A program made the translations under genes and the position numbers. Under the pieces are notes generated by a model. That model saw only the letters and a list, made by a program, of their open reading frames with translations. It was not told the DNA's origin and did not search any database. A stretch of DNA of 64,000 bases, taken from positions 361,081 to 425,080 of the forward strand of contig JAQVIJ010000001.1 in assembly GCA_028695735.1 (NCBI GenBank), given 5' to 3'. Shown piece by piece: positions 1 to 64,000 of the stretch (positions are counted from its first letter, which is position 1; the number at the start of each line of letters is the position of its first letter). The DNA is from Deltaproteobacteria bacterium (GTDB lineage Bacteria; Desulfobacterota; Dissulfuribacteria; Dissulfuribacterales; DYLC01).

Positions 1-919
1 GTGGCTGCGCCGCTGACACTCCCAGCGAGGCTGCCAACTGCTCCAATGCGGCCTCACGACTTGCAGCCTTAGGCAATAGAGCTGGCGCCTCGATGCGTAG
101 CATATCATCGATGTCACGAATACGCTGACGCCCAAAATCGATATAGCTGCGCTGTCCATCTACTGCGCGGATGCACGTAGATAATCGCCCATGCATCGAT
201 ACTGTTGGACACTCTGGCGTGTAGGCATGTCTGTCCCACACATGCCATGTCCCCCCGGGCATATAGTCCCACCCCTCCGGTATGCCAGGGAGATTGCCCT
301 TGGCGTCCCGCTGATCCCAGCCTGCTGGTGGTGCATCATAATCGGGCTGGCCTCCGACCCTGCCGGCTGCATCCCGTGTCCTCACACCCACCACTCGGCA
401 GCCACAATGCCAACCATTTGGCGGATAATGAGTCTGCCAGAATGGATGATCCGACGGCAGTGTAAGACCATCCCATGCCTTGTGCTGCAATCTTGGGTGT
501 GGTGAGCCTGAGTGGCGATATACCCAGATCGGGAAGTGTTGTAGCTGCGATAGCCTACCAGCTGCATAGCTGGTGCTCATATTGGTATGGTAGATGATAC
601 GCGTGCGCCAATTAGTGCCTGCAGTTGACCCCTCACCTGTCCAGCCATGCCAGCCGTGCCGCTGCACGATGTCACGGAAACGCTTGCGGAATGCATCGAT
701 CCCCTCACCATCGCTGATAGCCTTATCCACAGCAGCAGCCAAATCAGCCAGCAAGTCTGCCTTGGCTGCTCCCGCCACCATGAAGGCACGGTCATGCGCC
801 TCGCGCATGAGGTCACGCCATGTGGCAGTCGGCACCAGATCACCGAGCTTGTCACGGAAAAACTTTACCTGCTCCTCGAACGGAAGACCAAATACGGCGC
901 TGAGATCAGCATCACTCAC
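1..919 (-). CDS. Phage head morphogenesis protein, Mu gp30/F-like (partial, C-terminus off window)
   Basis: This frame stays open from a GTG at 919 to the window edge (306 codons seen). It is the SPP1 gp7/Mu F minor head protein family, which acts in portal and prohead assembly. The sequence shows the family hallmark block: HPRLQHKAWDGLTLP, then DHPFWQTHYPPNGWHCGCRV, a Trp/His/Cys-rich segment typical of Mu F proteins. The GTG overlaps the portal stop (GTGA type) and has AGGAG nine bases upstream, so the two are translationally coupled. The C-terminal end and any fused domain lie outside the window. Confidence 0.85.
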   Translation of the reverse strand, partial: MSDADLSAVFGLPFEEQVKFFRDKLGDLVPTATWRDLMREAHDRAFMVAGAAKADLLADLAAAVDKAISDGEGIDAFRKRFRDIVQRHGWHGWTGEGSTAGTNWRTRIIYHTNMSTSYAAGRLSQLQHFPIWVYRHSGSPHPRLQHKAWDGLTLPSDHPFWQTHYPPNGWHCGCRVVGVRTRDAAGRVGGQPDYDAPPAGWDQRDAKGNLPGIPEGWDYMPGGTWHVWDRHAYTPECPTVSMHGRLSTCIRAVDGQRSYIDFGRQRIRDIDDMLRIEAPALLPKAASREAALEQLAASLGVSAAQP

Positions 920-2448
920 TGGCCAGACTCCTGTAACACAGCATAACGTCCAGCCAAGTTGGCTGCTGCAAATCCGATTGCCATGATGTCTGCGAGCTGG
1001 TCAGTAGGCAGATCACCATAGGCTGCCAGCAGTGCATCCCGCAGCGCCGGCAGGCTCTCCGACTCATCCACCATGCGCTGTATGGTAGCTAATATGTCTC
1101 TCCATACAGGCGCTGTCTCCATGTCCATGCGATCTGTCATGGGTGCAATCGGGTCAGGTGTGAGGATGTCTGGAGATGTCTGATATGTGTCACGTGTCGC
1201 ATGTAATGTGAGCACGGTCTGCGGTGCAACAGCTCTAATGGGCTGCTCGCCCACCACAGGCTCACCATCTTGCGGATCAGGTATGCCGAACTTACTCCTC
1301 ACCCATCCCTGAGGTATGGTAACGCCTGCGCCTGCGAGCTTGGCGATCTGATCCGCCATTTCTGACATATCCTCTGGGTCATCTACCACGATATCCAGCA
1401 CTGGCAGTGGTACATCATCGCCCAGATTGAGCCTCACGATAGGGATAACGAGGTCACGCATGAGCGTTGCCTCCAATGCCCTGGCATCTGCTCGGATAAT
1501 ATCCAATCGCACCTCGTTATGTACCTGGGCCTGCGACAGGCTGGAGCCGTCATCAGTGGTCATGGTCTGCCCCAGTACTGCCTTGCTGACCTGACGGTCG
1601 AGATAATCGATGAGATTATGATACAGATCAGCGGATGCAGATTTACTGCCTGCCTCGATGAGCTCTACCATCATCTCCTGCGGCAGCACAGCAGCAGCAT
1701 CCGAGCCTAACTCGAACACTGCACGCTTGAGCACAGCTACATCATCGGGCGACGCCCCTTGATGATACTTGCCGATGCGCAATGGCTGGCCAAAGAGCTC
1801 ACAGAATCGTGCCCAGTCGCGCAGTGCGTAGCTCTTGAACACCCATGCCCAGAGCGCCGATCTCGCCACGCCACCCAAAAGAGGTATGCCACATGCCAAT
1901 GGCGGTGTATGCACGATCATATGATATGGTGGTATCTCGGCACCCTCAGCACTGCCATCTACCAGCCGTAGTAGCCGTCCCGTATCCCGATCCCATGTAA
2001 ACCAATGCGCCTCGCACGGCACTATATCTCGTGGATACCACACACTGCCTGCAGTATCCCACATAATCTCAGCGACTGCATATCCCTTGGCTACCGCATC
2101 CATGAGGTGCATGATCAGCACACTGATCTGCTGCTCTGTGAGATACTCACGCACCAAGTCTGCTGCACGCCTCGATAGACGGCTGTCATCACGTGGTGTT
2201 ATATCTATAGGCAAACCTGCCACAGCCAGTATGCGGGTCTGCAGCACTGCACGATAGTGCAGGTCTTTCTCCCGTATATCGTCGGCGGCCAGCAGGAAGT
2301 CATGCGCATCTCCCATCGCCGCCCTGCGCAACACATCTGCAACCATGGCAGGGGTCATACTGGCTAATGGACGCCACTGCCAGACAGATCGCAGACCTGT
2401 CTGGGATGGAGTAGCGATTGGGGACTTGAGGTGGTTATAGCTTGCCAT
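916..2448 (-). CDS. Phage portal protein, Mu gp29-like (DUF935)
   Basis: The protein has 510 residues from ATG 2448 and forms the portal ring through which DNA enters the head. Length, the N-terminal 'LRSVWQWRPLASMTPAMV' region and the central 'HLMDAVAKGYAVAEIMWD' segment fit DUF935 portal proteins. An in-frame ATG at 2466 would add six residues, but GGAG lies six bases before 2448, so the inner start is preferred. It overlaps the 3' end of the large terminase and the 5' end of the F-like gene, as in Mu-type head operons. Confidence 0.88.
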   Translation of the reverse strand: MASYNHLKSPIATPSQTGLRSVWQWRPLASMTPAMVADVLRRAAMGDAHDFLLAADDIREKDLHYRAVLQTRILAVAGLPIDITPRDDSRLSRRAADLVREYLTEQQISVLIMHLMDAVAKGYAVAEIMWDTAGSVWYPRDIVPCEAHWFTWDRDTGRLLRLVDGSAEGAEIPPYHMIVHTPPLACGIPLLGGVARSALWAWVFKSYALRDWARFCELFGQPLRIGKYHQGASPDDVAVLKRAVFELGSDAAAVLPQEMMVELIEAGSKSASADLYHNLIDYLDRQVSKAVLGQTMTTDDGSSLSQAQVHNEVRLDIIRADARALEATLMRDLVIPIVRLNLGDDVPLPVLDIVVDDPEDMSEMADQIAKLAGAGVTIPQGWVRSKFGIPDPQDGEPVVGEQPIRAVAPQTVLTLHATRDTYQTSPDILTPDPIAPMTDRMDMETAPVWRDILATIQRMVDESESLPALRDALLAAYGDLPTDQLADIMAIGFAAANLAGRYAVLQESGQ

Positions 2449-3751
2449 GTGCGTCTCCATAATCATAACGATTGCGTCTCATCACGCTCTCATACGCATA
2501 CGCCGGCACGCCAGCGCCAGCAGCCGATACTGCCAATGCTAAAGACCAAAATCTATCCGCATGCCCACCTGCATCCCTGTCTGCCAGCAGCCTTGGCACA
2601 CCGCCAGCGCCTGACTCCATACGCACAGACCTGAGATCGTCAATCATGGCAGCCCTCTCGGACTCCGTGACAGGCAGCAACAACCGCCGAGCCTGCAGGC
2701 GATCCTTGAGTGCCACCGCCATGTCCAGCTTGGCAGATGGCGTAAATATCACGCCTGTCACACGATATTGCCCGTGCCTGCGCTGTGCCTCCTGCACTGG
2801 CATCTCGCCCATGCCTGTTTGGTCTATGGCGACACGCACCACACGATATGCACGCATCACGGCATCTAACCGAGCGAGTTGTGCAGCAAAGCTCTCTCCT
2901 CGCATCACCTGCATATCACGCAGCGCAAGCACGCCAGAGCCAATATCCTCCAGCACAGATATCACAGATAGGTCTCCACGAGCAGCTATATCCATACCAA
3001 CATATACAGGTCTACCGTCATAAGGTGGCAGTGGCTGCGCATCCAATGCAGCCAATATCTCGTCATAACCCAGCCACTCCCGGCCTGCTCGGTCAAGGAA
3101 CGCACACTCAAACTCCTGCGACCATGTGTCTGGATCACGGCAAGCCTTGCGCAGCTCGGTTATGTCGCGGGGCAAACCATCGGCCACCGCATCATAGATC
3201 GTGACAATATGTCGTGAGAACAATCCTCCCAGCCCATCAGTCATTATCTCATGGAACATGTCGCCCTTGCCGTTAGGGGTGCTTATCACACGGAGCTTGA
3301 GGTCGGGTCTGGATACTACCGGCACAAGGGCACGCCACAATGCACGATTGTCCTTGTGATGCGCAAACTCATCGAGGATGAGATTGTCGCTCATACCGCG
3401 TGCTGTCTCTGGCTTGGCTGCAATGGCGCGGACATAGCTCCCACCCGAAAGCCTCACCATGTGCGCCAGCTCCTCGGCACCGATAGGCTCATCCAATACC
3501 TCATATGCTGCGCCGATGGCACGCATGTGCAGGGCTGCGCCATTGCGGATGGCATCCAATGCCCTGTCACGGGATATGGATAGGATAGTCCAGCGGGATA
3601 TACGGCCATTGGCCTCAGCATCGAGACAGTCCAATACCGCCTCTAAAGTGGTTGTAAATGTTTTGCCTGTCTGACGGCTCCAACATGCTGCCTTCCATCG
3701 GCTGGCATCTGCCAGATAACGGCGTTGGTATGGATAGAGGACTGACATCAT
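2435..3751 (-). CDS. Terminase large subunit, Mu gp28-like
   Basis: This 438-residue DNA-packaging motor ATPase/nuclease pumps phage DNA into the prohead. Visible motifs are a Walker A variant SRQTGKT (about residues 25-31), Walker B LILDEF (acidic pair at 127-128), and a nuclease-type acidic strand VGMDIAARGD (Asp about 254). The size is normal for Mu gp28 relatives. It follows the broken methylase with a four-base overlap and overlaps the portal gene by 14 bases. The start at 3751 (two consecutive Met codons) is accepted because the overlap pattern matches the rest of the operon. Confidence 0.92.
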   Translation of the reverse strand: MMSVLYPYQRRYLADASRWKAACWSRQTGKTFTTTLEAVLDCLDAEANGRISRWTILSISRDRALDAIRNGAALHMRAIGAAYEVLDEPIGAEELAHMVRLSGGSYVRAIAAKPETARGMSDNLILDEFAHHKDNRALWRALVPVVSRPDLKLRVISTPNGKGDMFHEIMTDGLGGLFSRHIVTIYDAVADGLPRDITELRKACRDPDTWSQEFECAFLDRAGREWLGYDEILAALDAQPLPPYDGRPVYVGMDIAARGDLSVISVLEDIGSGVLALRDMQVMRGESFAAQLARLDAVMRAYRVVRVAIDQTGMGEMPVQEAQRRHGQYRVTGVIFTPSAKLDMAVALKDRLQARRLLLPVTESERAAMIDDLRSVRMESGAGGVPRLLADRDAGGHADRFWSLALAVSAAGAGVPAYAYESVMRRNRYDYGDAHGKL

Positions 3752-4503
3752 GGTCTAATAATCAGTTCAACATAATCGCAACGCTTTGCTTGATTTATCG
3801 TGCGTATACGATGTACTTCATCGATTCTGCAATCGGCATATAGGTCGCGTATCATAGGATGATCACCATACGTAAATATCCAATGGCCTGACAGCCTATG
3901 CAGACGTTCGCACAACTCACGGTGATCAGCCTCGCTAAAATTGTAGCAGTAACTACTCTGATCTCCTACGTATGGAGGATCACAGAAAAATACCGTCTGA
4001 GGCCTATCATATAGGTCAAAGACTCTCTGCCACGGCAGACACTCGATCAATACAGACGACAGACGTCTGGACACTTCAAACATAAGCTCAATCATCCTGT
4101 CACGACTGATGTTATGTGTGTGACTGACCCGGAATCCTCTCTCGGCGCATCCTTGGTACCCGCTGAGTCGCACCATGATCCAACGCGCAGCTCGCTGTAT
4201 ATCTGTCTCTCCGGGGTAATCCATCCAATGCTTACGTTCTGCCCGATGCAACAGCATCCAACGCAGTTATGTTGCGAGTGCATCTGGGTGATACTTAACG
4301 ACGCGCATTACTTGGGCGAGACCGCCATCGATATCATTCCATATCTCGGCATCACTCTTAGGCTTCGCCAATAGAACCGCGCCCATCCCGCCGAATGGCT
4401 CGACATAGCAGACATGCTGAGGCAACATGTCGATGATGCGCCTGGCCAGCCATCGCTTGCCTCCGACGTATGCCAAGAATGGTTTAACCTCCATATAGCG
4501 CAT
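3748..4503 (-). pseudogene. DNA adenine methylase (D12 class), interrupted by an in-frame TAA
   Basis: Two pieces in the same frame make one D12-type N6-adenine methyltransferase of about 251 codons. The first (from 4503, or ATG 4494) carries the SAM-binding FGGMG motif after YVGGKRW; the second carries the catalytic DPPY. They are separated only by a TAA at 4269-4267; the next codons, Leu-Arg-Trp-Met-Leu, continue the family sequence. A single base change (for example GAA to TAA) explains it. An internal ATG at 4257 could start the C-terminal part alone, but that lacks the SAM motif. The gene sits between small and large terminase, with overlaps on both sides. It was presumably for self-methylation against restriction. 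Confidence 0.85.
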
Positions 4504-5011
4504 CTCTTATCATCTGCAATGTCACTGCATCCAGCCTTTTGCCGCTCTGCTCAGCGCTGCGTTCCACCTCGTCCAGTCTGCGGCGCACCTCATCGGCCCA
4601 CTTCTTCTGCCCGATGCTGGCTCGGCTGGCATCCGCCACGGCGCGTGCAGCCTGGGAGAGGAGCTTGACCTGCTCTGCTGGATCAACCTCTCCCGCCTCC
4701 CGCACCCTTAACATGGCCTCGAATAGCTGGCTCTGCACCAGCCTGATCACCGCTGCCGAGTGCTCATCTGCATCGTCAGGGTTGGCAGCCACGATCATCC
4801 TGGCGGCCTCGGCACTGGCGCGTATATCCGCCATGACGCGCTGCAACCGCTGATCGGCACGATGCAGGCTGCTCTTGCTGATCTCATAGCCCTGCTCTCG
4901 CAGCCATGCTGCGAGCGCCTCATAGCCATCATGGGTCTTGGCCGATAACAGTTGCTCCAGCTCTGTCTTGAGTCCGGTCGGGAGTTTGTCCACCTTGGAT
5001 CGCCGTGACAT
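4484..5011 (-). CDS. Small terminase-like protein, Mu gp27 family (DUF3486)
   Basis: A 175-residue, highly charged, mostly alpha-helical protein. 'SRRSKVDKLP' at the N-terminus, the 'GYEISKSSLHR' helix-turn-helix stretch and a C-terminal helical region are characteristic of DUF3486, which occupies the small-terminase position in Mu-like phages. The likely role is recognising the phage end for packaging. It begins right after the stop of the winged-helix gene and overlaps the methylase start. Function is assigned by family and position. Confidence 0.85.
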   Translation of the reverse strand: MSRRSKVDKLPTGLKTELEQLLSAKTHDGYEALAAWLREQGYEISKSSLHRADQRLQRVMADIRASAEAARMIVAANPDDADEHSAAVIRLVQSQLFEAMLRVREAGEVDPAEQVKLLSQAARAVADASRASIGQKKWADEVRRRLDEVERSAEQSGKRLDAVTLQMIRDALYGG

Positions 5012-5338
5012 CTACCACCTCATAGGACGGGCCAGACCAGAGGGTGCATCCGCCCTGTACTCATACACATCTTCTCCCAGTGCTGTGAGCTTGGCTGACC
5101 ATATAGGGCTGCTATTGCGTATGATCTGGATAAGTCCGTGTGTCTCCAGCCACCCCAACTCACGTCTTATGAGATCGGCTGTGGCATAGATGGGTATCTC
5201 ATGTGCACATGAGAGCAGCACGTCCTCCCGTGTGCCATACGGCCTCGCATGCCACAAGGCGGTGAGCATGAGCCAACGCAATGCCTCACGCTCTGCACGG
5301 GCGATATCTATCGCTGTATCAATCTGTCGTGTCGTCAT
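5012..5338 (-). CDS. Mu-like phage winged-helix protein (gp26 position)
   Basis: About 108 residues from ATG 5338 (MTTRQIDTAI); a start at 5359 would add seven residues. The middle reads as a winged helix: 'ATADLIRRELGWLETHGLIQ' is a recognition helix followed by a wing. Mu-like phages often carry a small protein of this kind (VpaChn25_0724-type) between DUF2730 and DUF3486. The gene overlaps the DUF2730 end by 20 bases and abuts DUF3486. Its role is not established; DNA binding is inferred from the fold-like pattern only. Confidence 0.7.
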   Translation of the reverse strand: MTTRQIDTAIDIARAEREALRWLMLTALWHARPYGTREDVLLSCAHEIPIYATADLIRRELGWLETHGLIQIIRNSSPIWSAKLTALGEDVYEYRADAPSGLARPMRW

Positions 5339-5615
5339 ACTTGCGCACCAATATCTCATAGAGTCGATCTAACTTTGCGTTGATCGCTGTATACTCACGG
5401 ATCGCATCCTCTCTGCGCTGATAGTGCAGGGGCAACTCACTGAGCAGCGTATCCAGCCGGCACTCCACATCATCCACACGTTTGAGCCGAGTCTCGATAT
5501 CCGAGAGGATGCGTCCCGCAAACCACTTGAGCAGTGCAAACACACCACCAAACACAGCACCACCCGCAGCCAGGATCGCAGGCCATATAGATGACAACAA
5601 CACATCACCTTCCAT
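5319..5615 (-). CDS. DUF2730 family membrane protein, Mu gp25-like
   Basis: A 98-residue protein with one hydrophobic segment (about residues 8-30, rich in Ala/Gly/Phe), followed by a charged coiled-coil region. That is the DUF2730 layout, and the gene sits at the matching place in Mu-like maps. It overlaps both neighbours slightly. The single membrane span next to the endolysin and spanins makes a holin-like role conceivable, and no other holin candidate is seen, but the family itself has no proven function. Confidence 0.75.
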   Translation of the reverse strand: MEGDVLLSSIWPAILAAGGAVFGGVFALLKWFAGRILSDIETRLKRVDDVECRLDTLLSELPLHYQRREDAIREYTAINAKLDRLYEILVRKYDDTTD

Positions 5616-6174
5616 CAGCTACCTCCTTATCCCACTGCCTGATGGCATCGAGCCTCAATCTACACTCGCCATAGAGACTGGCTGCATCGATGACCCATAC
5701 TGCGACGTCTGCATCTGTGGCGCCAGCCCCGTTGCTGGTATCGGAGGCAGCGGAGGCAGCGGCTCCAACAGCATCGGTGGCACTCTGGGACACTGCGTTA
5801 TCCTCTGCAATGGCTGTGTTGAGCTGCACCCTGAGAGCACCAGACATGCACCCATTGCCATTAGCCAACTTTGGTATTTCATGTTTGCGCATCTCCTTGA
5901 GTCTATCGTTATATCTACGCTTGGCTGCCATAGCTGCGGCTGCCTTGCGCTCTGCATCCAATGCACGGGTGAGCATGGCTGCAGTCTCTTCGGCTGCACG
6001 CTTGGCATCCATTGTGCGTGCGTGCTCACATTCCATGCGACGTTTTTCGGCCTGAGCAACCCTTGCATCTGCGAGTTCGTCGGCGATTTTATAGCCGATC
6101 GTCCCTGATGCGATCGCCACCAGCACGGCAGCCCCGCCCAGTATCCAGCTACTTGGTATTGTTGGTAGTAGCAT
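5605..6174 (-). CDS. Inner-membrane spanin, Rz-like
   Basis: The 189-residue protein has a single N-terminal membrane anchor (about residues 10-28) and a long periplasmic helix rich in Ala, Arg and Glu, the usual i-spanin form. Together with the o-spanin encoded inside it (5655-5882) it would fuse inner and outer membranes at the last step of lysis. It overlaps the endolysin 3' end by 26 bases. Sequence similarity in spanins is low, so the call rests on architecture, place in the lysis cassette and the embedded lipoprotein gene. Confidence 0.82.
   Translation of the reverse strand: MLLPTIPSSWILGGAAVLVAIASGTIGYKIADELADARVAQAEKRRMECEHARTMDAKRAAEETAAMLTRALDAERKAAAAMAAKRRYNDRLKEMRKHEIPKLANGNGCMSGALRVQLNTAIAEDNAVSQSATDAVGAAASAASDTSNGAGATDADVAVWVIDAASLYGECRLRLDAIRQWDKEVADGR
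5655..5882 (-). CDS. Outer-membrane spanin lipoprotein, Rz1-like, embedded in Rz
   Basis: A 75-residue lipoprotein lies entirely inside the Rz-like gene in a different frame. It begins MKYQSWLMAMGACLVLSGC, giving a signal peptide with lipobox LSGC, and the mature part is proline-rich (PPMLLEPLPPLPPIP), as in Rz1 proteins. It has its own ribosome site, AAGGAG, about ten bases before ATG 5882. The mature protein would be anchored in the outer membrane and meet Rz in the periplasm. Longer readings of the same frame begin far upstream without signal-peptide character and are rejected. Confidence 0.85.
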   Translation of the reverse strand: MKYQSWLMAMGACLVLSGCSSTQPLQRITQCPRVPPMLLEPLPPLPPIPATGLAPQMQTSQYGSSMQPVSMASVD

Positions 6175-6643
6175 CCTTGGCTCCTATACACATCTGATAT
6201 TCAGCCTGGCGTCTCTTGGTGAGGCCAGACAATCTCATGCCTGCCGCACGATCCCATCGCAGTATCTCACGACATGCTCCTGCATAGTCAGGCGGATTAG
6301 TCTTTAAGCGCTTGAGCAGAGATGATCGACAGAACCTGTCGCTTCCGATGTTATATGCAAGGCTCACAAAGGCATCAAATTCATGTTGATGTAGCGGCAC
6401 ATCACCGATACAGGCTGATATATCACGGCTTACGCGTTCTGCATCCTTCCGCAAGAGCATCACAGCGCGATCATGAGTGATGCGATCTTCTATATGGACT
6501 GGCGTTCCATCCTCATAATGGGTGGTGCCATAGCCTATGGTTGGGATACCGGCTGGACAATTATATGCACGCTCGCTGTAGCCCTCATATATAGCTATAG
6601 TGAGCAGAGCGATACTGGATGCCGCTATAATCTTTTTGCGCAT
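6149..6643 (-). CDS. Phage endolysin, T4-type lysozyme (GH24), probable SAR endolysin
   Basis: This 164-residue glycoside hydrolase family 24 lysozyme cuts the peptidoglycan glycan strand. The catalytic region IYEGYSERAYNCPAGIPTIG gives Glu near residue 19-20, followed by the GYGT motif; 'FDAFVSLAYNIGS' is the second conserved block. The N-terminus (MRKKIIAASSIALLTIAI) is a weakly hydrophobic, Ala/Ser-containing segment directly before the catalytic Glu, as in signal-anchor-release endolysins that need no holin channel for export. The start codon lies at the base of a large inverted repeat (6642-6674). Confidence 0.9.
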   Translation of the reverse strand: MRKKIIAASSIALLTIAIYEGYSERAYNCPAGIPTIGYGTTHYEDGTPVHIEDRITHDRAVMLLRKDAERVSRDISACIGDVPLHQHEFDAFVSLAYNIGSDRFCRSSLLKRLKTNPPDYAGACREILRWDRAAGMRLSGLTKRRQAEYQMCIGAKDATTNNTK

Positions 6644-6674
6644 ATTGCCCGTAAGATAATCTTGCGGGCAATAT
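6642..6674 (-). promoter_or_regulatory. 33-bp inverted repeat at the endolysin start
   Basis: Two 16-base arms (6642-6657 and 6659-6674) are complementary at 15 of 16 positions around one central base. The endolysin ATG (6643-6641) sits at the 3' foot of the hairpin and any ribosome site falls in its 3' arm. The element lies just after the Mor-like gene, where Mu has its late lys promoter. It could be an RNA hairpin that limits endolysin translation or a dyad for an activator. No T-run follows, so a simple terminator is less likely. Confidence 0.6.
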
Positions 6675-6687
6675 AAAATAAGCCGAA

Positions 6688-6999
6688 CTATTTCGGTTTA
6701 TAGTTGGATAGGATGTTATAGATGTGGCGCTCGGATACATGAAATTTGCGGGCCACCACCTTGAGCTGCTCTCCACTACGGAGCGAGTTGACAATGGCAT
6801 CATTACGACGCTTGCGATCTATATCCCCACGGGGGACATAGATATAGGCGCCACCAGCATATCGGCGTAAGCGATCCTGTCCCTCTTGCGACAAGCATTC
6901 GAGTCGCATGGGGCCATACTCAGGGACATATATGGTGGTGCCACCATACTCTTCCATTAAGAGATATGCTTCCTCTCCCAAGATATCAGTTAATTCCAT
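6688..6999 (-). CDS. Mor/C-family transcription activator
   Basis: About 103 residues from ATG 6999, which has GGAGAG eight bases upstream; a start at 7035 is possible but lies deep in the previous gene. The Mor family features are visible: a dimerisation beta strand GGTTIYVP, a second GGAYIYVPRG, and a C-terminal helix-turn-helix 'VVARKFHVSERHIYNIL'. In Mu such proteins switch on the middle and late promoters. Only one family member is visible in the window, so it may serve as both Mor and C. The endolysin follows directly. Confidence 0.85.
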   Translation of the reverse strand: MELTDILGEEAYLLMEEYGGTTIYVPEYGPMRLECLSQEGQDRLRRYAGGAYIYVPRGDIDRKRRNDAIVNSLRSGEQLKVVARKFHVSERHIYNILSNYKPK

Positions 7000-7363
7000 G
7001 CCCAAAACTCTCCAATATCTGTTGTATGTATGCACGGTGAGCCGCCAGCTCCTCGTCAGACAACTGTGGTGGGGGGAGAGACGGATATGTAGGCTCTACA
7101 CGCGGAGGCAACACCCGCAAAAACGCCGCTATCGATGGCCAGCGCTCCGAGTGGAGCGCCAGCTGCCGGAACGCCTCGGCTATACGAGCATCATCCTTAT
7201 CGGCGTCCCACCGACAGTGTGGCCATAACGCCGCACACCATACCTGTGCCGTGGCATCTACCACATCTGCCGGTGGGTGCCCATCCAACCGCAACGCAAT
7301 CAGAGCGGCCAACCCACGACGGATACGCCGCACGAACCATTGCTCAGGCGCCGTATTGCTCAT
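6986..7363 (-). CDS. Unknown phage protein (125 aa)
   Basis: The protein starts at ATG 7363, overlapping the GemA stop by four bases (ATGA). I do not recognise a family. It is mostly helical, with a Trp-containing core (WCAALWPHCRW), a 'SERWPSIAAFLRVLPPR' stretch like those in small phage replication-associated proteins, a Pro-rich linker and an acidic C-terminal helix. It lies between GemA and the Mor-like activator and overlaps the latter by 14 bases. It is probably an early or middle gene; no function is claimed. Confidence 0.7.
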   Translation of the reverse strand: MSNTAPEQWFVRRIRRGLAALIALRLDGHPPADVVDATAQVWCAALWPHCRWDADKDDARIAEAFRQLALHSERWPSIAAFLRVLPPRVEPTYPSLPPPQLSDEELAAHRAYIQQILESFGHGIN

Positions 7364-7836
7364 GCTATATCCTCCCCCAATAAGATATCCAATGCCTGGG
7401 CTGTCTTGCTGCGGGTGTCGATACCCTTGCCCCGTGCCCATCTCTCCAGGCCTGTGATCACTGCAGATGCTCCACGCCTGTCCAGCCACTGCACAGCCCC
7501 CACGCCGCCAGTGGTGCGCCTCACGAATATGGTCAAGGCCTGCTCTGACAGTCCAAGGCTCGCAGCCAGCCGCTCGATGGTGGCAATCTGCGCACGAGTC
7601 GGCCTGTCTCTGGTGACCTGTGCGGGGACGCTGCACTGGAGTGGAATGCCGATGTCGGCACCCCACTCCTTGAGGCGCCATAGCCACGCCAAGAGCTCGG
7701 CATCGGTGTAGTCCTTGAGGCTGGGCTTGCCGTTAAAGGCTAACTGGGCCTCACGCCTCAAGTCCTCATCCCAGCCGAGCTGCTTGGCTGCCTTATGGGC
7801 TAATCCCAGTAGTGTTTTGCGGATTGGTTTGTCCAT
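7360..7836 (-). CDS. gemA: GemA / Mu gp16-like regulatory protein (DUF1018)
   Basis: A 158-residue member of the gp16/GemA family, which in Mu is reported to affect host gene expression and DNA topology. The family pattern is visible: an N-terminal 'HKAAKQLGWDEDLRREA' block, then 'RPTRAQIATIERLAASLGLS', 'FVRRTTGGVGAVQWLDRRGA' and a final 'VITGLERW'. It overlaps the small gene upstream by 44 bases and the gene downstream by four, so it is part of one early transcript. The start at 7836 is the first Met in the matching region. Confidence 0.82.
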   Translation of the reverse strand: MDKPIRKTLLGLAHKAAKQLGWDEDLRREAQLAFNGKPSLKDYTDAELLAWLWRLKEWGADIGIPLQCSVPAQVTRDRPTRAQIATIERLAASLGLSEQALTIFVRRTTGGVGAVQWLDRRGASAVITGLERWARGKGIDTRSKTAQALDILLGEDIA

Positions 7837-8044
7837 AGCACTCTATTTGCGATAGTATGTTAGCAAGTTCTCTATAGTGCTCTCCTTCGCTCTGTTTCAC
7901 CGCATATTGGAATCTTAACTCATTGACCACTTTCCAATAATCTACGTAGAGCTGATTAAAGAACTCCAACAACACATCAGCGTCATATTCGGTGGTAGTC
8001 CCAGCCCTGATACGGCTTAAGATATCGCGTATTGTCTGCACCAT
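7793..8044 (-). CDS. Unknown small phage protein (83 aa)
   Basis: A small, acidic, Tyr-rich helical protein (FFNQLYVDYWKVVNELRFQYA) with no family I can name. It fits tightly into the early operon, four bases after the 159-residue gene and overlapping GemA by 44 bases, which supports it being real. There are no membrane segments, Cys motifs or signal peptide. Confidence 0.6.
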   Translation of the reverse strand: MVQTIRDILSRIRAGTTTEYDADVLLEFFNQLYVDYWKVVNELRFQYAVKQSEGEHYRELANILSQIECYGQTNPQNTTGISP

Positions 8045-8048
8045 ATAA

Positions 8049-8528
8049 TCACTCCATATCAGGTATCACATATGTGATGGCTATGTTATCCTTGACGGCC
8101 ACATATTCCCTGGCACGCATGCCGATCGGGTCGTCTCCACTGGTGAGCATATCGATGAGACGCTTTTCTGGTTTGACAGACAGCCTCTCACGCACCAGAT
8201 CGATATATCTCTCCCCCAGCACTACTTTGATGGCGTCTGGGTCTGTTATCTCGTAGCTCCAGCGATGCCCCACACATACCCGCATGTCATCATCGAGATC
8301 GATAGCCACCATGCCCTGCACCTGTGCCAACTCTGGCTCGAGCGCGGCCTTGAGCTCGGTGTTGATAGCCTCTAACTGCTCACGCCAGTACTCGTATTCG
8401 CGCTTGATGCCGATTGCCTTATGCGCCAACGCCGCCAATTTCTTGGGACATGGCTTCTCTACCCCATCCTTGCCAACTATCTTTGCCTGCTTGAGTCCCA
8501 TAACTTTAGCCTTCGATGCCTGTGCCAT
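8049..8528 (-). CDS. Unknown early phage protein (159 aa)
   Basis: It occupies the place of Mu gam/sot-type semi-essential early genes but I see no convincing Gam match. The N-terminal third is Lys-rich (KPCPKKLAALAHKA), a helical region follows, and the C-terminal half is acidic with beta character (MVAIDLDDDMRVCVGHRW). The start has a GGAGGC-type ribosome site (taggaggctaatt) shortly upstream. It follows the small Cys-containing gene by 14 bases. Confidence 0.65.
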   Translation of the reverse strand: MAQASKAKVMGLKQAKIVGKDGVEKPCPKKLAALAHKAIGIKREYEYWREQLEAINTELKAALEPELAQVQGMVAIDLDDDMRVCVGHRWSYEITDPDAIKVVLGERYIDLVRERLSVKPEKRLIDMLTSGDDPIGMRAREYVAVKDNIAITYVIPDME

Positions 8529-8542
8529 AATTAGCCTCCTAT

Positions 8543-8767
8543 CTATATTTCTGCCAGGCGACAGCCTGTGCAGTCATTGCGATCGCATTTGTGACATATC
8601 GCATCCACATCACCCTTGGCATCCATGCGCTCCTGCTCGATGAGGCTCACCAGCGCATGATACCTCTTGAGCAGGTCGCTTGTGGGCCTGTCGTAGTTAC
8701 CTGAGCGCAGCTTGCTCGCTGTCCCCTTATCGCAGCCCAATATCACCACAATATCGTTAAGTCTCAT
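8543..8767 (-). CDS. Small HTH protein with Cys cluster (74 aa)
   Basis: The N-terminal half looks like a short helix-turn-helix (MRLNDIVVILGCDKGTASKL, then RSGNYDRPTSD), as in minimal Cro/XRE or Arc-sized regulators. The C-terminal end packs four cysteines in CHKCDRNDCTGC, a possible Zn or Fe-S ligand set. It overlaps the ATPase gene by 11 bases. Family unknown; DNA binding and metal binding are inferences from motif pattern. Confidence 0.65.
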   Translation of the reverse strand: MRLNDIVVILGCDKGTASKLRSGNYDRPTSDLLKRYHALVSLIEQERMDAKGDVDAICHKCDRNDCTGCRLAEI

Positions 8768-9476
8768 CGCTGCCTCCCATCATGTGCCTGTTTGCCATCC
8801 ATTTGCCTGCCAGCTCTAACACGGCAGGCGTCAGGCTCTGTATCTGGTTGCTGCGCATGATGCGCTGGCACTCGCCTGCCAGCTCCATTGCCTCGCGATA
8901 GTTACCGCGACGGCAGAGCTGCCAGAAGCCTGTCACCAGCTCCTTGTCGTCGATGTCCCCAAAGATAGGCCGGATCACGTGGGCGTAGGTCTCTGCACGA
9001 TCCAGATGCCTCGTGGACACACGCTTTGCGCCGATGCGGCTCCCGAGCTGGATGAGCAGGTGTCGGGTGCGTGCCTCCTGAAACTTGCGGGTGTATAGCT
9101 CTGTTCCGATGAGTATGACTGCTATATTGCACTCATCAGCGAGGTATCGGATTGTCTCCAGCACTCGCCATGAGCATTTATTTGCCTCATCAATCACTAA
9201 TAGCACCCTGTCTGCTGCCCTGCGCATAAGCTTATCCACTGCACCGGAGCCTTCGATGCCAAGTCTTAACGCCACCTCACGCAGCAGTTGGTGGCGTGTC
9301 ATGCCCTCCCATGCCGACATGCGGATGGCATGATGCTTATCTGCTATAGCACGCCCAGCCATGGTCTTGCCTGTGCCTGCGGGACCTGTGATCTCGCCGA
9401 TGGGGTTGACTTCGGCCATAACCAGATCGGCGAGTGCGAGAGCTTCTTTGATTACCTTTGTTTCTCTGATCTGCAT
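8757..9476 (-). CDS. Transposition ATPase, MuB-like (AAA+)
   Basis: The 239-residue AAA+ ATPase corresponds to Mu B, which coats target DNA and delivers it to transposase A. Walker A GPAGTGKT is at 31-38, and Walker B VLLVIDEAN has its acidic pair near 96-97. Start 9476 has an excellent AAAGGAGG site six bases upstream; an earlier Met at 9494 overlaps that site and the preceding gene. It is shorter than Mu B (312 aa) because the N-terminal DNA-binding domain is missing, like the TniB/MuB-type short forms. Confidence 0.9.
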   Translation of the reverse strand: MQIRETKVIKEALALADLVMAEVNPIGEITGPAGTGKTMAGRAIADKHHAIRMSAWEGMTRHQLLREVALRLGIEGSGAVDKLMRRAADRVLLVIDEANKCSWRVLETIRYLADECNIAVILIGTELYTRKFQEARTRHLLIQLGSRIGAKRVSTRHLDRAETYAHVIRPIFGDIDDKELVTGFWQLCRRGNYREAMELAGECQRIMRSNQIQSLTPAVLELAGKWMANRHMMGGSDET

Positions 9477-9487
9477 AATGCCTCCTT

Positions 9488-9802
9488 TCAGCAATCCAAC
9501 TTAGTCGCCGCAATGGTGGGATAATCATCCATGGCAGTCACATAGCCTTGTAGCCAACGCCAGCGCAGTTCTGGGTCATCTATATCTGCTATATACGGGC
9601 AGACATATACGCCGGCCAAATACGCTTCCCAGCCTTTTACAAAGGCTGTTACCTCCATCGCGCCACTCCACCATCCCAATGCGTAGTCCTCATCCACACC
9701 TATAGGATCGCCTACGGGTTCACCCGGTTCATGCTCCAACCAGCCGTCCTCATACCCAAGCTGGTAAATGGATTCCCTACTTTCATTAGTCTGTTGCATC
9801 AT
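9488..9802 (-). CDS. Unknown acidic phage protein (104 aa)
   Basis: It lies between transposase A and ATPase B, with AAAGGAGG four bases before ATG 9802. It is strongly acidic, Trp/Tyr-rich, and repeats a Y/W-x2-G pattern (YQLGYEDG, YALGWWSG, FVKGWEAY, WLQGYV). The pattern faintly recalls RMF-type small proteins, but that is weak. An acidic DNA-mimic role is equally speculative. A longer upstream reading of the frame lies inside the transposase gene and is rejected because the strong ribosome site marks 9802. Confidence 0.65.
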   Translation of the reverse strand: MMQQTNESRESIYQLGYEDGWLEHEPGEPVGDPIGVDEDYALGWWSGAMEVTAFVKGWEAYLAGVYVCPYIADIDDPELRWRWLQGYVTAMDDYPTIAATKLDC

Positions 9803-9812
9803 ATTTCCTCCT

Positions 9813-11948
9813 TTATAGCCCCATAGCCCTCGCGAGCTTGGTATCCTCATCGTCATCCACCCCCAGCCTATTGAGCTGGTCGGCAGTTTTGCTGATCTCG
9901 ACCCGCCTGTTAAGCTCATCAATCTGTCGCTGCCTCGCGGACTTAATTCCCTCACTGAGCCTGCGCACCTCATCGCTGGGCTCGACCCATTGGGCAGTAG
10001 CATCCACCTGCGCCAATGTCGCATCCAATCCGAGCAGATTGGCGCGTGTGCCAGCCAGCTCAGCCTCATCAAGAGGCCCGCCTGCCTGCTGGATGCGCTC
10101 AGACATGAGCAGGCGTAATGCCTTGCGCCTGCGGCCTGCCTCTATCGCCCCATTTCTATCCGTAATGCCAAACACTCGCTCTGGCTCAGCCCAGCCGAGT
10201 ATGCGATTGCCATCCATGATATAGACACCGATATCATCTGATAGGATGTGAGGCACAGCCACAGTGACCTTGCCGGAAATCCCCATCAGGCAGTCCGCCA
10301 CATAGCGGATGCCATCCACGCTCACGCTGCCTCTAACCACCGTGCGGGTTGCATAGTCCGCAAACGCCAAGGCCAAGACCAGCCGGTCTATGCGCCAGGG
10401 CCGCCAGCCAGCCTCCATTGCTTGAGTCAGCTTTTGTTGGGGGGACAACCCCGCCATGTGCTCAGCCCTGGGCTGAGGTGTGACATGGTAGTCAGCTATC
10501 GTGCGGCGCAGCCAGTCCACCACAGCATCGTATGGAGCAAGCTGCACACCCTTGCCAAGGGTTGCCACTTTTTTGGTCATGCGATTGCCACCCACGTAAC
10601 CGAACCACCATCCGAGCCAGTCTGTGAGGTTGCCAAACTGCCCCTCGATGCGCTTGCCACGAGGTCGGAATGGGATGGATCGCACCACCTGACGCTCTGG
10701 CGGTGCAGTCGCAGCCTCATCGACCGCGAACTGCTGACCAGTGAGATCAGCTAACCGCTTGCACGCGACCAGCATCTCATCCCACTGGTACTCGGAGCCA
10801 TTGTCGAGATACAAGCGTCGGGGGGCACCAAATGGTGCCCGCTCACACATGCGAGCATAGCTGGCAGCTACATGCTCCCTGCGGATGCCCTCACCCTTGT
10901 CCAGGAGCACCGGGTCTATCCATAGCCAGTTGGTGGCGATATCATGCCACGATATGAGCCGCACATAAGCGGTGCTGCCATCGTCTCTCAGCACAGGGAT
11001 ATCCAGTGGCGTGATGTCGCCGCAGACCAGATCGCCGGGCATGAGCCCCTTGGCTGTGCGTCTGACAGGTGTTAGATGGTTGTCGTAGATGCCCTTGGCA
11101 TCCCGCATGGACTTGCCAGCCACGCGGAAGTGCTTGCCCTCAGCCTCCACATATCTACGTGGACACGGCACATTGAACAGACCAGCGCAGACCTCACGAG
11201 GCGCGCCTGCCTCCATGAGGTCTTTGGCTACCTTGGCGGTAGCCTTGAGCCAGCATTGGCGCTCAGATGGAGCTCCACCTACCCATGCTGACCTAACAGC
11301 CTGACGCATGCGATCAGCGAGGCTGGGCAGATCATCGCCTTGCCAAGAGGCAAGGGCTGCCTGCGCCCATGCCAGCCATTGCTCGGATATAAGCGTCCGA
11401 GCCTGTCCGCGATCCCTGCGCTGCCCCATGCGGGCAAGACCCACGAGACCATGCTTGGCTGCTATCTCGGCGAGCCGATAGACATGCTGCCAACTGCAGC
11501 CAAGAGACTTGGCGATCTCCTCTGCCATAGCCCTGCGACCCCGATGGCGTTCGGGGAGAGATAGGATCGGCTGAAGCTGACGCATGATGTCCCGCGCTCG
11601 GCTGAGACGATCATGGTCGTCATCACGGCAAGTGGGACCGAGTAGCTGTGGGATGAGGGTGTCGGGGGGGGTGGTCGGAGTGGCACCCGACAGATTTGGG
11701 ATATTAGTAGACATGATATTTGATGGGGATTGGGTTGTGGAGTGTTGGACTGTTTTCTGACGGCTCAGATAATCTTGCTGAGCCTCGAGGGGGAGCGAGG
11801 AAAGAGCGATCTCTATGCCTTTGCCTCGCAACCTGTTGCGGATTTTAGCTTTTTTTTGAGCATAATCCCTTATGCGCCGTTCTGATTTTGGCATACCAGC
11901 CAACCTCATTGATGCGATATCTTGTGGTGTTAACCAGATATCAGTCAT
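9813..11948 (-). CDS. DDE transposase A, MuA-like
   Basis: A 711-residue transposase that cuts and joins phage ends during integration and replicative transposition. The N-terminus carries the Mu-type winged HTH (TPQDIASMRLAGMPKSERRI). The catalytic triad is visible as Asp311 (VCGDITP), Asp382 (YLDNGSEY) and Glu435 (GKRIEGQFGN); the spacings (71 and 53) are close to those of MuA (67 and 56). A C-terminal Mu-transposase beta-barrel (about 545-610) and a charged tail of the kind that contacts ATPase B follow. The gene overlaps the Ner-like gene by eight bases. Confidence 0.96.
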   Translation of the reverse strand: MTDIWLTPQDIASMRLAGMPKSERRIRDYAQKKAKIRNRLRGKGIEIALSSLPLEAQQDYLSRQKTVQHSTTQSPSNIMSTNIPNLSGATPTTPPDTLIPQLLGPTCRDDDHDRLSRARDIMRQLQPILSLPERHRGRRAMAEEIAKSLGCSWQHVYRLAEIAAKHGLVGLARMGQRRDRGQARTLISEQWLAWAQAALASWQGDDLPSLADRMRQAVRSAWVGGAPSERQCWLKATAKVAKDLMEAGAPREVCAGLFNVPCPRRYVEAEGKHFRVAGKSMRDAKGIYDNHLTPVRRTAKGLMPGDLVCGDITPLDIPVLRDDGSTAYVRLISWHDIATNWLWIDPVLLDKGEGIRREHVAASYARMCERAPFGAPRRLYLDNGSEYQWDEMLVACKRLADLTGQQFAVDEAATAPPERQVVRSIPFRPRGKRIEGQFGNLTDWLGWWFGYVGGNRMTKKVATLGKGVQLAPYDAVVDWLRRTIADYHVTPQPRAEHMAGLSPQQKLTQAMEAGWRPWRIDRLVLALAFADYATRTVVRGSVSVDGIRYVADCLMGISGKVTVAVPHILSDDIGVYIMDGNRILGWAEPERVFGITDRNGAIEAGRRRKALRLLMSERIQQAGGPLDEAELAGTRANLLGLDATLAQVDATAQWVEPSDEVRRLSEGIKSARQRQIDELNRRVEISKTADQLNRLGVDDDEDTKLARAMGL

Positions 11949-12147
11949 GCGACTCTATCTCTTTTCGTAGTGCCGATATTATCTGGCGACTTATTCCGCC
12001 CAATGGTGCACGATCCTTATGCCACCATAGGTTGACAACACGACGCACTGTCACTGGCACGAAACTTTTAGCTCGTGCCCATGCCTCTACGGAGGGCCAA
12101 CCCGACCGCAAAAGTGCAATTTTGACTTGTATCATATTATCCGTCAT
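11941..12147 (-). CDS. Ner-like early DNA-binding protein (68 aa)
   Basis: This is the first gene of the early transcript, starting at ATG 12147 with GGGAGG six bases upstream. The segment 'SVEAWARAKSFVPVTVRRVV' reads as helix-turn-helix. In Mu, Ner occupies this place and shuts down the early promoter. Two perfect palindromes sit 12 to 49 bases upstream of the start and are natural targets for it or the repressor. Sequence identity with Mu Ner is not evident, so the name is by position and fold pattern. Confidence 0.7.
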   Translation of the reverse strand: MTDNMIQVKIALLRSGWPSVEAWARAKSFVPVTVRRVVNLWWHKDRAPLGGISRQIISALRKEIESHD

Positions 12148-12158
12148 GTTAACCTCCC

Positions 12159-12178
12159 ATACTGTATGATTACAGTAT
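12159..12178. promoter_or_regulatory. Perfect palindrome over the early start site
   Basis: ATACTGTA (12159-12166), four bases, TACAGTAT (12171-12178). It covers the early -10 hexamer and the expected transcription start. Binding here would block the early promoter, as a Ner/Cro operator does. No footprint data; inference from position and symmetry. Confidence 0.6.
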
Positions 12179-12201
12179 AACGCAACCTGTTGCGTTGTCA
12201 A
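12174..12201 (-). promoter_or_regulatory. Early (Pe-type) promoter
   Basis: On the minus strand a perfect -35 TTGACA (12201-12196) is followed after 16 bases by -10 TATACT (12179-12174), pointing at the Ner-like gene whose ATG is 27 bases further on. The spacing and near-consensus hexamers support a strong sigma-70 promoter for the transposition operon. Confidence 0.75.
12179..12196. promoter_or_regulatory. Palindromic operator filling the early promoter spacer
   Basis: AACGCAAC-CT-GTTGCGTT is a perfect 18-bp dyad that occupies the whole spacer between -35 and -10 of the early promoter. This is a classic repressor operator position. The CI-like repressor encoded divergently at 12314 is the likely ligand; the Ner-like protein is the alternative. 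Confidence 0.65.
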
Positions 12202-12219
12202 CAACATTTTGCTGGGATG

Positions 12220-12274
12220 TTTGCGTCCGATTTGCGTCCGATTTGCGTCCGATTTGCGTCCGATTTGCGTCCGA
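12220..12274. repeat. Five tandem 11-bp direct repeats (TTTGCGTCCGA)
   Basis: Five exact head-to-tail copies occupy 12220-12230, 12231-12241, 12242-12252, 12253-12263 and 12264-12274. The 11-bp period places each copy on nearly the same face of the helix. They lie between the early promoter and the repressor gene, where Mu has its operators and transpositional enhancer. A cooperative binding array for repressor or transposase N-terminal domain is the likely role (inference). Confidence 0.8.
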
Positions 12275-12313
12275 TTCTGACGCACGTTGCACGATTTAAG
12301 GTGTGATCTGAAT

Positions 12314-12682
12314 ATGCCAGATTTCAAAGATAGACTGAAACAATGTATCAGAGAAGAACCAGTAGCAGCATTTGCGCGACGATGTGGTCTGCCTGAGGCC
12401 ACCATCCGCAGTTATCTCAATGGCAAGAAGCCCGTCTATGATAAGCTCGTGCGCATCGCTGACGCTGCTGGAGTGTCAATCGACTGGCTGGCAACTGGGC
12501 GAGGAAGCATGCGACCGCACACACATCCACGCACGCAACCTATTGATGATATTGAAGAAAAAATACTGATAATGCTAAATGATATGGATGAAGATAAAAA
12601 ACGAGACGTGCTAAAATATATTCAAGAAAAGAAACTGCTGATGGAACTGCTGGAAGAGAGGAAGCAAAGAAAGGTTGGGTGA
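12314..12682 (+). CDS. CI-like phage repressor
   Basis: 122 residues from ATG 12314. The N-terminal half is a clear XRE/CI helix-turn-helix (VAAFARRCGLPEATIRSYLN) followed by 'LVRIADAAGVSIDWLATGRG', the usual end of such domains. The C-terminus is a short acidic/basic helix (EEKILIMLNDMDEDKKRDVL), not a peptidase domain, so RecA-type self-cleavage is not expected. It is the only plus-strand phage gene here and is divergent from the early operon, matching Mu c. A TTG nine codons earlier is an alternative start. Confidence 0.85.
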   Translation: MPDFKDRLKQCIREEPVAAFARRCGLPEATIRSYLNGKKPVYDKLVRIADAAGVSIDWLATGRGSMRPHTHPRTQPIDDIEEKILIMLNDMDEDKKRDVLKYIQEKKLLMELLEERKQRKVG

Positions 12683-12691
12683 TCGCATCAA

Positions 12692-12717
12692 AAAAAACGG
12701 CATCAAGGCTGTTTTTT
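12692..12717 (+). terminator. Rho-independent terminator after the repressor gene
   Basis: AAAAAACGGC, a six-base loop, then GCTGTTTTTT: a ten-pair stem with one G-U pair and a T-run, starting ten bases after the repressor stop. The T-run also belongs to a transposase-type end repeat. Confidence 0.7.
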
Positions 12718-12847
12718 GTCGCATATAATGCGAACATGATACTTTTGGCGCATCAATTGGCGCATTAACGTGTTTTATCTTGTCATTTCAAATGGTTATC
12801 CCATTATTTCCCAACATTTCCCGCCTCTTCCCGCTTTTTTGTCGCAT
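12712..12847. repeat. Repeated end sites, probable transposase A binding sites
   Basis: Four same-direction copies of a motif ending in GCGCAT or GTCGCAT occur near the phage end: TTTTTTGTCGCAT at 12712-12724 and again at 12835-12847, TTTTGGCGCAT at 12743-12753, and TTGGCGCAT at 12757-12765. An inverted ATGCGAA lies at 12728-12734. Mu left ends carry three spaced MuA sites (L1-L3), so this array is the natural equivalent. Binding is inferred. Confidence 0.55.
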
Positions 12848-12857
12848 CTACTTATTC

Positions 12858-13514
12858 TCATATAATTCTAACACCTCCATCGGCGCCCAGAAGCGCATTC
12901 ACAAAGGTCTCGTATTGCTCCCTGTCCATGGGACAGTTGAGGTAATCACCTGCGGAATTCAGTGTGCTGTCGTAACGGGACTGACGAAAAACTATGGTAT
13001 AATCCAGGGAATCAGCGGATATGATGGGCGCAATGGCATCGTAAAAATAGAGATATTCCTCCCCCAGCAATCTTTTCAGGTCCTGCGCCAAGGGCTCGGA
13101 GGTCAGAGGACCTGTGGCAAGTATGGTCCATTCAAGGGTGGGGACCGTCGTTATCTCTTCCCGCCTGATACTGATCAGAGGGTGACTCTCGATTCTGTCT
13201 GTAATATACTGGGCGAAAAGTTTTCTATCCACAGCGAGTGCCTTGCCCGCAGGCACTCGCGTGGCCTCTGCCGCCTGCAGAATGAGTGAGCCAGCCAGAC
13301 GCATCTCCTCCTTCAACAACCCCACAGCCGAATGAATATCATCGGAACGAAGGGAGTTGCTGCACACCAGTTCCCCTAACAACGGACTTTTGTGCGCAGG
13401 CGAAAAGGAAACAGGCTTCATCTCAAAGAGTTGAACCGGAATACCGCGAACAGCGAGCTGCCAGGCCGCCTCTGAACCAGCCAGGCCGCCTCCCACAATC
13501 GATATGCAATCCAT
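12858..13514 (-). pseudogene. trmFO: trmFO, N-terminal part, disrupted by prophage insertion
   Basis: The 5' portion of the gene for methylenetetrahydrofolate-tRNA (uracil-5-)-methyltransferase, which makes m5U54 in the tRNA T-loop. It opens with the FAD-binding MDCISIVGGGLAGSEAAW; 'KPVSFSPAHKSPLLGELVCSNSLRSD' and 'YDAIAPIIS' blocks are typical. The full enzyme is about 440 residues, but here homology stops after about 214 codons ('FVNALLGAD'), and four or so more codons read into phage DNA before TGA at 12858. The remainder should lie past the other prophage end, outside the window. The gene abuts the MltD-like gene. Confidence 0.88.
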
Positions 13515-15335
13515 TTAATTCAGTCTCAGGGTCTGACCTGCCACTATACGGGCATCCTTAGACAGTTTATTGAGCTCCAGCAGGCGTTCCAATGGGATAT
13601 TGTTTTTACGCGCTATGCTGAAAAGGGTGTCACCTGCCTGAACAATATGGGTAGCCGGCGCAGCCGGGGCCTTTTTCTCCTGCCTGATCTCCTGTTTTTG
13701 GGATTCTATCGTCTTCTTGGAGGCGGCTTCAGCGGTCTTTTTGCTGTCATGTGCCATTGCCGTATTGCGTGGCTCATGGCGTTCCTCTGTGATCTTTCCG
13801 GCATTGACATCAGGTTTTGACGCCTTTGATGATGAGGCATGCATCGGGGGATTTTTCTCGTGAGCAGGGGGCTGTGCATCCAGTGGGATCTTCAAGATGC
13901 TGCCGGTTTTTATGCTCGAATTGACCTTCATGTTGTTGGCGGTCAGCAGGTCCAGTACCGAAAGCTTGTATTTCTGTGCTATACTGAAAAAGGTCTCCCC
14001 TTTTTGGACCTTATGCCGCAACTGCTTTGTCCCCTTGCTCCAGTGCAAACGCTGAAAGTCATCCTGAATGATCTGTGTCTCTGAGCGTCTTCTCAGGCTG
14101 GCTGGGGTCCATTCAGGGATATCATCCAACTTGGCCATAAGTTCCGCACCTTTACCGGCTGGGACCTTTAATTCATACTGGGCATTGGGAGTTACCTCCT
14201 GACGCAATGCCGGATTCAGGGACAGCAGTTCATTATAATAAACACCTAACTCATCGGCTATGGATTTTAAATGGATCTGTTTGGTAAGGGTGACCGTTTC
14301 ATAATTCAGGGGTTCGTGCTGCTCGCTGAGGTCGATGTTGTAACGCTCAGGGTTCTTGATCACATGCAGCACGGCCAGAAATTTCGGCACAAAACGGGCG
14401 CTTTCCTCAGGCAATTGGCGGTACAGGTCCCAGAAGTTATCCATGTAGTTGATCTTCTGTTTCTGAATGGTGCGGGCCACCAGACCTTCTCCACAGTTGT
14501 AGGCCGCGAGCACCGTGGTCCAGTCTCCAAACATTTCGTGCAGGCCCTTGAGGTATGAGATAGCCGCCTGCGTGGACTTTTCAGGGTCCATCCGTTCATC
14601 CACCCAGGCATTTCTTTCCAGACCGAAACGCCTTCCAGTGGAGTCTATGAACTGCCAAAGCCCCAAGGCATGGGCAGGGGACAAGGCCTTGGTATTGTAG
14701 CCGCTTTCGATCAGGGGGAGCCAGGCAAGCTCCTCAGGCAACCCCGCATCACGAAAGGCGTTGGCAATATAATCATGATATCTTCCAGCCCGTTTATAAC
14801 TCTCCAGGAACCATTTTCTGTTGGGGCCCAGAATCAGGTCTATCTCCCGCTGCACATCTGCATTGAGGGTGAGGGGAATGGCGCAGCCTGGGCCTTTGAC
14901 CGTCCGGCACATGGCGGCGTTTATCTCCTGAATTCGCTTTGAAAGCGCTAAACGCAGGGTGTTTTTCTTCTCCAGCACATCCGGAGCACTGGTCTCGTCC
15001 ACCTGCACAATGAGGACGTAGGCCTGATCGAAATGGGCCAGGGCATCCTCGCGCCTGTTCTGCTCCCAGAGCGTTTTGCCCTTTTCATAGAAGTCCGCCG
15101 CACGGTTTAATATCTCCTGCGGAGACATATTGGATGTATCTATGGCAGGCAGTTTGGGAATTTTGGGGGCTGTTTCCTTGTCCGAAGGCGGCGCCTCCTG
15201 AACCTGCCGCTCGACAGCGGGCTCCTTTTGACTGATCTGCCGGTGCTCCGATACCCCCTGTTCACTCTTTTCCGCACAACTTGCGATACAGAACAAAATA
15301 AAGACAATAAACAATCCGATCCAGCTTTTTTTCAC
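13515..15335 (-). CDS. MltD-like lytic transglycosylase lipoprotein with LysM domains
   Basis: The 606-residue protein cleaves murein glycan strands with anhydromuramyl formation. Its signal peptide ends in lipobox IASC (Cys20), so it is lipid-anchored. The SLT domain has catalytic Glu210 in LPLIESGYN, followed by the family GLWQFI motif, at about 170-330. LysM domains are at about 438-484 (HKVQKGETFFSIAQKY) and at the C-terminus from about 561 (HIVQAGDTLFSIARKN), joined by a Lys/Pro/Ala-rich linker. The start is a GTG at 15335. It ends one base before trmFO begins. Confidence 0.93.
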   Translation of the reverse strand: MKKSWIGLFIVFILFCIASCAEKSEQGVSEHRQISQKEPAVERQVQEAPPSDKETAPKIPKLPAIDTSNMSPQEILNRAADFYEKGKTLWEQNRREDALAHFDQAYVLIVQVDETSAPDVLEKKNTLRLALSKRIQEINAAMCRTVKGPGCAIPLTLNADVQREIDLILGPNRKWFLESYKRAGRYHDYIANAFRDAGLPEELAWLPLIESGYNTKALSPAHALGLWQFIDSTGRRFGLERNAWVDERMDPEKSTQAAISYLKGLHEMFGDWTTVLAAYNCGEGLVARTIQKQKINYMDNFWDLYRQLPEESARFVPKFLAVLHVIKNPERYNIDLSEQHEPLNYETVTLTKQIHLKSIADELGVYYNELLSLNPALRQEVTPNAQYELKVPAGKGAELMAKLDDIPEWTPASLRRRSETQIIQDDFQRLHWSKGTKQLRHKVQKGETFFSIAQKYKLSVLDLLTANNMKVNSSIKTGSILKIPLDAQPPAHEKNPPMHASSSKASKPDVNAGKITEERHEPRNTAMAHDSKKTAEAASKKTIESQKQEIRQEKKAPAAPATHIVQAGDTLFSIARKNNIPLERLLELNKLSKDARIVAGQTLRLN

Positions 15336-15754
15336 CTGAAAAATACCCTCATAATTATTTGATTTCTATACGTATTACTATATGTCATGAAATGTTCCCT
15401 CTTCACAAACACTCCCCACTGCCGCCCTCTTCGTACCCACGGGCCCCATATTCATAACGGGTTCCCCATCTCTTTTTTTGTAATCCCCCTCATAGAGGAT
15501 TACCTGCTGTGATAGATGAGACGGTGCTTCTGCCAATAAAAATCATAAAATTCGCTTTCAGCCCTCTGTTAACCACAGTTCAAAAGGCATGCAATTTTTA
15601 AAGCGTCTTCTCATTCAATCGTCCTGGATTCATTGGTGCCCAAAAGGAATTATTACTCCGGAGTACCGTCATGAATATCTCCTTCGAGAACTATGCGAGC
15701 GTTTTCGCCGGTGAGCAACGCAGTCGTGAGCGAAAAGACATTTTTGAGGTTCCC
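15336..15754. other. Intergenic region between glyS and the MltD-like gene
   Basis: This 419-base stretch has no conserved gene that I recognise. It holds a possible micro-ORF (15598-15672, listed separately), a 7-bp stem inverted repeat GTAATCC/GGATTAC at 15480-15503 without a T-run on the minus strand side, and a 10-bp palindrome ACTCCGGAGT near 15656. Confidence 0.5.
15598..15672 (-). CDS. Possible 24-residue micro-ORF or gene remnant
   Basis: ATG 15672 is preceded by a strong AAGGAG seven bases away. The peptide begins MTVLRSNNSFWAPMNPGRL and stops with TAA at 15598. It follows glyS by 82 bases on the same strand. Either a small translated ORF or the 5' remnant of a lost gene that kept its ribosome site; I recognise no family. 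Confidence 0.25.
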   Translation of the reverse strand: MTVLRSNNSFWAPMNPGRLNEKTL

Positions 15755-17830
15755 TTATGAGATTACAGACATGTCCGCAATATGCAAAAACAATTCGGCT
15801 ATGCCCTGCAACAGGCATAAGCGGTTATTTTTAATGTCCGCATTCTCAACCATAACCATTACGTGGTCAAAAAAAACATCTATCTGAGGTTTGATCGTCA
15901 AAAGTCTTCTCAATGCCTGCTCATACTCCCTCTTCTCCATCAATGGAGTGACATCGTTTTTAAGGGCGGAGTATGTTCCATATAGGGCGATCTCAGCAGA
16001 TTCCGTAAGCAATTTCTCATTCAGGACACCGGACGGCCCGGCGCCTTTCAAGATATTCATCACACGCTTGAACAAAAGACCAAGCGGGGCGAAATCAGGA
16101 CTTACACGCATGGCGGAAAGCGCCTTTATGCGCAGCATGGCATCCACCGGATCGTCAAACCCTGCACGCACCGCAGCTTCGATGATCTCCGGCGCATACC
16201 CCTTTGCCTGAAAATCGGCAACGAATCTCCGCTGAAAGAACATGATGGCATCGTCATGCAGGGCCGCAGGCATCTGCAATGTCATGTTTCGGCTCAAGAG
16301 AGCGACAGCGGCTGAAATGACTTCCTTCAGGGAGAGAAAGATGTGCCTGTCGATCAGTATATTTAATACGCCCAATGCCAGCCTGCGCAGGGCATATGGG
16401 TCCGCGGCGCCAGTGGGCTGAAGCCCCACTGCAAACATGGAGACGATGGTATCTATCTTGTCCGCAATACTGACTATGGCCCCTGTAAGTGTAGCCGGCA
16501 AGCCGCCGCCTGACTTGACCGGCATGTAATGTTCGGCTATGGCTGAGGCCACTTCCTGCGGCTCTCCGGAACGCAGGGCATATTCCCGGCCCATTACGCC
16601 CTGAAGACTGGGAAACTCACCCACCATCTGAGTCACCAGATCAGCCTTGCACAACAACGCCGCCCTCTTACAGGACTGCACTGAATCAGGCGACAATTTC
16701 TGCGCCAGATATGCTGCGACCGCCTCGACACGCCTGGTTTTATCAAAAAGCGTCCCCAACTTCTGGTGAAAGACCACGCCCTTCAACCCCTCTACATAGT
16801 CCTGAAGCGGCCGTTTGGTGTCTTCATCAAAGAAAAAGGCCGCATCCGTAAGCCTGGCCCTCAAGACCCTTTCATGGCCGTTTTGCACCAATTCAGGCCT
16901 GGGCGATTGAGTATTGTTGACGGCTATGAAATGGGGCAAAAGACCACCCGTTGCATCGGCCACTGCAAAATATTTCTGATGTTCACGCATGGAGGTGATG
17001 AGCACCTCCTTGGGAAGCCGCAAAAAATCCCTGCTGAAACCACCGCATACCACACTAGGATACTCCACAAGATAGGTGTTGAGCTCCAGCAGTTCCTCAT
17101 CGTCAATGGGGCGGCCTTTGACTGTCTGGGCGATCTTCAGTGCCTCTTCCCATATCAGCCTCTTGCGGACATCCTGATCCACAATAACATATCTCGCTTG
17201 AAGCCTGGCCCGATACTCATCAAGGCTGGAGGCTATCTCGAATGTCTCGTTGGCCATGAATCTATGGCCCCTGCTGGTGTTGCCGGATCTTAGGCCGGAC
17301 AGGGAAAACTCTATAATCTCATTTCCGAAAACAGCCGCCAGCCACCTTATAGGACGGGCAAAACGCAGGTCAGGACTGTTCCACCGCATGGTTTTGGGTA
17401 AAGAGATGGATGTGACCACCCTGGGCAACAGTTCTTTCAGTATCTCCACCGAAGGCCTGCCCTGAATGTGTTTTCTGACAAACACATAGGCCCCCTTGTC
17501 GGTATCTGCTGTATATAATGACTCTATGGGTACATTTTGGGCCTTTACAAAACCCAAGGCGGCCTTGGTGGGCTTGCCGTCGGCATCGTAAGATATCCTT
17601 GCAGGCGGGCCCGCCACAACCTCTTCACGGTCGGCCTGCATGGCCTGAAGCCCGGCCACATGGGCCGCCAGCCTGCGGGGCGTACCATTGCAGACCATGG
17701 CATCAAAGGCCAACCCTGCCTCTTGCAGACCGGTGGCCAGATTTGTTTCAAGCCCCTTCAGCGCCATGGGCACCATTCTGGCAGGTAATTCCTCTGTACC
17801 TATCTCAAAAATCAGATCCCTTGTTTCCAT
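15755..17830 (-). CDS. glyS: Glycine-tRNA ligase beta subunit
   Basis: About 691 residues, normal for the bacterial beta subunit of the alpha2beta2 glycyl-tRNA synthetase, which binds tRNA and supports charging. It opens METRDLIFEIGTEELPARM, the family signature; an HD-like 'RVEAVAAYLAQKL' domain and a C-terminal DALR anticodon-binding domain follow. Start 17830 is chosen over 17863 because AAGGA lies seven bases before it and because the family begins at this point. It runs directly on from glyQ, which overlaps only the extended form. Confidence 0.96.
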   Translation of the reverse strand: METRDLIFEIGTEELPARMVPMALKGLETNLATGLQEAGLAFDAMVCNGTPRRLAAHVAGLQAMQADREEVVAGPPARISYDADGKPTKAALGFVKAQNVPIESLYTADTDKGAYVFVRKHIQGRPSVEILKELLPRVVTSISLPKTMRWNSPDLRFARPIRWLAAVFGNEIIEFSLSGLRSGNTSRGHRFMANETFEIASSLDEYRARLQARYVIVDQDVRKRLIWEEALKIAQTVKGRPIDDEELLELNTYLVEYPSVVCGGFSRDFLRLPKEVLITSMREHQKYFAVADATGGLLPHFIAVNNTQSPRPELVQNGHERVLRARLTDAAFFFDEDTKRPLQDYVEGLKGVVFHQKLGTLFDKTRRVEAVAAYLAQKLSPDSVQSCKRAALLCKADLVTQMVGEFPSLQGVMGREYALRSGEPQEVASAIAEHYMPVKSGGGLPATLTGAIVSIADKIDTIVSMFAVGLQPTGAADPYALRRLALGVLNILIDRHIFLSLKEVISAAVALLSRNMTLQMPAALHDDAIMFFQRRFVADFQAKGYAPEIIEAAVRAGFDDPVDAMLRIKALSAMRVSPDFAPLGLLFKRVMNILKGAGPSGVLNEKLLTESAEIALYGTYSALKNDVTPLMEKREYEQALRRLLTIKPQIDVFFDHVMVMVENADIKNNRLCLLQGIAELFLHIADMSVIS

Positions 17831-17859
17831 TCCGGTTCCTTGCATATTCAAACCCACAT

Positions 17860-18708
17860 TCATGCAGCCTGCAGACTGGCCAGATAGCCTTCGGCAGACA
17901 TACGCGCCAATCTTCTAACCCGACCTATATAGGCAGTGCGTTCAGCTACACTGATGGCCCCCCTTGCATCCAACAGGTTGAAATAATGCGAACATTTCAT
18001 GCATTGATCATAGGCGGGCAACACCAAGCCTGCCTCCATAAGGGATACGGCCTCCTGTTCATGCAGGGAAAAAAGCGTCTTCAAGACCTCTACATTTGCA
18101 CACTCAAAGTTATATCTGGAAAACTCCACCTCGTCCCTGTGATGCACATCGCCATAAGTGGTATCATTGTTCCATTTAAGCTGATATACGTCATCTATGC
18201 CCTGAATATACATAGCGATACGCTCCAGACCGTAGGTGATTTCAGCACACACCAAATCCACATCCAGACCGCCCACCTGCTGAAAATATGTAAACTGGGT
18301 GATCTCCATGCCATCCAGCCAGACCTCCCAACCAAGACCCCATGCGCCCAAGGTAGGGGATTCCCAGTCGTCCTCCACAAACCTGACATCATGCTCCTTG
18401 AGGTCAAGACCAAAACTTGCCAGACTGTTCAAATAGAGTTCCTGTACATTTTCTGGGGCAGGCTTGAGTATCACCTGATACTGGTAATAATGCTGTAATC
18501 TATTGGGATTTTCTCCGTATCGGCCATCCTTGGGCCTGCGTGAGGGCTGGACATAGGCTGCCCGCCACTTTTGCGGCCCAAGGGAACGCAGGAATGTGGC
18601 CGGATGGAAGGTGCCGGCCCCTACCTCCACGTCATAGGGCTGCAACAAAAGGCAGCCCTGATTCAGCCAATAATTATTCAGTCGTAGAATGAGTTCCTGA
18701 AAGGTCAT
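17860..18708 (-). CDS. glyQ: Glycine-tRNA ligase alpha subunit
   Basis: The catalytic alpha subunit of the bacterial heterotetrameric glycyl-tRNA synthetase, 282 residues, near the usual length. Class II motifs are visible: [20 protein letters not shown] near the N-terminus, '[20 protein letters not shown]' (motif 2 loop), and GLERIAMY (motif 3). It precedes glyS by 29 bases and the two must be co-expressed. Confidence 0.97.
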
Positions 18709-18925
18709 AGTTGATTCTCACATTTTCCATTCATTAAGAATATAACTTCTTAAAATAACAGGAATCAGCAGCCGAGGCAACCCATAGGGTTGGGCTTAAC
18801 TCCATAGCGGGGGGCAGCGGAACCATCCCTTACGCCCGCCCCTCCATCCAAAGGAGTGCCGCACTGGAAAGGCATGAGACGAAGAAATCACAGAGAGATC
18901 AAGAAACATCCGGCAAGACATAACA

Positions 18926-20191
18926 TTAAAGGGTCTCTCCGTCTGCTATATTTTTGGAGGAAGGCCAGTCTTGGGCCCTGACGTTGGGCAAGATGATACA
19001 GTTCCCGCCTACTTTAGCCCCATCAGGGATCACTGCATTCTTACCCACCAGTGTCAGGCCGCTGTAAAGGTGTTTTGAGTAAAGGGAATTGGCAGGACAA
19101 CCTGAGGCCGAATCAGCCGGAATCCCCGCTGAACAGCCCTGGCCAAATCGGACATTTTTGTCTGCAATAACCCTCTGAATCAGCGCATCCTTTGAGACAA
19201 CGGTGTCGTGCATCAAAACAGAGGCATTCACAAACGCCCCCTCTTCCACCACCACACCTGGAGACAGGATGGAATTCAGCACCCGGCCCTTCACCACACA
19301 GCCGCATGAAATGACGCTGTTCAGCACCTCGGCTGTATCGGTGATGTTCATGGGGGGGCGGTCATAGACAATATCTTCCTCATCCGTATTGGTGCAGACC
19401 CCCCATTTGCCAAGATTCAAACCGCTGGATGAATTAAGGATGTCCATGTTGGCCTCCCAAAAGGCCTGAACCGTACCCACATCCCGCCAATAGCCATCAA
19501 AGTGATAGGAAAACAGCTCTCCGTCCCGCAATGCCTTGGGAATGATATGATGCCCGAAATCCTCCTCTGTGGTCTGTCTCAAGGCGCGCAGCAGGTATTC
19601 TGTGTCGAAGACATAGATGCCCATGGAGGCCAGATTGGACTTGGCCTTGGCAGGCTTTTCCTCCCAATCCACTATGCGGCCCGCATCGTTCACAATACCT
19701 ATACCGAACTGGCTGGTCAGCTCCCATGGAACGGTCATCATGGCTACCGTGACCTTGGCGCCGGCCTCTCGATGGTGACGCACCATGTCCTGATAGTCCA
19801 TGCGATAGATGTGATCGCCGGACAGGATCAAGACCTCCTTGGAAAAATGCGCCTCTATGAAATCGATGTTTTGGCGAATGGCGTCAGCAGTGCCCTTATA
19901 CCAATCAGAGGCTGCGTCACCTGTACGAGGAGGCAGTATCTTGACCTCTCGGGTGCGGCCCAGAAAGTCCCATGCAGCGCCCGTACCTATATGCCGCATG
20001 AGGGAAAGGGGTTTGTATTGAGTCAGCACCGCCGCATGATGAATGCCGGAGTGCATACAGTTGGAAAGGGCGAAGTCTATGATGCGGTAGATGCCGCCGA
20101 AAGGTACCGCAGGCTTGGCCCTGTGGCTCACAAGCACATTGAGACGGCTTCCCACACCGCCTGCCAGAATCATGGCAAGGGAATCACGCAT
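18926..20191 (-). CDS. glgC: Glucose-1-phosphate adenylyltransferase
   Basis: This 421-residue enzyme makes ADP-glucose for glycogen synthesis. It shows the nucleotidyltransferase start AMILAGGVGSRL (read as MILAGGVGSRLNVL), the 'KPAVPFGGIYRIIDFALSNC' block, the catalytic 'SGDHIYRMDY' segment and a left-handed beta-helix C-terminus with repeated hexapeptides. Length and motifs are complete. A strong hairpin at 20213-20240 separates it from ppsA, so it is likely transcribed on its own. Confidence 0.96.
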   Translation of the reverse strand: MRDSLAMILAGGVGSRLNVLVSHRAKPAVPFGGIYRIIDFALSNCMHSGIHHAAVLTQYKPLSLMRHIGTGAAWDFLGRTREVKILPPRTGDAASDWYKGTADAIRQNIDFIEAHFSKEVLILSGDHIYRMDYQDMVRHHREAGAKVTVAMMTVPWELTSQFGIGIVNDAGRIVDWEEKPAKAKSNLASMGIYVFDTEYLLRALRQTTEEDFGHHIIPKALRDGELFSYHFDGYWRDVGTVQAFWEANMDILNSSSGLNLGKWGVCTNTDEEDIVYDRPPMNITDTAEVLNSVISCGCVVKGRVLNSILSPGVVVEEGAFVNASVLMHDTVVSKDALIQRVIADKNVRFGQGCSAGIPADSASGCPANSLYSKHLYSGLTLVGKNAVIPDGAKVGGNCIILPNVRAQDWPSSKNIADGETL

Positions 20192-20212
20192 GACAAACGC
20201 CCCATAAAAGGT

Positions 20213-20240
20213 AGGAGGGCGCCGAAACGGGCGCCCTCCT
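20213..20240. terminator. Strong hairpin between ppsA and glgC
   Basis: AGGAGGGCGCC (20213-20223), a six-base loop and GGCGCCCTCCT (20230-20240) form a perfect 11-bp GC-rich stem. It lies just after ppsA. No T-run follows on the minus strand, so it is an atypical terminator or an mRNA-stabilising hairpin. Confidence 0.6.
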
Positions 20241-20251
20241 GCTATACTTCA

Positions 20252-22684
20252 TCATCTGCCCAGCTCTTTTTCCTTCTGGGCCACCATCAATCGCGTCTTT
20301 ATGGCGGTATCGGGTGTAAGACTCATGGAATCTATGCCGCACTCCACCAGAAACGCCGCAAAATCAGGGAAATCACTGGGGGCCTGGCCGCAGATGCCGA
20401 TCTTTCTCTTGTATTTCTTGGCGGTGTCGATGACCTGCCTGACCAGGCGCTTTACTGCCTCGTTGCGCTCGTTGTAGATGTGAGAGACCAGTTCCGAATC
20501 CCTGTCCAGACCGAGGGTCAACTGGGTAAGGTCGTTGGAGCCGATGGAGAAACCATCGAACACCTCACAGAATTGATCCGCCAGCACAACGTTACTTGGG
20601 ATCTCGCACATCACATAGACCTCAAGACCGTTTTCTCCCTGAGTCAGACCGTATTTCTTCATGACCTCTATGACCTTCTTGCCCTCTTCAACAGTGCGGC
20701 AGAATGGAATCATGACCTTGATATTGGTAAGCCCCATCTCGTTTCTGACTCGGCGCAGGGCCTCGCACTCCAGTGCAAATGCCGGTTCGAAATTAGGTGC
20801 ATAGTAGCGGGACGCCCCACGCCATCCGATCATCGGGTTGTGTTCCACTGGCTCATATAGATAACCGCCCACCAGGTTTGCATATTCATTGCTCTTGAAA
20901 TCCGAGAGGCGCACTATGACATCATTGGGCCAAAAACCAGCCCCTATTCGGGCCACGCCCTGGGCCAGGGTCTCCACAAAGAACTGGGATTTGTCCGCAT
21001 AGGCCAATGTGCGCTCCTCTATGGCCTTTAGCGTCTCCTTTAATTTGTCGTCTTTTTTGGTCTTTCTCTTGAGCTGTTCATAATTGAGAAGGGCCAGCGG
21101 ATGGATTCCAATATGGGAATTTATAATAAATTCAAGCCTGGCTAACCCCACGCCATCGTTGGGGATCTGGCCCTGCGTAAAGGCCTGTTCAGGAATACCC
21201 ACATTCATCATGATCTTGGTCTTGGTCTTGGGCATCTCAGACAGGTCAATCTTTTGCACATCAAAATCCAAAAGGCCTTCATAGACCTTCCCAACCTCGC
21301 CTTCAGCACAGGAGACAGTAGCCGCCTTGACACCTTTCAAAAGCTCGGTGCCATTTTCCGTGCCTACTATACAAGGGATACCCAGCTCACGGGATATAAT
21401 GGCGGCATGACATGTGCGGCCGCCACGATTGGTCACAATAGCCGAGGCCACCTTCATTATGGGCTCCCAGTCGGGGTCTGTCATGTCTGTGACCAGGACC
21501 TGGCCTGGCTTGAACTTGGTGATCTCCGAGGCATTCTCTATGATATTCAACTCACCTCTGCCGATCTTGGCGCCCACTGCAGTGCCTGTCACCAACACCT
21601 TGCTTGTGCCCTTGAGCACATATGTCTCATAGGAGTTGGCCTTGCGCTGGGAATGGACCGTTTCGGGTCTGGCCTGGACGATGAAGAGGTTGCCGCTGCC
21701 TACGGTCTTTCCGTCTCCGTCTTTGGCCCATTCGATATCCATATTTTTATTGTAGTGCTTTTCTATGGCGCAGGCCCACTTGGCCAATGTGATGAGCTCG
21801 TCGTCCGAAAGCACGAAGCTGTTTCTCTCAACCTTGGTGGTGATCACGTTGCGCACGGGCTCCTTTGCATTGGGGCCTGTGTTATAGATCATCTTCTTTT
21901 GTTTAAGCCCTAATTTTTTATGTATGACAGGCTTGTGGCCTGTGGCAAGAGTGGGCTTGAAGATATAAAATTCATCCGGATTGACCGCACCCTGAACGAC
22001 GTTTTCACCAAGACCCCATGCGCCGGTTACAAGGACTACCTTGTCAAAACCGCTTTCAGTATCCATGGTGAACATGACACCGGAACTGGCGCTGTCACTT
22101 CTGACCATCTTCTGCACAACTATGGAGAGATATACATCGAAATGATTAAAACCCTTGTCCTGTCTATATGAGATGGCCCTGTCCGTAAAGAGGCTGGCGA
22201 AGCAACGATGACAGGCCTCTATCAATGCCTCAGGGCCGCTGATGTTCAGGTATGTCTCCTGCTGGCCCGCAAAGGATGCGTCAGGCAGGTCTTCGGCTGT
22301 TGCGGAGGAGCGGACAGCCACGTCCACATTGGTTTGCTTGTAGGATTTACACAAGTCATTGTATGAAGAAATTATTACCTTCTCAAGGTCCGCCGGAAAC
22401 GGGGCCTTGAGAATGATCTCCCTGACCTTTTTGCCCCTTGCCCTGAGATCGACGATATTATGCGTATCCAGGCCCTTGAGTATATCCTGAATGGCCTTTT
22501 CTATGCCCGCCTCCTTCAAAAGGTGTTTATAGGCCGTAGCCGTTATGGCGAACCCATTGGGCACATTTATGCCCTGTGAACTCAATTTGCTGTACATCTC
22601 ACCCAGAGACGCATTTTTCCCCCCCACAAGGGGGACATCCTTGATGCCTATCTGATCAAACCACAATATAAACGGGCTGCTCAT
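20252..22684 (-). CDS. ppsA: Phosphoenolpyruvate synthase
   Basis: About 810 residues. It converts pyruvate and ATP to PEP, AMP and phosphate for gluconeogenesis. The N-terminal ATP-grasp domain opens WFDQIGIKDVPLVGGKNASLG, the swivelling domain carries the phosphorylated His in GGRTCHAAIISRELG, and the C-terminal PEP/pyruvate barrel contains 'SIGSNDLTQLTLGLDRDS'. Start 22684 is chosen because GGAGGAGG lies nine bases before it, inside the longer version from 22702. This fits an autotrophic or acetate-assimilating lifestyle. Confidence 0.95.
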   Translation of the reverse strand: MSSPFILWFDQIGIKDVPLVGGKNASLGEMYSKLSSQGINVPNGFAITATAYKHLLKEAGIEKAIQDILKGLDTHNIVDLRARGKKVREIILKAPFPADLEKVIISSYNDLCKSYKQTNVDVAVRSSATAEDLPDASFAGQQETYLNISGPEALIEACHRCFASLFTDRAISYRQDKGFNHFDVYLSIVVQKMVRSDSASSGVMFTMDTESGFDKVVLVTGAWGLGENVVQGAVNPDEFYIFKPTLATGHKPVIHKKLGLKQKKMIYNTGPNAKEPVRNVITTKVERNSFVLSDDELITLAKWACAIEKHYNKNMDIEWAKDGDGKTVGSGNLFIVQARPETVHSQRKANSYETYVLKGTSKVLVTGTAVGAKIGRGELNIIENASEITKFKPGQVLVTDMTDPDWEPIMKVASAIVTNRGGRTCHAAIISRELGIPCIVGTENGTELLKGVKAATVSCAEGEVGKVYEGLLDFDVQKIDLSEMPKTKTKIMMNVGIPEQAFTQGQIPNDGVGLARLEFIINSHIGIHPLALLNYEQLKRKTKKDDKLKETLKAIEERTLAYADKSQFFVETLAQGVARIGAGFWPNDVIVRLSDFKSNEYANLVGGYLYEPVEHNPMIGWRGASRYYAPNFEPAFALECEALRRVRNEMGLTNIKVMIPFCRTVEEGKKVIEVMKKYGLTQGENGLEVYVMCEIPSNVVLADQFCEVFDGFSIGSNDLTQLTLGLDRDSELVSHIYNERNEAVKRLVRQVIDTAKKYKRKIGICGQAPSDFPDFAAFLVECGIDSMSLTPDTAIKTRLMVAQKEKELGR

Positions 22685-22795
22685 GACAAATACCTCCTCC
22701 ATTTATCTATTTAATATAAAAAGATACTGACACAACATTCAGTTTATTTTTAGAATAACCAACACAATCCCATAAGACAATACCTTTTGAAAATG

Positions 22796-23245
22796 TCAAT
22801 ACGAATTTTTCAAATGCATCAGGCTGGCGGCCAATGCCTCCGGAATAGGGCGCAGCCGTCCGTCAATGTCTATGGCCGCATGTTTGGTCGTGCCTTTCAC
22901 CAGCAGCCGAGCCTCTTCCACCCTGTGTACCTCATAATTGAAGCTTATGGAAAAACGTTGAATCTCGCTGATGGATGTGACGATGGCAAGCAGGTCATCA
23001 TATCGCGCCGGCGCCTTATAGCGAATAAAGAGCTCGGTGACGGGCATCACAATGCCTTCTCTTTCCAATTCCGCATAAGAACGGCCTGAAAGGCAACGCA
23101 TATACTCGGTGCGACCCATCTCGAAAAGTCGCAGATAATTGGCGTGATACACCACGCCCGCCTTGTCCGTATCGCCATAGATCACGCGGTACTGGCAGGT
23201 ATGACGCAGGGATTGCCGATCTTTTGAACTGTTGTCATCGAGCAC
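22796..23245 (-). CDS. YbgC-type acyl-CoA thioesterase (hotdog fold)
   Basis: A 149-residue 4HBT-superfamily protein. The catalytic segment YGDTDKAGVVYHANYLRLFE contains the conserved Asp and the YHANYL stretch of YbgC/FadM-like thioesterases. It starts with GTG at 23245. It sits 16 bases after apgM on the same strand. The substrate is not deducible; YbgC relatives act near the Tol-Pal system, but no tol genes are nearby. Confidence 0.85.
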   Translation of the reverse strand: MLDDNSSKDRQSLRHTCQYRVIYGDTDKAGVVYHANYLRLFEMGRTEYMRCLSGRSYAELEREGIVMPVTELFIRYKAPARYDDLLAIVTSISEIQRFSISFNYEVHRVEEARLLVKGTTKHAAIDIDGRLRPIPEALAASLMHLKNSY

Positions 23246-23261
23246 AGAGACTGCACCTTTA

Positions 23262-24473
23262 TTATGCCCCTATCAATCTGGCCATAAGCTTATATCCTTC
23301 TTCAACCACTATTCCGGTAGTTTTTGCATAACTTTCCGTGTAGATCTGACCCGGCATCTCCAGAAGCCGCTGGCTGTCGTAAAGCAGAAACGGCACAGCC
23401 CCTCGTTCATGTGTCTTGGCTTGAATCGGAGTATAGTGATCCGTCACCACCAGAATGCGAAATGGCACACCCATGGCCTTCATGCCTTCCCATACAGGGC
23501 CCACTATCTCTTTATCGAATCTTTCGATGGCGCGAACCTTTTCCGGCACACTTCCCATGTGTCCTGCCTCGTCAGGGGCCTCCAAGTGCATGAACACCAG
23601 GTCCTTTTCACGTATGGTCTCCAGCACTGCGGCTGCCTTGCCTGCATAATTGGTATCGAGAAAACCCGTGGCGCCTTCCACATCCACAAGATCCATACCC
23701 ACCAGCCTTCCAAGCCCGCGAATCAGGTCCACAGCAGCCACGACAGCGCCATCCAACCCATACTGCTCCTTAAACGGCGGCATCTCCGGCTTTCTACCCT
23801 GTCCCCACGGCCACAGGGAATTGGCCGTCTCCTTGCCCTGCTCCCGTCTGCGCTGATTGACGGGGTGCTTGTAAAGAAAATGGGTGGCCCTGGTGAGAAG
23901 ATCATAAAGCAGCGGCTCTTCCTCGTAACGGTGCCAGGCCTCTGTGATATCCTGGCCAGTGGCATCATGGGGCGGAAGGGTGATCATGCCCTCGGGACCG
24001 CCGTGCCATATGAGCAGATGCCTGTAACTGATACCCGCATGAAGGGCGAAAGACCTGTTGTTTATGACCTGAGACAGCTCCCGAATCAGTATTCCGGCCT
24101 CTTCGGTGCTGATATGGCCGGCGCTGTAATCCTTCATGAAGATATGGCCGTTCTTGAAGACCAATGTGACCAGATTACACCTAAAGGCTACATCCTCCGG
24201 ATTCATTGCTATGCCCATTGATGCGGCCTCTATGGGGCCGCGGCCTGAGTAATATTCCCCCGGGTCATAGCCGATAAGAGACATATTGGCCACATCACTT
24301 GCAGGAGGCAGATAATGCGGCACGGTCTCCGCCAGACCCACCTCACCCATCTTGGCCATGCGATCCAAAACAGGTGTACGGGCAGCCTCCAGCACCGTCC
24401 TATTGCCAAGTGATGCGATGGGCCTGTCGGCCATACCATCGCCCACCAAAATAACATATTTCATTCCTTGCAT
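23262..24473 (-). CDS. apgM: 2,3-bisphosphoglycerate-independent phosphoglycerate mutase, archaeal type
   Basis: This 403-residue alkaline-phosphatase-superfamily enzyme interconverts 3- and 2-phosphoglycerate. It opens with MKYVILVGDGMADRPI; 'ASDVANMSLIGYDP' contains the nucleophile Ser, and 'LVVTDHYTPIQAKTHERGAVPFLLY' the late metal ligands. The size fits ApgM (about 400) rather than GpmI (about 510). Start 24473 is preferred for its GAAGG site, with an in-frame Met three codons on. It likely forms a unit with hom upstream and the thioesterase downstream. Confidence 0.93.
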   Translation of the reverse strand: MQGMKYVILVGDGMADRPIASLGNRTVLEAARTPVLDRMAKMGEVGLAETVPHYLPPASDVANMSLIGYDPGEYYSGRGPIEAASMGIAMNPEDVAFRCNLVTLVFKNGHIFMKDYSAGHISTEEAGILIRELSQVINNRSFALHAGISYRHLLIWHGGPEGMITLPPHDATGQDITEAWHRYEEEPLLYDLLTRATHFLYKHPVNQRRREQGKETANSLWPWGQGRKPEMPPFKEQYGLDGAVVAAVDLIRGLGRLVGMDLVDVEGATGFLDTNYAGKAAAVLETIREKDLVFMHLEAPDEAGHMGSVPEKVRAIERFDKEIVGPVWEGMKAMGVPFRILVVTDHYTPIQAKTHERGAVPFLLYDSQRLLEMPGQIYTESYAKTTGIVVEEGYKLMARLIGA

Positions 24474-24527
24474 AGTCTTTACCTTCTAAGTAGCGAGATG
24501 TCCTCGCCTTATAAAAAAATAACAACA

Positions 24528-25838
24528 TCAATACGAAGACAGATCCTCCATGCGAATGACAACAGCATTGCCGGCCATCATATCCATTGCATCAATAGCC
24601 CCAAGCGCCCGCTGCACACTCGCTTCCTCAGCCTCGTGCGTCAGCATGACTATGGGCACAGACTCCGTATCGCCTCTACCCTTCTGCACCACGGATGCGA
24701 TACTGATGTGATTTTCCGCCAGAATCCCCGCGATCCTGGCCAGCACACCCGGCCTGTCCATTGCAGAAAAACGGCAATAATACCGGCCCGACACGGTCTC
24801 GACAGGTCTTTTCTGCAAAGGTGCAAGGGAATGCGCTGGCAACCTCGGCAAAGAAGAGACTGCACCGGCGGAAACAGCCCTCGCTATATCCAGAATATCA
24901 GCAACGACTGCACTTCCTGTGGGCATTCTGCCCGCCCCAAGCCCGTACATCAACACCTTACCCACGGCGTCTCCTATGAGATAAAAGGCATTATATGCCT
25001 CCTTTACTTGAGCCAGCAGGTGTTCAGATGGAATCATGGTGGGATGCACGCGCAGGTCCAGCCCAGCATCCGTGCTTCTCGCAATGGCCAGCAGTTTGAT
25101 AGTATAACCCAATTCCGCTGCAAACTGTATGTCGATGGGCGAAAGCCTCGATATCCCCTCTGTGTAGATGTCATCGGGTGTAACGCGCACTCCAAAGGCC
25201 AACTTTGTAAGAATGGCCAACTTGTGGGCCGTGTCTATGCCTTCCACATCGTAGGTTGGGTCCGCCTCCGCATAACCCAACCTCTGGGCATCCTTGAGAA
25301 CGCTCTCAAAATCCGCTCCTTCATCCGTCATGCGTGAAAGGATATAATTGGCGGTGCCGTTCATGATACCCATGACCGCGTGAAAATTGTTGGCTGCGAG
25401 ACCTTCTCTCAACGCCTTTATCACAGGGACGCCGCCGCCCACACTGGCCTCAAACCCCACGGTCACGCCGTACTTCTCCGCCTCTGCAAAGATTTCATCC
25501 CCATGCGTGGAGATCAGGGCCTTGTTTGCAGTGACCACGTGCTTGCCGTGCTGAATGGCCTTGAGAATGAATGTCCGGGCCGGCTCTATGCCGCCTATCA
25601 ACTCCACGAATATATCCAGATCAGGGTCTGTCAAAAGTTGATTCAAATCCGTGGTCAAAATCTCATTCGGTACAGAAAACCCTCTGGAATCCGAGATATT
25701 TCTATCGCAGATATAGCTAAGTTTAATGTCTACTCCAGTCCTTTGGCGTAGCAACTCCCTCTGCTCTAAAAGCAGCTTTGCAGTACCTCCGCCCACAGTA
25801 CCGAACCCGAGTATTCCCACTTGTACCGTCTTTGCCAT
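24528..25838 (-). CDS. hom: Homoserine dehydrogenase
   Basis: A 436-residue NAD(P)-dependent enzyme reducing aspartate semialdehyde to homoserine, leading to Thr and Met. The Rossmann motif GILGFGTVGGG is at the N-terminus; 'MNGTANYILSRM' and 'GIDTAHKLAILTKLAFG' are the catalytic-domain signatures, and a C-terminal ACT domain (about 350-430; RPGVLARIAGILAENHISI) suggests threonine feedback. The start has GGAG seven bases upstream. The apgM start is 55 bases downstream. Confidence 0.96.
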   Translation of the reverse strand: MAKTVQVGILGFGTVGGGTAKLLLEQRELLRQRTGVDIKLSYICDRNISDSRGFSVPNEILTTDLNQLLTDPDLDIFVELIGGIEPARTFILKAIQHGKHVVTANKALISTHGDEIFAEAEKYGVTVGFEASVGGGVPVIKALREGLAANNFHAVMGIMNGTANYILSRMTDEGADFESVLKDAQRLGYAEADPTYDVEGIDTAHKLAILTKLAFGVRVTPDDIYTEGISRLSPIDIQFAAELGYTIKLLAIARSTDAGLDLRVHPTMIPSEHLLAQVKEAYNAFYLIGDAVGKVLMYGLGAGRMPTGSAVVADILDIARAVSAGAVSSLPRLPAHSLAPLQKRPVETVSGRYYCRFSAMDRPGVLARIAGILAENHISIASVVQKGRGDTESVPIVMLTHEAEEASVQRALGAIDAMDMMAGNAVVIRMEDLSSY

Positions 25839-26012
25839 TAGCAGTCTCCAATAAAATCCCTTGGGATAATTTTAGTACATATTAAACAGTTGGTTTTTTA
25901 GTTACAAGCCCTGGAGTCAACCACAAAAAATCATAAAAAAAGTTTGCAAAAATTTTCAGATTATATATGATGCATCAGCTTGAAGTTAAAAAAGGATACT
26001 CAGGAGAAAAAC

Positions 26013-26295
26013 ATGAACGAATGGCATGTAGTGGAAAACGGCAACACCATCGGCCCTATTTCTCAACAGGAACTGCTGGACGGCCTTGCATCAGGCAGAT
26101 TTCATCAGGACACGCTGGTCTGGAGGCAGGGGCTCACCACTCACAGGACCAGGCCATGTCTGGCTGCAATCCCTGCCCTTCTCAAGGCTTGCAGGACGCA
26201 TTCACGAGGCCGCTCCCCAGAACAAGTCAGGGGGCTTCGAAGGCAGGGATGAGGGTTCCATTCTGGGAGGGCTCGGCAACCTGTTCGAACGGTAA
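26013..26295 (+). pseudogene. GYF_2-domain protein, apparently frameshifted
   Basis: ATG 26013 has AGGAG six bases upstream. The first 40 residues are a clear GYF_2 (DUF4339) domain: EWHVVENGNTIGPISQQELL, then LASGRFHQDTLVWRQG. The domain's last strand (Trp-x5-Pro) is missing in this frame but appears one base over as HVWLQSLPFSRLAG, which runs to TAA at 26295. A one-base indel between about 26126 and 26150 is therefore likely. GYF_2 domains usually precede membrane or protein-binding modules; none follows here. Isolated plus-strand gene. Confidence 0.6.
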
Positions 26296-26350
26296 CGCAG
26301 ACGCCATGGGGGCTAAAAGGCATTTCCTTGAAGAAAAAACTGTTGGGAGC

Positions 26351-27115
26351 CTACACCAATGCCCCGTTTTTAATGACCTCCATCTCCCCATGCTCGGCAA
26401 AACTGTAATAAGACCCCCTGGAACCCACAATGATGTGGTCCAGCACATCTATCTCCAGAAGCCTCGCTGCAAGCAGGAGCTTCTTTGTAATGGTGCGATC
26501 GGCATTGGACGGGGTGGTCACGCCGGAAGGATGATTGTGCGCAAAGACCAGGGCGGCCGCCCCATATTGTAGGGCCTTCTTGATGACCTCTCGGGCATAG
26601 ACGGCAGAGGAATTGAGCGTTCCATGAAAAAGCTCTTCTATCCCCAGCACACCGTGCTGATTGTCCAGAAAGATACACACAAAGACCTCCCTGTCCAGGC
26701 CTGAAAGGCTGTGCCAGAGATATTCCACCACCTCCTGCGCTGAGTGCACATAATTTTTCCCCAAGGGTCTCTGTTTCAGGAATTTTCTGGCTACATCATG
26801 GACAAATCGCACCGCAAAGGCGTTTTTTGGCCCTATACCATCTATCTCCTCCAATGCCTTTGAATCGGCCTCCAGCACCCCTGCCAAGGAGCCAAAACGC
26901 CTCAATGCCTCACGCGCCTGGAGTTTGCAGTCCTGCCGAGGTGTGCCGAAGGACAGCAACAACTCCACTATTTCCTCATCGGTAAGGGCTGAAATGGAGT
27001 ATTGCAGATACTTCTCGCGCAGTCGCTGCCTGTGTCCCCGTCCCCGGGCCTGCCAATCCTCTTTTTCGATCTTTTTGTTGCTTCCCATGGTTGCTGTCTT
27101 TGTGTCTCTTTTCAA
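26351..27115 (-). CDS. radC: RadC/YsnA-type JAB-domain protein
   Basis: This 254-residue protein carries an N-terminal helix-hairpin-helix region (ALEEIDGIGPKNAFAV) and a C-terminal JAB/MPN metalloprotease-like domain with the HxHPSG ligands (FAHNHPSG) and a downstream Asp (EIDVLDHIIVG). The family was once thought to act in DNA repair; its true role is unclear. The start may be Met10 (27088). It follows the L,D-transpeptidase gene by no gap on the same strand order. Confidence 0.93.
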   Translation of the reverse strand: MKRDTKTATMGSNKKIEKEDWQARGRGHRQRLREKYLQYSISALTDEEIVELLLSFGTPRQDCKLQAREALRRFGSLAGVLEADSKALEEIDGIGPKNAFAVRFVHDVARKFLKQRPLGKNYVHSAQEVVEYLWHSLSGLDREVFVCIFLDNQHGVLGIEELFHGTLNSSAVYAREVIKKALQYGAAALVFAHNHPSGVTTPSNADRTITKKLLLAARLLEIDVLDHIIVGSRGSYYSFAEHGEMEVIKNGALV

Positions 27116-28057
27116 TTACTGCATAAAATAGATATCAACGACCATCTTTCTCAAGGCCATATAGATTTCATTCCAATTTATATCTGCTTTCTGGCCTGTC
27201 AGCCCCAATTTCTGTTGCATGTCAAGACATTCCTGTTGGTCAAAACAGGCTACCTCATCCAGGGCATCCAAATTTTCGTCTGCGTTGGTATCGCTGATAT
27301 GCAAAATAGACCGGCCAGTATGGTCCAACACCGAAAGCCCGATCCCTCTGACCATCTGACGGTCCTCCCACAGCCGCAACTCCACATATCCCAGATGGGT
27401 TTTCAGTAGCAACAACCCTGACCAGCGTTCAAGGGGCATTTGGTTAGGAAACCCCATCTCAGGCTGCATAAACGGCTGCAACATGGCAAAAAAGCCCCTG
27501 GAGCTGTCAAAGATGCGCACCGTGGTACCCATTCTTGCAAGTCTGTAGAGCTTGGCCATATCCTCATCATTCAATGCCACGCAGCCTCGGGTCCAGTCCC
27601 TTGCAGCGCCGTTTTCATCCTTTCTAAAGACCCCTCCTCCATGTATGCCCAGTGCCCCACCCAAGGGCGTATCTTGAGGGGGAAACCGCCTGTTTTTAGC
27701 TGCTGTAACTATGCGCTGCAATGTCTTTGCGTCGATACGGCCATAAAAAAAGGCAAGCCAGGCATCGGTTGTTTCGGGATATGATATGCCCAGAAACCAA
27801 CTATATAATTTGCTGTTTTTCTTATATAAAATGCGGTAATCCCCCTCTGGGGTGGCATAATCCAGGATACTTGTCTTGCCGGTAACCGTGTTGATGCCTA
27901 TGGAGACAGGGCAGTGCATCAGCCTTTTGTCATCGCGAAAAAGGGTCAAGAGGCGCCGGTGTTTGTCGATAACGATTCGGTCTTCGGCCAGCGCCAAAGA
28001 ACCAGCCAGGTGCAGAAGACAAAAAAGGCATAACAGCGCCAAAAGCCGTATATTCAT
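27116..28057 (-). CDS. L,D-transpeptidase (YkuD domain)
   Basis: A 313-residue exported enzyme that forms 3-3 peptidoglycan cross-links or anchors proteins to murein. The signal peptide (to about residue 24, SLALA) precedes 'IVIDKHRRLLTLF', the start of the YkuD domain. The catalytic HGGG...RGCVAL arrangement (HGGGVF, then DWTRGCVALNDED) holds the nucleophile Cys. The roughly 120-residue C-terminal extension has no motif I know. It abuts radC downstream and has AAGGGAACC before its ATG. Confidence 0.93.
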   Translation of the reverse strand: MNIRLLALLCLFCLLHLAGSLALAEDRIVIDKHRRLLTLFRDDKRLMHCPVSIGINTVTGKTSILDYATPEGDYRILYKKNSKLYSWFLGISYPETTDAWLAFFYGRIDAKTLQRIVTAAKNRRFPPQDTPLGGALGIHGGGVFRKDENGAARDWTRGCVALNDEDMAKLYRLARMGTTVRIFDSSRGFFAMLQPFMQPEMGFPNQMPLERWSGLLLLKTHLGYVELRLWEDRQMVRGIGLSVLDHTGRSILHISDTNADENLDALDEVACFDQQECLDMQQKLGLTGQKADINWNEIYMALRKMVVDIYFMQ

Positions 28058-28159
28058 TTTGAGGTTCCCTTATGCTCGACCTTTTACATATCTATATTGA
28101 ACAATAATCTCAAATACTGTATTAAAAGACATTTATCGCAAAAAGAAAGGAGAGGAAAC

Positions 28160-29147
28160 ATGAAAAAAGGGTTTTTGCGGGGTTTAGCGGGCTGTATGGC
28201 TGCAATGCTGACCTGCGTTGGCATTGCCTGCGACGCTGATGCGGGCGGCGGCGAGACATATCCAAACGGCGCCGAGTCCTTTTTTGCCGGTGCCGCGCCT
28301 CCGCCAGGCATTCATCTGGTGGATTATCTCTATTATTACAATGCAGACGAGCTCAAGGACGCCAGAGGTCATGACTCAGGGCTTTTGAATGAGGCATCCG
28401 TCTATGCAGAGGTCCTGCGCCTCATCTGGATCTCCAATTATCAGCTTTTGGGCGCCAACTATGGCCAGCATCTCTTTTTATTGGCAACTGACCGTATTAT
28501 GGATTTCAATGTGCCGGTAGGGCCGCAGGGTAAAAGGCATTATTCCTCGGTGGATACGCCCTATCTCATCTATGACCCCTTTATTCTTACCTGGCACCTG
28601 CTGGAAGGCCGGCTGCACATGGTATTCGGCACAGATATCTATGTGCCTTTCTCCAATGAAAGCGAACGCAACTTAGCTGCCATGGGCAGAAACTTTTGGA
28701 CCTTTGAGCCGGTGCTGGCAGCCACCTGGCTTCCCACAAAGGAATTGGAGCTCTCCGCCAAGTTCATGTACGATTTCAACACACGGCAGGACAACTACAT
28801 ATCCGGCGCACCTGTAAGCTTTGACCGCACGCCCGGAGATGAATTTCATGTGGACTTCAATGCCTCCTACGCCATTTTGCCCGAGCTGCGGCTGGGCATG
28901 AGCGGCTACTACTACAGACAGGTCAAAAACGATGACTATCACGGCCTAAACCGCTTTCCTGCACCGCTTAAGGCTGCCCTTCAGGCCATGGAAAGGCGAC
29001 CAGTCTCAGGTCTGGGCCCTTGGTCCCGGCGTCTGGTACCAATATAAAAACATGATGTTCACTCTGCGCAGCCAATGGGAATTCGAGGCCAAAAACAAAC
29101 CCGAAGGCCAGAATGTCTGGTGCACCTTCGTATATTCCTTTAAATAA
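28160..29147 (+). pseudogene. SphA-like outer-membrane protein (MetA-pathway phenol degradation family), frameshifted near the C-terminus
   Basis: From ATG 28160 (signal peptide MKKGFLRGLAGCMAAMLTC) the frame encodes an outer-membrane beta-barrel of the SphA/phenol MetA family: 'NDVYFHDLTFL'-like strands are replaced here by FEPVLAATWLPTKELELSAK and FMYDFNTRQDNY, typical of the group. After about codon 275 the frame ends early at 29045, while one base over the family C-terminus continues (QVWALGPGVWYQYK, then QWEFEAKNKPEGQN) to TAA 29145-29147, ending in the barrel-type Phe-Lys. The +1 shift lies between about 28950 and 28989. Barrels of this family are thought to pass hydrophobic compounds. 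Confidence 0.78.
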
Positions 29148-29255
29148 CACTCTTGAATGCCTTATCCTTTACTGAAATGACTTCTGCCAGGCGAAGTGCC
29201 TTATGCCAAAAAGGCAGCCTGGCCACATTAAATTAAATAGACAGGAGATAGTTAC

Positions 29256-30626
29256 ATGAATGAAAGCTACAAGATTCATTTAAGCGAAAAAGAGATGCCC
29301 GATGCCTGGTATAACATACTGCCTGAGCTTCCAACACCCCTGGCGCCGCCCTTACACCCGGCTACTGGAAAACCAGTCACACCCGACGACCTGAAGCCCA
29401 TCTTTCCGGATGCATTGATTGCACAGGAGATGTCCTCTGAAACCTGGATAGAGATACCCAGCGAGGTAAAGGAGATATACAAACTCTGGAGGCCTTCGCC
29501 CCTGCATCGCGCAAGAAACCTGGAAAAGGCCTTGGGTACACCAGCCCGCATCTATTACAAAAATGAAAGCGTCAGCCCTCCCGGCAGCCACAAACCCAAT
29601 ACCGCTGTGGCCCAGGCATATTATAACAAAAAGGCAGGTGTTAAACGCCTTGCCACTGAAACAGGTGCAGGCCAGTGGGGAAGCGCCCTGTCCTTTGCCT
29701 GTAAGCTTTTCGGCATTCAGTGCACGGTCTATATGGTGAAGGTGAGCTACTATCAAAAGCCGTATAGGCGTATTCTGATGCACGTGTGGGACGGCGAGGT
29801 CTATCCATCTCCCACCGACAGGACCAACACAGGCCGGGCTGCCCTGGCCAAAAACCCAGATGCCAAAGGCAGTCTGGGAATGGCCATTTCAGAGGCCGTG
29901 GAGGACGCAGCCACTCACGAGGACACCAATTACGCCCTGGGCAGCGTACTTAACCACGTGCTTCTGCACCAGACGGTCATCGGGCTTGAGGCACAGAAAC
30001 AGTTGGCCCTGGCCGAGGACAAGGCGGACATAGTCCTGGGTTGCGTAGGAGGCGGCTCCAATTTCGGCGGCATCGCCCTTCCATTCGCCAGGGACAAGAT
30101 CAAAGGCAAGAGCAATGTAGAGCTCATCGGCATCGAACCTGCATCCTGTCCCACTCTGACCAAGGGGCAATATCGTTACGATTACGGAGATACGGCAGGT
30201 ATGACCCCCCTGATGCTCATGCACACGCTGGGGCATTCTTTTGAGCCGCCGGGCATTCATGCTGGAGGCCTGCGCTATCATGGTGATGCCCCTGTGCTTT
30301 GCAACCTGGTTCACTCGGGTCTTATAACGGCCAGGGCATATACCCAAAACCCTGTATTTGAGGCGGCCCTGCTCTTTGCCCGCACTGAGGGTATTGTTCC
30401 TGCACCAGAGACCTCACACGTCATCAAGGGTGCCATAGATGAGGCATTGAAGTGCAAAGAGACCGGCGAAGAAAAATGTATCCTCTTCTGCTTCAGCGGC
30501 CATGGTCATTTTGATCTGGCGGTCTATGACGATTATCTGGAGGGCAAATTGGTGGATTACGAATACCCTGAGGAGAAGATTGCAGAGGCATTGAGGGACC
30601 TGCCCAAGTTCCCGACCGGCATATAA
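29256..30626 (+). CDS. trpB2: Tryptophan synthase beta chain-like, TrpB2 type
   Basis: The 456-residue PLP enzyme joins indole and serine to tryptophan. The length, the N-terminal '[20 protein letters not shown]' extension and the PLP-lysine motif [11 protein letters not shown] (Lys113) mark the TrpB2 subclass; [11 protein letters not shown] is the phosphate loop. It stands alone with a good ribosome site (CAGGAGA) and no trpA nearby. TrpB2 forms often do not need TrpA activation and may recycle indole. Regulation is not visible. Confidence 0.93.
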
Positions 30627-30748
30627 CTAATATATGATCGGGGCGGGCATAAAATCCGCCCCGATATCCTTAAAATACACCGCACTGTCTATTCCATAGC
30701 CGATTCCACTTCCAACGCAGGCATCAACCATCATTATGGACAAAAAAC

Positions 30749-31501
30749 ATGGATAGAGGCACTATCGGAGGGTTATTATTCGGGCTTTTGCTCATAGCAT
30801 CCGCCATTCTCATAGGCGGCAATGTGGGCATGTATGTTGATCTGCCCGCGGCCCTGATCGTCTTCGGCGGCACCATCGCCACCACCTTCATCCGTTTCAA
30901 TCTGGAGGACATTCTGAACGCCTTCAAGATAGCGGCCAAGGCCTTCACCCTTAGGGCAACCCCCATTGACGACCTCGTCAAGGAGATCCTGGCGCTCTCC
31001 AATTTCACACGCAAGGAGGGCATCCTGCAGATGGAACACTTCGTTATTCACGACCCTTTTCTGAAAAGGGCGGCCCTCATGTGTGCAGATGGCCATTCGG
31101 CTGATTTCATTAAATATACGCTTGAAACAGAAATCGATATGACCTTGGAGCGCCATACTGTGGGCAGAAACATCTTTATCGCCATGGGAGAGGCCTCGCC
31201 TGCATTCGGTATGCTGGGCACCCTGGTGGGCCTGGTCTCCATGATGGCGAATCTGCATGACCCGTCCAAGGTGGGCACAGGGCTGGCGGTGGCACTTCTG
31301 ACCACACTTTATGGGGCATTGCTGGCCCACCTGATCTTTCTTCCCATTGCAGACAAACTCAAACGACGGAGCCTTGAGGAAGAGATACACAAAAGAATGG
31401 TCATGGACGGCATACTCTGTATTCAGAAGGGCCTTAACACCCGTCTGGTGCAGGATGTCCTAAACAACTACCTGCCCACCATGCAGAGAAAATCCTTTTA
31501 A
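30749..31501 (+). CDS. motA: Flagellar motor stator protein MotA
   Basis: A 250-residue four-helix inner-membrane protein that with MotB forms the proton- (or sodium-) driven stator. The N-terminus is MDRGTIGGLLFGLLLIASAI; the MotA/TolQ/ExbB domain contains GEASPAFGMLGTLVGLVSMM and 'AVALLTTLYGALLAHL'; the cytoplasmic loop is charged. No motB follows; the window's MotB gene is 27 kb away at 58972. The gene is followed by a bidirectional terminator. Confidence 0.94.
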   Translation: MDRGTIGGLLFGLLLIASAILIGGNVGMYVDLPAALIVFGGTIATTFIRFNLEDILNAFKIAAKAFTLRATPIDDLVKEILALSNFTRKEGILQMEHFVIHDPFLKRAALMCADGHSADFIKYTLETEIDMTLERHTVGRNIFIAMGEASPAFGMLGTLVGLVSMMANLHDPSKVGTGLAVALLTTLYGALLAHLIFLPIADKLKRRSLEEEIHKRMVMDGILCIQKGLNTRLVQDVLNNYLPTMQRKSF

Positions 31502-31637
31502 AAAAGCCAGAAAGGCCGCAGAAAAAGGTGCAAAAAGCATGAAAGCACCAACAACCTACACACAGGCTGTGTGTGGGCATTTCTGCCGATAAGCATTCCA
31601 TCCATCGGCCCAAAGACTGCCATACAACTCAAAAAGC

Positions 31638-31675
31638 AAAGAGGCCGTGCTCAAAGAATGAGTCACGGCCTCTTT
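31638..31675. terminator. Bidirectional terminator between motA and dsrC
   Basis: AAAGAGGCCGTG (31638-31649) and CACGGCCTCTTT (31664-31675) form a 12-bp stem; the inner CTCA/TGAG extends it. T-tracts flank both strands, so it can serve convergent motA (+) and dsrC (-). Confidence 0.85.
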
Positions 31676-31706
31676 TAGTGAAAAGATGTAAAGGTTGTGC
31701 GAAAGA

Positions 31707-32027
31707 TTACACGCAACCGGTCGGCTTTGGAAGACCAGCCATCTTACAGGCTCCCTTGCCAGGGCCCGATGGGAACAGCTCGTAAATCTTCTTGAGCGGG
31801 AACCCTGTGGTCTTGGAAAGGATTCTGACCATGGGGGCAATACCGTTCTTCTTGAAGTAATCCTGAAGAACATCGATGAGCTTTCTGTGTTCGTCAGTAA
31901 GCTCGGAAATACCCTCCTGACTCTTTACATACTCGACCCAATTCTCGTCCCATTGCTCCATGCCTTTTGTCAAGAAACCGTCTTCATCGACATCATAAGA
32001 CTTACCCTTGTACTCTATTGTTGCCAT
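31707..32027 (-). CDS. dsrC: DsrC, sulfur-carrier protein of dissimilatory sulfur metabolism
   Basis: A 106-residue DsrC/TusE-family protein. Both redox cysteines are present in the C-terminal arm, Cys94 (GACKMAG) and Cys105 (PTGCV), ten residues apart: the true DsrC pattern rather than TusE, which keeps one. DsrC carries sulfur from sulfite reductase DsrAB as a trisulfide for reduction by DsrMKJOP. It stands alone, with a strong AGGAGG site and a -35/-10 pair upstream. DsrAB is not in the window; sulfate/sulfite reduction or sulfur disproportionation are both compatible. Confidence 0.96.
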   Translation of the reverse strand: MATIEYKGKSYDVDEDGFLTKGMEQWDENWVEYVKSQEGISELTDEHRKLIDVLQDYFKKNGIAPMVRILSKTTGFPLKKIYELFPSGPGKGACKMAGLPKPTGCV

Positions 32028-32082
32028 AACATTCCTCCTGATGAGTTTTTTGTTTTTCGCAAGCTTTTAACCTAATCTTTTC

Positions 32083-32111
32083 CTGATACTATAAGGAAAG
32101 TATTTTGTCAA
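32083..32111 (-). promoter_or_regulatory. Probable dsrC promoter
   Basis: On the minus strand TTGACA (32111-32106) is followed by 17 bases and TATCAG (32088-32083), about 55 bases before the dsrC start. The -35 is perfect and the -10 weak. An imperfect CTTTTCCT/AGGAAAG dyad surrounds the -10 and may be an operator. Confidence 0.5.
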
Positions 32112-32246
32112 GCTACGCGCCTGAAGCCCAAAATTCTTTGTTGGAGAAGATGCTTACCACATATTTTGCTGAATGGCAATTCATTTTTTCACAAAACTGA
32201 AATTTTTGGGAAAAATCTGAAATCCGGGTGATTCTATAAATAAAAT

Positions 32247-32323
32247 TGGCCTGCCCAGAGGGAATCGAACCCCCAACCTACGGCTTAGAAGGCCGTTGCT
32301 CTATCCGGTTGAGCTATGGGCAG
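32247..32323 (-). tRNA. tRNA-Arg (anticodon UCU)
   Basis: A full cloverleaf is readable: acceptor CTGCCCA/TGGGCAG, TA at 8-9, D-stem GCTC, anticodon loop CTTCTAA with anticodon TCT, T-arm GGGGG-TTCGATT-CCCTC, discriminator G and encoded CCA. It reads AGA/AGG codons. It lies between dsrC and mutL. Confidence 0.97.
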
Positions 32324-32456
32324 GCTGCACATTTTTATCTCATTCCCAGGCTTCGGCTTGGGAACAAGGGAAATACGACAATAGTTTATTTTTACGTAAT
32401 TTTATGAATTTAATATGCACACAACCGATTGTAAAGACCTGATGCCGGCAAAATTC

Positions 32457-34226
32457 TCACCGCCGTCCCAAAAGCCTCTCCAGTTCCTGTCTGCTCATTT
32501 GAAAGAAGATAGGCCTGCCATGGGGACAATGTGTTGCCCCGATTTTCAGGACATCCATCATCAATGATTGCATCTCTTCAAGGGTCAGGGGTTGCCCTGC
32601 CTGAACAGCGTCCTCGCAGGCCATTGAGGCGATACGATCATACAACATACGACGCTGTGACGCCTCCCGGCCTTCTGTTAGGAGCCTGAGGATATCCTGC
32701 AGCAAGTTCGCTGCATTGGCCCTCTGAGACAGCCAATCGGGCAATGCCGTCACTTTCGCCTGAAACGGGCCAAACGGCTCCAGTATAACACCCAATTCCT
32801 GCAACAGCGGCTGCACTTCATGAAGCACAGCCATCTGGTTCAGACCAAGCTCTATAATTAACGGCAACAAAAGCGGCTGAAGCCTCCATGTCTTTCCTTC
32901 CATGGCCTGCTGCAACCGCTGAAATACAACGGCCTCATGGGCTGCATGCTGGTCCACGATCAAAAGCTGTGAGCCCATCTCCACCATTATATAACTATGC
33001 CATATCTGTCCTATGATTTGAAAGGACGGCTCCAGCTCAAGTCTGGGTGCGCCTGTCTCAGCTCCAACCGGCGCATACCCTGCATCAAGCTGTTGCAAAA
33101 CCTTGCCCCAGTCACCCTGTTTGGGCTCCTCCACGACATGGTTTACCCCCCACTCCAGGGACAAGGAAGCAGGTTCAGAGGAAAGGGCGGCTTGAGGCGC
33201 AAAAGCCGTCCTGCATGGAAATGAAATTTGGGACACACCCTTCAAGGCGTTTTGCGCCGCATGATAAACCATACGATAGACCTTGTCCGGCTCTGCAAAA
33301 CGGACTTCATGCTTGCCTGGATGCACGTTTACATCCACGAGAGATGGGTCGCACTGAAGAAACAACCCCCCTGCCGGAAAAAAATTCTTCATGAGCAGGC
33401 CTTTATATGCCTCTGTAACAGCCTTCCAGAGCATGGCATCCCGTATCGGCCTGCCGTTCAGAAAAAAATGGAATGACCTGGCATTGGCCGCAGCGTGTTC
33501 AGGAAGCCCCAAATACATCTCTATCTCATAACCCCCTGGAATAGAACTGGATATCGACAAAAATCCAGCGCAAAGCGCCTCTCCTGCAAGGGGCTCCAGC
33601 CGCATGGCGCCATCTCTTTTTTGACACTCGAAAAGACGCCTGCCCTCATGCCGGAGCTCCATGGCTATATACGGATATGCTGCGGCCAGTCTGCGCATCA
33701 CCATGGAAATATGTCCCAATTCAGTCTGGTTGGACTTCAGAAAACGCCGGCGGCCAGGCAATTCCAGAAAGAGGTCTTCTACGCTCACGATTGTCCCTTG
33801 AGCGCAGCCCACAGGCCCGTGTTTTTTATCCCTGCCGAAACGAATGCTGACAAATCCACCTGATACGGCGTCCTGAACCCTTGACTGAATGGTGAGAAAC
33901 GACACAGCGCCTATACTCGGCAAGGCCTCTCCTCGAAATCCCAGAGTGGAAATGGCATCCAGCCCGGCTTCATCCTGTATCTTGCTCGTGGCATGTCTCT
34001 CTATGGTCAATGCAATGTCTTCAAAGGCGATGCCGCAGCCGTTATCCCTCACGCGAATCAAGGACCTGCCGCCGTCCTCCAGTTCCACAGTAATGGCATC
34101 AGCGCCTGCATCTATTGCATTTTCCAGCAATTCCTTTACGATAGACGCAGGCCGCTCAACCACCTCGCCGGCGGCGATTCTATTGGCTATGTGAGGCGGA
34201 AGTATGCGTATGCGGCCCATATCCAT
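32457..34226 (-). CDS. mutL: DNA mismatch repair protein MutL
   Basis: About 589 residues. The N-terminal GHKL ATPase shows IAAGEVVERPASIVKELLEN, DNGCGI and GFRGEAL motifs; the C-terminal domain has 'QHAAHEAVVFQRL' and a final 'CPHGRPIFF' block. The DQHAxHE-type region resembles the endonuclease-active MutL motif but reads DQHAAHEAVVF with Val following, so endonuclease activity is likely but not certain. Start 34226 is favoured among three nearby Met codons. It is divergent from yjbQ with 44 bases between. Confidence 0.94.
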   Translation of the reverse strand: MDMGRIRILPPHIANRIAAGEVVERPASIVKELLENAIDAGADAITVELEDGGRSLIRVRDNGCGIAFEDIALTIERHATSKIQDEAGLDAISTLGFRGEALPSIGAVSFLTIQSRVQDAVSGGFVSIRFGRDKKHGPVGCAQGTIVSVEDLFLELPGRRRFLKSNQTELGHISMVMRRLAAAYPYIAMELRHEGRRLFECQKRDGAMRLEPLAGEALCAGFLSISSSIPGGYEIEMYLGLPEHAAANARSFHFFLNGRPIRDAMLWKAVTEAYKGLLMKNFFPAGGLFLQCDPSLVDVNVHPGKHEVRFAEPDKVYRMVYHAAQNALKGVSQISFPCRTAFAPQAALSSEPASLSLEWGVNHVVEEPKQGDWGKVLQQLDAGYAPVGAETGAPRLELEPSFQIIGQIWHSYIMVEMGSQLLIVDQHAAHEAVVFQRLQQAMEGKTWRLQPLLLPLIIELGLNQMAVLHEVQPLLQELGVILEPFGPFQAKVTALPDWLSQRANAANLLQDILRLLTEGREASQRRMLYDRIASMACEDAVQAGQPLTLEEMQSLMMDVLKIGATHCPHGRPIFFQMSRQELERLLGRR

Positions 34227-34270
34227 ACTAAAACACACAAGCGGATATCTCTCAACCAGTGGAGTCAGCC

Positions 34271-34657
34271 ATGAAGCAACTAACCATCAAAACTCATGCT
34301 GAAATTGAACTCATAGACGTCACCGATGAGGTGCAGGCCGCCCTTAAAGGCCTCGGCATATCGGACGGCATCCTCTTGGTCTTCATACCCCACACCACCG
34401 CGGGCGTCATCATAAACGAAGGAGCAGACCCTGCGGTAAGGGAAGACCTGATTCAGGCATTGAAACGAATCACCCCTGACTTGCACTACCGCCACATGGA
34501 AGGCAATTCCCCTGCCCACATTCAGACAGCCCTGACAGGGTCGTCCGTGCTGATTCCAGTTGAAAAAGGTGGCTTATGCCTCGGCACATGGCAAAGGATA
34601 TTTTTCTGCGAATTTGACGGCCCCAGAACCCGCAATATCTGGATAAAGGCAATCTGA
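34271..34657 (+). CDS. YjbQ/UPF0047 family protein
   Basis: A 128-residue small beta-rich protein of the YjbQ family, sometimes assigned weak thiamine-phosphate synthase activity. Family motifs seen: VFIPHTTAGVIINEGADP with the conserved His and Asn, 'YRHMEGNSPAHIQ' and 'GTWQRIFFCEFDGPR'. Start 34271 has GGAG seven bases upstream; an earlier Met at 34259 overlaps that site. The physiological role is not known. Confidence 0.9.
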   Translation: MKQLTIKTHAEIELIDVTDEVQAALKGLGISDGILLVFIPHTTAGVIINEGADPAVREDLIQALKRITPDLHYRHMEGNSPAHIQTALTGSSVLIPVEKGGLCLGTWQRIFFCEFDGPRTRNIWIKAI

Positions 34658-34795
34658 TGTTCGGTCACCCATTGGGCACTCCTTTGGGTTGTTTTTTGGA
34701 TTTTATACGGTATATTAAATGCTATCAGCTTGTTTTTTATAATAATTTTTATAATCCTCAGCAATTTATTGTGCATTTTTAAAAAATAATTTCAG

Positions 34796-34902
34796 GGAAG
34801 TCCTCAAAAAACAGGGGCTTGCGGGCCTCCCTGCAAAAACAGGATTACATCTTGGTGCCGAACTGTAAAACATAAAGGAAGTCCCAAAAATATGGGCGGG
34901 CC
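34796..34902. repeat. Imperfect direct repeat pair in the M23 peptidase leader
   Basis: The 283-base gap before 34941 contains two related blocks: GGAAGTCCTCAAAAAACAGG...GCGGGCC (34796-34827) and GGAAGTCCCAAAAATATGGGCGGGCC in shortened form (34877-34902). It also holds AT-rich DNA (34700-34790) that could carry a promoter. The repeats could be a binding array or a structured leader; I match them to no known riboswitch. Confidence 0.4.
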
Positions 34903-34940
34903 AATGCCGTTTCAAAAAAACCCTGATTAAAGGAGGGAAA

Positions 34941-36284
34941 ATGCAAAAAGGTCTTTACATCCTGTTGTTATCCATGGTCATTCTGTCCTTCATCGCAGTC
35001 CTTCATCATCCCACTCCGTATCAGAAGGATTCGGCGCCCTCACAGCAACCCGTTCAAGCCGCCGTCTCCGCAGAAGCAGCCGTTTCAGCCCAAGCCCAGA
35101 CAACACAACCACAGGAAGAACCCGCCATTGTCCTCACAGGGGCATTGCAAAAGGGTGAAAGCTTCAGCGAAGCACTGCAACGAGTGCTGTTACACGACAA
35201 ACAGGCAGATGAACTCGCGGAAAAGATCACTCAAAAACTCTCTCGCGTAGTCAATTTACGCAAAAGCAGACCAGGAGAGGCATTCGCCCTGGTCATGGAT
35301 TACTCCGGCAAACTCATTCGTTGCACCTATGAAAAAAATCCCTTTGAGATATACACCATGGAACCCGATGAGGATGAAAACAATCTGATCATCGCCAAAG
35401 AGGACATTACACTCGAAAGGCATGTGGTGAAACTCTCCGGCGCGATAGAGGGCTCTCTGTTTCAGGCATTCGCCAAACTGGGGGAGGGGGAAAGATTGAC
35501 CATGGCGTTCGCCGATATCTTTGCATCCCGCATCGACTTCAACAACGACCTGAAGCACGGAGACCGTTTCGAACTCTTGCTGGAAAAATACTATAAAAAC
35601 GGCCAATTTGTAGGCTATGGCCGCATACTTTCCGCCAAATTTCAGGGTGCCAAGGAAAAACACAGCGCCTACTACTTCAAGCCATCAGATGCCCAGAAAG
35701 GCAACTATTACGATGAAACAGGCAAGACCCTTGGAACCGCCTTTCTCAAATCACCCCTGCCCATCTTCAAGGTCACTTCCGGCTTCACCATGCACCGGAA
35801 CCACCCTGTGCTCGGCGGAGACAGGCCGCATCAAGGCATTGACCTCGCCGCTCCCGTTGGCACTCCTGTCATGGCTGTGGCGGATGGAGTCGTCTCATTC
35901 GCCGGATGGAAAAATGGCTATGGCAATACCCTGTCCATCAGGCATCCCGGCGGCTATGAAACGCAATACGCCCATCTCTCCAGATTTGCAGACGGCATCA
36001 AAACAGGCGTGCATGTCACGCAGAAACAGGTCGTAGCCCGAGTGGGCATGACCGGAATAGCCACAGGGCCGCACCTGGACTATCGTATCGCAGAAAACGG
36101 CGTCCTGAAAAACCCGCTGTCCGTCAAATTCAGATCAGTGTTTGCCTTGTCCGGCCATGCACTCAATCAGTTCCATGCGCAGCAACTCTATTTGGCCCAA
36201 TTGATGGAGACACCGGAACCTCAAAAACTTGTCTTGGTGGAGACACTGACTACCAAAGGCCCACCGGATGGCTGGAACGGTTAA
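34941..36284 (+). CDS. M23 (LytM) family metallopeptidase, envelope-anchored
   Basis: The 447-residue protein has an N-terminal membrane anchor or signal (LYILLLSMVILSFIAVL), an Ala/Gln-rich linker, an OapA/LysM-like middle (about 70-270), and a C-terminal LytM zinc peptidase with HQGIDLAAPVGTPVMAVADG (His and Asp ligands) and GPHLDYRI (HxH-type second site; here His-Leu-Asp-Tyr, so the canonical HLHFE is altered). It cuts peptidoglycan peptides. AGGAGGG precedes the start. It overlaps the MltB-like gene by 17 bases, so murein glycan and peptide cutters are co-expressed. Confidence 0.9.
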   Translation: MQKGLYILLLSMVILSFIAVLHHPTPYQKDSAPSQQPVQAAVSAEAAVSAQAQTTQPQEEPAIVLTGALQKGESFSEALQRVLLHDKQADELAEKITQKLSRVVNLRKSRPGEAFALVMDYSGKLIRCTYEKNPFEIYTMEPDEDENNLIIAKEDITLERHVVKLSGAIEGSLFQAFAKLGEGERLTMAFADIFASRIDFNNDLKHGDRFELLLEKYYKNGQFVGYGRILSAKFQGAKEKHSAYYFKPSDAQKGNYYDETGKTLGTAFLKSPLPIFKVTSGFTMHRNHPVLGGDRPHQGIDLAAPVGTPVMAVADGVVSFAGWKNGYGNTLSIRHPGGYETQYAHLSRFADGIKTGVHVTQKQVVARVGMTGIATGPHLDYRIAENGVLKNPLSVKFRSVFALSGHALNQFHAQQLYLAQLMETPEPQKLVLVETLTTKGPPDGWNG

Positions 36285-37152
36285 AAAACGGCTGTACTCC
36301 CTCTGTTGCCTGATTTTACTTTTGTTTCTGCACTCCTCTGCAGAGGCCGGAATACTTGCCGAGCAAAAAAGGGCTGTGTGGGCGCCGCTTATAGAACGTC
36401 TTGCAGCGGACGGGGAGAATAAAGACGCCTTGACCGCCCTTTTTGAACGGGAAGAGGTGAGGTTCAATCCAGGTGTGATGCCGCGAAAGCTTACGCACAA
36501 GGAGCTACCAAGACAGTACGATATCTTTTTGACGGATCGCAGCATATCGAAGGCCAGAAGATACCTGGAAAACAATAAGGAATTACTCCGGCAAATACAG
36601 GAGAGATTCGATGTACCTGCAGAGATCCTGACAGCCATTCTGCTCATAGAGACGGACCTGGGCAATTTCACAGGCAGATACAGGACATTCAACATACTGG
36701 CCAGCATGGCCCTGGCTGACAGCATCGAACAGATAGCCCCGCTCATCCCCTCCGACACCCTTGCCGGAATGGACCGCGACTGGCTCGCCAACAAACTGGC
36801 TGAAAAATCCCAATGGGCATATAATGAGCTGAAGGCGCTGCTTGAATACGCCAGACGTAATCAAATGGACCCGCTGGGCATTCAGGGCTCTATCTTCGGT
36901 GCCATCGGCATCTGCCAATTCATGCCGTCAAACGCATTGAAATTCGGCATTGACTTCAATAACGACGGACGGATAGACCTCTTTTCCACCAAAGACGCCA
37001 TGGCCAGCATGGCGAACTATCTATCCGGTTATGGATGGAAATCCGGCCTTGACAGGGCTGCGCAGGAACAGGTCATCTATCAATACAACCACAGCACACC
37101 CTATGTAAAGGCAGTGCTTGGAGTGGCGGAACGGCTGGGATACAGACCGTAA
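36268..37152 (+). CDS. MltB-family lytic murein transglycosylase
   Basis: A 294-residue periplasmic enzyme with signal peptide (to about residue 25, SSAEA). The SLT_2 domain is evident: 'VPAEILTAILLIETDLGNF' has the catalytic Glu, 'TFNILASMAL' and 'GAIGICQFMPSNALKFGIDF' plus a calcium-loop-like NNDGRIDL are family features. It overlaps the M23 gene start-to-stop and converges on the PgsA-like gene. Confidence 0.92.
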   Translation: MAGTVKKRLYSLCCLILLLFLHSSAEAGILAEQKRAVWAPLIERLAADGENKDALTALFEREEVRFNPGVMPRKLTHKELPRQYDIFLTDRSISKARRYLENNKELLRQIQERFDVPAEILTAILLIETDLGNFTGRYRTFNILASMALADSIEQIAPLIPSDTLAGMDRDWLANKLAEKSQWAYNELKALLEYARRNQMDPLGIQGSIFGAIGICQFMPSNALKFGIDFNNDGRIDLFSTKDAMASMANYLSGYGWKSGLDRAAQEQVIYQYNHSTPYVKAVLGVAERLGYRP

Positions 37153-37193
37153 AAATCCTGAACCGCCGCCCCTGCCCGCCTCATAGCAACCCA

Positions 37194-38216
37194 CTATCCA
37201 CATTGACCGGTGCGGACGCAACAGGCCAGATTCCAGATTGTAAAACCGCCTGAAACAACGGCTCCAACCCAGACTACGGAGTCCACGGGCAGACCGAACC
37301 GCACAGCTCCGAACCATGCGGCCAGGATAAGGGACAAGGCCACCATGTTTTTGATGCGAACCGAAAGGGAGTGACCGTCCGGATGCAGCCACATCTCCAA
37401 TGCCTGACTCGCGAACTCCGAGGACAGGAGAAAGATGAGCAGCCAAACCGTAATTCCCTGTACATGGTTCATAAGGGCGAGCGGCAACAGCGGCACACAT
37501 ATACCGGACAACAGCATCGTTACAGCGCCCGGCCCCTTCTTGAAACAGGCGGGGAGGCCGATTCGCACATATTGCGCCCCGGACACCATTGTGATACCCA
37601 CTATCACCGCCATATAGGCCAGGATCACGCCTCGGGCATTCAGCCACAGGAGCAAACCAAGCCCAACGCCCAAAAACAGCAACGCTGATTTGAGGCGGGA
37701 TGAGATAGCCCCTTCCTTCCAGTGTATTGCAATGGCCAAAAAAACGGTTGCGATCAGGGCGCCTGCCAGACAGAAGCCTGTCGCAATCTTGTCAGGGAAG
37801 GTGTCTGTGAGCAAAATCAGCCCCATGCCTATCATCTGGAGAGTCGTCTTGAGCTTGGCCAATTCAGTGACTGCCAGCGGACGGTTGAGGCCGGTCATAA
37901 AACGTCTGAGTTCCGTAACCAGATATTCCCGTAAAAATACCAGCCATGCCAGCCAAAGGGGCACTATCTGCAGCTCCACAAGGGGCACGAGGGTTACGGC
38001 TATGAATATCTTGTCTGCAATGGGGTCCAGCATGGCCCCCAGTTTGGTCGGCCCGTCCCTTCTGGCCAAAAGACCGTCCAAATAGTCAGTAATCCCCAGA
38101 ATCGTGTAGGCCAGGATGGCGGCCATACGTGACCATGGCCCTCCATATACCAAAAAGAGTGGAAACGGCAAAAGCAGAATGCGAAGCAATGTCAGTTGGT
38201 TGGCGCTGATCCTCAT
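37194..38216 (-). CDS. CDP-alcohol phosphatidyltransferase, PgsA-like, with C-terminal membrane extension
   Basis: About 340 residues from ATG 38216. The first 175 residues are a PgsA-type phosphatidyltransferase with the full signature: Asp44, Asp47-Gly48, Ala51-Arg52, Gly60, Asp64 and Asp68. It would make phosphatidylglycerol phosphate from CDP-diacylglycerol. The last 165 residues add four or so hydrophobic helices with no family I recognise; normal PgsA is about 180-200. The start is two bases after the TGA of the Cys-rich gene, so the two are coupled. Confidence 0.85.
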   Translation of the reverse strand: MRISANQLTLLRILLLPFPLFLVYGGPWSRMAAILAYTILGITDYLDGLLARRDGPTKLGAMLDPIADKIFIAVTLVPLVELQIVPLWLAWLVFLREYLVTELRRFMTGLNRPLAVTELAKLKTTLQMIGMGLILLTDTFPDKIATGFCLAGALIATVFLAIAIHWKEGAISSRLKSALLFLGVGLGLLLWLNARGVILAYMAVIVGITMVSGAQYVRIGLPACFKKGPGAVTMLLSGICVPLLPLALMNHVQGITVWLLIFLLSSEFASQALEMWLHPDGHSLSVRIKNMVALSLILAAWFGAVRFGLPVDSVVWVGAVVSGGFTIWNLACCVRTGQCG

Positions 38217-38217
38217 C

Positions 38218-38796
38218 TCATGAATGATCTCTTCGGGCATCATCCTGACTGCATAAAGCGTCCCTGTCAATGGACCAGATACGATGGAACGCCTCCAAAA
38301 CCCTACCCCTGGCAGCGGATAAATTTTCTACATATTGAATAAATGTCCTGTAATGACTGGCCGGGCCTATCTCTATCTGCTTCAGCAATGGGTCGCAGAA
38401 ATACCATGTACAGCGATAGGGCCTTACAAGCCTTGGCAGGACGCAACCCATCGCTCCCATGAACTGGCAGGCAGCCCCGGCAGAAATGGACAGGTCATAG
38501 ACCGGCAAGCGGCGTCTCATGGCCAGAAAGCTAACTATATCCCCGAAGGTCGGCATGCCATGACGGTTGGCGCAACATACCACAGCGCAATAAGGGCAGG
38601 TCATGGCTGTGTATTCCTGAATGAATGGGTCTATGACATCAAAGGCCTTTTCGAGCTCTCGCGCCCTTGCAAAGACCTCAGCCAATTGAACTTCATGCCC
38701 TGCAAAAAAGGCCTGAAGGCGATTCAGGGTATCCTGAAACTCCGTGGGTGAGCGAAAATTCAATTCTGGAAAGACCGTTTCATCAAAACCTATCAT
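38218..38796 (-). CDS. Eight-cysteine protein, YkgJ-like pattern (192 aa)
   Basis: Cytosolic by sequence (no signal). Cysteines at 67, 70, 74, 75 (TCPYCAVVCC) and at 110, 118, 129, 134 (ACQFMGAMGC, then RCTWYFC) are arranged like the YkgJ-type CxxC...CC metal-binding proteins, with conserved 'HGMPTFGDIVSF' between. A bound Zn or Fe-S centre is inferred. Translational coupling to the PgsA-like gene suggests a shared function; ksgA precedes it by 21 bases. Confidence 0.7.
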   Translation of the reverse strand: MIGFDETVFPELNFRSPTEFQDTLNRLQAFFAGHEVQLAEVFARARELEKAFDVIDPFIQEYTAMTCPYCAVVCCANRHGMPTFGDIVSFLAMRRRLPVYDLSISAGAACQFMGAMGCVLPRLVRPYRCTWYFCDPLLKQIEIGPASHYRTFIQYVENLSAARGRVLEAFHRIWSIDRDALCSQDDARRDHS

Positions 38797-38817
38797 GACG
38801 CTGAATTATCATCCTTT

Positions 38818-39735
38818 CTATGAAACCTCTACGAAAATAGAATTTTCGTGCAAGGGCAAGGCGTGAGCTGCAATAACATCGGCAAGCCCTACGAATTCCT
38901 CCACCGTCAATTCCTCAGGCCGTCTTTCAGGACGAATGCCACAGCTATTCAGGCATTCCAGTGCCTCAATTGATCTTTGTTGGGACAAGCCCCTCCGCCC
39001 ACTCGACTCCGCCCCCAAAAATGCCCTAAGTGAATTGGCCAGCGTCTTTCTGCGCTGCTGGAAAACCGCCCTGACCAAACGCACAAACAGATGAAAATCA
39101 GAGACACGCCGAACAGGCGGACGAAACCGGATTTTTATGACGGAAGACATGACCTTGGGCGCGGGCCTGAACATACAAGGGGCAACTTGCAAGAGCTGCT
39201 CCATCTCCGCTGAATACTGAAAAATGACTGAAAGGATGCCGTAATCCTTGCAGCCTGGCCTTGCGATTAGACGGTCGGCCACTTCCTTCTGAAGCATTAC
39301 AACAGCCTGGTCGATATAATCTCCGGCATCCACCATGTGGAAAAGCATGGGACTGGAGATATTGTAGGGCAGATTGCCTATAATCCTAAGTCGCTCCACG
39401 CCCATATCCTTCGCCAGTTTTTCAAAGCACAGGTGCAGCATATTGCCTGAAACCAGCGTGACATTCGTGATCTTTTCGGCCTGCGCCTTTGCTTCGAGAT
39501 AACTGAACATACGGGCATCCAATTCCACCGCCACCACCCGGCTCACGCGTCCGGCCAGTTCAAATGTAATGGCTCCAAGCCCGGGCCCCAGTTCCAGAAT
39601 CGTATCTCCGGCATCGAAGCCCGCAGCATCCACAATGGAACGGCAGATATCCCTGTTCACCAGAAAATTCTGCCCCATAGACTTGACAGCCTTGGGCAAT
39701 GGAGAAGGATGTGTTATGCCTTTCTTGTCAGCCAA
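38818..39735 (-). CDS. rsmA: 16S rRNA dimethyladenosine transferase
   Basis: The 305-residue KsgA methylates A1518 and A1519 of 16S rRNA. It shows GQNFLVNRDICRSIVDAAG, SAM motif LELGPGLGAIT, and the catalytic motif IV GNLPYNISSP. The C-terminal helical domain includes FQQRRKTLANSLRAFLG. It overlaps lgt by 22 bases. Confidence 0.96.
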   Translation of the reverse strand: MADKKGITHPSPLPKAVKSMGQNFLVNRDICRSIVDAAGFDAGDTILELGPGLGAITFELAGRVSRVVAVELDARMFSYLEAKAQAEKITNVTLVSGNMLHLCFEKLAKDMGVERLRIIGNLPYNISSPMLFHMVDAGDYIDQAVVMLQKEVADRLIARPGCKDYGILSVIFQYSAEMEQLLQVAPCMFRPAPKVMSSVIKIRFRPPVRRVSDFHLFVRLVRAVFQQRRKTLANSLRAFLGAESSGRRGLSQQRSIEALECLNSCGIRPERRPEELTVEEFVGLADVIAAHALPLHENSIFVEVS

Positions 39736-40502
39736 AGAAACAGCCCCGCCAGAAAGAAGGCAAAACTCAACAACTGACCCATGGAAAACACACCCAGCAC
39801 CACGAAACCAAGCTGTGGATCAGGCTCCCTGAAAAATTCCACCACAAAACGCGCTATGGAATAACCCATGAAAAACAAGGCGGTCTTGCGGCCTGCAGGC
39901 CAGTTCTTATATCTTGTCGGCCAGAGCACGGCAAAAAGCACCACCCCTTCCAGAAACGCCTCATACAACTGGGATGGATGACGGGGCACCAGTCCTCCCC
40001 CCGGGAAGATCATGGCCCATGGCGCATCAGACGGCCTGCCGAACAGCTCGCCATTGATAAAATTGCCTATTCTGCCCAGCCCCAGACCGATGGGAGCGAT
40101 TACGATAACCCTGTCCGCCCACTGCCAGTAGTTCAGATCGTGTTTCCTGGCAAAAAGCCAGCCGGCACATAAGGTCCCGAATACACCGCCGTGAAAGGAC
40201 ATGCCGCCCTGCCAGGTTGCAAATATCTCCAACGGATGCGACAAGAAATAACCAGGGTTATAGAAAATCACATAACCAAGCCTGCCGCCCAGCACCACGC
40301 CGAGGACCAACCATACCACCAGGGCATCCAGCAGGTAGAATTCCCGCTCCCTCTCTGCCGGAGAAGCCGCTGTCACGGCGATCTGACGCCTGACCAGCAG
40401 ATAACCACTCACAAAACCGGCGAGGTACATAAACCCGTACCACCTGAAACTCAATGGCCCGAGTTGCAGAATGACAGGGTCTATCTCAGGATAGGGCAAC
40501 AT
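39714..40502 (-). CDS. lgt: Prolipoprotein diacylglyceryl transferase
   Basis: A 262-residue polytopic inner-membrane enzyme that attaches diacylglycerol to lipobox cysteines. The Lgt signature GLGLGRIGNFINGELFGRP is present, along with 'WQGGMSFHGGVFG' and 'RHPSQLYEAFLEG'. Seven hydrophobic helices are readable. It uses phosphatidylglycerol, the product line of the PgsA-like enzyme encoded 1.5 kb away. Clients in the window include the MltD-like lipoprotein. Confidence 0.96.
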   Translation of the reverse strand: MLPYPEIDPVILQLGPLSFRWYGFMYLAGFVSGYLLVRRQIAVTAASPAEREREFYLLDALVVWLVLGVVLGGRLGYVIFYNPGYFLSHPLEIFATWQGGMSFHGGVFGTLCAGWLFARKHDLNYWQWADRVIVIAPIGLGLGRIGNFINGELFGRPSDAPWAMIFPGGGLVPRHPSQLYEAFLEGVVLFAVLWPTRYKNWPAGRKTALFFMGYSIARFVVEFFREPDPQLGFVVLGVFSMGQLLSFAFFLAGLFLWLTRKA

Positions 40503-40511
40503 GACAATATC

Positions 40512-40937
40512 TCACTTATCATCCCTATTGAAGGATAATTTATCCTGAATGGAAACCACATTGGATTTTTTTACACCCTTCCCAGGCGGCTTGGGGGATG
40601 GCGGCGGCACAGGCCCTCCTGTAATGCTGGCGATGATGGCATTATACTGATAAATAAGGGCTGGATTGAGCTCGGATTCCATTACGAAACAGGAGACACG
40701 GCTCCTCTGCACACGAATGGAAGAGGTAGAGAGACTGGCCAGAATATGCGGCTGCAACATGAGATTGTTCTTTTCAACCATTACCATACACGGGAAATAC
40801 AGGTCAAAAAACGCAGCCTTTTCCAGCACGAAACCTATGGTCTCTGTCTGGCGGTTAAAGCGTATCTCTCCAACTATGAGGCCAAGGCCGTCTATATTCA
40901 ACAACACCATCTCTTTTGCATTCTGGCTGAGCTTCAT
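40512..40937 (-). CDS. Unknown protein between pcnB and lgt (141 aa)
   Basis: I do not recognise a family. Residues 1-100 look like a small beta-barrel (LNIDGLGLIVGEIRFN, VVEKNN-type strands), then comes a Pro/Gly-rich linker (GGPVPPPSPKPPGKG) and a charged tail. No signal peptide. It overlaps pcnB by four bases and precedes lgt by nine, so it is clearly part of the operon. Confidence 0.75.
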   Translation of the reverse strand: MKLSQNAKEMVLLNIDGLGLIVGEIRFNRQTETIGFVLEKAAFFDLYFPCMVMVEKNNLMLQPHILASLSTSSIRVQRSRVSCFVMESELNPALIYQYNAIIASITGGPVPPPSPKPPGKGVKKSNVVSIQDKLSFNRDDK

Positions 40938-42286
40938 TGTTTCTCCTCGATTTCATGATTTTTTTCGGCTGCCGCTGGTTGTTCAAGCGTTGCCGAAGCC
41001 CTGCGCTTGCGTCTTTTTCTGGCCTTTTTCTGGGGCGCCGGAGCTGCGGCAATCTGTTCCAGCAGGACAGGCTGGCCATTCAATGCCTCCTGCACGGCAT
41101 TGTAAAGAGAAAGGCTGATGCCGAAATTCGCCCTGTTTTTAAGCCGCTTACTCCATTGCTGTGTGGCAGCGCATATCCCGATGGGCCAAAGGGAGGCCAG
41201 GATGTAGGCGGTTTCGTCTTTTATGGCCTTTTTCAATTCATGGGGTTCGAATATCCCGCTTAACAACTGACGCACCTCATGCACCGGCCAGCGAATACGT
41301 TCGGATGCCAGCCGCTGCCATTCAGGCATTCCATGCAGACATGGATACGCAAAAAAGGCCAATGACACCGCCTCACCGTCGTTACCCTGATTTCCCTGTG
41401 TCTCTAATGAAATATGCCTGCCAAGCGATGAAAGAAGGTGGTTCATAAGATCAGCCGCCACATCCAGATGATCTGCTATCAGCTCCCAGTAGCGCGGGAA
41501 AACCGCCTGAAACAGGCCTGATTCCAGCATCAACGCCGCCCACTTATGGGCCACACCGGTCTTCAAATCCTTCAGCCATTCATCACGCACTCGCGGCGGC
41601 GAACAGAACCGGATATTATATCTGAGCTTCTGAATGGCGGCCCATGTCCTGGGTTCGATGGCAAAATCCGTGCGCGCCGCATGCCGAATGACCCTCATCA
41701 TGCGCACAGGATCCCTGAGCATCTTGGTTTCCGGATCACCTATGGCGCGAATGATGCGGTTTTTCAGGTCCTCCATGCCGCCCACATAATCAATGATACT
41801 GAAGTCTGCGATGTTATAAAAGAGGCCGTTTATGGTCAGATCACGGCGAAAGGCGTCTTCTTGAGGGGTGCCGTAAATGGAATCGTCATTTGAGCCTGCG
41901 ACTTCTTCTTCAGGCACAGAGCGTTTTCGAAACGTGGAGACCTCTATCACCTTGCCGCCCTTGAAATACACATGGGTCAACTTGAACCGCTTTCCTATGA
42001 TACGGCTGTGATGAAATATCCGCTGAATCTCCTCCGGCCGGGCGTCTGTACCTATATCGAAATCCTTTGGTCTCTTGCCCAGCAGGAGGTCTCTTACTCC
42101 TCCGCCCACCAGATAGGCCAGAAAACCATGGTCACGCAGCCTGTACATGACCTTCAATGCCTCGCGGTCTATGTCCTTTCTGCTCACACAATGCTCTGAG
42201 CGATGGATTATCAGGGGATGATTTTGATAATCCTGAAACAGGAGCGGCTGCACAAGCCTCGTTTTTTGAAATGCCTCTTCATTCAT
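40934..42286 (-). CDS. pcnB: Poly(A) polymerase / tRNA nucleotidyltransferase-family protein
   Basis: About 450 residues from ATG 42286. The PcnB signature HRSEHCVSRKDIDREALKVM precedes the nucleotidyltransferase core LVGGGVRDLLLGKRPKDFDIG (DxD acidic pair) and RRDLTINGLFYN. The HRSEHxVSRxxI tag supports poly(A) polymerase over CCA-adding enzyme. The C-terminus is Lys/Arg-rich (KKARKRRKRR), as in PcnB. It would add 3' tails that direct RNA decay. Confidence 0.88.
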   Translation of the reverse strand: MNEEAFQKTRLVQPLLFQDYQNHPLIIHRSEHCVSRKDIDREALKVMYRLRDHGFLAYLVGGGVRDLLLGKRPKDFDIGTDARPEEIQRIFHHSRIIGKRFKLTHVYFKGGKVIEVSTFRKRSVPEEEVAGSNDDSIYGTPQEDAFRRDLTINGLFYNIADFSIIDYVGGMEDLKNRIIRAIGDPETKMLRDPVRMMRVIRHAARTDFAIEPRTWAAIQKLRYNIRFCSPPRVRDEWLKDLKTGVAHKWAALMLESGLFQAVFPRYWELIADHLDVAADLMNHLLSSLGRHISLETQGNQGNDGEAVSLAFFAYPCLHGMPEWQRLASERIRWPVHEVRQLLSGIFEPHELKKAIKDETAYILASLWPIGICAATQQWSKRLKNRANFGISLSLYNAVQEALNGQPVLLEQIAAAPAPQKKARKRRKRRASATLEQPAAAEKNHEIEEKQ

Positions 42287-44163
42287 ACATGAACCCTGCC
42301 GCTGCCCTTGAAGCCGGCCTTCCTTATTTTGTTCACAAACATTGCGGAAACATCCCATTTATTCAAAGGGCTTATGATATAAAGGCCATCCACCCAAGAT
42401 GCAATCCTGTCGATAATGGATTCCGTAAATTCCATAGCCGCCTTGCGCTGGTCCTCAGGCCTTTCATAGCTCCACAAGGTCTTGCGAATGCCGGCAGGCA
42501 CGTTAATGCCAGGTATCTCGTTGTGGAGAAAATCTGCATTCCTGGCCGAAAGAAGCGGAAAGATGCCGATAAATATGGGCACATTTATATGCCTGACAGC
42601 CTCCATCATGGCCGCCACCTCATCTGCATCGAATATGGGCTGTGTCATGACAAAATTGGCCCCATTGGCCACTTTCTGTTCCAGCCGCTTGATTTGAAGC
42701 CCTGGATTGGACGGTCTGTAACTGAAGGCGGCTCCAATGGAAAAATTGGTCTTTTTCCGCATGTCAGCGCCTGCAAGGTTCAAACCCCGATTGAACTGAC
42801 TGATCATACGTATAAGACCAATGGAATTCAGGTCAAAAACACCATTTGCACCGGGCTGATCGCTGGAGGTGGCGGGATCGCCTGTGATGGCCAGGATGGC
42901 CTCGATTCCCAGCAGATAGGCCCCCATTATCTGGGCCTGCAACCCCAGCACATTCCTGTCGCGACAGGTCAGGTGCATGACCGTCTGAACCCCTGTTTCC
43001 TTGCGAATCAGATGGGCCAGGGAGAGGTTATCCGCCCGCAGAATCGCCAGGGGATGTTCCGCCAGGGTAATGGCGTCCACACCTGATGCAGCCAACGCCC
43101 TTGCCCCGTCCATCAGACCTGTCACATCCAGATGCTGCGGGGGATCCAGTTCCACCAGAATAGGAATCCTGCCAGGAGCCATGCCGTCAAGCAGACCCCC
43201 CCGGCCCATATTTGGCTCATGTGCCAGCGGTTCTTTTCCAGTGCCTTGCACGATTGAGGCAGTACCAGATACCGAATGTACGGCCTTCAGATGCAATGCC
43301 TTTTTGAACTCATGTATATGGCTGGGAGTGGTGCCGCAACACCCTCCCACCAGTCTTGCGCCAAGCCTGGTCATCTCCACGATGGCCTTTGCCATGTAGG
43401 CGGGTTGAGCAGGATATACGGTGCGATGCCCCACAATCTCCGGAATGCCGGCATTGGGAAAGGCTGAAAGCAGGATGCGATCCTTCAGGCCGGAAAGTTT
43501 TTGAATGGCCTCCAGGGTTGCCTTGACGCCCCTGCCGCAATTGGAGCCGAAAATATCAGCACCAGCGGACACAGCTGCCTCAGCGCAGGCCGTTGCATCA
43601 AGCCCCAGGGCCGTCTTGCCCTGAGTGGGGAAAACCATCTGGGCCACTATGGGGATATTTGAAGAAATATCCCTGGCAGCCTCTATGGCGATCAGCAATT
43701 CCTCGAGATGAGTGAATGTCTCGATAAAAAGGACGTCCACACCGCCTTCCAGCAGCGCTGCAATCTGTTCTGTAAAGACCTCTTTTATCTCGTCTCGCGA
43801 GATATCTCCTTCAAGGGGGAAATCCACACTGGTGGGCCCTACCGACCCTGCGACATATATCTCCTTGCCGGCAGCCCTTGATGCCAGGGCCGCAGCAGCC
43901 AGATTGATCTCCCTGACACGGTCCTCGTACTCCTTGTTGAGCCTGAGCTTGAACCTGTTTGCGCCGAAGGTGTTGGTCTCGATGACCTGGGCGCCTGCCC
44001 TTATGTAATCCTCGTGCACTGAAAAGACCACATCCGGCTCGGTAAGGTTTAAAATATCGGTATTTGCCCCGAAATCTATGCCCTTTTCGTATAGATATGT
44101 ACCGATGGCACCGTCACCAAGCACCACCTTTTCTCTAACGAGTTGTAAAAACGGTATGTCCAC
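42283..44163 (-). CDS. Bifunctional homocysteine S-methyltransferase / methylenetetrahydrofolate reductase
   Basis: About 626 residues. The N-terminal half is a zinc homocysteine methyltransferase (EKVVLGDGAIGTYLYEKG; ETNTFGANRFKL; Zn ligands in VGGCCGTTPSHI). The C-terminal half is MetF-type MTHFR (HLTCRDRN, GDPA, 'NFVMTQPIFDADEV'). The fusion couples methyl generation to methionine synthesis. GTG 44163 is chosen because the family starts right there; the frame stays open 74 codons further up (to 44385) without family sequence. It overlaps pcnB by four bases. Confidence 0.9.
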   Translation of the reverse strand: MDIPFLQLVREKVVLGDGAIGTYLYEKGIDFGANTDILNLTEPDVVFSVHEDYIRAGAQVIETNTFGANRFKLRLNKEYEDRVREINLAAAALASRAAGKEIYVAGSVGPTSVDFPLEGDISRDEIKEVFTEQIAALLEGGVDVLFIETFTHLEELLIAIEAARDISSNIPIVAQMVFPTQGKTALGLDATACAEAAVSAGADIFGSNCGRGVKATLEAIQKLSGLKDRILLSAFPNAGIPEIVGHRTVYPAQPAYMAKAIVEMTRLGARLVGGCCGTTPSHIHEFKKALHLKAVHSVSGTASIVQGTGKEPLAHEPNMGRGGLLDGMAPGRIPILVELDPPQHLDVTGLMDGARALAASGVDAITLAEHPLAILRADNLSLAHLIRKETGVQTVMHLTCRDRNVLGLQAQIMGAYLLGIEAILAITGDPATSSDQPGANGVFDLNSIGLIRMISQFNRGLNLAGADMRKKTNFSIGAAFSYRPSNPGLQIKRLEQKVANGANFVMTQPIFDADEVAAMMEAVRHINVPIFIGIFPLLSARNADFLHNEIPGINVPAGIRKTLWSYERPEDQRKAAMEFTESIIDRIASWVDGLYIISPLNKWDVSAMFVNKIRKAGFKGSGRVHV

Positions 44164-44467
44164 GAAAAAATCCCGAGAGTTATTTTTTATGCTGTCAATT
44201 AAATCCACTTTGAACACATCTTCAAGCCCATCCTGCTGAAATAGGTCTCCATTTGTGAAACAAAAACCTCTATTGCGCCACCATAGCGACCGGCAGCAGA
44301 ACCAGCGGTTGGTGGTATTGCAAAAGAAAGCGGCCGGAGCACTGTTCCTGTTACGAATAAATTGATTTGCCCTTAACAATTTCACAAAAAACTATTGACA
44401 AACACCCCTTTTTGGGAAAAAAATTAACATTAAGCTATATAAAATTTCAAAAATTGGAGGGATTGGA

Positions 44468-46492
44468 ATGCTAAAGCGCATGGGGTTATTAGCAGTATTA
44501 TTGCTGATCATCGGGTCACAAGGGGCTTTTGCGGCGCAATGGGCAAAATCCTTTGGAGGAGGAAAGTGGGATTTTGGATATTCTGCCATTCAAGTGAGTG
44601 ACGGTTATATTCTGGCTGGCGATACAGCCTCATTTGGGGCTGGCAACACGGATCTTTTATTAATCAAACTGAATACCGATGGAACAGTGGCATGGAAGCG
44701 CACCTATGGAGGCGTAGAAAATGACGAAGAGCCTTTTGCAATCAGACAAACCTCCGACAATGGATTTATTGTCGTAGGCAAAACAGAGTCATTTGGCGCT
44801 GGCTTTTGCGATATATGGGTTTTGAGGTTTGACGCCCAAGGCAATCGCTTATGGGAAAGAACCTTTGGAGGCCAAGGCTATGACGGAGGTTACGACATAC
44901 AGGAGACTCCGGATGGAGGCTATATTCTGGTTGGTGACACAAATGCGTCTGGCAGCGATTATGACATCTGGGTCTTACGGCTTGACGCTAATGGAGGGAT
45001 CCGCTGGCAGAAAAAGTTCGGCGGGGCACATGATGACTATGCCTTTTCTGTGGCTGTAGCGCCTGATGGTTCCGGATATTATGTGGCAGGTGCTACAGCT
45101 TCTTCTGGTGCAGGCAATAACGATATCTGGGTCTTGAAGCTCAATAATGACGGCGGGGTAGTCTGGCAAAGAACATTTGGAGGCGCAAAAGATGATTATG
45201 CCAATTCAGTGTATGCCCTGTCTGATGGCTGTATCATTGCTGGCACCACCTATTCTTTTGGAAAAGGCGGGAGTGACGCCTGGATCTTACGGCTAAATGT
45301 CAATGGCGATGTAGTCTGGCAAAAAACCTATGGAGGCGGAAAAGACGATAGCGCCAATTCAATCATTGCAACATCAGGGGGTTATGTCTTTGTCGGCTCG
45401 ACAGCATCTTCCGGACAAGGAGCAGATGATGTCCTGGCTGTAAAGCTCGATGCTGCCGGCGATATCCTCTGGCAGAAAAGCTATGGAGGCACAGATAACG
45501 ACTACGCAGTCTCTGTCATAGAGGCAAGGGAAGGGGGGTATATAATCACAGGAGGCACTGCCTCTTTTGGCTCTGGCGGGTATGACATGTGGGTTTTGAA
45601 GACAGACGCAAATGGCGTGCTCCCCTCCTCTTCTGGCATGAAATCCACATCCCTTCAAACTACAACCCCTGGCTTTTTCACTACAATATCGGGGATAGTC
45701 CCACAGGCCACAACCATTATTCCGAATCCGTCAAACTCGACTCAAATAACCATTGGAGATGCAATGCAGCCAGGATCAGTAAAACTCACAATTGATATAG
45801 TTGATGCTAATTGCGACACTGCTTCAAAGGCTGGATCAGTCCTGCTTTCATCGCCTTCAAATGCTGTGTGCAACACAACAGGCGGATGTGTGCAAAGCTA
45901 TGCTTCAGGCACGCATGTCACGCTTACAGCGCAGCCAAAGACAGATTATGTCTTTTCACAGTGGGCAGGCACAGCAGCCGATTGCGGCTCTTCAATTACA
46001 TGCGAAATTGACATGGCAGCAAACCAAACCGTTGAGGCGAGGTTCACAAAAACCCTTACTCCGCCTCCAGCATCAGGCATTTTCGTATATTTTGATGCCG
46101 TCAGCACTGCAAGTTGCGAGAGTCCAATTGGGGCCGGATTGGCTGCCCAAGGCTCCCAATATCTTGATCTCCACATCAAACAGCCAAACTTTGCTGTGCC
46201 GATGGACATATATCTGGGTTTTATAGCCCATGATTTAGCCCCGAATGTATTATTTTTAGTCACATCAACAGGCATTGAGCAGTTCAGTGGCACATTAACG
46301 CCATGGAAACAGGCTGTCACATCAGGGTTTATACAATGGCCATTTGGACAACAGTACATCGGGGATAATCCCCCGATTCCGGGCATTGCAATCCCTGCAG
46401 GACGCTATGACATATATCTTTTAACCTCGCCAACAGGCACAGGTATCTCTCAAGGCTATTATCTCTATAATACCAGGATTACTGTACAATAA
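44468..46492 (+). CDS. Secreted seven-repeat beta-propeller protein with InlB-like and C-terminal domains
   Basis: A 674-residue exported protein (signal MLKRMGLLAVLLLIIGSQGA, cut after AFA). Residues 25-390 are seven repeats of about 52 residues, each with W-x-[KR]-[TS]-[YF]-GG, D-x-G-[YF]-[IV]-[LVI]-x-G and W-[VI]-L-[KR]-L-[DN]-x-x-G, a seven-bladed propeller. Then follow a linker, a divergent InlB-type repeat (about 450-530; YVFSQWAGTAADCGS) with paired cysteines, and a C-terminal domain of unknown type. GGAGGG precedes the start. It is followed after 12 bases by another secreted protein; function unknown, probably surface or extracellular binding. Confidence 0.85.
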   Translation: MLKRMGLLAVLLLIIGSQGAFAAQWAKSFGGGKWDFGYSAIQVSDGYILAGDTASFGAGNTDLLLIKLNTDGTVAWKRTYGGVENDEEPFAIRQTSDNGFIVVGKTESFGAGFCDIWVLRFDAQGNRLWERTFGGQGYDGGYDIQETPDGGYILVGDTNASGSDYDIWVLRLDANGGIRWQKKFGGAHDDYAFSVAVAPDGSGYYVAGATASSGAGNNDIWVLKLNNDGGVVWQRTFGGAKDDYANSVYALSDGCIIAGTTYSFGKGGSDAWILRLNVNGDVVWQKTYGGGKDDSANSIIATSGGYVFVGSTASSGQGADDVLAVKLDAAGDILWQKSYGGTDNDYAVSVIEAREGGYIITGGTASFGSGGYDMWVLKTDANGVLPSSSGMKSTSLQTTTPGFFTTISGIVPQATTIIPNPSNSTQITIGDAMQPGSVKLTIDIVDANCDTASKAGSVLLSSPSNAVCNTTGGCVQSYASGTHVTLTAQPKTDYVFSQWAGTAADCGSSITCEIDMAANQTVEARFTKTLTPPPASGIFVYFDAVSTASCESPIGAGLAAQGSQYLDLHIKQPNFAVPMDIYLGFIAHDLAPNVLFLVTSTGIEQFSGTLTPWKQAVTSGFIQWPFGQQYIGDNPPIPGIAIPAGRYDIYLLTSPTGTGISQGYYLYNTRITVQ

Positions 46493-46504
46493 GGAGCCAA
46501 TAAA

Positions 46505-49456
46505 ATGAAAAGCAGACTATTTCAACTAATAAATCAGATTGTTGTATTCTGTATCACCGCGTTGACATTACTGAATGTTTCAGCTCATGCCGTAGAGCAG
46601 ACCACCTCATCTTCTACATCGTCTTTACAATTTCATTACGAACCCCCTCTTGTTTTTCCAGTGGTAAATTATGGTGCCTTTAGAGATGTCACATATGTGC
46701 TGCAAGATGATGTGGTAAAGGTGCCTGGTGTATTGAACCATGTTTTTTTACAGAATAATCTTAAAATGCGGGAAGAAGTTGATGGTTATTCCGTCCGTAT
46801 GTCCCCTTATGCAAAACTTGCTGCTGGCGCCCTGATTCCCCGTAATAGCCTTGAACAAGGCGCAGGCATTAACCTTAGTCAGATCAAACGCTCTTCATCC
46901 CGTAGCGGTGATGCGGCAACTTCATCAGTTTCTGCATTAATAGGGACGATCCTGGTGGATGAAACCAATGGTATAGCGGTTAAGATTACTGGCGCACAGA
47001 CCAACAATTCTACTGAATATCTGATGCTTGAGCGCCCACAGATACATGAAGTGGTAAAAGATTTTAAGATCCCCGCGCAAGCAGTCTATCTCAGAGAGGC
47101 CAATCTTTTCCCGCTCAGTGACGCCGTCTCTAAAAGTATCGTAAAAACCCCAAAAAGAGGTGGTGACTTTTCCTTACTTGATCAAACATTTCCTCATCCT
47201 CTTATCAAGCTTGGATTTGATAATGTAGAACTCCAAGCCACTTTGCAGAATGGCAGTTCTGTGACAGTTGTTTTGGACGGCATTTTAATTTTAGACAAGA
47301 TACGCGTTGATGGAGATTATAGCTGTTTTGATGGATATTCTTTTCAGGTGCATACGGGCGAAGGCATAGGTCTTCAGGCTAAAGTTCTCAGTCAAATACA
47401 GGAGGAGGCTGTCATTCCACTGTTTGGTATTGATATCCCTGCTGGTGTAGCGCATGTAAGGGGAGGTTTATTTCTAAAAGTTGGATTGCACGGCGACTTC
47501 ACCATAGGACTGCAATTGAGCCAGTGGGCAAAAGTAACAGCAGGCATACACGGAGGTACTTTTTTCTGTGCGCCTGATTCCTTCCATCCCATCTTTGGTT
47601 TTGACAAGGGTTTTGACGGTGATGCCTCGTTTGATGGGGAAATAAACGGGGCATTACGGGTTGGTCCCCTGCTGGATCTCGAGCTATTTGGCTTTGATGT
47701 TGTAGGTGCTGGGGCATTGATTGGAATTGGGGCAAGCTGTCAAGTGACCATGAGTAATGGTTGGGAGAACATTGATGCTGATCTCTATGCCCCCTTGAAT
47801 GTCTATGCCACACTTTTAGATCACCAATTAAACTTGATCAATGAAAACTTCATGCTGGCTCAACTGCACCATAGATATCCAGCAGGCACTGACAGCAATG
47901 GGAAGACGAAAGTATTTAAGGTGGTATTGCAGGAGGCGTGCGCCTATCAAAAGACTGTGTGGGGTGTCGTCTATGACTTGAATCAGCCGAGTACAAATGA
48001 TGGCCAGCCCCCCCCACTTAAAGATACTTATGTAATGATTACAATCGACCGTCCAGGTGGCGGCGTTAAGCCTCAAGTACTCGGCAAGACTGATAGCAAT
48101 GGTTCTTTTGCCATTGGGTACGTTAATCTGCAAAAAGGTGATAAGGTCACGGTAACGCGAATAGGAGATGTGGAGGTGAGTTCTCTGCCCATTGAAGCAA
48201 CCTTTCCTTTTAAACTGGTTCAACTGGATTATGCAGATTTTTTTGATGACTCCTCAAAAGGGCATGTCTCTCCAGCCCGAGTTGTTGACTGGGAGCAGAC
48301 AAACAAAAACAATGATGGCAAAAAGGTATATAAAGAGATCACTTACACAGGTAAGATCACCTATGACATTCTTGATGCTGCAGGTACAGTAATAGATCAT
48401 GCAGATACAACGAGCACATCTGATGGCAGTTTTAAGCTCAGTTATGATTTTAAGCCAGGGCAACAAGCAGTTGCCCATGTCCTATGGAACGGCTTTGATG
48501 TGAAATCAAATACGGTCACGGCTGACACAGATATAATGTTCACGATTCTAAGAGACCCTATAAGTACATCTGTTTATAATGGTCAAGATGGATATGTCAA
48601 AGGCAGACGTATTGAACAACAGCATCTTATGATTTATAACTTACGAGGCACAAAACCAGTTGAAGAAGAGATAGAAGGCGGGGTGGACTATTTTCTTATT
48701 AATAAGCCTTACTTCATTTGCGCTGACCAAAGTAGTCAATTAGAAGTTCGACCTTATATAGGCGAGAAAACTTTCAGACAAAAATCTATTGCCATTCAAG
48801 ATGAAAATATAGACAATGTTTCAAAATCTATATCAAGATATACCATATCTCCTTCATCTCCTTCTATTACAATATCTCCTAATTATTATGATGCCTTAAA
48901 TAAGCCCTATGGCTCCTCTATATTGAGTAGATATTTTATTACTGAATGGGAGTGGCCAGTGAGAGATAGAATATCATACAACAACTACACTAACGCCATA
49001 AAAATTTCCAATCAACCAGATATTGTGACAGCAGGTGGAGTCAAACTATTTCAAACATATTTTCTATTTACTGATAAGACTAATGATCTATCCAAAGGAG
49101 ACTGCAACACTGCATTATCACAATTCCAATGCAGTCTATTAACTAAAGAATTTGGGGGGCAAGAAATATTACAAGAAATATTAAAAAGCGAGGAACCTAT
49201 TGTATCAAGCAAATCACTCAAATTTGTGTATGAAGGCGCTGAAGTGCCTATAAAAGGAGAAGAAACATACAAACCAAAATGTAAAACATTATATATGCCT
49301 GCTGATCCTCTTACGGAAATGACGATAGACCACTGGAACTGGGTGACATTGCCTGGGCCTAATCAAATTGTGTCACCTACTATATCTACGCCAACTCTTG
49401 GCAATAGTATCTCTACATCAACCTTCAAAAATATCGGCAAGAAAAATATGCAGTAA
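46505..49456 (+). CDS. Large secreted protein of unknown function (983 aa)
   Basis: A signal peptide (to about residue 30, SAHA) is followed by Ser/Thr-rich sequence. Residues about 150-450 are beta-rich with many Gly, including FGIDIPAGVAHVRGGLFLK. About 480-640 holds two carboxypeptidase-regulatory-like (CNA-B type) beta-sandwich units (YVMITIDRPGGG; ITYDILDAAGT). The last 300 residues are Asn/Ser/Tyr-rich and match nothing I know. DNA is AT-richer than neighbours. It follows the propeller gene after 12 bases and ends at a hairpin, so the two form one transcript. Confidence 0.8.
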   Translation: MKSRLFQLINQIVVFCITALTLLNVSAHAVEQTTSSSTSSLQFHYEPPLVFPVVNYGAFRDVTYVLQDDVVKVPGVLNHVFLQNNLKMREEVDGYSVRMSPYAKLAAGALIPRNSLEQGAGINLSQIKRSSSRSGDAATSSVSALIGTILVDETNGIAVKITGAQTNNSTEYLMLERPQIHEVVKDFKIPAQAVYLREANLFPLSDAVSKSIVKTPKRGGDFSLLDQTFPHPLIKLGFDNVELQATLQNGSSVTVVLDGILILDKIRVDGDYSCFDGYSFQVHTGEGIGLQAKVLSQIQEEAVIPLFGIDIPAGVAHVRGGLFLKVGLHGDFTIGLQLSQWAKVTAGIHGGTFFCAPDSFHPIFGFDKGFDGDASFDGEINGALRVGPLLDLELFGFDVVGAGALIGIGASCQVTMSNGWENIDADLYAPLNVYATLLDHQLNLINENFMLAQLHHRYPAGTDSNGKTKVFKVVLQEACAYQKTVWGVVYDLNQPSTNDGQPPPLKDTYVMITIDRPGGGVKPQVLGKTDSNGSFAIGYVNLQKGDKVTVTRIGDVEVSSLPIEATFPFKLVQLDYADFFDDSSKGHVSPARVVDWEQTNKNNDGKKVYKEITYTGKITYDILDAAGTVIDHADTTSTSDGSFKLSYDFKPGQQAVAHVLWNGFDVKSNTVTADTDIMFTILRDPISTSVYNGQDGYVKGRRIEQQHLMIYNLRGTKPVEEEIEGGVDYFLINKPYFICADQSSQLEVRPYIGEKTFRQKSIAIQDENIDNVSKSISRYTISPSSPSITISPNYYDALNKPYGSSILSRYFITEWEWPVRDRISYNNYTNAIKISNQPDIVTAGGVKLFQTYFLFTDKTNDLSKGDCNTALSQFQCSLLTKEFGGQEILQEILKSEEPIVSSKSLKFVYEGAEVPIKGEETYKPKCKTLYMPADPLTEMTIDHWNWVTLPGPNQIVSPTISTPTLGNSISTSTFKNIGKKNMQ

Positions 49457-49487
49457 ACTACTAACCTACTACTGGCAACCTGTAAAT

Positions 49488-49524
49488 GGGAGGCCTAAAG
49501 CTGCCCTGCATCTTTAGACCTCCC
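49488..49524. terminator. Hairpin between the secreted-protein pair and ugd
   Basis: GGGAGGCCTAAAG (49488-49500) pairs with CTTTAGACCTCCC (49512-49524), 12 of 13 positions, loop 11. It lies between convergent genes and likely ends both transcripts, though no long T-run is present. Confidence 0.65.
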
Positions 49525-49557
49525 AAGGCTTGCCAACTTGGAAGCCTTACCCTGTAT

Positions 49558-50895
49558 TCATATACCTTTCGGAACAGGTCTGCCGATGCAATCGTAATGG
49601 AATCCCATAGCCACCATTTTGGCGGGATCATAGATATTTCTCATGTCTAATACCGCCGGAGCCCTTTCCTTGTTCGCCATCACCCGCCTGATCTCCTGCA
49701 TGTCCAGATTTCTGAACTCGTTCCATTCAGTCAGAATCACCAAGGCCGCTGCGCCTTTTGCTGCATCATAAGGATTTGAGGCGTAATAAACGGTGTCCCC
49801 TGAATAAAGCCTCTTAAATTCCTCCATGGCCGTTGGGTCATAGCAGCGCACCACAGCGCCCTGCTCCAGCAAGGCCTTGACCAGAAAGATGGAAGGCGCC
49901 TCTCGAATATCGCTGGTATTGGGCTTAAAAGAGAGACCGAGTATGGCGACGACCTGGTCTTTCAGGTCCCCGCCCAAGGCATTCTGAAGCTTCAGCAAGG
50001 TATTGGCCCGCTGCCTGGCATTCACCTCTATAACTGCATCCACAATATGCAGTCTGGCGCCATGCTGCCTGCCCATCAGGGCAAAGGCATGTGTATCCTT
50101 GGGAAAACAGGAACCGCCATAACCCGGACCAGGATGCAGGAATTTGGACCCGATTCTTCTGTCCAGTCCCATCGCCTTGGCCACTGCATGGACATCGGCC
50201 CCCACCTTCTCGCATAGGTTGGCCACTTCATTGATAAATGAGATCTTGGTGGCAAGAAAGGCATTGGATGCATATTTAATCATTTCAGCCGTTTCCAGGG
50301 TAGTCTCTACAAAAGGCGTCTCAATGAGATACAGCGGGCGGTAGATATCCTTCACTATGGCAAGGGCCCTCGGACTGTCGGAACCGAGCACCAGGCGATT
50401 CGGCCTCATGAAATCCTCCACCGCAGACCCTTCACGCAGAAACTCGGGATTGGAGACCACATCTACATCCACTTCAACTGTTTTGTGTTCATCTATAAGC
50501 GCCTTGAGCCAGCGGTTGGTGCCGACAGGCACCGTGCTTTTGGTGACAATCACCTTATAATCGTTCAAATATCTTGCGATCTCCATGGCGACTTCCTGCA
50601 CAGCAGACAGATCGACGCCTCCCTCGCCATCAGAGGGGGTGCCTACGCCAAGAAATATGACCAGTGAGCGCTCGACCGCTGCCTTTAAATCCGTGCTGAA
50701 AGACAATCTGCCGTTCTGATAGTTGCGCTCCACCAGTTCCTTCAGCCCTGGTTCGTAAAAAGGCAGCTTGCCCTGATTTAACAGCCCTATCTTTTGACTA
50801 TCCTTGTCCACACAGATGACATCCATGCCGAAATCAGCCAAGCCGGCACCAGCCACCAGTCCGACATAACCTGTGCCGATTACAGTTATATGCAT
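49558..50895 (-). CDS. ugd: UDP-glucose 6-dehydrogenase
   Basis: A 445-residue enzyme oxidising UDP-glucose to UDP-glucuronate. It shows the Rossmann start VIGTGYVGLVAGAGLADFG, the catalytic Cys in PGYGGSCFPKDT and the C-terminal 'LSFKPNTSDIREAPS'. It is paired with the epimerase gene upstream, which would use its product, for capsule or LPS sugars. Confidence 0.96.
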   Translation of the reverse strand: MHITVIGTGYVGLVAGAGLADFGMDVICVDKDSQKIGLLNQGKLPFYEPGLKELVERNYQNGRLSFSTDLKAAVERSLVIFLGVGTPSDGEGGVDLSAVQEVAMEIARYLNDYKVIVTKSTVPVGTNRWLKALIDEHKTVEVDVDVVSNPEFLREGSAVEDFMRPNRLVLGSDSPRALAIVKDIYRPLYLIETPFVETTLETAEMIKYASNAFLATKISFINEVANLCEKVGADVHAVAKAMGLDRRIGSKFLHPGPGYGGSCFPKDTHAFALMGRQHGARLHIVDAVIEVNARQRANTLLKLQNALGGDLKDQVVAILGLSFKPNTSDIREAPSIFLVKALLEQGAVVRCYDPTAMEEFKRLYSGDTVYYASNPYDAAKGAAALVILTEWNEFRNLDMQEIRRVMANKERAPAVLDMRNIYDPAKMVAMGFHYDCIGRPVPKGI

Positions 50896-50916
50896 AATAT
50901 ACCCTCTAAATGTGCC

Positions 50917-51933
50917 CTAAATTTTGTAATAATCCCTGAACCATTGCACAAAACGCGGAATACCGTCCTCAAGGGAAGTAGCGGGTTTGAACCCCACATC
51001 CCGTTCCAGGTCTTCCACATCGGCATATGTAGCAGGCACATCTCCGGCCTGCATGGGAAGCAGGTTCTTCTGGGCCTTGATACCCAGGGTATCCTCCAGC
51101 ACCTCGATATAACGCATCAATTCCACGGGATTGTTGTTGCCGATGTTATAAAGACGGTAAGGGGCATAGCTGCTGGATGGATCAGGGGCGTCTCCAGTCC
51201 AATCCGGACTGCCGGACGGCACGCGCTGAATGACCCGCACGACACCCTCCACAATGTCATCTATGTATGTAAAATCCCTTTTCATTTTGCCATAGTTGAA
51301 GACGTCTATGGCCCGGCCTTCCAGAATGGCCCTTGTAAAAAGGAACAAGGCCATATCAGGCCTGCCCCACGGCCCGTAAACAGTAAAAAAACGCAGACCA
51401 GTGCAAGGAAGACCATATAGATGGGCATAGGAATGGGCCATGAGTTCATTGGCCTTTTTGGTGGCTGCGTACAATGAAACCGGGTGATCCACATTGTGAT
51501 GCACTGAAAAAGGCATCTTGGTGTTTGCACCATATACGGAACTGGATGAGGCGAATACGAGGTGTTTGACTCCATTGTGGCGGCAACCCTCAAGGATATT
51601 CACAAAACCCACGAGATTCGTGTCCACGTAAGAATGAGGGTTCTTGAGAGAATATCTCACGCCTGCCTGGGCCGCCAGATTGACCACCGCCTCAGGAGTG
51701 TGCTTTCGGAATATCTCCGGCATCACGGTCCGGTCCGACATATCCACACGTTCAAGGGTAAAACACCCATATTTGAGCAGCATGGCCGCCCTGGCTTCTT
51801 TCAGGGAGGGATCATAATAGGATGAAAAGTTGTCTATGCCGATAACCGTCTTACCCTCTTCCAGAAGCCTTTTGGCGAGATGAAAGCCTATGAAACCAGC
51901 CGCGCCTGTGATCAGAATGGAATTTATGGACAT
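50917..51933 (-). CDS. NAD-dependent sugar epimerase, UDP-glucuronate 4-epimerase type
   Basis: About 338 residues from ATG 51933. SDR-extended features: [12 protein letters not shown] (NAD binding), [10 protein letters not shown], and the YAATKKANE catalytic Tyr-Lys pair. The sequence '[19 protein letters not shown]' is typical of UDP-glucuronate 4-epimerases (GalA formation), and the adjacent ugd supports that. It overlaps or abuts the PhoU-DUF47 gene. Confidence 0.92.
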
Positions 51934-51943
51934 TTTTACCAGC

Positions 51944-53338
51944 CTATTTTGCAATCATGGAACGCATGATATCTGCGGCGCTCTCGGCCTGATCAGCAGT
52001 ACGGCCTATGAGTTCCACGAGTCTTACGAGAAAATATATGGGGAACATATCGTCTGGGTACGTATCAAAGATCTGCTGTTTCAAGCTGTTCTCCATCACA
52101 TCCGCCTGGTGCTCTCTTGAGCGCAGCGTCAGAATGGCCTCCTTGACACGAGTGCGCACCATGTCGTTTCCTGTCTTGAAGTACTCTCTGGCATCTTGAA
52201 TGATATGCGACAGGCCGGATACCACATTCCCGCACTGCTCAAAGAGCTTTACGGCGTCCTCGGCGATAGCGCCTGGCAGTTTGATACGGCGATATGTAAG
52301 CCACTCCAATATATCCTCACACACGTCAGCTATGCCGTCCTGTTCGTTGACATACAGAAACAGCTCAAATTTGTCGATGGGCATGATAATGCCTTTGGGG
52401 AGATGAGCCCTCACGTTTCGTTTGATGAGATCAGCCCCATGTTCCAGCTCGGAGACATCGTCAAAGCACTGCTTGAATCCGGCTTCGTCCATGGCTATAT
52501 ACGCCCTGAATCCGACAATGGCCTTAGTTAGACACTCGTGCACCTGCACGGCATGTCTTTCCAGGCACTCAAGGGGCTCTCTCACCTGACCTGGCTTGGT
52601 GGGACAGCTGCCGCTGGCGCCACTTGCCGACTCCCCTGCACCTTTACTCTGATCATATTCAAAATCGTGACGCATAAGTTTGCCTTCCAGCATAAAAATG
52701 ACATCTTCAGCGATATTGGTGGCGAGATCCGCTATGCGTTCCATATTCATGGCCAGCATGATATTGCTTACGCCTGACAGAACCTCCCTGCGGTTTTGCC
52801 CGATAAGCGCTATTTCCTCCTGCTTTACCTGGGCATACAGATCATCCACATGGGAATCCTTCTGCCTGACGGAACGGGCGAGCTGTGCATTCTGCTGGAC
52901 AAAGGCATTGATGCTCTCTCCGAGCATCTGAATGGCGAGGTTGGCCATATCTCTTATAGCCGATGAGGAACGAAGCTCGGAAGACAGCTGCGCAGCAGCA
53001 GTATCAGCAGTCTCCGCCAGCCCCTTGACCTGACGGGCTATGTTGACGGCATGATCGCCCACTCGCTCCAGCTGCGAGGCGATCTGCTGTGCAGATGTCA
53101 GAAACCGCAGATCCGATGCCATGGGTTGACGCAGGGCCAATGCCGTCAGGACCACGGAATCTATTTTTTCTTCCAGAAGGTCCACATCATTGTCCCGTTG
53201 AATGACCAGATCAGCCAGGGTCGAATCCCCTTTCTGAAAGGCCATGACAGCAGTTCTCACGGCCTCTTCGACCAACGATGACAACTGCAATAGCAATGTC
53301 TTGCTTTCCACTATCTCTTTCTGTACCCGTGCTGACAT
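51944..53338 (-). CDS. PhoU domain fused to a DUF47/PhoU-like domain
   Basis: A 464-residue all-helical protein. Residues 1-215 form a double PhoU repeat ([43 protein letters not shown] with E/DxxxD metal motifs). A 40-residue Gly/Ser/Pro linker leads to a second unit (about 255-464) resembling TIGR00153/DUF47 ([39 protein letters not shown]). PhoU regulates the Pst system and DUF47 accompanies Pit phosphate transporters; no transporter gene is beside it. AGAGGTG precedes the start. Confidence 0.88.
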
Positions 53339-53406
53339 ATTACACCTCTTTTTCTACGGCAATTCCCATCTGTTGCAAGGGATATGAGGGTTCCATGGCA
53401 TAAAAA

Positions 53407-53793
53407 CTATACAGGTAAATCCGTTGCATCAAACGCATGGGGTATGTGTTCTATCATCGGGACATCACCCTGCCATCGAATCGATAGCACATCAAAACGG
53501 ACAGGCTGTTCCAATGTCTTTCGGTCGCATTGATGCATATATTGCTGCGCCATACGAATAATCTTATACTGCTTTTGCCTACCCACAGCCTCTTGGGGAA
53601 GCCCGCAACCCTCACCCCTTCTTGCCTTGACCTCTATAAAAACCAGGGTTGAACCATCCTTGGCTATGATGTCGATTTCACCCCATCTGGTTTTATAATT
53701 TCTTTCAAGGATATCATAGCGCCTTTTTATGAGATATGCTGCGGCCAACTCTTCCGCAAGACTTCCAATAGAGGCTGCACCTGTCTTAGCCAC
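53407..53793 (-). CDS. yraN: YraN/UPF0102 endonuclease-like protein
   Basis: A 128-residue protein of the YraN family with a restriction-endonuclease-like core: GEIDIIAKDGSTLVFIEVKARR gives the D-(E/Q)xK pattern. The function is not settled. It lies 77 bases after rnhB, its common neighbour. Confidence 0.93.
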   Translation of the reverse strand: MAKTGAASIGSLAEELAAAYLIKRRYDILERNYKTRWGEIDIIAKDGSTLVFIEVKARRGEGCGLPQEAVGRQKQYKIIRMAQQYMHQCDRKTLEQPVRFDVLSIRWQGDVPMIEHIPHAFDATDLPV

Positions 53794-53870
53794 TCTGCAA
53801 CATCCTCTTGAAATTTATAACATCTTTGTTTGGCCTGTAAATGCCGAACATGTTACAATCGGGTTGCATA

Positions 53871-54548
53871 TCAAAACAAGGATGCGAACTGAGGCATACA
53901 TCTTCTGACCGGCCCGAAACTCTTTCTGTGCACGCTTGAGACGCCATGGCGCTTCAGGGCCGCTATGTGTTCCGGCGTAGGATATCCTTTATTCTTGTGA
54001 AACAGATACTCCGGATAGTCTGCAGCAATACGGCACATAAGCTCATCCCGATAGACCTTGGCAACGATTGAAGCCGCTGCTATGGAAACAGAACAGGCAT
54101 CCCCCCTGACCACAGCGTTTTGGGGAATATCACACGGGACATTCTGATTCCCATCCACCAAAAGCATATCCGGCCTGAGGACAAGGCCGGCTACAGCCAC
54201 GGCCATGGCCTTCAGGCTTGCCTGCAATATGTTCAGACGGTCTATCTCCTCCGGCCATACAACACCCACGGCCACACTCAGGGCACATTCCCTGACCATC
54301 CGCTCCAGCGCCTCCCTGCGGGCAGCTGAAAGCGTCTTGGAATCCCTCACGCCAGCCCCATATAAAATTTTGGCGGAAACCGGCCCCAGCACAACGGCAG
54401 AGGCCACTACCGGCCCCGCTATACACCCGCGGCCCACCTCGTCCAGGCCCGCCACCACCTGCACGCCCTCTGACCACAAGGCAGCCTCAAGCCTTAACAT
54501 ATCAGGGAGTTCGGCATCATTCACTCGCTCCGGCCACACAACGCACAC
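53871..54548 (-). CDS. rnhB: Ribonuclease HII
   Basis: The 225-residue enzyme removes ribonucleotides from DNA. AGLDEVGRGCIAGPVVASAV carries the first catalytic DE pair; 'DMLLVDGNQNVPCD' and 'SIAAASIVAKVYRD' complete the RNase HII set. A GTG at 54548 or the ATG at 54500 may be the start. Confidence 0.95.
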   Translation of the reverse strand: MCVVWPERVNDAELPDMLRLEAALWSEGVQVVAGLDEVGRGCIAGPVVASAVVLGPVSAKILYGAGVRDSKTLSAARREALERMVRECALSVAVGVVWPEEIDRLNILQASLKAMAVAVAGLVLRPDMLLVDGNQNVPCDIPQNAVVRGDACSVSIAAASIVAKVYRDELMCRIAADYPEYLFHKNKGYPTPEHIAALKRHGVSSVHRKSFGPVRRCMPQFASLF

Positions 54549-54564
54549 GACCTTCCCCTATATC

Positions 54565-54583
54565 GGGCGTACACAATACGCCC
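54565..54583. terminator. Small hairpin upstream of rnhB
   Basis: GGGCGTA-CACAA-TACGCCC, a perfect 7-bp stem in the 217-base gap between rplS and rnhB. A possible attenuator or processing site; no T-run. Confidence 0.4.
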
Positions 54584-54670
54584 TTACATTTGCCACCGTC
54601 CCCTTACTTTTGATGGCCCGCAAGGTGCCCGAAAGGTGATGAATTTTCTGCATCCCTAAAACCACATTGT

Positions 54671-54692
54671 AGGGGCAGACTCTACGCCTGCC
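54671..54692. repeat. Palindromic element, copy 1 (AGGGGCAGAC-N6-CCTGCC)
   Basis: AGGGGCAGAC, six bases, CCTGCC. The identical frame with a different six-base loop occurs at 63563-63584. It lies in the rplS-rnhB gap. Probably a REP-like dispersed palindrome. Confidence 0.45.
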
Positions 54693-54765
54693 ACTCCGCT
54701 CGAAGAGGAGGAATTTTGAAAAAAAGCCGACCAAAAGGCAGATCAGGCCTTTGAACCAAACAAGA

Positions 54766-55131
54766 CTATGAATGAGCCACCAAGGTGCGCTTTCTGATCT
54801 TGTGGCGGGCAGCCTTGCCGCGCAACTCACGCAGATAATAGAGCTTGGACCTGTTATGCCTGCCCTGTTCAACCAGCTCTATCTTTTCTATACGGGGGGA
54901 ATGGACGGGAAAGATACGCTCTACGCCCACACCGAAGGAATCCTTTCTTACGATAAAGGTCTCACCCAGACCGCCTCCGCGCCTTGTGATTACAACACCC
55001 TCAAATACCTGTATGCGTTCCTTTTCCTCGGTCTCCTGAATCTTAACATGCACACGGACCACATCGCCGGGCCTGAAGGCCGGAATATCCCTACGCATTT
55101 CCTCAAGCTCAAGTCTTCTGATTAAATCCAT
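54766..55131 (-). CDS. rplS: Ribosomal protein L19
   Basis: 121 residues from ATG 55131, the family length. The L19 features are visible: [39 protein letters not shown] and the C-terminal [20 protein letters not shown]. It sits at the bridge between ribosomal subunits. The start is preceded by AGGAGA; longer readings upstream have no family match. Confidence 0.97.
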
Positions 55132-55183
55132 AAAAATAATCTCCTTTGATTTATATAAATAACCCATTTTCAAGATTTTCTCA

Positions 55184-55738
55184 TCAATAACATCCAAACA
55201 ATCTATCCAATGCCACAGAAACAGCACTGCGCACAGACAGATGATTATAATCCCCTGGGCCGTATATGGGCTCCAGAATACCATTCACAGGCGGCAGCAG
55301 TTCCATGGCCAATCCAGAAGCAGTGCCGAATAACAGACATACTGGAGCATCCAGCATATCGATATGATTTCGCAAATATCTCCAGGAAACGGCGTCAGGA
55401 CGCCTGCAGGCAGTGGTTGCATAGACCTCAGGGGAACGGCCATGCCTGTTTTCAATGGCAGACAGGGCCTCCCCCACAGACGATACCACCCTCACCGTTT
55501 CCATAGCCTTTTTCCTGTCAGCATTAAGCGTACCGCCCACGCCTGTGAGCCAGTGCCCCATAATCTCTCGCGTCAAGGCCATTTGACGTTCAAGTGGAGT
55601 GATGACAAAAAAATTCATCACATCATAGGTGGCTGCTGCACGGGCAATATCGTGTATATCCAGATTGGTGACAGCGGAAACGATTAACTCACCTGCGCGA
55701 TTCAAAACAGGATAATGCACCAACCCTATGTATCGCAT
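55184..55738 (-). CDS. SPOUT RNA methyltransferase (COG4752-type)
   Basis: About 184 residues from ATG 55738. A Rossmann-like SPOUT methyltransferase that usually lies beside trmD in Deltaproteobacteria and Aquificae. '[16 protein letters not shown]' and '[21 protein letters not shown]' match the knot region. The target RNA position is unknown. It overlaps the trmD end. Confidence 0.88.
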
Positions 55739-56460
55739 GACCAACCCAGCATTTCAAGAAATTCCCTATCAGTTTCACTCAATTCAATACTTTTCAGCAA
55801 ATCAGGCCTGCGCTGCAGGGTCACCAGCAAGGACTGTTCCCTTCTCCATCTGGCTATGCGCGCATGATCCCCCGAAAGCAGCACTTCGGGCACCCGTTGC
55901 CCCAAAAAATCAGGGGGACGCGTGTAACAAGGGCTTTCCAGCAGCCCGTCGGAAAAGGAATCCCTCTGGGACGAGGTCTCACAACCCAATACCCCCGGAA
56001 TCAATCGCGCTACCGCCTCCAGGATCACCAAGGCCGCGGCCTCTCCACCAAAAAGCACATAATCGCCGATGGATACCTCTGTATCCACGAAACGGGCCAC
56101 CCGTTCATCTATCCCTTCATATCTGCCACATACAATCAGCAGCCGCTCCAGGCCCGCCCACTCATGGGCCATTTCCTGATGAAACAACCTGCCCCTCGGG
56201 CTTAAAAGCACCACATATGGCGCAGGAGGCTCAGTCCTGAGGGTTTCCAGGGCTTCATATATGGGCTCCGGCTTCATTACCATGCCCTCTCCTCCGCCAT
56301 AAGGACGATCGTCCACTGTATTATGCCTGTCGTGAGTAAAATCCCGAAGGTTTATGGGCCTGACCTGAATCAGGTCTTTCTGAATGGCCTTGGACAACAA
56401 ACCATCCTGTAACGGCGACGAGAAAAAGCCGGGGAATATGGTCAAAATATCAAAGAGCAT
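55726..56460 (-). CDS. trmD: tRNA (guanine37-N1)-methyltransferase
   Basis: A 244-residue TrmD making m1G37, which prevents frameshifting. The signature knot SIGDYVLFGGEAAALVILEA and 'RYEGIDERVARFVDTEVS' are intact, plus the substrate loop 'SQRDSFSDGLLESPCYTRP'. It overlaps rimM by 11 bases. Confidence 0.97.
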   Translation of the reverse strand: MLFDILTIFPGFFSSPLQDGLLSKAIQKDLIQVRPINLRDFTHDRHNTVDDRPYGGGEGMVMKPEPIYEALETLRTEPPAPYVVLLSPRGRLFHQEMAHEWAGLERLLIVCGRYEGIDERVARFVDTEVSIGDYVLFGGEAAALVILEAVARLIPGVLGCETSSQRDSFSDGLLESPCYTRPPDFLGQRVPEVLLSGDHARIARWRREQSLLVTLQRRPDLLKSIELSETDREFLEMLGWSCDT

Positions 56461-56959
56461 CTATGTCCAACAGACCTTCGGGCGGCTCCACAAGCATAAC
56501 CCCGTGCTGAACATCTATCTGCGTCACTATCTCTTCCACAGCCGGGAAAAAATATTCCCTTTTGTCAGTTGAATGCACTACATAAATATCGTGGGCCCCT
56601 GTCCTCAGAATGTCCACCACCCTGCCAAGCTCAACACCGGCGGCCACAACCCTGAGGCCTATAACCTCATGCCAGTAAAACTCACCGTCAGGCAGCTGCG
56701 GCAAACTGGAAGCTGGAACATAAACAGCCAATCCGCTCAACACCTCAGCCTCGGAACGATTCAGCACGCCCTTCAGGCGCACAAGAAAACCATTCGGGGC
56801 CTCCCGTAGTGACAAAAGCTCGAACTGCCTGTCACCGATCACAAGCCGAAGACCAGGCCGCAGGACATCCGCATACATTGAAGACAGGACTAGCTCACCC
56901 CGTATGCCATGCGGCTTACGTACCCTGCCTATGGCTATAACTTCCGGCTGTTGCACCAT
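56450..56959 (-). CDS. rimM: Ribosome maturation factor RimM
   Basis: About 169 residues. The N-terminal RimM domain (AIGRVRKPHGIRGELVLSSM) and C-terminal PRC barrel (EFYWHEVIGLRVVAAGVELG) are clear. It helps assemble the 30S head with S19. ATG 56959 follows a TTG that could also serve. It lies between khpA and trmD. Confidence 0.95.
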   Translation of the reverse strand: MVQQPEVIAIGRVRKPHGIRGELVLSSMYADVLRPGLRLVIGDRQFELLSLREAPNGFLVRLKGVLNRSEAEVLSGLAVYVPASSLPQLPDGEFYWHEVIGLRVVAAGVELGRVVDILRTGAHDIYVVHSTDKREYFFPAVEEIVTQIDVQHGVMLVEPPEGLLDIDAL

Positions 56960-56979
56960 CAATCTATCAACGGATGGAA

Positions 56980-57210
56980 CTATTCCAGTATCTCCAGCAT
57001 GGCGCGCTTTTTGAGTTTGTTGGACGCAGCAGACACAATGGTTCGCAATGCCTTGGCTGTGCGGCCCTGACGCCCTATGATCTTGCCTATATCCTCCTGG
57101 GCCACACGCACCTCCACAACCGTGGTCTGCTCACCTTCGACTTCCTTGACCTGCACTGCATCCACATTGTCAACAAGCGACTTGACCAAATATTCCACCA
57201 GCTCTTTCAT
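56980..57210 (-). CDS. khpA: KH-domain RNA-binding protein KhpA
   Basis: 76 residues, a single KH domain with the GxxG loop GRQG in '[19 protein letters not shown]'. It acts with KhpB as a small RNA chaperone in other bacteria. It sits between rpsP and rimM, its standard place. Confidence 0.94.
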
Positions 57211-57238
57211 GCAAGGTCCTCACATCATTTCAAGACGA

Positions 57239-57478
57239 TCAGTTTATAAATTTCTTGATGAGGCTGCTGACCGTCTCGGTGGGAGTAGCGCCCTGTCCGA
57301 GCCAGTATTTCACGCGCTCAGCGTCCATCTTGCACTCAACAGGGTCCTTGAGTGGGTCATAGGTGCCCAAAATCTCCAAAAAACGCCCGTCGCGCTTGGC
57401 CTCTGAATGGGCTGCCACCACCCTGTAAAACGGCTTCTTCTTTCTGCCCATGCGGGTCAATCTCAATTTTACTGCCAT
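57239..57478 (-). CDS. rpsP: Ribosomal protein S16
   Basis: 79 residues. [20 protein letters not shown] and '[10 protein letters not shown]' are S16 signatures. It has GGAGG shortly before the start and lies between ffh and khpA. Confidence 0.97.
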
Positions 57479-57512
57479 AGATCCTCCTTATTTTAATAAA
57501 TAATCAAAAATA

Positions 57513-58847
57513 TCATCCAAAAGGATTAAATCCCCTGGCGAATCCCTTCAAACCTGTCTTCTTTATCTTCTTCAACATCTTGGACATCTCGGCATAATTC
57601 TTGAGGAGCTTGTTGACATCCTGCACTGTTGTGCCGCTCCCCCTGGCGATACGCCTTCTGCGGCTGGCGTTGATGATGGTCCAATCGATTCGCTCTTTTC
57701 GTGTCATGGAGTCGATGATTGCTATTATCTTCGAGAGCTCCTTTTCCTCGGGCATCATGCCCTGCATCTGTTTGAGCTTGTTTATGCCGGGGATCATTGA
57801 AACCACCTGGGCCAATCCCCCCATCTTTCTGACCTGCAACAACTGATCCTTGAAATCATCGAGGGTAAAGGAATCTTTTTTGATCTTTTCCTTGAGCTCC
57901 AATGTCTTCTGCTGATCGACATTCTGCTGCACCTTTTCAATCAGACTCAAGACATCTCCCATGCCAAGGATACGATTGGCCAGCCGGTCTGGATAAAAGG
58001 GCTCCAACCCATCTATTTTCTCACTCATACCAACAAACTTGATGGGCTTGCCCGTGATGGATTGAATGGAAAGGGCTGCCCCGCCCCTGGCGTCTCCGTC
58101 CATCTTGGTGAGCACCACACCGGTTATCTCTATGGCATCATTGAAACTCTTGGCCATGTTGACTGCATCCTGGCCGGTCATTGCATCCACCACCAGAAGG
58201 ATCTCCTGGGGTGACATCAGAGCCTTTATGTCCTTGAGTTCCTGCATCAGGGCGTCGTCTATATGCAGACGGCCCGCGGTGTCTATTATGAGCGTATCCC
58301 TGTTGAGTCTGACGGCCTCTGCCCTGGCCTTTCTTACGATGTCCACAGGTCTATCCGAGGGCTGGGACGGGAAAACATCCATTTGAATCTGTTTGGCCAA
58401 TGCCGTCAGCTGATCGATTGCAGCAGGCCTGTAAACATCGGCGGGCACAAGGTAAGGCCTGCGGCCCTTGGAGCGCAGCCACAAAGCAAGCTTGGCGGCG
58501 GAGGTGGTCTTGCCCGAACCCTGAAGACCTGCGAGCAGGATCACCGCCGGCTGACTCCCTGCCAGATTCAGACGCTGATTCGCTCCGCCCAGAAGGGCCA
58601 CCAATTCGTCGTGAACGATCTTGACAAGCTGCTGCCCCGGCGTGAGGCTCTCCATCACCTCCTGGCCTACGGCCCTGGCTTTTATGCGTTCGATGAAGTC
58701 CTTGACCACCTTGAAATGCACATCCGCTTCCAAGAGGGCAAGGCGCACCTCTCGCAGCCCCTCCTGAATGTTCTCTTCGGAGAGGCGGCCGTATCCGCGC
58801 ATGCGCTTGAAAATGCCTTCAAGGCGTTCTGTAAGGGTTGAAAACAT
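57513..58847 (-). CDS. ffh: Signal recognition particle protein Ffh
   Basis: A 444-residue SRP54 GTPase that targets membrane proteins to the translocon. N domain; G domain with AGLQGSGKTTSAAKLA, DTAGRLHID and TKMDGDARGG; and a Met-rich M domain (MIPGINKLKQMQGMM) ending with the 'RRRRIARGSGTTVQDVNKLL' SRP-RNA-binding motif. It is the first gene of the translation cluster on this strand. No 4.5S RNA gene is evident in the window. Confidence 0.97.
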   Translation of the reverse strand: MFSTLTERLEGIFKRMRGYGRLSEENIQEGLREVRLALLEADVHFKVVKDFIERIKARAVGQEVMESLTPGQQLVKIVHDELVALLGGANQRLNLAGSQPAVILLAGLQGSGKTTSAAKLALWLRSKGRRPYLVPADVYRPAAIDQLTALAKQIQMDVFPSQPSDRPVDIVRKARAEAVRLNRDTLIIDTAGRLHIDDALMQELKDIKALMSPQEILLVVDAMTGQDAVNMAKSFNDAIEITGVVLTKMDGDARGGAALSIQSITGKPIKFVGMSEKIDGLEPFYPDRLANRILGMGDVLSLIEKVQQNVDQQKTLELKEKIKKDSFTLDDFKDQLLQVRKMGGLAQVVSMIPGINKLKQMQGMMPEEKELSKIIAIIDSMTRKERIDWTIINASRRRRIARGSGTTVQDVNKLLKNYAEMSKMLKKIKKTGLKGFARGFNPFG

Positions 58848-58971
58848 ATGGTTCAGTTTTGTTGGCTATTTTGTAAATTTCGGCAAAATTGGTCACAGCC
58901 ACAATGGCTCTAAAATAAGCATTAAATAATACAGATAGCAGGGCCTGATGTCAATTAAAAGTGTAAAACCG

Positions 58972-59691
58972 TTACTGAGCCAATGGCACCACTCGCAGCC
59001 CTTCTTTTTGAGACGGAATAAAGGCGATATCCACCCTGCGATTTCGGGCCATGTGTTCAGGGGTATCGTCCAGAAATTTCGGTCTGCTGGACCCGTATCC
59101 CACGGCATAGGCCTTTTGATGTGGAATGCTGCTCTTGTCCAACAGAAAATCCAGGACCATAGCCGCCCTGGCCGCAGACAAGGCCCAGTCCGAGGGCCAC
59201 TGGGCATCCGGCACAAAGGCGCTATCCGTATGGCCGGAGGTCACCACCTCTCCAGGCAGTCTTTCCAGCACCCTTCTAATCTCGGCCAGTACAGGTCTTA
59301 TTTCATCCTTCAGCCGAATACCCCTGGGTTCAAACAGGACATCATCCCGAATGCGAATGGTGATTCTATCAGAGCCCTCTTCTAATTCAAAGCCGTTTTG
59401 AGAGACAATGGGTTGCACAGCGGTCTTGAAGGTGGCCAAGAGCTCACTTACATTGGCAGGCATGGATTGGGGCAGGGTGTTATCTGTATCAGGGATGATC
59501 GCAGTCCTTGAGATACCGAAGGCATCCTTCAAAGACTCTGAAACGGCCTTGAATTTGGCCTGATCCATGCTGGAAAACCCATAAAGCAGCACAAAAAAGC
59601 CCAAAAGCAACGAGACCATGTCGGCATAGGTGATGAGCCAGCGCCAACGGCCAGAGGTATCCTCCCGCTGCTCCCTCTTGTTCAGGCGCAT
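58972..59691 (-). CDS. motB: Flagellar motor stator protein MotB
   Basis: A 239-residue protein with the single membrane helix RWLITYADMVSLLLGFFVLL and its ion-binding Asp24, a short plug, and a C-terminal OmpA-like peptidoglycan-binding domain (about 110-235; TSGHTDSAF, ALSAARAAMV, NRRVDIAFIP). Its gene starts one base before the nadA stop region and is far from motA (30749). It likely partners that MotA. Confidence 0.93.
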   Translation of the reverse strand: MRLNKREQREDTSGRWRWLITYADMVSLLLGFFVLLYGFSSMDQAKFKAVSESLKDAFGISRTAIIPDTDNTLPQSMPANVSELLATFKTAVQPIVSQNGFELEEGSDRITIRIRDDVLFEPRGIRLKDEIRPVLAEIRRVLERLPGEVVTSGHTDSAFVPDAQWPSDWALSAARAAMVLDFLLDKSSIPHQKAYAVGYGSSRPKFLDDTPEHMARNRRVDIAFIPSQKEGLRVVPLAQ

Positions 59692-60606
59692 TTAATTGTC
59701 CCTCGGCACCGCCAGCATGCGCTCTACGGCGCTTAAGGCGCTCAAGCGTATTTCTTCCGGCACCGTCACCTGGTGTTTTTCGTTCAGCAAGGCATCAAAG
59801 ACCTCTTGAAGCCCGGTCTTTTTCATCTCTTCGCAGACCATTCTGGAAGATGCCGCATAAAAGCGCTTATTGGGATAGCGTCTTTGAAGCGGATACAGAA
59901 GCCCCACCTCCGTAGCTATGATGAACTCCTCTGCATCGGATTTTGCAGGGAATTCCAGCATGCCGCTGGTGCTTCGAACCACATCCGCCATGTTTAGAAT
60001 GGCAGGCGGGCATTCGGGATGGGCTATGACCACTGCCTTTGGGTGTTCCTCTTTGAGCCGTTGCAGTTCTTCAGGCTTGAGGCCATCGTGTATGGGGCAG
60101 AACCCCTCCCAGATATGTATCTTCTGGTCGGTATGGCGCTGTGTCCACATGGCCAGATTTTTATCCGGCGTCATGATCACCTCAGGGCAACGCAGGGATT
60201 TCACCACCTGTACTGCATTGGCTGAGGTGCAGCAGATGTAGCTCTCTGCCTTGACCTCGGCGCTGGAGTTGACATATGTGACTACAGGTGCACCCCTGTG
60301 CAGGGCCTTAAACTCCCTCAAATCCTCGGCAGTCACCATGTCTGCCATGGCACAGCCAGCATTTATGACAGGCAGCAAGACCTTTTTGTTTGGACATAAA
60401 ATGGCGGCGGTCTCAGCCATGAAGTGCACGCCGCAGAAGACGATGATGTCTGCATTGGTCTGGGCGGCCTGTATGCTCAAGGCCAGGGAGTCGCCGGTGA
60501 GGTCGGCTATGTCTTGCACCTCTGGAATCTGGTAGTTGTGGGCCAGTATGATGGCGTTTTTCTCTTTGGCAAGCCGCCGAATCGCCTGTTTCAAATCCTT
60601 TTCCAT
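59692..60606 (-). CDS. nadA: Quinolinate synthase NadA
   Basis: A 304-residue [4Fe-4S] enzyme condensing iminoaspartate and DHAP to quinolinate in NAD synthesis. The three cluster cysteines are readable: Cys85 (NAGCAMADM), one in EGFCPIHDG (about 170) and one in RMVCEEMKKTGL (about 257). The N-terminal LAHNYQIPEVQDIAD is typical. It is adjacent to motB and downstream of the LolA-like gene. No nadB or nadC is in view. Confidence 0.96.
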   Translation of the reverse strand: MEKDLKQAIRRLAKEKNAIILAHNYQIPEVQDIADLTGDSLALSIQAAQTNADIIVFCGVHFMAETAAILCPNKKVLLPVINAGCAMADMVTAEDLREFKALHRGAPVVTYVNSSAEVKAESYICCTSANAVQVVKSLRCPEVIMTPDKNLAMWTQRHTDQKIHIWEGFCPIHDGLKPEELQRLKEEHPKAVVIAHPECPPAILNMADVVRSTSGMLEFPAKSDAEEFIIATEVGLLYPLQRRYPNKRFYAASSRMVCEEMKKTGLQEVFDALLNEKHQVTVPEEIRLSALSAVERMLAVPRDN

Positions 60607-60634
60607 GAAAAAACTCCATTAAAATGGTCAAAAA

Positions 60635-61375
60635 TCACTGTCGAAAGACCTCTGCCCCAGCAGGTATCTCAAAACGAAAGAGGTCATCGGGCAGCTTGCT
60701 GTTCAACCGCATGTCCTGAAATGAGATGTGAATCTTGGTGCCGGCCTGGTCTTCTATGCGGATAGAAGAGATGAGGTGTGTATTCTCATTTAAGGTCAGC
60801 CACAGGGCCTTGATGCGGCTCATGCCTTCGGCCTGAGCGGTCTTGTCGGGTATGGGAACCAGCTTCAGCGTCCAGGGGGCTGCCATGCCACGACCCGGAG
60901 TGTCGATATAAAAATAGCGGGTCAATTCGCCGTCTCCTCCAAAAAAGGCCCTGGTGATCTCAGCCGACAAAAACTGCTCGCGATTCATCACCATCACCTG
61001 ATTGACCTCCTTTTCATAGACATAAACCGCCTTGTCGTTGACCACCACCACCTGCGGCTCCGGCTTTACATAATCCCAGCGCATGGAATCGGGCCGTTTC
61101 ATATAGACATGACCTTCCGCCCGCACAGGGTTGGGATTGCCTGGAGCGAGGGTCTCCTGATAAAAGTAGGCGGCCATATCCTGCATGTTTTTATGGGCAA
61201 TTTGCATGAGCTGGGCCAATTCACGAGGCCCCAAGGCAGCAGGGGACTGCAATTCCCCCTTTGAAAGGGTTGGAATAGGCCCCCGAGTTTCATTTACGGG
61301 CTGTTCCTCTTGGGCATAAAGGGAAGAGACGGTCAGCCACCAACACAACACAAACAAGGTATAAACGAATCGCAT
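60635..61375 (-). CDS. LolA-like outer-membrane lipoprotein carrier protein
   Basis: 246 residues from ATG 61375 with signal peptide (FVYTLFVLCWWLTVSSLYA). The LolA fold elements are seen: 'MAAYFYQETLAPGN', 'GHVYMKRPDSMRWDYVKPEP', VYVYEKEVNQVMV and a late 'SSIRIEDQAGTKIHISFQDM'. It would carry lipoproteins across the periplasm. Longer readings of the frame extend into glmS and are rejected. It starts five bases after the glmS stop. Confidence 0.88.
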   Translation of the reverse strand: MRFVYTLFVLCWWLTVSSLYAQEEQPVNETRGPIPTLSKGELQSPAALGPRELAQLMQIAHKNMQDMAAYFYQETLAPGNPNPVRAEGHVYMKRPDSMRWDYVKPEPQVVVVNDKAVYVYEKEVNQVMVMNREQFLSAEITRAFFGGDGELTRYFYIDTPGRGMAAPWTLKLVPIPDKTAQAEGMSRIKALWLTLNENTHLISSIRIEDQAGTKIHISFQDMRLNSKLPDDLFRFEIPAGAEVFRQ

Positions 61376-61379
61376 GGGC

Positions 61380-63233
61380 TCACTCCACGGTAACACTTTT
61401 TGCCAGATTTCTGGGCTGATCCACATCACAGCCCTTAAAGACGGCCGTCTCGTAGGCCAAAAGCTGCAAGGGAACCACACAGATAAAGGGATTGACATCA
61501 GGCTCCATGCCCCGTGGAATCTCGATGAACTGTTGTGCCATGGCCCGAAGCCCTGCGTCCTCTTCTCCAAGTATCACCATGCGGCCCCTGCGGCTCTTCA
61601 CCTCTTGAACATTGCTGAGCATCTTTTCCATCACATGGTCTCGAGGGATTATGGCCACTACCGGCATGTCCTTGTCTATGAGGGCTATGGGGCCGTGTTT
61701 CATCTCGCCTGCTGCATATCCTTCGGCATGTATGTAGGAGATCTCCTTCAGCTTCAAGGCGCCCTCTAAGGCAATGGGATAATTCATGTGCCTGCCCAGA
61801 TACAGGGCATGCTGGTGCTGCGCCATGTCCTCGGCCAGAATGCTCGCTGTCTCCTGCCAAGGCTTCAACCAGGCATTTATAAGCCTTGGAACCTCCAGAA
61901 TTGCATTTATTCTACGGCAAATGGCCTGGGCCGTCATCGTCTGCCTTTTTTGAGCCAAATAAAGCCCCATAAGATAGAGGACCGCCAACTGGGAGGTAAA
62001 GGCCTTGGTGGAGGCCACGCCGATCTCAGGGCCTGCATGGGTATAGATGGTATTCCCTGCCTCCCTGGAAATGGTGCTGCCCAGCACATTGCAGATGGCA
62101 ATCATTCTTGCCCCTGCCTCCCTGGCCTTTCGCAAGCCAGCCAAGGTATCGGCGGTCTCGCCTGACTGGGAGATGGGGATCACCAAGGTCTTTTCATTGA
62201 CAGGCATGGCTCTATAGCGGAATTCCGAGGCCAGCTCCACACGGGCTGGAATGCCAATCCACTCCTCGAACCAATAGGTAGCCGTGAGGCCTGCATGCCA
62301 GGAGGTGCCGCAGGCCAGAAACAAAATGTTCTGAATGGATTTCAGGTCAGTTGCAGACAAGTTAAGCTCTGAAAGCACCACCTCGCCTGTGTCAGGGGCT
62401 ATGCGGCCAGCCAGGGTGTTTAAGATGGCCTGCGGCTGTTCAAAGATCTCCTTGAGCATGAAATGGCGATAGCCCGCCTTCTCCGCCATGGAGATGTCCC
62501 AGGTTATGGTCTGCACAGGCCGTTTGACCGTTTGGTGTGTGAGAAGGGAGTAAAACTCCATTTTATCGGCGGACAAGACCACCAGGTCATCGTCCTCCAG
62601 AAATACCACCTGTCTTGTGTACGGCAAAAGCGCCGGAATGTCTGAGGCCAGAAACACCTCATTGGCTCCGATGCCTAGGACCAGGGGGCTTTGTTTGCGC
62701 ACTGCCACCAGCCTGCCTGGCCAGTCTTGAGCCATCACCACCATGGCATAGGAGCCCTTTAGTTCGGCCACAGCCCTCTCTACAGCGGATTTGAGGTCAT
62801 CTTTCAGGTATTTTTCCACCAGGTGTGCGATGACCTCGGTATCGGTTTCGGACTGAAAGACATGACCTTCTGCCTCCAGGCCCTGGCGCAGGGAACGGTG
62901 ATTCTCGATGATGCCGTTGTGCACCACCACTATACGGCCGGTGCAATCCACATGGGGATGGGCATTTTGCTCTGTGGGCTCGCCGTGAGTAGCCCAACGG
63001 GTGTGGCCTATGCCCGTGCACAGACCATTGACTAAAGATGAGGGCTCAGCTTCATGCGCCACCAGTTCCACTAAATTGGAGAGCTTGCCAGGGGCCCTGC
63101 GGCGCTGAAGACCTGTCTCAGTCAGCCAGGCTATGCCAGCGGAGTCATATCCCCTGTACTCCAGCTTGCCCAGACCCTCCAACAAAACGGCTGTCACCGG
63201 CCTTTTACCTATATAACCAACTATTCCACACAT
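61380..63233 (-). CDS. glmS: Glutamine-fructose-6-phosphate aminotransferase
   Basis: The 617-residue enzyme makes glucosamine-6-phosphate, the first step to peptidoglycan and LPS sugars. The N-terminal glutaminase has catalytic Cys2 (CGIVGYIGKRP) and 'HNGIIENH'; two SIS domains follow, with 'ACGTSWHAGLTATYWFE' and the C-terminal KSVTVE end. Its 5' region shows no glmS ribozyme, and it likely heads the glmS-lolA-nadA-motB run. Confidence 0.97.
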   Translation of the reverse strand: MCGIVGYIGKRPVTAVLLEGLGKLEYRGYDSAGIAWLTETGLQRRRAPGKLSNLVELVAHEAEPSSLVNGLCTGIGHTRWATHGEPTEQNAHPHVDCTGRIVVVHNGIIENHRSLRQGLEAEGHVFQSETDTEVIAHLVEKYLKDDLKSAVERAVAELKGSYAMVVMAQDWPGRLVAVRKQSPLVLGIGANEVFLASDIPALLPYTRQVVFLEDDDLVVLSADKMEFYSLLTHQTVKRPVQTITWDISMAEKAGYRHFMLKEIFEQPQAILNTLAGRIAPDTGEVVLSELNLSATDLKSIQNILFLACGTSWHAGLTATYWFEEWIGIPARVELASEFRYRAMPVNEKTLVIPISQSGETADTLAGLRKAREAGARMIAICNVLGSTISREAGNTIYTHAGPEIGVASTKAFTSQLAVLYLMGLYLAQKRQTMTAQAICRRINAILEVPRLINAWLKPWQETASILAEDMAQHQHALYLGRHMNYPIALEGALKLKEISYIHAEGYAAGEMKHGPIALIDKDMPVVAIIPRDHVMEKMLSNVQEVKSRRGRMVILGEEDAGLRAMAQQFIEIPRGMEPDVNPFICVVPLQLLAYETAVFKGCDVDQPRNLAKSVTVE

Positions 63234-63245
63234 GTTTTGTGTCCA

Positions 63246-63539
63246 TCAGATGTTTTTTAGATATTCCTCCCACTCCATGGGCAGAAGGTACTTCTTTTTG
63301 TTGTTGCACTCCTTGCAGACAGGAACCAGATTGTTCTTGGTGCTTGTACCCCCTCGAACAAGGGGCACCACATGGTCCATAGTGAGGTTCTCTTTGCCCA
63401 CCTTTTTTCCGCAATAGTGGCAGATTCCTGAAGCGCACTTCTCCTGCCACCAGCGGCTTTTGCGCAGCTCCTTGGCCTTGAGCCTTTCTCTTTTAACGGC
63501 CTCGTCGCTTATAGATGAGAAAAACAGAATATCACTCAT
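63246..63539 (-). CDS. HNH endonuclease
   Basis: 97 residues from Met 63539. A zinc-ribbon HNH motif is complete: ICHYCGKKVGKENLTMDHVV (first CxxC, DH), then GGTSTKNNLVPVCKECNNKK (Asn and second CxxC). The N-terminus is charged and helical. It precedes glmS by 12 bases and follows a palindromic element. It is like free-standing 5-methylcytosine or homing-type HNH proteins; the target is unknown. Confidence 0.9.
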   Translation of the reverse strand: MSDILFFSSISDEAVKRERLKAKELRKSRWWQEKCASGICHYCGKKVGKENLTMDHVVPLVRGGTSTKNNLVPVCKECNNKKKYLLPMEWEEYLKNI

Positions 63540-63562
63540 TACCGTCCAAATATACAACACAA

Positions 63563-63586
63563 AGGGGCAGACACAAGGCCTGCCCC
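63563..63586. repeat. Palindromic element, copy 2 / possible terminator
   Basis: GGGGCAG (63564-63570) and CTGCCCC (63580-63586) form a 7-bp stem. As AGGGGCAGAC-N6-CCTGCC it matches the element at 54671-54692. It lies between the HNH gene and the membrane protein gene, on the minus-strand reading direction. Confidence 0.5.
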
Positions 63587-63615
63587 CTAAAGACTAAAGT
63601 ATATCTTCAGTTTCT

Positions 63616-64000
63616 CTAAAACAGCGTTCCGTTTTTAAGGGATATGACGATGCCCAGGCCGGCCACCACCAAAAACCATACCACCGGCAGGGCCGTGGCC
63701 AACTTGGCCAGGCCTTCATTGTTGGACTCCTTGCCGTTTTTGGCCACCTGTACCGCCACCAAAATGGGATAGGCCATGACAACGATTCCCATTACAAATG
63801 TGCCCAAGAACAAGACTGTGCTGCCCCAGTCCAGAGAGAGCTTGTAGTCAAAGATGTTGTAACCAACCTTGCCTGTATAGGTCATGCGCAGGGCCTCACG
63901 GGCATAAGACATCAAAAAGATGCTCAAAAAGGCGATTAGGGCGGCAACAGGCGCATTTTTTATGGGATTTGCACGAGCCGTCATCAAAAAGAGAAAGAAT
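63616..64000 (-). CDS. Polytopic membrane protein, probably cut by the window edge
   Basis: The frame is open from TAG 63616 to the edge. Three hydrophobic segments (VAALIAFLSIFLMSYA; TVLFLGTFVMGIVVMAYPIL; VVWFLVVAGLGIVISL) flank a loop 'LRMTYTGKVGYNIFDYKLSLDWG'. ATG 63984 is possible but the frame continues upstream with hydrophobic codons, so the gene may begin outside. I do not recognise the family; an energy-metabolism membrane subunit is one possibility. Confidence 0.6.
   Translation of the reverse strand, partial: FFLFLMTARANPIKNAPVAALIAFLSIFLMSYAREALRMTYTGKVGYNIFDYKLSLDWGSTVLFLGTFVMGIVVMAYPILVAVQVAKNGKESNNEGLAKLATALPVVWFLVVAGLGIVISLKNGTLF

Follow-up and report, generated by a model that had tools for sequence, protein, structure and literature searches.

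In the lac operon, the auxiliary operator O2 is located inside lacZ, about 400 bp downstream. In phage TP901-1, CI has the operators OR, OL, which overlaps the lytic promoter, and OD, which is located within mor; TP901-1 and related phages have this switch topology in common, while their operator sequences differ (PMC7250872). In phage Mu, the operator also serves as an enhancer of transposition, to which the transposase MuA binds (PMC3820752). For uncultured Mu-like phages, operators are not normally known; here, sequence comparison alone yielded a testable code, with class-specific sites, in nine such phages.

The locus under study lies in a 64-kb window (the whole stretch of DNA that was analyzed), and we propose that its operator is present in as many as three copies in the early operon: U, which abuts and overlaps the -35 hexamer, S, which fills the promoter spacer, and, 354 bp further downstream, D. 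The site at the promoter and that in the MuA gene very probably form a real two-place on/off switch, because the pairing of promoter and gene sites is retained in nine related phages, with a sequence particular to each. We give the three-place reading as a whole, with a CI-like repressor on U/S/D and D as an auxiliary operator, a probability of about 0.55. Judged by sites found in the sequence, the locus resembles TP901-1 in its divergent promoters, in one operator overlapping the lytic promoter and in an additional operator within an early gene. However, TP901-1 is an integrase phage of Gram-positive bacteria, and its distal site falls in mor, a regulator gene, whereas the phage described here is transposable and has its distal site in the gene for the transposase, at a codon position that is constant among relatives. 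With Mu, the locus shares the gene order (a repressor gene diverging from ner-A-B), an array between the early promoter and the repressor gene and a ner-like gene in the first position, but Mu A is without a copy of promoter DNA, and here the repressor is CI-like rather than MuA-like, the ner-like protein matches no Ner family tested, and discrete dyads are present on the promoter. A preliminary description of this promoter had also contrasted it with the diffuse repressor sites of Mu, which does not hold, since this phage family has a Mu-like multi-unit array besides the dyads. These features suggest how a CI-like repressor could replace the transposase-like repressor of Mu, with the operator/enhancer-like array retained. 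Like O2 of lac, the putative auxiliary operator D lies within the first large gene of the operon under control, though, unlike O2, it is conserved across phages and co-varies with the promoter copies.

Early genes of the prophage

The early promoter drives, on the - strand, a small ner-like gene, P0002 (11941-12147; 68 aa), in the ner position, and then the genes for a MuA-type transposase, P0003 (9813-11948, - strand; 711 aa; phrog_310, E=1e-51; Mu-transpos_C, PF09299), which carries D, and for a MuB-type transposition ATPase, P0004 (8757-9494, - strand; start codon uncertain; phrog_296, E=6e-31; AAA_22). Diverging from this promoter is the gene of the CI-like repressor P0001 (12314-12682, + strand; 122 aa; PF01381, PF07022, phrog_3037). 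Both PF01381 (28.3 bits) and PF07022 (26.9 bits) scored above the cut-off in P0001, as is expected of a CI/Cro-type DNA-binding domain, while neither a C-terminal self-cleaving (S24) domain nor a protease domain was found in this 122-aa protein; many CI-like repressors are without an S24 domain. A host gene begins past the repressor gene (12858-13514). The MuA-type DDE transposase adjoins the MuB-type ATPase, and the Mu-like gene order, with a divergent repressor gene and a small gene in the ner position ahead of A, was seen in the window as well as in relatives; the element is a Mu-like prophage. Its candidate ends (TGCGACA/TGTCGCA) are about 30 kb apart, at about -17573 to 12846 in window numbering (contig about 343,508-373,926), and no matching 5-bp target duplication was seen. 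On the right, two alternatives for the end lie 22 bp from each other inside a short direct repeat.

Neither P0002 nor any of five relatives had a Pfam match. A profile comparison of P0002 with the L064-type ner-position protein gave a probability of 3.5%, and no match to the Mu Ner family was obtained. Its predicted fold consists of four helices (mean pLDDT 83), for which a search of the PDB returned no hit below E=4. P0002 and its relatives constitute a small helical protein family without a Pfam model, with a weak match to phrog_8503 (function unknown). No matches to P0002 or P0003 were found in named phages. The MuA relatives used below were drawn from Thiobacillus and Tepidicella records, other genomes of Tepidicella's order and viral contigs; in the host's own phylum none was detected among 395 genomes. 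The MuA group of this prophage was not detected elsewhere in the host-phylum sample, but was found in Thiobacillus and Tepidicella. A P0002-type ner and a P0001-type repressor occur together in eight distinct loci, namely this window, L059, L080, L081, L084, L088, L089 and L093.

The early promoter and its dyads

The near-consensus promoter reported in the preliminary description was confirmed on the - strand. It is composed of a -35 hexamer TTGACA (12201-12196), a 16-bp spacer and a -10 hexamer TATACT (12179-12174), agrees with the consensus at 11 of 12 positions, and ranked best among nine sites when 2 kb were scanned. A Shine-Dalgarno-like GGGAGG (12158-12153) is located ahead of the ATG at 12147. 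An early promoter is present at the equivalent place in all eight loci: the -35 hexamer is TTGACA in L059, L080, L081, L088, L089 and L093 and TTGACT in L084, and the -10 hexamer of the relatives reads TATACT, TAGACT, TATAGT, TAGAGT or TACACT.

The spacer had been said to hold a perfect palindrome of 18 bp. The dyad is there, between the CI-like gene and the small ner-like gene (S, AACGCAAC-CT-GTTGCGTT, 12179-12196, 18 bp; 16-mer at 12180-12195), it fills the spacer together with one base of each hexamer, and its 8-bp arms are perfect; however, 16 of its 18 positions are symmetrical rather than all of them, because the central CT is asymmetric. Dyads with 8-bp arms and a spacing of up to 4 numbered only 16 in the whole window. 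Dinucleotide shuffles of the 63-nt promoter region yielded such a dyad in 32 cases out of 5000, and the symmetry of the spacer was equalled in 0.03% of shuffled spacers. The earlier proposal that this dyad is an operator gained support from a second copy within the early operon, from conservation of the site and from sequence co-variation between relatives, although the copy (11826-11841), like an array of five 11-bp units at 12220-12275, had been overlooked. A MerR-type spacer operator does not fit, as it needs a promoter spacing of 19-20 bp with an activator dyad and the spacer here is 16 bp long.

When the spacer 16-mer of each locus was compared with the stretch 19 bp upstream, the mean identity was 8.0/16, whereas all offsets from 8 to 59 averaged 3.9 (sd 0.9) (permutation p<5e-5, or 2e-4 when this phage, L080 and L081 were left out). 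This repeat at a 19-bp offset across the loci indicates that the promoter holds two operator copies, U and S, of which S is the downstream member. U (CAGCAAAATGTTGTTG, 12199-12214, - strand), which abuts and overlaps the -35 hexamer 19 bp upstream of S, is degenerate in this phage (9/16 identical to S) and clear in the relatives. The relatives retain the spacer site as an imperfect repeat, and their spacers are not significantly symmetrical, so a perfectly symmetrical spacer is peculiar to this phage. A matrix made from the relatives' U/S sites gave an equivocal result: it ranked D first in the 64-kb window in its 13-column version, and S only 257th, the latter because A replaces T at the edge of S.

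Over the -10 hexamer and the predicted start there is, as had been described, a different 20-bp palindrome with 8-bp arms (ATACTGTA-TGAT-TACAGTAT, 12159-12178). No second copy with up to three mismatches was found in the 64 kb, and none of the seven closest relatives has a counterpart. A LexA/SOS box was rejected as an explanation of this start-site dyad, for it requires CTGT-N8-ACAG and the spacing here is N6, and the host genome (97% complete) contains no recognizable LexA DNA-binding domain.

A copy of the promoter site inside the transposase gene

The 14-mer CGCAACCTGTTGCG occurs at 12181-12194 in S and, 354 bp away, at 11827-11840 in the MuA gene, and nowhere else in the 2.2-Mb genome; CGCAACNNGTTGCG likewise has exactly two occurrences in this genome, S and D. 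By simple arithmetic, a 14-mer match within 1 kb is expected by chance with a frequency of about 1.5e-5. The complete copy D (TCGCAACCTGTTGCGG, 11826-11841) lies within MuA codons 36-41. For each of the eight loci, we compared the promoter stretch with the next 1200 nt and recorded the position of the best 13-mer match, which was found at MuA codon 36-38.7 in 8/8 loci, with 12-13 of 13 positions identical. A divergent ninth locus, L102, which was examined after the claim had been formed, had its best match (12/13) at codon 35.7 (p=0.015), so that the pairing of promoter and MuA codon was observed in 9/9 loci of the P0002-type ner/repressor kind. In contrast, no comparable promoter match was found in the downstream DNA of phage Mu or of seven MuA relatives whose ner is of another type. 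The sequence of D varies among the loci and tracks each locus's own promoter element: it reads TCGCAACAGGTTGCGA in L080 and L081 (CCGC... in this phage), TCGCTCAAAAGAGCGA in L059 and also in L101, a contig that begins at the D region, TCGCTCAAAAGTGCGA in L093, TCGCACTAAAGAGCGA in L084, TCGCACTAGAGTGCGA in L088 and TCGAACCAAAGTTCGA in L089. A scan of the contig collection for ACGCAACNNGTTGCGT returned 46 contigs, all of which except the near-identical phage were taken as chance; one of them, L056, resembles the promoter layout and was dismissed, as it adjoins an integrase gene and no ner or MuA was seen.

The dyad symmetry of D is kept across the loci by compensatory changes (93.8% of cells paired, versus 80.3% when shuffled and 25-56% when slid), with changes on both sides in three of six pairs. 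The codon CGA is used at D in 8/8 loci, though it makes up 0-6% of the Arg codons in the same genes of the seven relatives, and AAA, also used at D, accounts for 0-33% of Lys codons in the relatives' genes. The outer CGC/CGA of D is partly explained by a conserved protein motif, R-x-K/R-x-RGKG, in the N-terminal part of MuA, whereas the match to the promoter is not so explained. From the copies, their positions, their conservation and co-variation and this constraint at the DNA level, we infer that a protein binds these sites, and U, S and D are highly likely to make up one functional operator set. A conserved regulatory site, which may act at a distance, would thereby be hidden in the codons of a transposase, where standard annotation misses it. 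The distance from promoter to D ranges widely, from about 360 to 750 bp, and therefore the helical phase that looping would call for is not conserved. Beside D, AAAAAAATTT at MuA codons 29-34 (L059, L080, L081, L084, L088, L089 and L093) is conserved at the DNA level in genes of 66-69% GC, and is possibly bent DNA or a site for a host factor.

An 11-bp array between the promoter and the repressor gene

The array at 12220-12275 consists of five 11-bp units in tandem (- strand, AATCGGACGCA). A multi-unit array was found between the promoter and the repressor gene in 8/8 loci, and its units fall into three classes: AATCGGAC (five units in this window, six in L080 and seven in L081), AATCGTGC (seven in L059 and six in L093) and AATCGGAAC (four in L084, seven in L088 and four in L089). 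Units of these classes were absent from the rest of the same loci. The 11-bp period, seen in this phage and in L088, corresponds to one helical turn. The classes agree with the recognition helices of the repressors (PEATIRSYL; SEGLIR; E[ST]L[VL]RKY) and with the N-terminal helices of MuA. A metagenome contig, L007, which is 99.65% identical to the prophage, has both dyads and three array units instead of five, meaning either a variable-number repeat in the control region or an assembly collapse. By analogy with Mu, the array may act as an enhancer. In L059 (1980-2070) and L084 (2941-2970, read on the reverse strand), units form long inverted pairs at 8-bp spacing, with arms of 15, 13 and 11 bp, and thus differ from the direct tandem units of this phage and L088. 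Another MuA relative, L064, has a different array between its early promoter and repressor gene (3189-3281), made of TTCCCCGCTT / AAGTGGGGAA half-sites in both orientations.

The proposed switch and its likely binder

We propose that a dimer of the divergently encoded P0001 most likely binds U and S, so that RNA polymerase could not engage the -35 and -10 hexamers and the ner-like gene, MuA and MuB would be off in the lysogen. D would probably serve as an auxiliary operator, either by making the repressor locally more concentrated or by closing a small loop in the DNA, and would stop transcription from reading through; that D acts by looping is a suggestion to which we give slightly less than even odds. 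The array would be a second control element, comparable to the operator/enhancer of Mu and bound by the repressor, by the N-terminal domain of MuA, or by both. Over the eight loci, matrix correlations linked D with the repressor (r=0.60, p=0.004), less with the MuA N terminus (r=0.46, p=0.02) and least with ner (r=0.26, p=0.10); for the array, the corresponding values were 0.69, 0.66 and 0.10. Since the loci are few and related and the repressor co-evolves with the MuA N terminus (r=0.67), the co-variation ranks the candidate binders without deciding between them, and the correlation of the array with the repressor means that CI might have its operator in the array and not in the dyads. The CI-like repressor is nevertheless favored for U/S/D because (i) a repressor must cover the early promoter in the lysogen, (ii) the sites are 16-bp dyads, which suit an HTH dimer, and (iii) the topology matches that of TP901-1; we consider the chances about equal that it is, or is not, their main binder. 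The dyads were at first attributed to the ner-like protein, on the basis of a CAACNNGTTG core seemingly shared by the P0002-type loci; this was abandoned, as L088, L089 and L093 are without the exact core and the co-variation favors the repressor.

The dyads could still belong to P0002, which, being made from this promoter, would shut off its own operon and leave the array as the operator of the repressor. U/S/D are confined to loci with a P0002-type ner, Ner of Mu acts at the corresponding junction, and the CI-like protein could be served by nothing more than the array, whose class-specific units match the recognition-helix classes of the repressors. However, the ner helix is nearly identical in L088, L089 and L093, whose half-sites are nonetheless CGCAC, CGAAC and CGCTC, D follows ner only loosely (see the correlation above), and the array, whose units begin outside the promoter, would not cover the -35 and -10 hexamers directly; we therefore regard this assignment as rather unlikely. 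The preliminary description had allotted one dyad to each of two regulators, CI-like and Ner-like. The start-site dyad would then be the site of the second, most likely the ner-like protein of this phage, whose helix (VVNLWWHK) has diverged from that of the relatives (IYDWGxR), and such a dyad is locally improbable by chance (11 of 5000 shuffles of the 31-nt start region alone). This allotment is not sustained by the single occurrence of that dyad and its absence from the seven closest relatives, and we judge it unlikely.

U/S/D or the array might also be sites for the MuA N-terminal domain, that is, a transposition enhancer rather than transcription operators, given that the Mu operator doubles as a MuA-bound enhancer (PMC3820752) and that the array classes match the MuA N-terminal classes (r=0.66 to 0.75). 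Against this, U and S are dyads exactly on the promoter, while the MuA domain would be expected on non-dyad units, which fits the array better than U/S/D and makes the proposal improbable. That D works at the RNA level, as a hairpin or a frameshift signal of the MuA transcript, and resembles the promoter by accident, might be suspected from its self-pairing and from an A-tract 9-12 nt upstream (5') of it in 8/8 loci, but the predicted fold is no better than that of shuffled sequences (z=-0.13), the alternative frames stop at differing places and the match to U/S is left unexplained, so we find this very hard to credit. It is equally implausible that both palindromes arose by chance in a promoter rich in A and T: the spacers of relatives are indeed not significantly symmetrical, yet the exact distal copy, the 9/9 positional agreement and the compensatory changes refute such an origin for the spacer dyad, whereas the start-site dyad may still have arisen in this way.

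We advance only tentatively the idea that an immunity operator is written into the codons of the transposase's N-terminal DNA-binding domain. On this view, the promoter sites, the codon-embedded site, the specificity of the repressor and the transposase segment would change together from phage to phage, so that immunity type and transposase specificity would be physically coupled, evolving as one module.

Spacer dyads in other MuA relatives

Four MuA relatives with an unrelated ner, L060, L085, L086 and L087, were also found to have a dyad in the spacer of the early promoter (p from <0.001 to 0.02). In this they are like the present phage, but their sequences and ner type are different, and they have neither an array nor a copy in MuA. 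Placement of an operator in the spacer thus appears to recur among these phages. The palindromes lie at 3023-3060 in L060, 3190-3220 in L085, 2880-2910 in L086 and 3727-3775 in L087, and in the last of these one half-site is present in two copies, in the spacer and over the start, which resembles the layout given in the preliminary description.

Follow-up and report, generated by a model that had tools for sequence, protein, structure and literature searches.

A probable PgsA, apparently enlarged by a degenerate copy of its own helices, paired with a cysteine-rich protein in Dissulfuribacterales

A 64,000-nucleotide stretch of a genome of the order Dissulfuribacterales (GenBank assembly GCA_028695735.1, contig JAQVIJ010000001.1), here called the window, encodes a cysteine-rich protein of 192 aa and, immediately downstream, a 340-aa long form of PgsA, the core lipid enzyme of conserved six-helix plan that starts phosphatidylglycerol synthesis. 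The long protein is very likely the PgsA of this organism and would have the corresponding enzymatic activity; its four C-terminal helices are, we believe with good confidence, a degenerate copy of TM3-6 that lacks the catalytic motif. On balance, we favor the view that the two genes form a unit in which the organism's sole PgsA would be a single-chain pseudo-dimer and the cysteine-rich protein a FliB-type accessory. PgsA is the constant member of this tightly spaced, conserved unit.

Both open reading frames lie on the minus strand, where an earlier note on this DNA had placed them: the cysteine-rich gene at positions 38218 to 38796 and the long PgsA gene at 37194 to 38216, stop codons included. 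The stop codon of the former (TGA, 38220 to 38218) is separated by a single base from the ATG of the latter (38216 to 38214), so that the junction reads TGA-G-ATG (38214 to 38220, minus strand), with a 1-bp gap in place of the two bases given in the earlier note. Within the window, lgt and ksgA lie upstream of the pair, likewise on the minus strand; downstream of the long PgsA gene is a gene for an SLT-type lytic transglycosylase in convergent orientation.

The PgsA core is intact, as the note had proposed, scoring 99.0 bits against PF01066 (gathering cutoff, 22). The CDP-alcohol transferase signature DxxDGxxAR-x7-GxxxDxxxD (D44 to D68; 38013 to 38087, minus strand) is complete, with D44, D47, G48, A51, R52, G60, D64, and D68 invariant in our alignment A2 of long forms, and it is followed by the PgsA-type motif RE-x6-R...AKxKT (R96 to T125; 37842 to 37931, minus strand), which is found in 27/27 long PgsA proteins, in E. 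coli PgsA and, by alignment, in S. aureus PgsA. A structure model built from 27 sequences (pLDDT 90.1, pTM 0.88) places helices at residues 5-15, 18-23, 27-54, 58-81, 87-109, 118-139, 144-168, 173-191, 194-227, 229-247, 255-277, 284-307, and 311-336. When the protein was aligned with standard PgsA by hhalign, residues 4-230 were matched (E = 3.7e-33) apart from a gap of ∼50 residues; TM6 is therefore the helix at 194-227, and residues ∼142-190 are an insert. The same TM6 was found when the C-terminal part alone was aligned with standard PgsA (66%, E = 5.5e-5). Structural comparison with VIA placed 169 residues of S. aureus PgsA (7drk) on the model between residues 3 and 220, at 2.1 Å, and in the relative L218, HMMER pairs pgsA positions 2-181 with residues 3-225 in one stretch.

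The protein thus consists of four parts, all encoded on the minus strand: the catalytic core TM1-5 (residues 1-141; 37794 to 38216), which matches the structures 7drk (Z = 16.1) and 7drj (Z = 16.0); an inserted hairpin comprising the helices at 144-168 and 173-191 (37647 to 37793), which hhalign skips on its way to TM6; TM6 itself (191-227; 37536 to 37646), with the motif T-x2-S-x3-Y, in which T209, S212, and Y216 are invariant in A2; and the four C-terminal helices (228-340; 37197 to 37535), assigned from the profile comparison and the whole-model alignment described below. The earlier note had described one extra membrane domain of 165 residues. Its size was nearly right, as ∼162 residues are extra, but a single C-terminal domain is ruled out, given that TM6 lies within it: an insert of ∼49 residues (142-190) separates TM5 from TM6, and a further ∼113 (228-340) lie beyond TM6. 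Thus, the long form shares the catalytic signature, the RE-x6-R...KxKT motif, and the TM1-6 core with standard PgsA (E. coli b1912; S. aureus 7DRJ/7DRK) but differs from it in the TM5/TM6 hairpin, in the four-helix tail, and in missing the NCBIfam pgsA cutoff.

The cysteine-rich protein and the C-terminal part of the long PgsA were searched for in 60 genomes, 46 from the order, including the genome of the window, and 14 others. The former was matched in 36/60 genomes, all of them among the 46 of the order (0/14 others), and the latter in 45 of the 46 and in 0/14 others. According to the combined match coordinates, 30 of the 46 order genomes have the two genes next to each other in the same orientation; the pair is thus not confined to the window genome, which rules out that it exists only here, and its recurrence is more than chance. 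In five order genomes (G017, G018, G019, G021, and G030), the cysteine-rich gene lies on another contig and the long PgsA gene has other neighbors; a sixth (G045), 55% complete with both genes at contig ends, was left out of the adjacency verdict. The other 10 order genomes yielded no match to the cysteine-rich protein, and one of these (G032) yielded no match to the PgsA tail either. The junctions of the relatives are tight: with starts placed by alignment, a 4-bp ATGA overlap occurs at 18 of 28, the remainder ranging from a 35-bp overlap to a 15-bp gap. The upstream neighbor varies. It is KsgA in the window, ManC at the majority of loci in the named set (a ManC cluster in 19/27), a MgsA/RarA-type AAA+ ATPase in G006, an alpha/beta hydrolase in G007, and, in G004, a DksA/TraR-like ORF that scores below the NCBIfam cutoff.

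The link between the two genes is not obligatory. Among long-form loci of the order, the cysteine-rich gene is not beside the PgsA gene in family f2 (seven of its 11 genomes examined), in f10/g16, or in f5/g17. In the seven f2 genomes, ManC or an RsmE-like gene immediately precedes the PgsA gene, nothing like the cysteine-rich gene lying in between, and many other order loci read ManC, cysteine-rich protein, long PgsA, dGTPase. Nor is the gene found beside PgsA in seven long-form relatives from outside the order for which the upstream sequence is visible; in a further long-form relative (L237, from G137), the contig is cut just upstream of the PgsA gene. The cysteine-rich protein is missing beside the long PgsA in at least three lineages and therefore is not essential to the enzyme; an obligatory subunit is ruled out. 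The coupling claimed in the earlier note accordingly holds as a tight pairing and fails as a strict one. When 45 long PgsA proteins were placed in a tree, the six f2 sequences without the partner adjoined the window's own group. Across all nine sequences without the partner, this state requires three changes. The label "pair" requires five, since the order is not separated from five outside sequences (f72, f97, and f99) and the tree has several long branches; nor does it resolve the deep splits of the long form. An ancestral pair in the order, followed by three losses of the cysteine-rich gene, would be the simplest reading, unproven by the tree.

These absences fit an alternative to which we give some, though lesser, weight, namely, that the cysteine-rich protein is unrelated to PgsA, that the two genes share an operon of convenience that is merely old and stable, and that the PgsA architecture alone matters. 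This explanation gains from the housekeeping character of the usual operon around the pair (PrmA, an RsmE-like RNA methyltransferase, ManC, an HD dGTPase-like protein, and LptD) and from the many other contexts in which relatives of the cysteine-rich protein are found in Desulfobacterota and Nitrospirota: such proteins occur in 43 of 247 genomes of a phylum draw, and a contig scan recovered 62 loci, mostly from this group and from Nitrospirota. However, convenience does not readily account for the 4-bp overlaps at most junctions or for a pair that is kept together despite differing upstream neighbors.

The cysteine-rich protein, described in the earlier note as having eight cysteines, has nine (67, 70, 74, 75, 110, 118, 129, 134, and 182), eight of which are conserved. 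Seven are present in 30/30 aligned proteins, C74 in 27/30, and C182 in 1/30; in a diverse set that includes the window protein, the seven are present in 39/39 and C74 in 38/39. The first half of the cluster is C67-x2-C70-x3-C74-C75 (38572 to 38598, minus strand), which hhalign pairs with the cysteines of CxxCxxCC (YkgJ, PF03692) proteins, and the second is C110-Q-F...G-C118...R-P...C129...C134 (38395 to 38469, minus strand), in which C110, C118, and C129 align with the C-F...GC...RP..C block of PF03692 proteins. Among Pfam and NCBIfam families, none was matched by the window protein, and no convincing name emerged for either this protein or the PgsA tail; no relevant Pfam match, and no PF03692 hit, was obtained for 30/30 relatives or for 10/10 diverse ones. 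The predicted fold (pLDDT 90.1) has no convincing structural relative in Foldseek and VIA comparisons, with no entry above Z = 3.9, and a PDB profile search gave nothing useful. In hhalign comparisons with CxxCxxCC proteins from this genome and from related ones, a narrow profile gave 17% and E = 0.0015, and a broad profile gave 81% and E = 1.2e-5, with seven of the eight cysteines paired. Going by the broad-profile match, we consider the protein a probable divergent relative of the CxxCxxCC/FliB proteins; the order of conserved residues, C...C-x3-CC and then C-x-F...GC...RP..C, appears to be the same as in CxxCxxCC proteins. Conversely, it lacks a PF03692 match, its middle part is shorter, and its eighth conserved cysteine (C134) is unpaired in the broad-profile alignment.

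Which metal the cysteines would hold can be approached through FliB, the flagellin lysine methyltransferase, which has eight conserved cysteines, as here, and binds one [4Fe-4S] cluster through CX4CX3CC; FliB lies near the membrane and depends on SAM and a reducing environment (PMC8598068). The spacing is different in the cysteine-rich protein (C-x2-C-x3-CC). By analogy, the FliB-like pattern points to a "probably [4Fe-4S]" protein, and we put the chance of such a cluster at about even. The metal-binding partner proposed in the earlier note is supported in part. A rather unlikely alternative is that the cysteines hold a structural zinc and that the protein is a scaffold or regulator, not an iron-sulfur protein; the same paper credits the PF03692 cysteine motif with chelating zinc or iron, but the similar pattern in FliB holds a [4Fe-4S] cluster, and Dissulfurimicrobium, a named relative within the order, is described as an anaerobe (PMC8780430). 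Only tentatively do we suggest that the protein might act on phosphatidylglycerol synthesis; no case of a cluster protein tied to this step appeared in listings of the open-licence literature.

As to which protein is the PgsA, the long form scores 92.3 bits against the NCBIfam pgsA model TIGR00560, under the curated cutoff of 109.1, and therefore is not filed under this equivalog. The genome of the window encodes four PF01066 proteins: the long PgsA, a 180-aa protein, PssA, and a PIP-synthase-like protein. The 180-aa protein (L001; contig C2, 97226 to 97726) reaches 111.3 bits against TIGR00560, just over the cutoff. It shares the superfamily with the long form (hhalign E = 3.3e-20) but has R-D in place of R-E and K-x-TT-x2-Q in place of KxKT and falls in a separate clade. 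The R-D...K-x-TT-x2-Q pattern is carried by 19/19 of the 180-aa proteins, 15 from the order and four from other genomes, and RE-x6-R...KxKT by none of them; by motif type, these proteins presumably resemble eukaryote-type cardiolipin synthases, and the 180-aa protein of the window genome may be one. In a tree of the core region, the long PgsA proteins form one clade (support 100/100), as do the 180-aa proteins from inside and outside the order (96/94), and the standard PgsA sequences are not one clade. The PssA and PIP-synthase sequences have extreme branches (10) in this tree, and the placement of the PIP-synthase sequence inside the long clade is taken for an artifact. Among 17 further proteins from outside genomes, six have the strict PgsA pattern, five the R-D pattern, and six neither, although five of the last group (L194, L197, L198, L199, and L201) match a looser PgsA pattern. 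At least five outside genomes (G048, G050, G051, G052, and G054) hold one protein of the R-D type together with one strict-motif PgsA. A standard pgsA elsewhere in the genome, a prospect raised in the earlier note, did not materialize: the second TIGR00560 match lacks the PgsA motif and clusters with the paralogs of other genomes.

To extend the comparison, the best TIGR00560 matches were collected across 62 genomes. They reach at most 118.3 bits in 46/46 order genomes and at most 107.2 bits in 8/8 outside genomes with the long form, compared with 153.0 to 167.7 bits in 8/8 controls, which were chosen for strong matches. Strong standard matches are thus absent from 54/54 genomes and present in 8/8 controls, and the long form therefore stands where the standard PgsA is missing. 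Genomes without the long form can lack a strong standard PgsA as well: among the 14 outside relatives, G047 (66% complete), G049, G056, and G058 also lack a PF01066 match above 119 bits, and these four, together with G046 and G059, were left out of the controls. An improbable alternative is that the true PgsA is the 180-aa protein and that the long form uses a head group other than glycerol-3-phosphate. Such an assignment would follow the NCBIfam cutoff, which the 180-aa protein just passes and the long form misses, but the long proteins keep the PgsA motif (27/27) and the 180-aa proteins lack it (0/19), the 180-aa proteins form one clade with outside paralogs whose genomes include at least five that also hold a motif-bearing PgsA, and in G102 and G137 (the latter 80% complete) the long protein is the sole TIGR00560 match.

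The origin of the tail was examined with a profile of residues 227 onward from 26 order proteins, which was run against 30 single-unit PgsA proteins and, as controls, the reversed PgsA sequences, 286 hydrophobic background ORFs, and 19 of the 180-aa proteins. Single-unit PgsA proteins take the first 18 places, the best at 28.3 bits (E = 9e-7 at a Z of 10000). E values are below 1e-3 for 8 of the 30 and above it for 22. The best controls reach 0.3 bits (reversed PgsA), 6.4 bits (180-aa proteins), and 5.2 bits (background ORFs), and 20 column-shuffled tail profiles reach at most 11.2 bits on PgsA and 10.5 on the background. The matches fall within PgsA residues 73-182, mostly 73-165, that is, TM3-6, and in TM4 the motif's RE aligns with a conserved EF of the tail. 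The choice of targets bears on these scores: 18 of the 30 single-unit PgsA proteins came from earlier match lists, seven of the eight with E < 1e-3 had been fetched because genome searches had already matched them, and among the 12 from outside the match lists, L192 scores 21.2 bits and the other 11 score ≤8.5. With hhalign, the tail aligned with 12 standard PgsA proteins at 17% and E = 0.0015, and a PDB profile search with the C-terminal part retrieved PgsA (7drj) only at E = 1.2. Many weak A8 matches on ∼210-aa ORFs are not long forms; several are single-unit PgsA proteins that the tail profile matches. The earlier note had allowed for a separate known domain of unrelated function in the extension; as far as sequence and model show, it consists instead of a degenerate PgsA half and a hairpin.

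The overall plan of the long form resembles that of CHPT1/CEPT1-type enzymes, which in humans make phosphatidylcholine and phosphatidylethanolamine. With VIA, four choline/ethanolamine phosphotransferase entries (8ERO, 8GYW, 8UL9, and 9UET) align over residues 1-340 of the predicted model, on which this match rests, at Z scores of 15.9, 15.5, 15.4, and 15.3, each over 276 to 285 residues at 4.4 to 4.6 Å; other six-helix CDP-alcohol phosphotransferases reach Z scores of 9.3 to 10.5, and the first unrelated entry reaches 7.6. VIA is a second look at the top 1,000 Foldseek entries, and Foldseek itself ranks PgsA first (E = 1.5e-3), with no CHPT1/CEPT1 among its best 50 entries. Judging from the predicted model and the sequence profile, the two families would have a common plan: a catalytic unit of six helices and, after it, four more that are related to TM3-6 but lack the catalytic motif. 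In the structural papers, TM7-10 superpose on the protein's own TM3-6 in CEPT1 (PMC10156783) and likewise in CHPT1 (PMC10182977), and the CHPT1 repeat is said not to be recognizable by sequence (PMC10182977). Here, by contrast, the repeat is detectable by sequence profile. Further differences are the low identity (13 to 15%), the PgsA-type substrate motif and two more helices (the hairpin) in the long PgsA, and the absence from it of the Glu and His of G2ExxD3HxxD4: it has G60-A-M-L-D64-P-I-A-D68 instead, with P65, invariant in A2, at the position where the CHPT1/CEPT1 His would be. That the tail is an unrelated membrane domain, merely sharing a helical-bundle likeness with CHPT1/CEPT1 and TM3-6, appears unlikely: helical bundles can reach high Z scores by chance, a caveat of the tool, and both the weak hhalign result and the 22 PgsA proteins above E = 1e-3 lean that way, but 18 single-unit PgsA proteins outrank every background ORF, 180-aa, and reversed sequence, shuffled profiles reach no more than 11.2 bits on PgsA, the matches are concentrated on TM3-6, and the four phosphotransferases stand far above the next unrelated entry.

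The long form extends beyond the order. In a search of 395 phylum genomes, matches spanning at least 276 of the 347 positions of A2 were obtained in 17 genomes of the order and in 10 from elsewhere (G314, G386, G305, G102, G065, G137, G196, G285, G395, and G243; families f31, f72, f97, and f99), where an earlier phylum search with a narrower profile had given weak matches alone outside the order. Inspection by eye of two f39 proteins shows the core and about two additional helices but not the hairpin. In 2023 work on CHPT1/CEPT1, TM7-10 are presented as eukaryote-only, bacterial proteins with two tandem units are also mentioned, and a duplication-and-loss route has been proposed for the eukaryotic choline/ethanolamine phosphotransferases. 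The repeat in the long PgsA is still readable and shorter relatives exist, and the duplication route is therefore open to direct examination.

Taken together, the observations are consistent with the following mechanism. The long protein would be the organism's only phosphatidylglycerophosphate synthase, making phosphatidylglycerophosphate from CDP-diacylglycerol and glycerol-3-phosphate with its six-helix core, and its tail, by analogy with CHPT1/CEPT1, would most likely fill the position that a second subunit has in dimers of ordinary PgsA, so that one chain forms a pseudo-dimer. The cysteine-rich gene is probably cotranslated with it; its product would be a soluble CxxCxxCC/FliB-type protein, probably with a [4Fe-4S] cluster, and may serve as a dispensable accessory, a regulator or modifier of phosphatidylglycerol synthesis, not as a required subunit. 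A bolder version is a long shot. In it, the cysteine-rich protein would be an oxygen-sensitive [4Fe-4S] enzyme that uses SAM to modify PgsA or the lipid that PgsA makes, and the long PgsA would be a single-chain pseudo-dimer that arose in prokaryotes by a eukaryote-like duplication and loss; if true, phosphatidylglycerol synthesis here would be linked to an iron-sulfur protein, and the synthase would have an architecture hitherto reported for eukaryotic enzymes.

For annotation, the locus is a trap, as the gene that passes the pgsA cutoff is probably not the PgsA. If the link between the two proteins is real, the cysteine-rich protein would be a cluster protein tied to the phosphatidylglycerol step. 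Finally, an order of sulfur bacteria, along with members of four more families of the phylum, appears to live on a PgsA enlarged by duplication.

In the genome that carries the window, the gene that passes the NCBIfam pgsA cut-off is not the long pgsA but its 180-aa CDP-alcohol transferase paralogue (locus L001, 1501-2046; G000:C2:97226-97726). Despite passing this cut-off, the paralogue probably does not encode PgsA, and automatic annotation would probably interchange genes of this type with the long pgsA in these genomes. Abbreviated relatives of the long PgsA, which by eye comprise the six-helix core and about two extra helices and lack the hairpin, were found at loci L235 (genome G343) and L236 (G413); this short version is perhaps an intermediate or a reduced form. 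Upstream of the long pgsA, a DksA/TraR-like C4 zinc-finger ORF is present in L220 (1179-2092), L238 (2911-3876) and L168 (2253-2750), and a protein with the motif CPxCHAVFRDKRW...CPGC is likewise encoded upstream of pgsA in L220, L235, L236 and L238.

In four genomes, the match to the eight-cysteine Cys protein is followed, ∼3.2 to 3.9 kb downstream, by a gene of the PF03692 (CxxCxxCC) family (G004:C3:128058, G005:C1:425464, G006:C1:749871 and G008:C21:56751); the ORF in L078 (9710-10612) was read by eye. The genes next to solo paralogues of the Cys protein (L085, L092 and L103; L084 and L088; 29 to 37% identity) resemble, when read by eye, one for endonuclease IV or one for a sensor histidine kinase.

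A FabF-like ketosynthase gene directly follows the Cys-protein relative in 3 of 23 loci (mostly Nitrospirota), namely, L107 (5842-11099), L108 and L118, all on Nitrospirota contigs. This pair faces other genes; in L107, these encode a GNAT protein, an NAD epimerase and a serine-palmitoyltransferase-like enzyme, the last with a score below its cut-off. The neighborhood in these three loci is perhaps a sphingolipid locus; if so, it would be a second tie between the Cys family and lipid synthesis.
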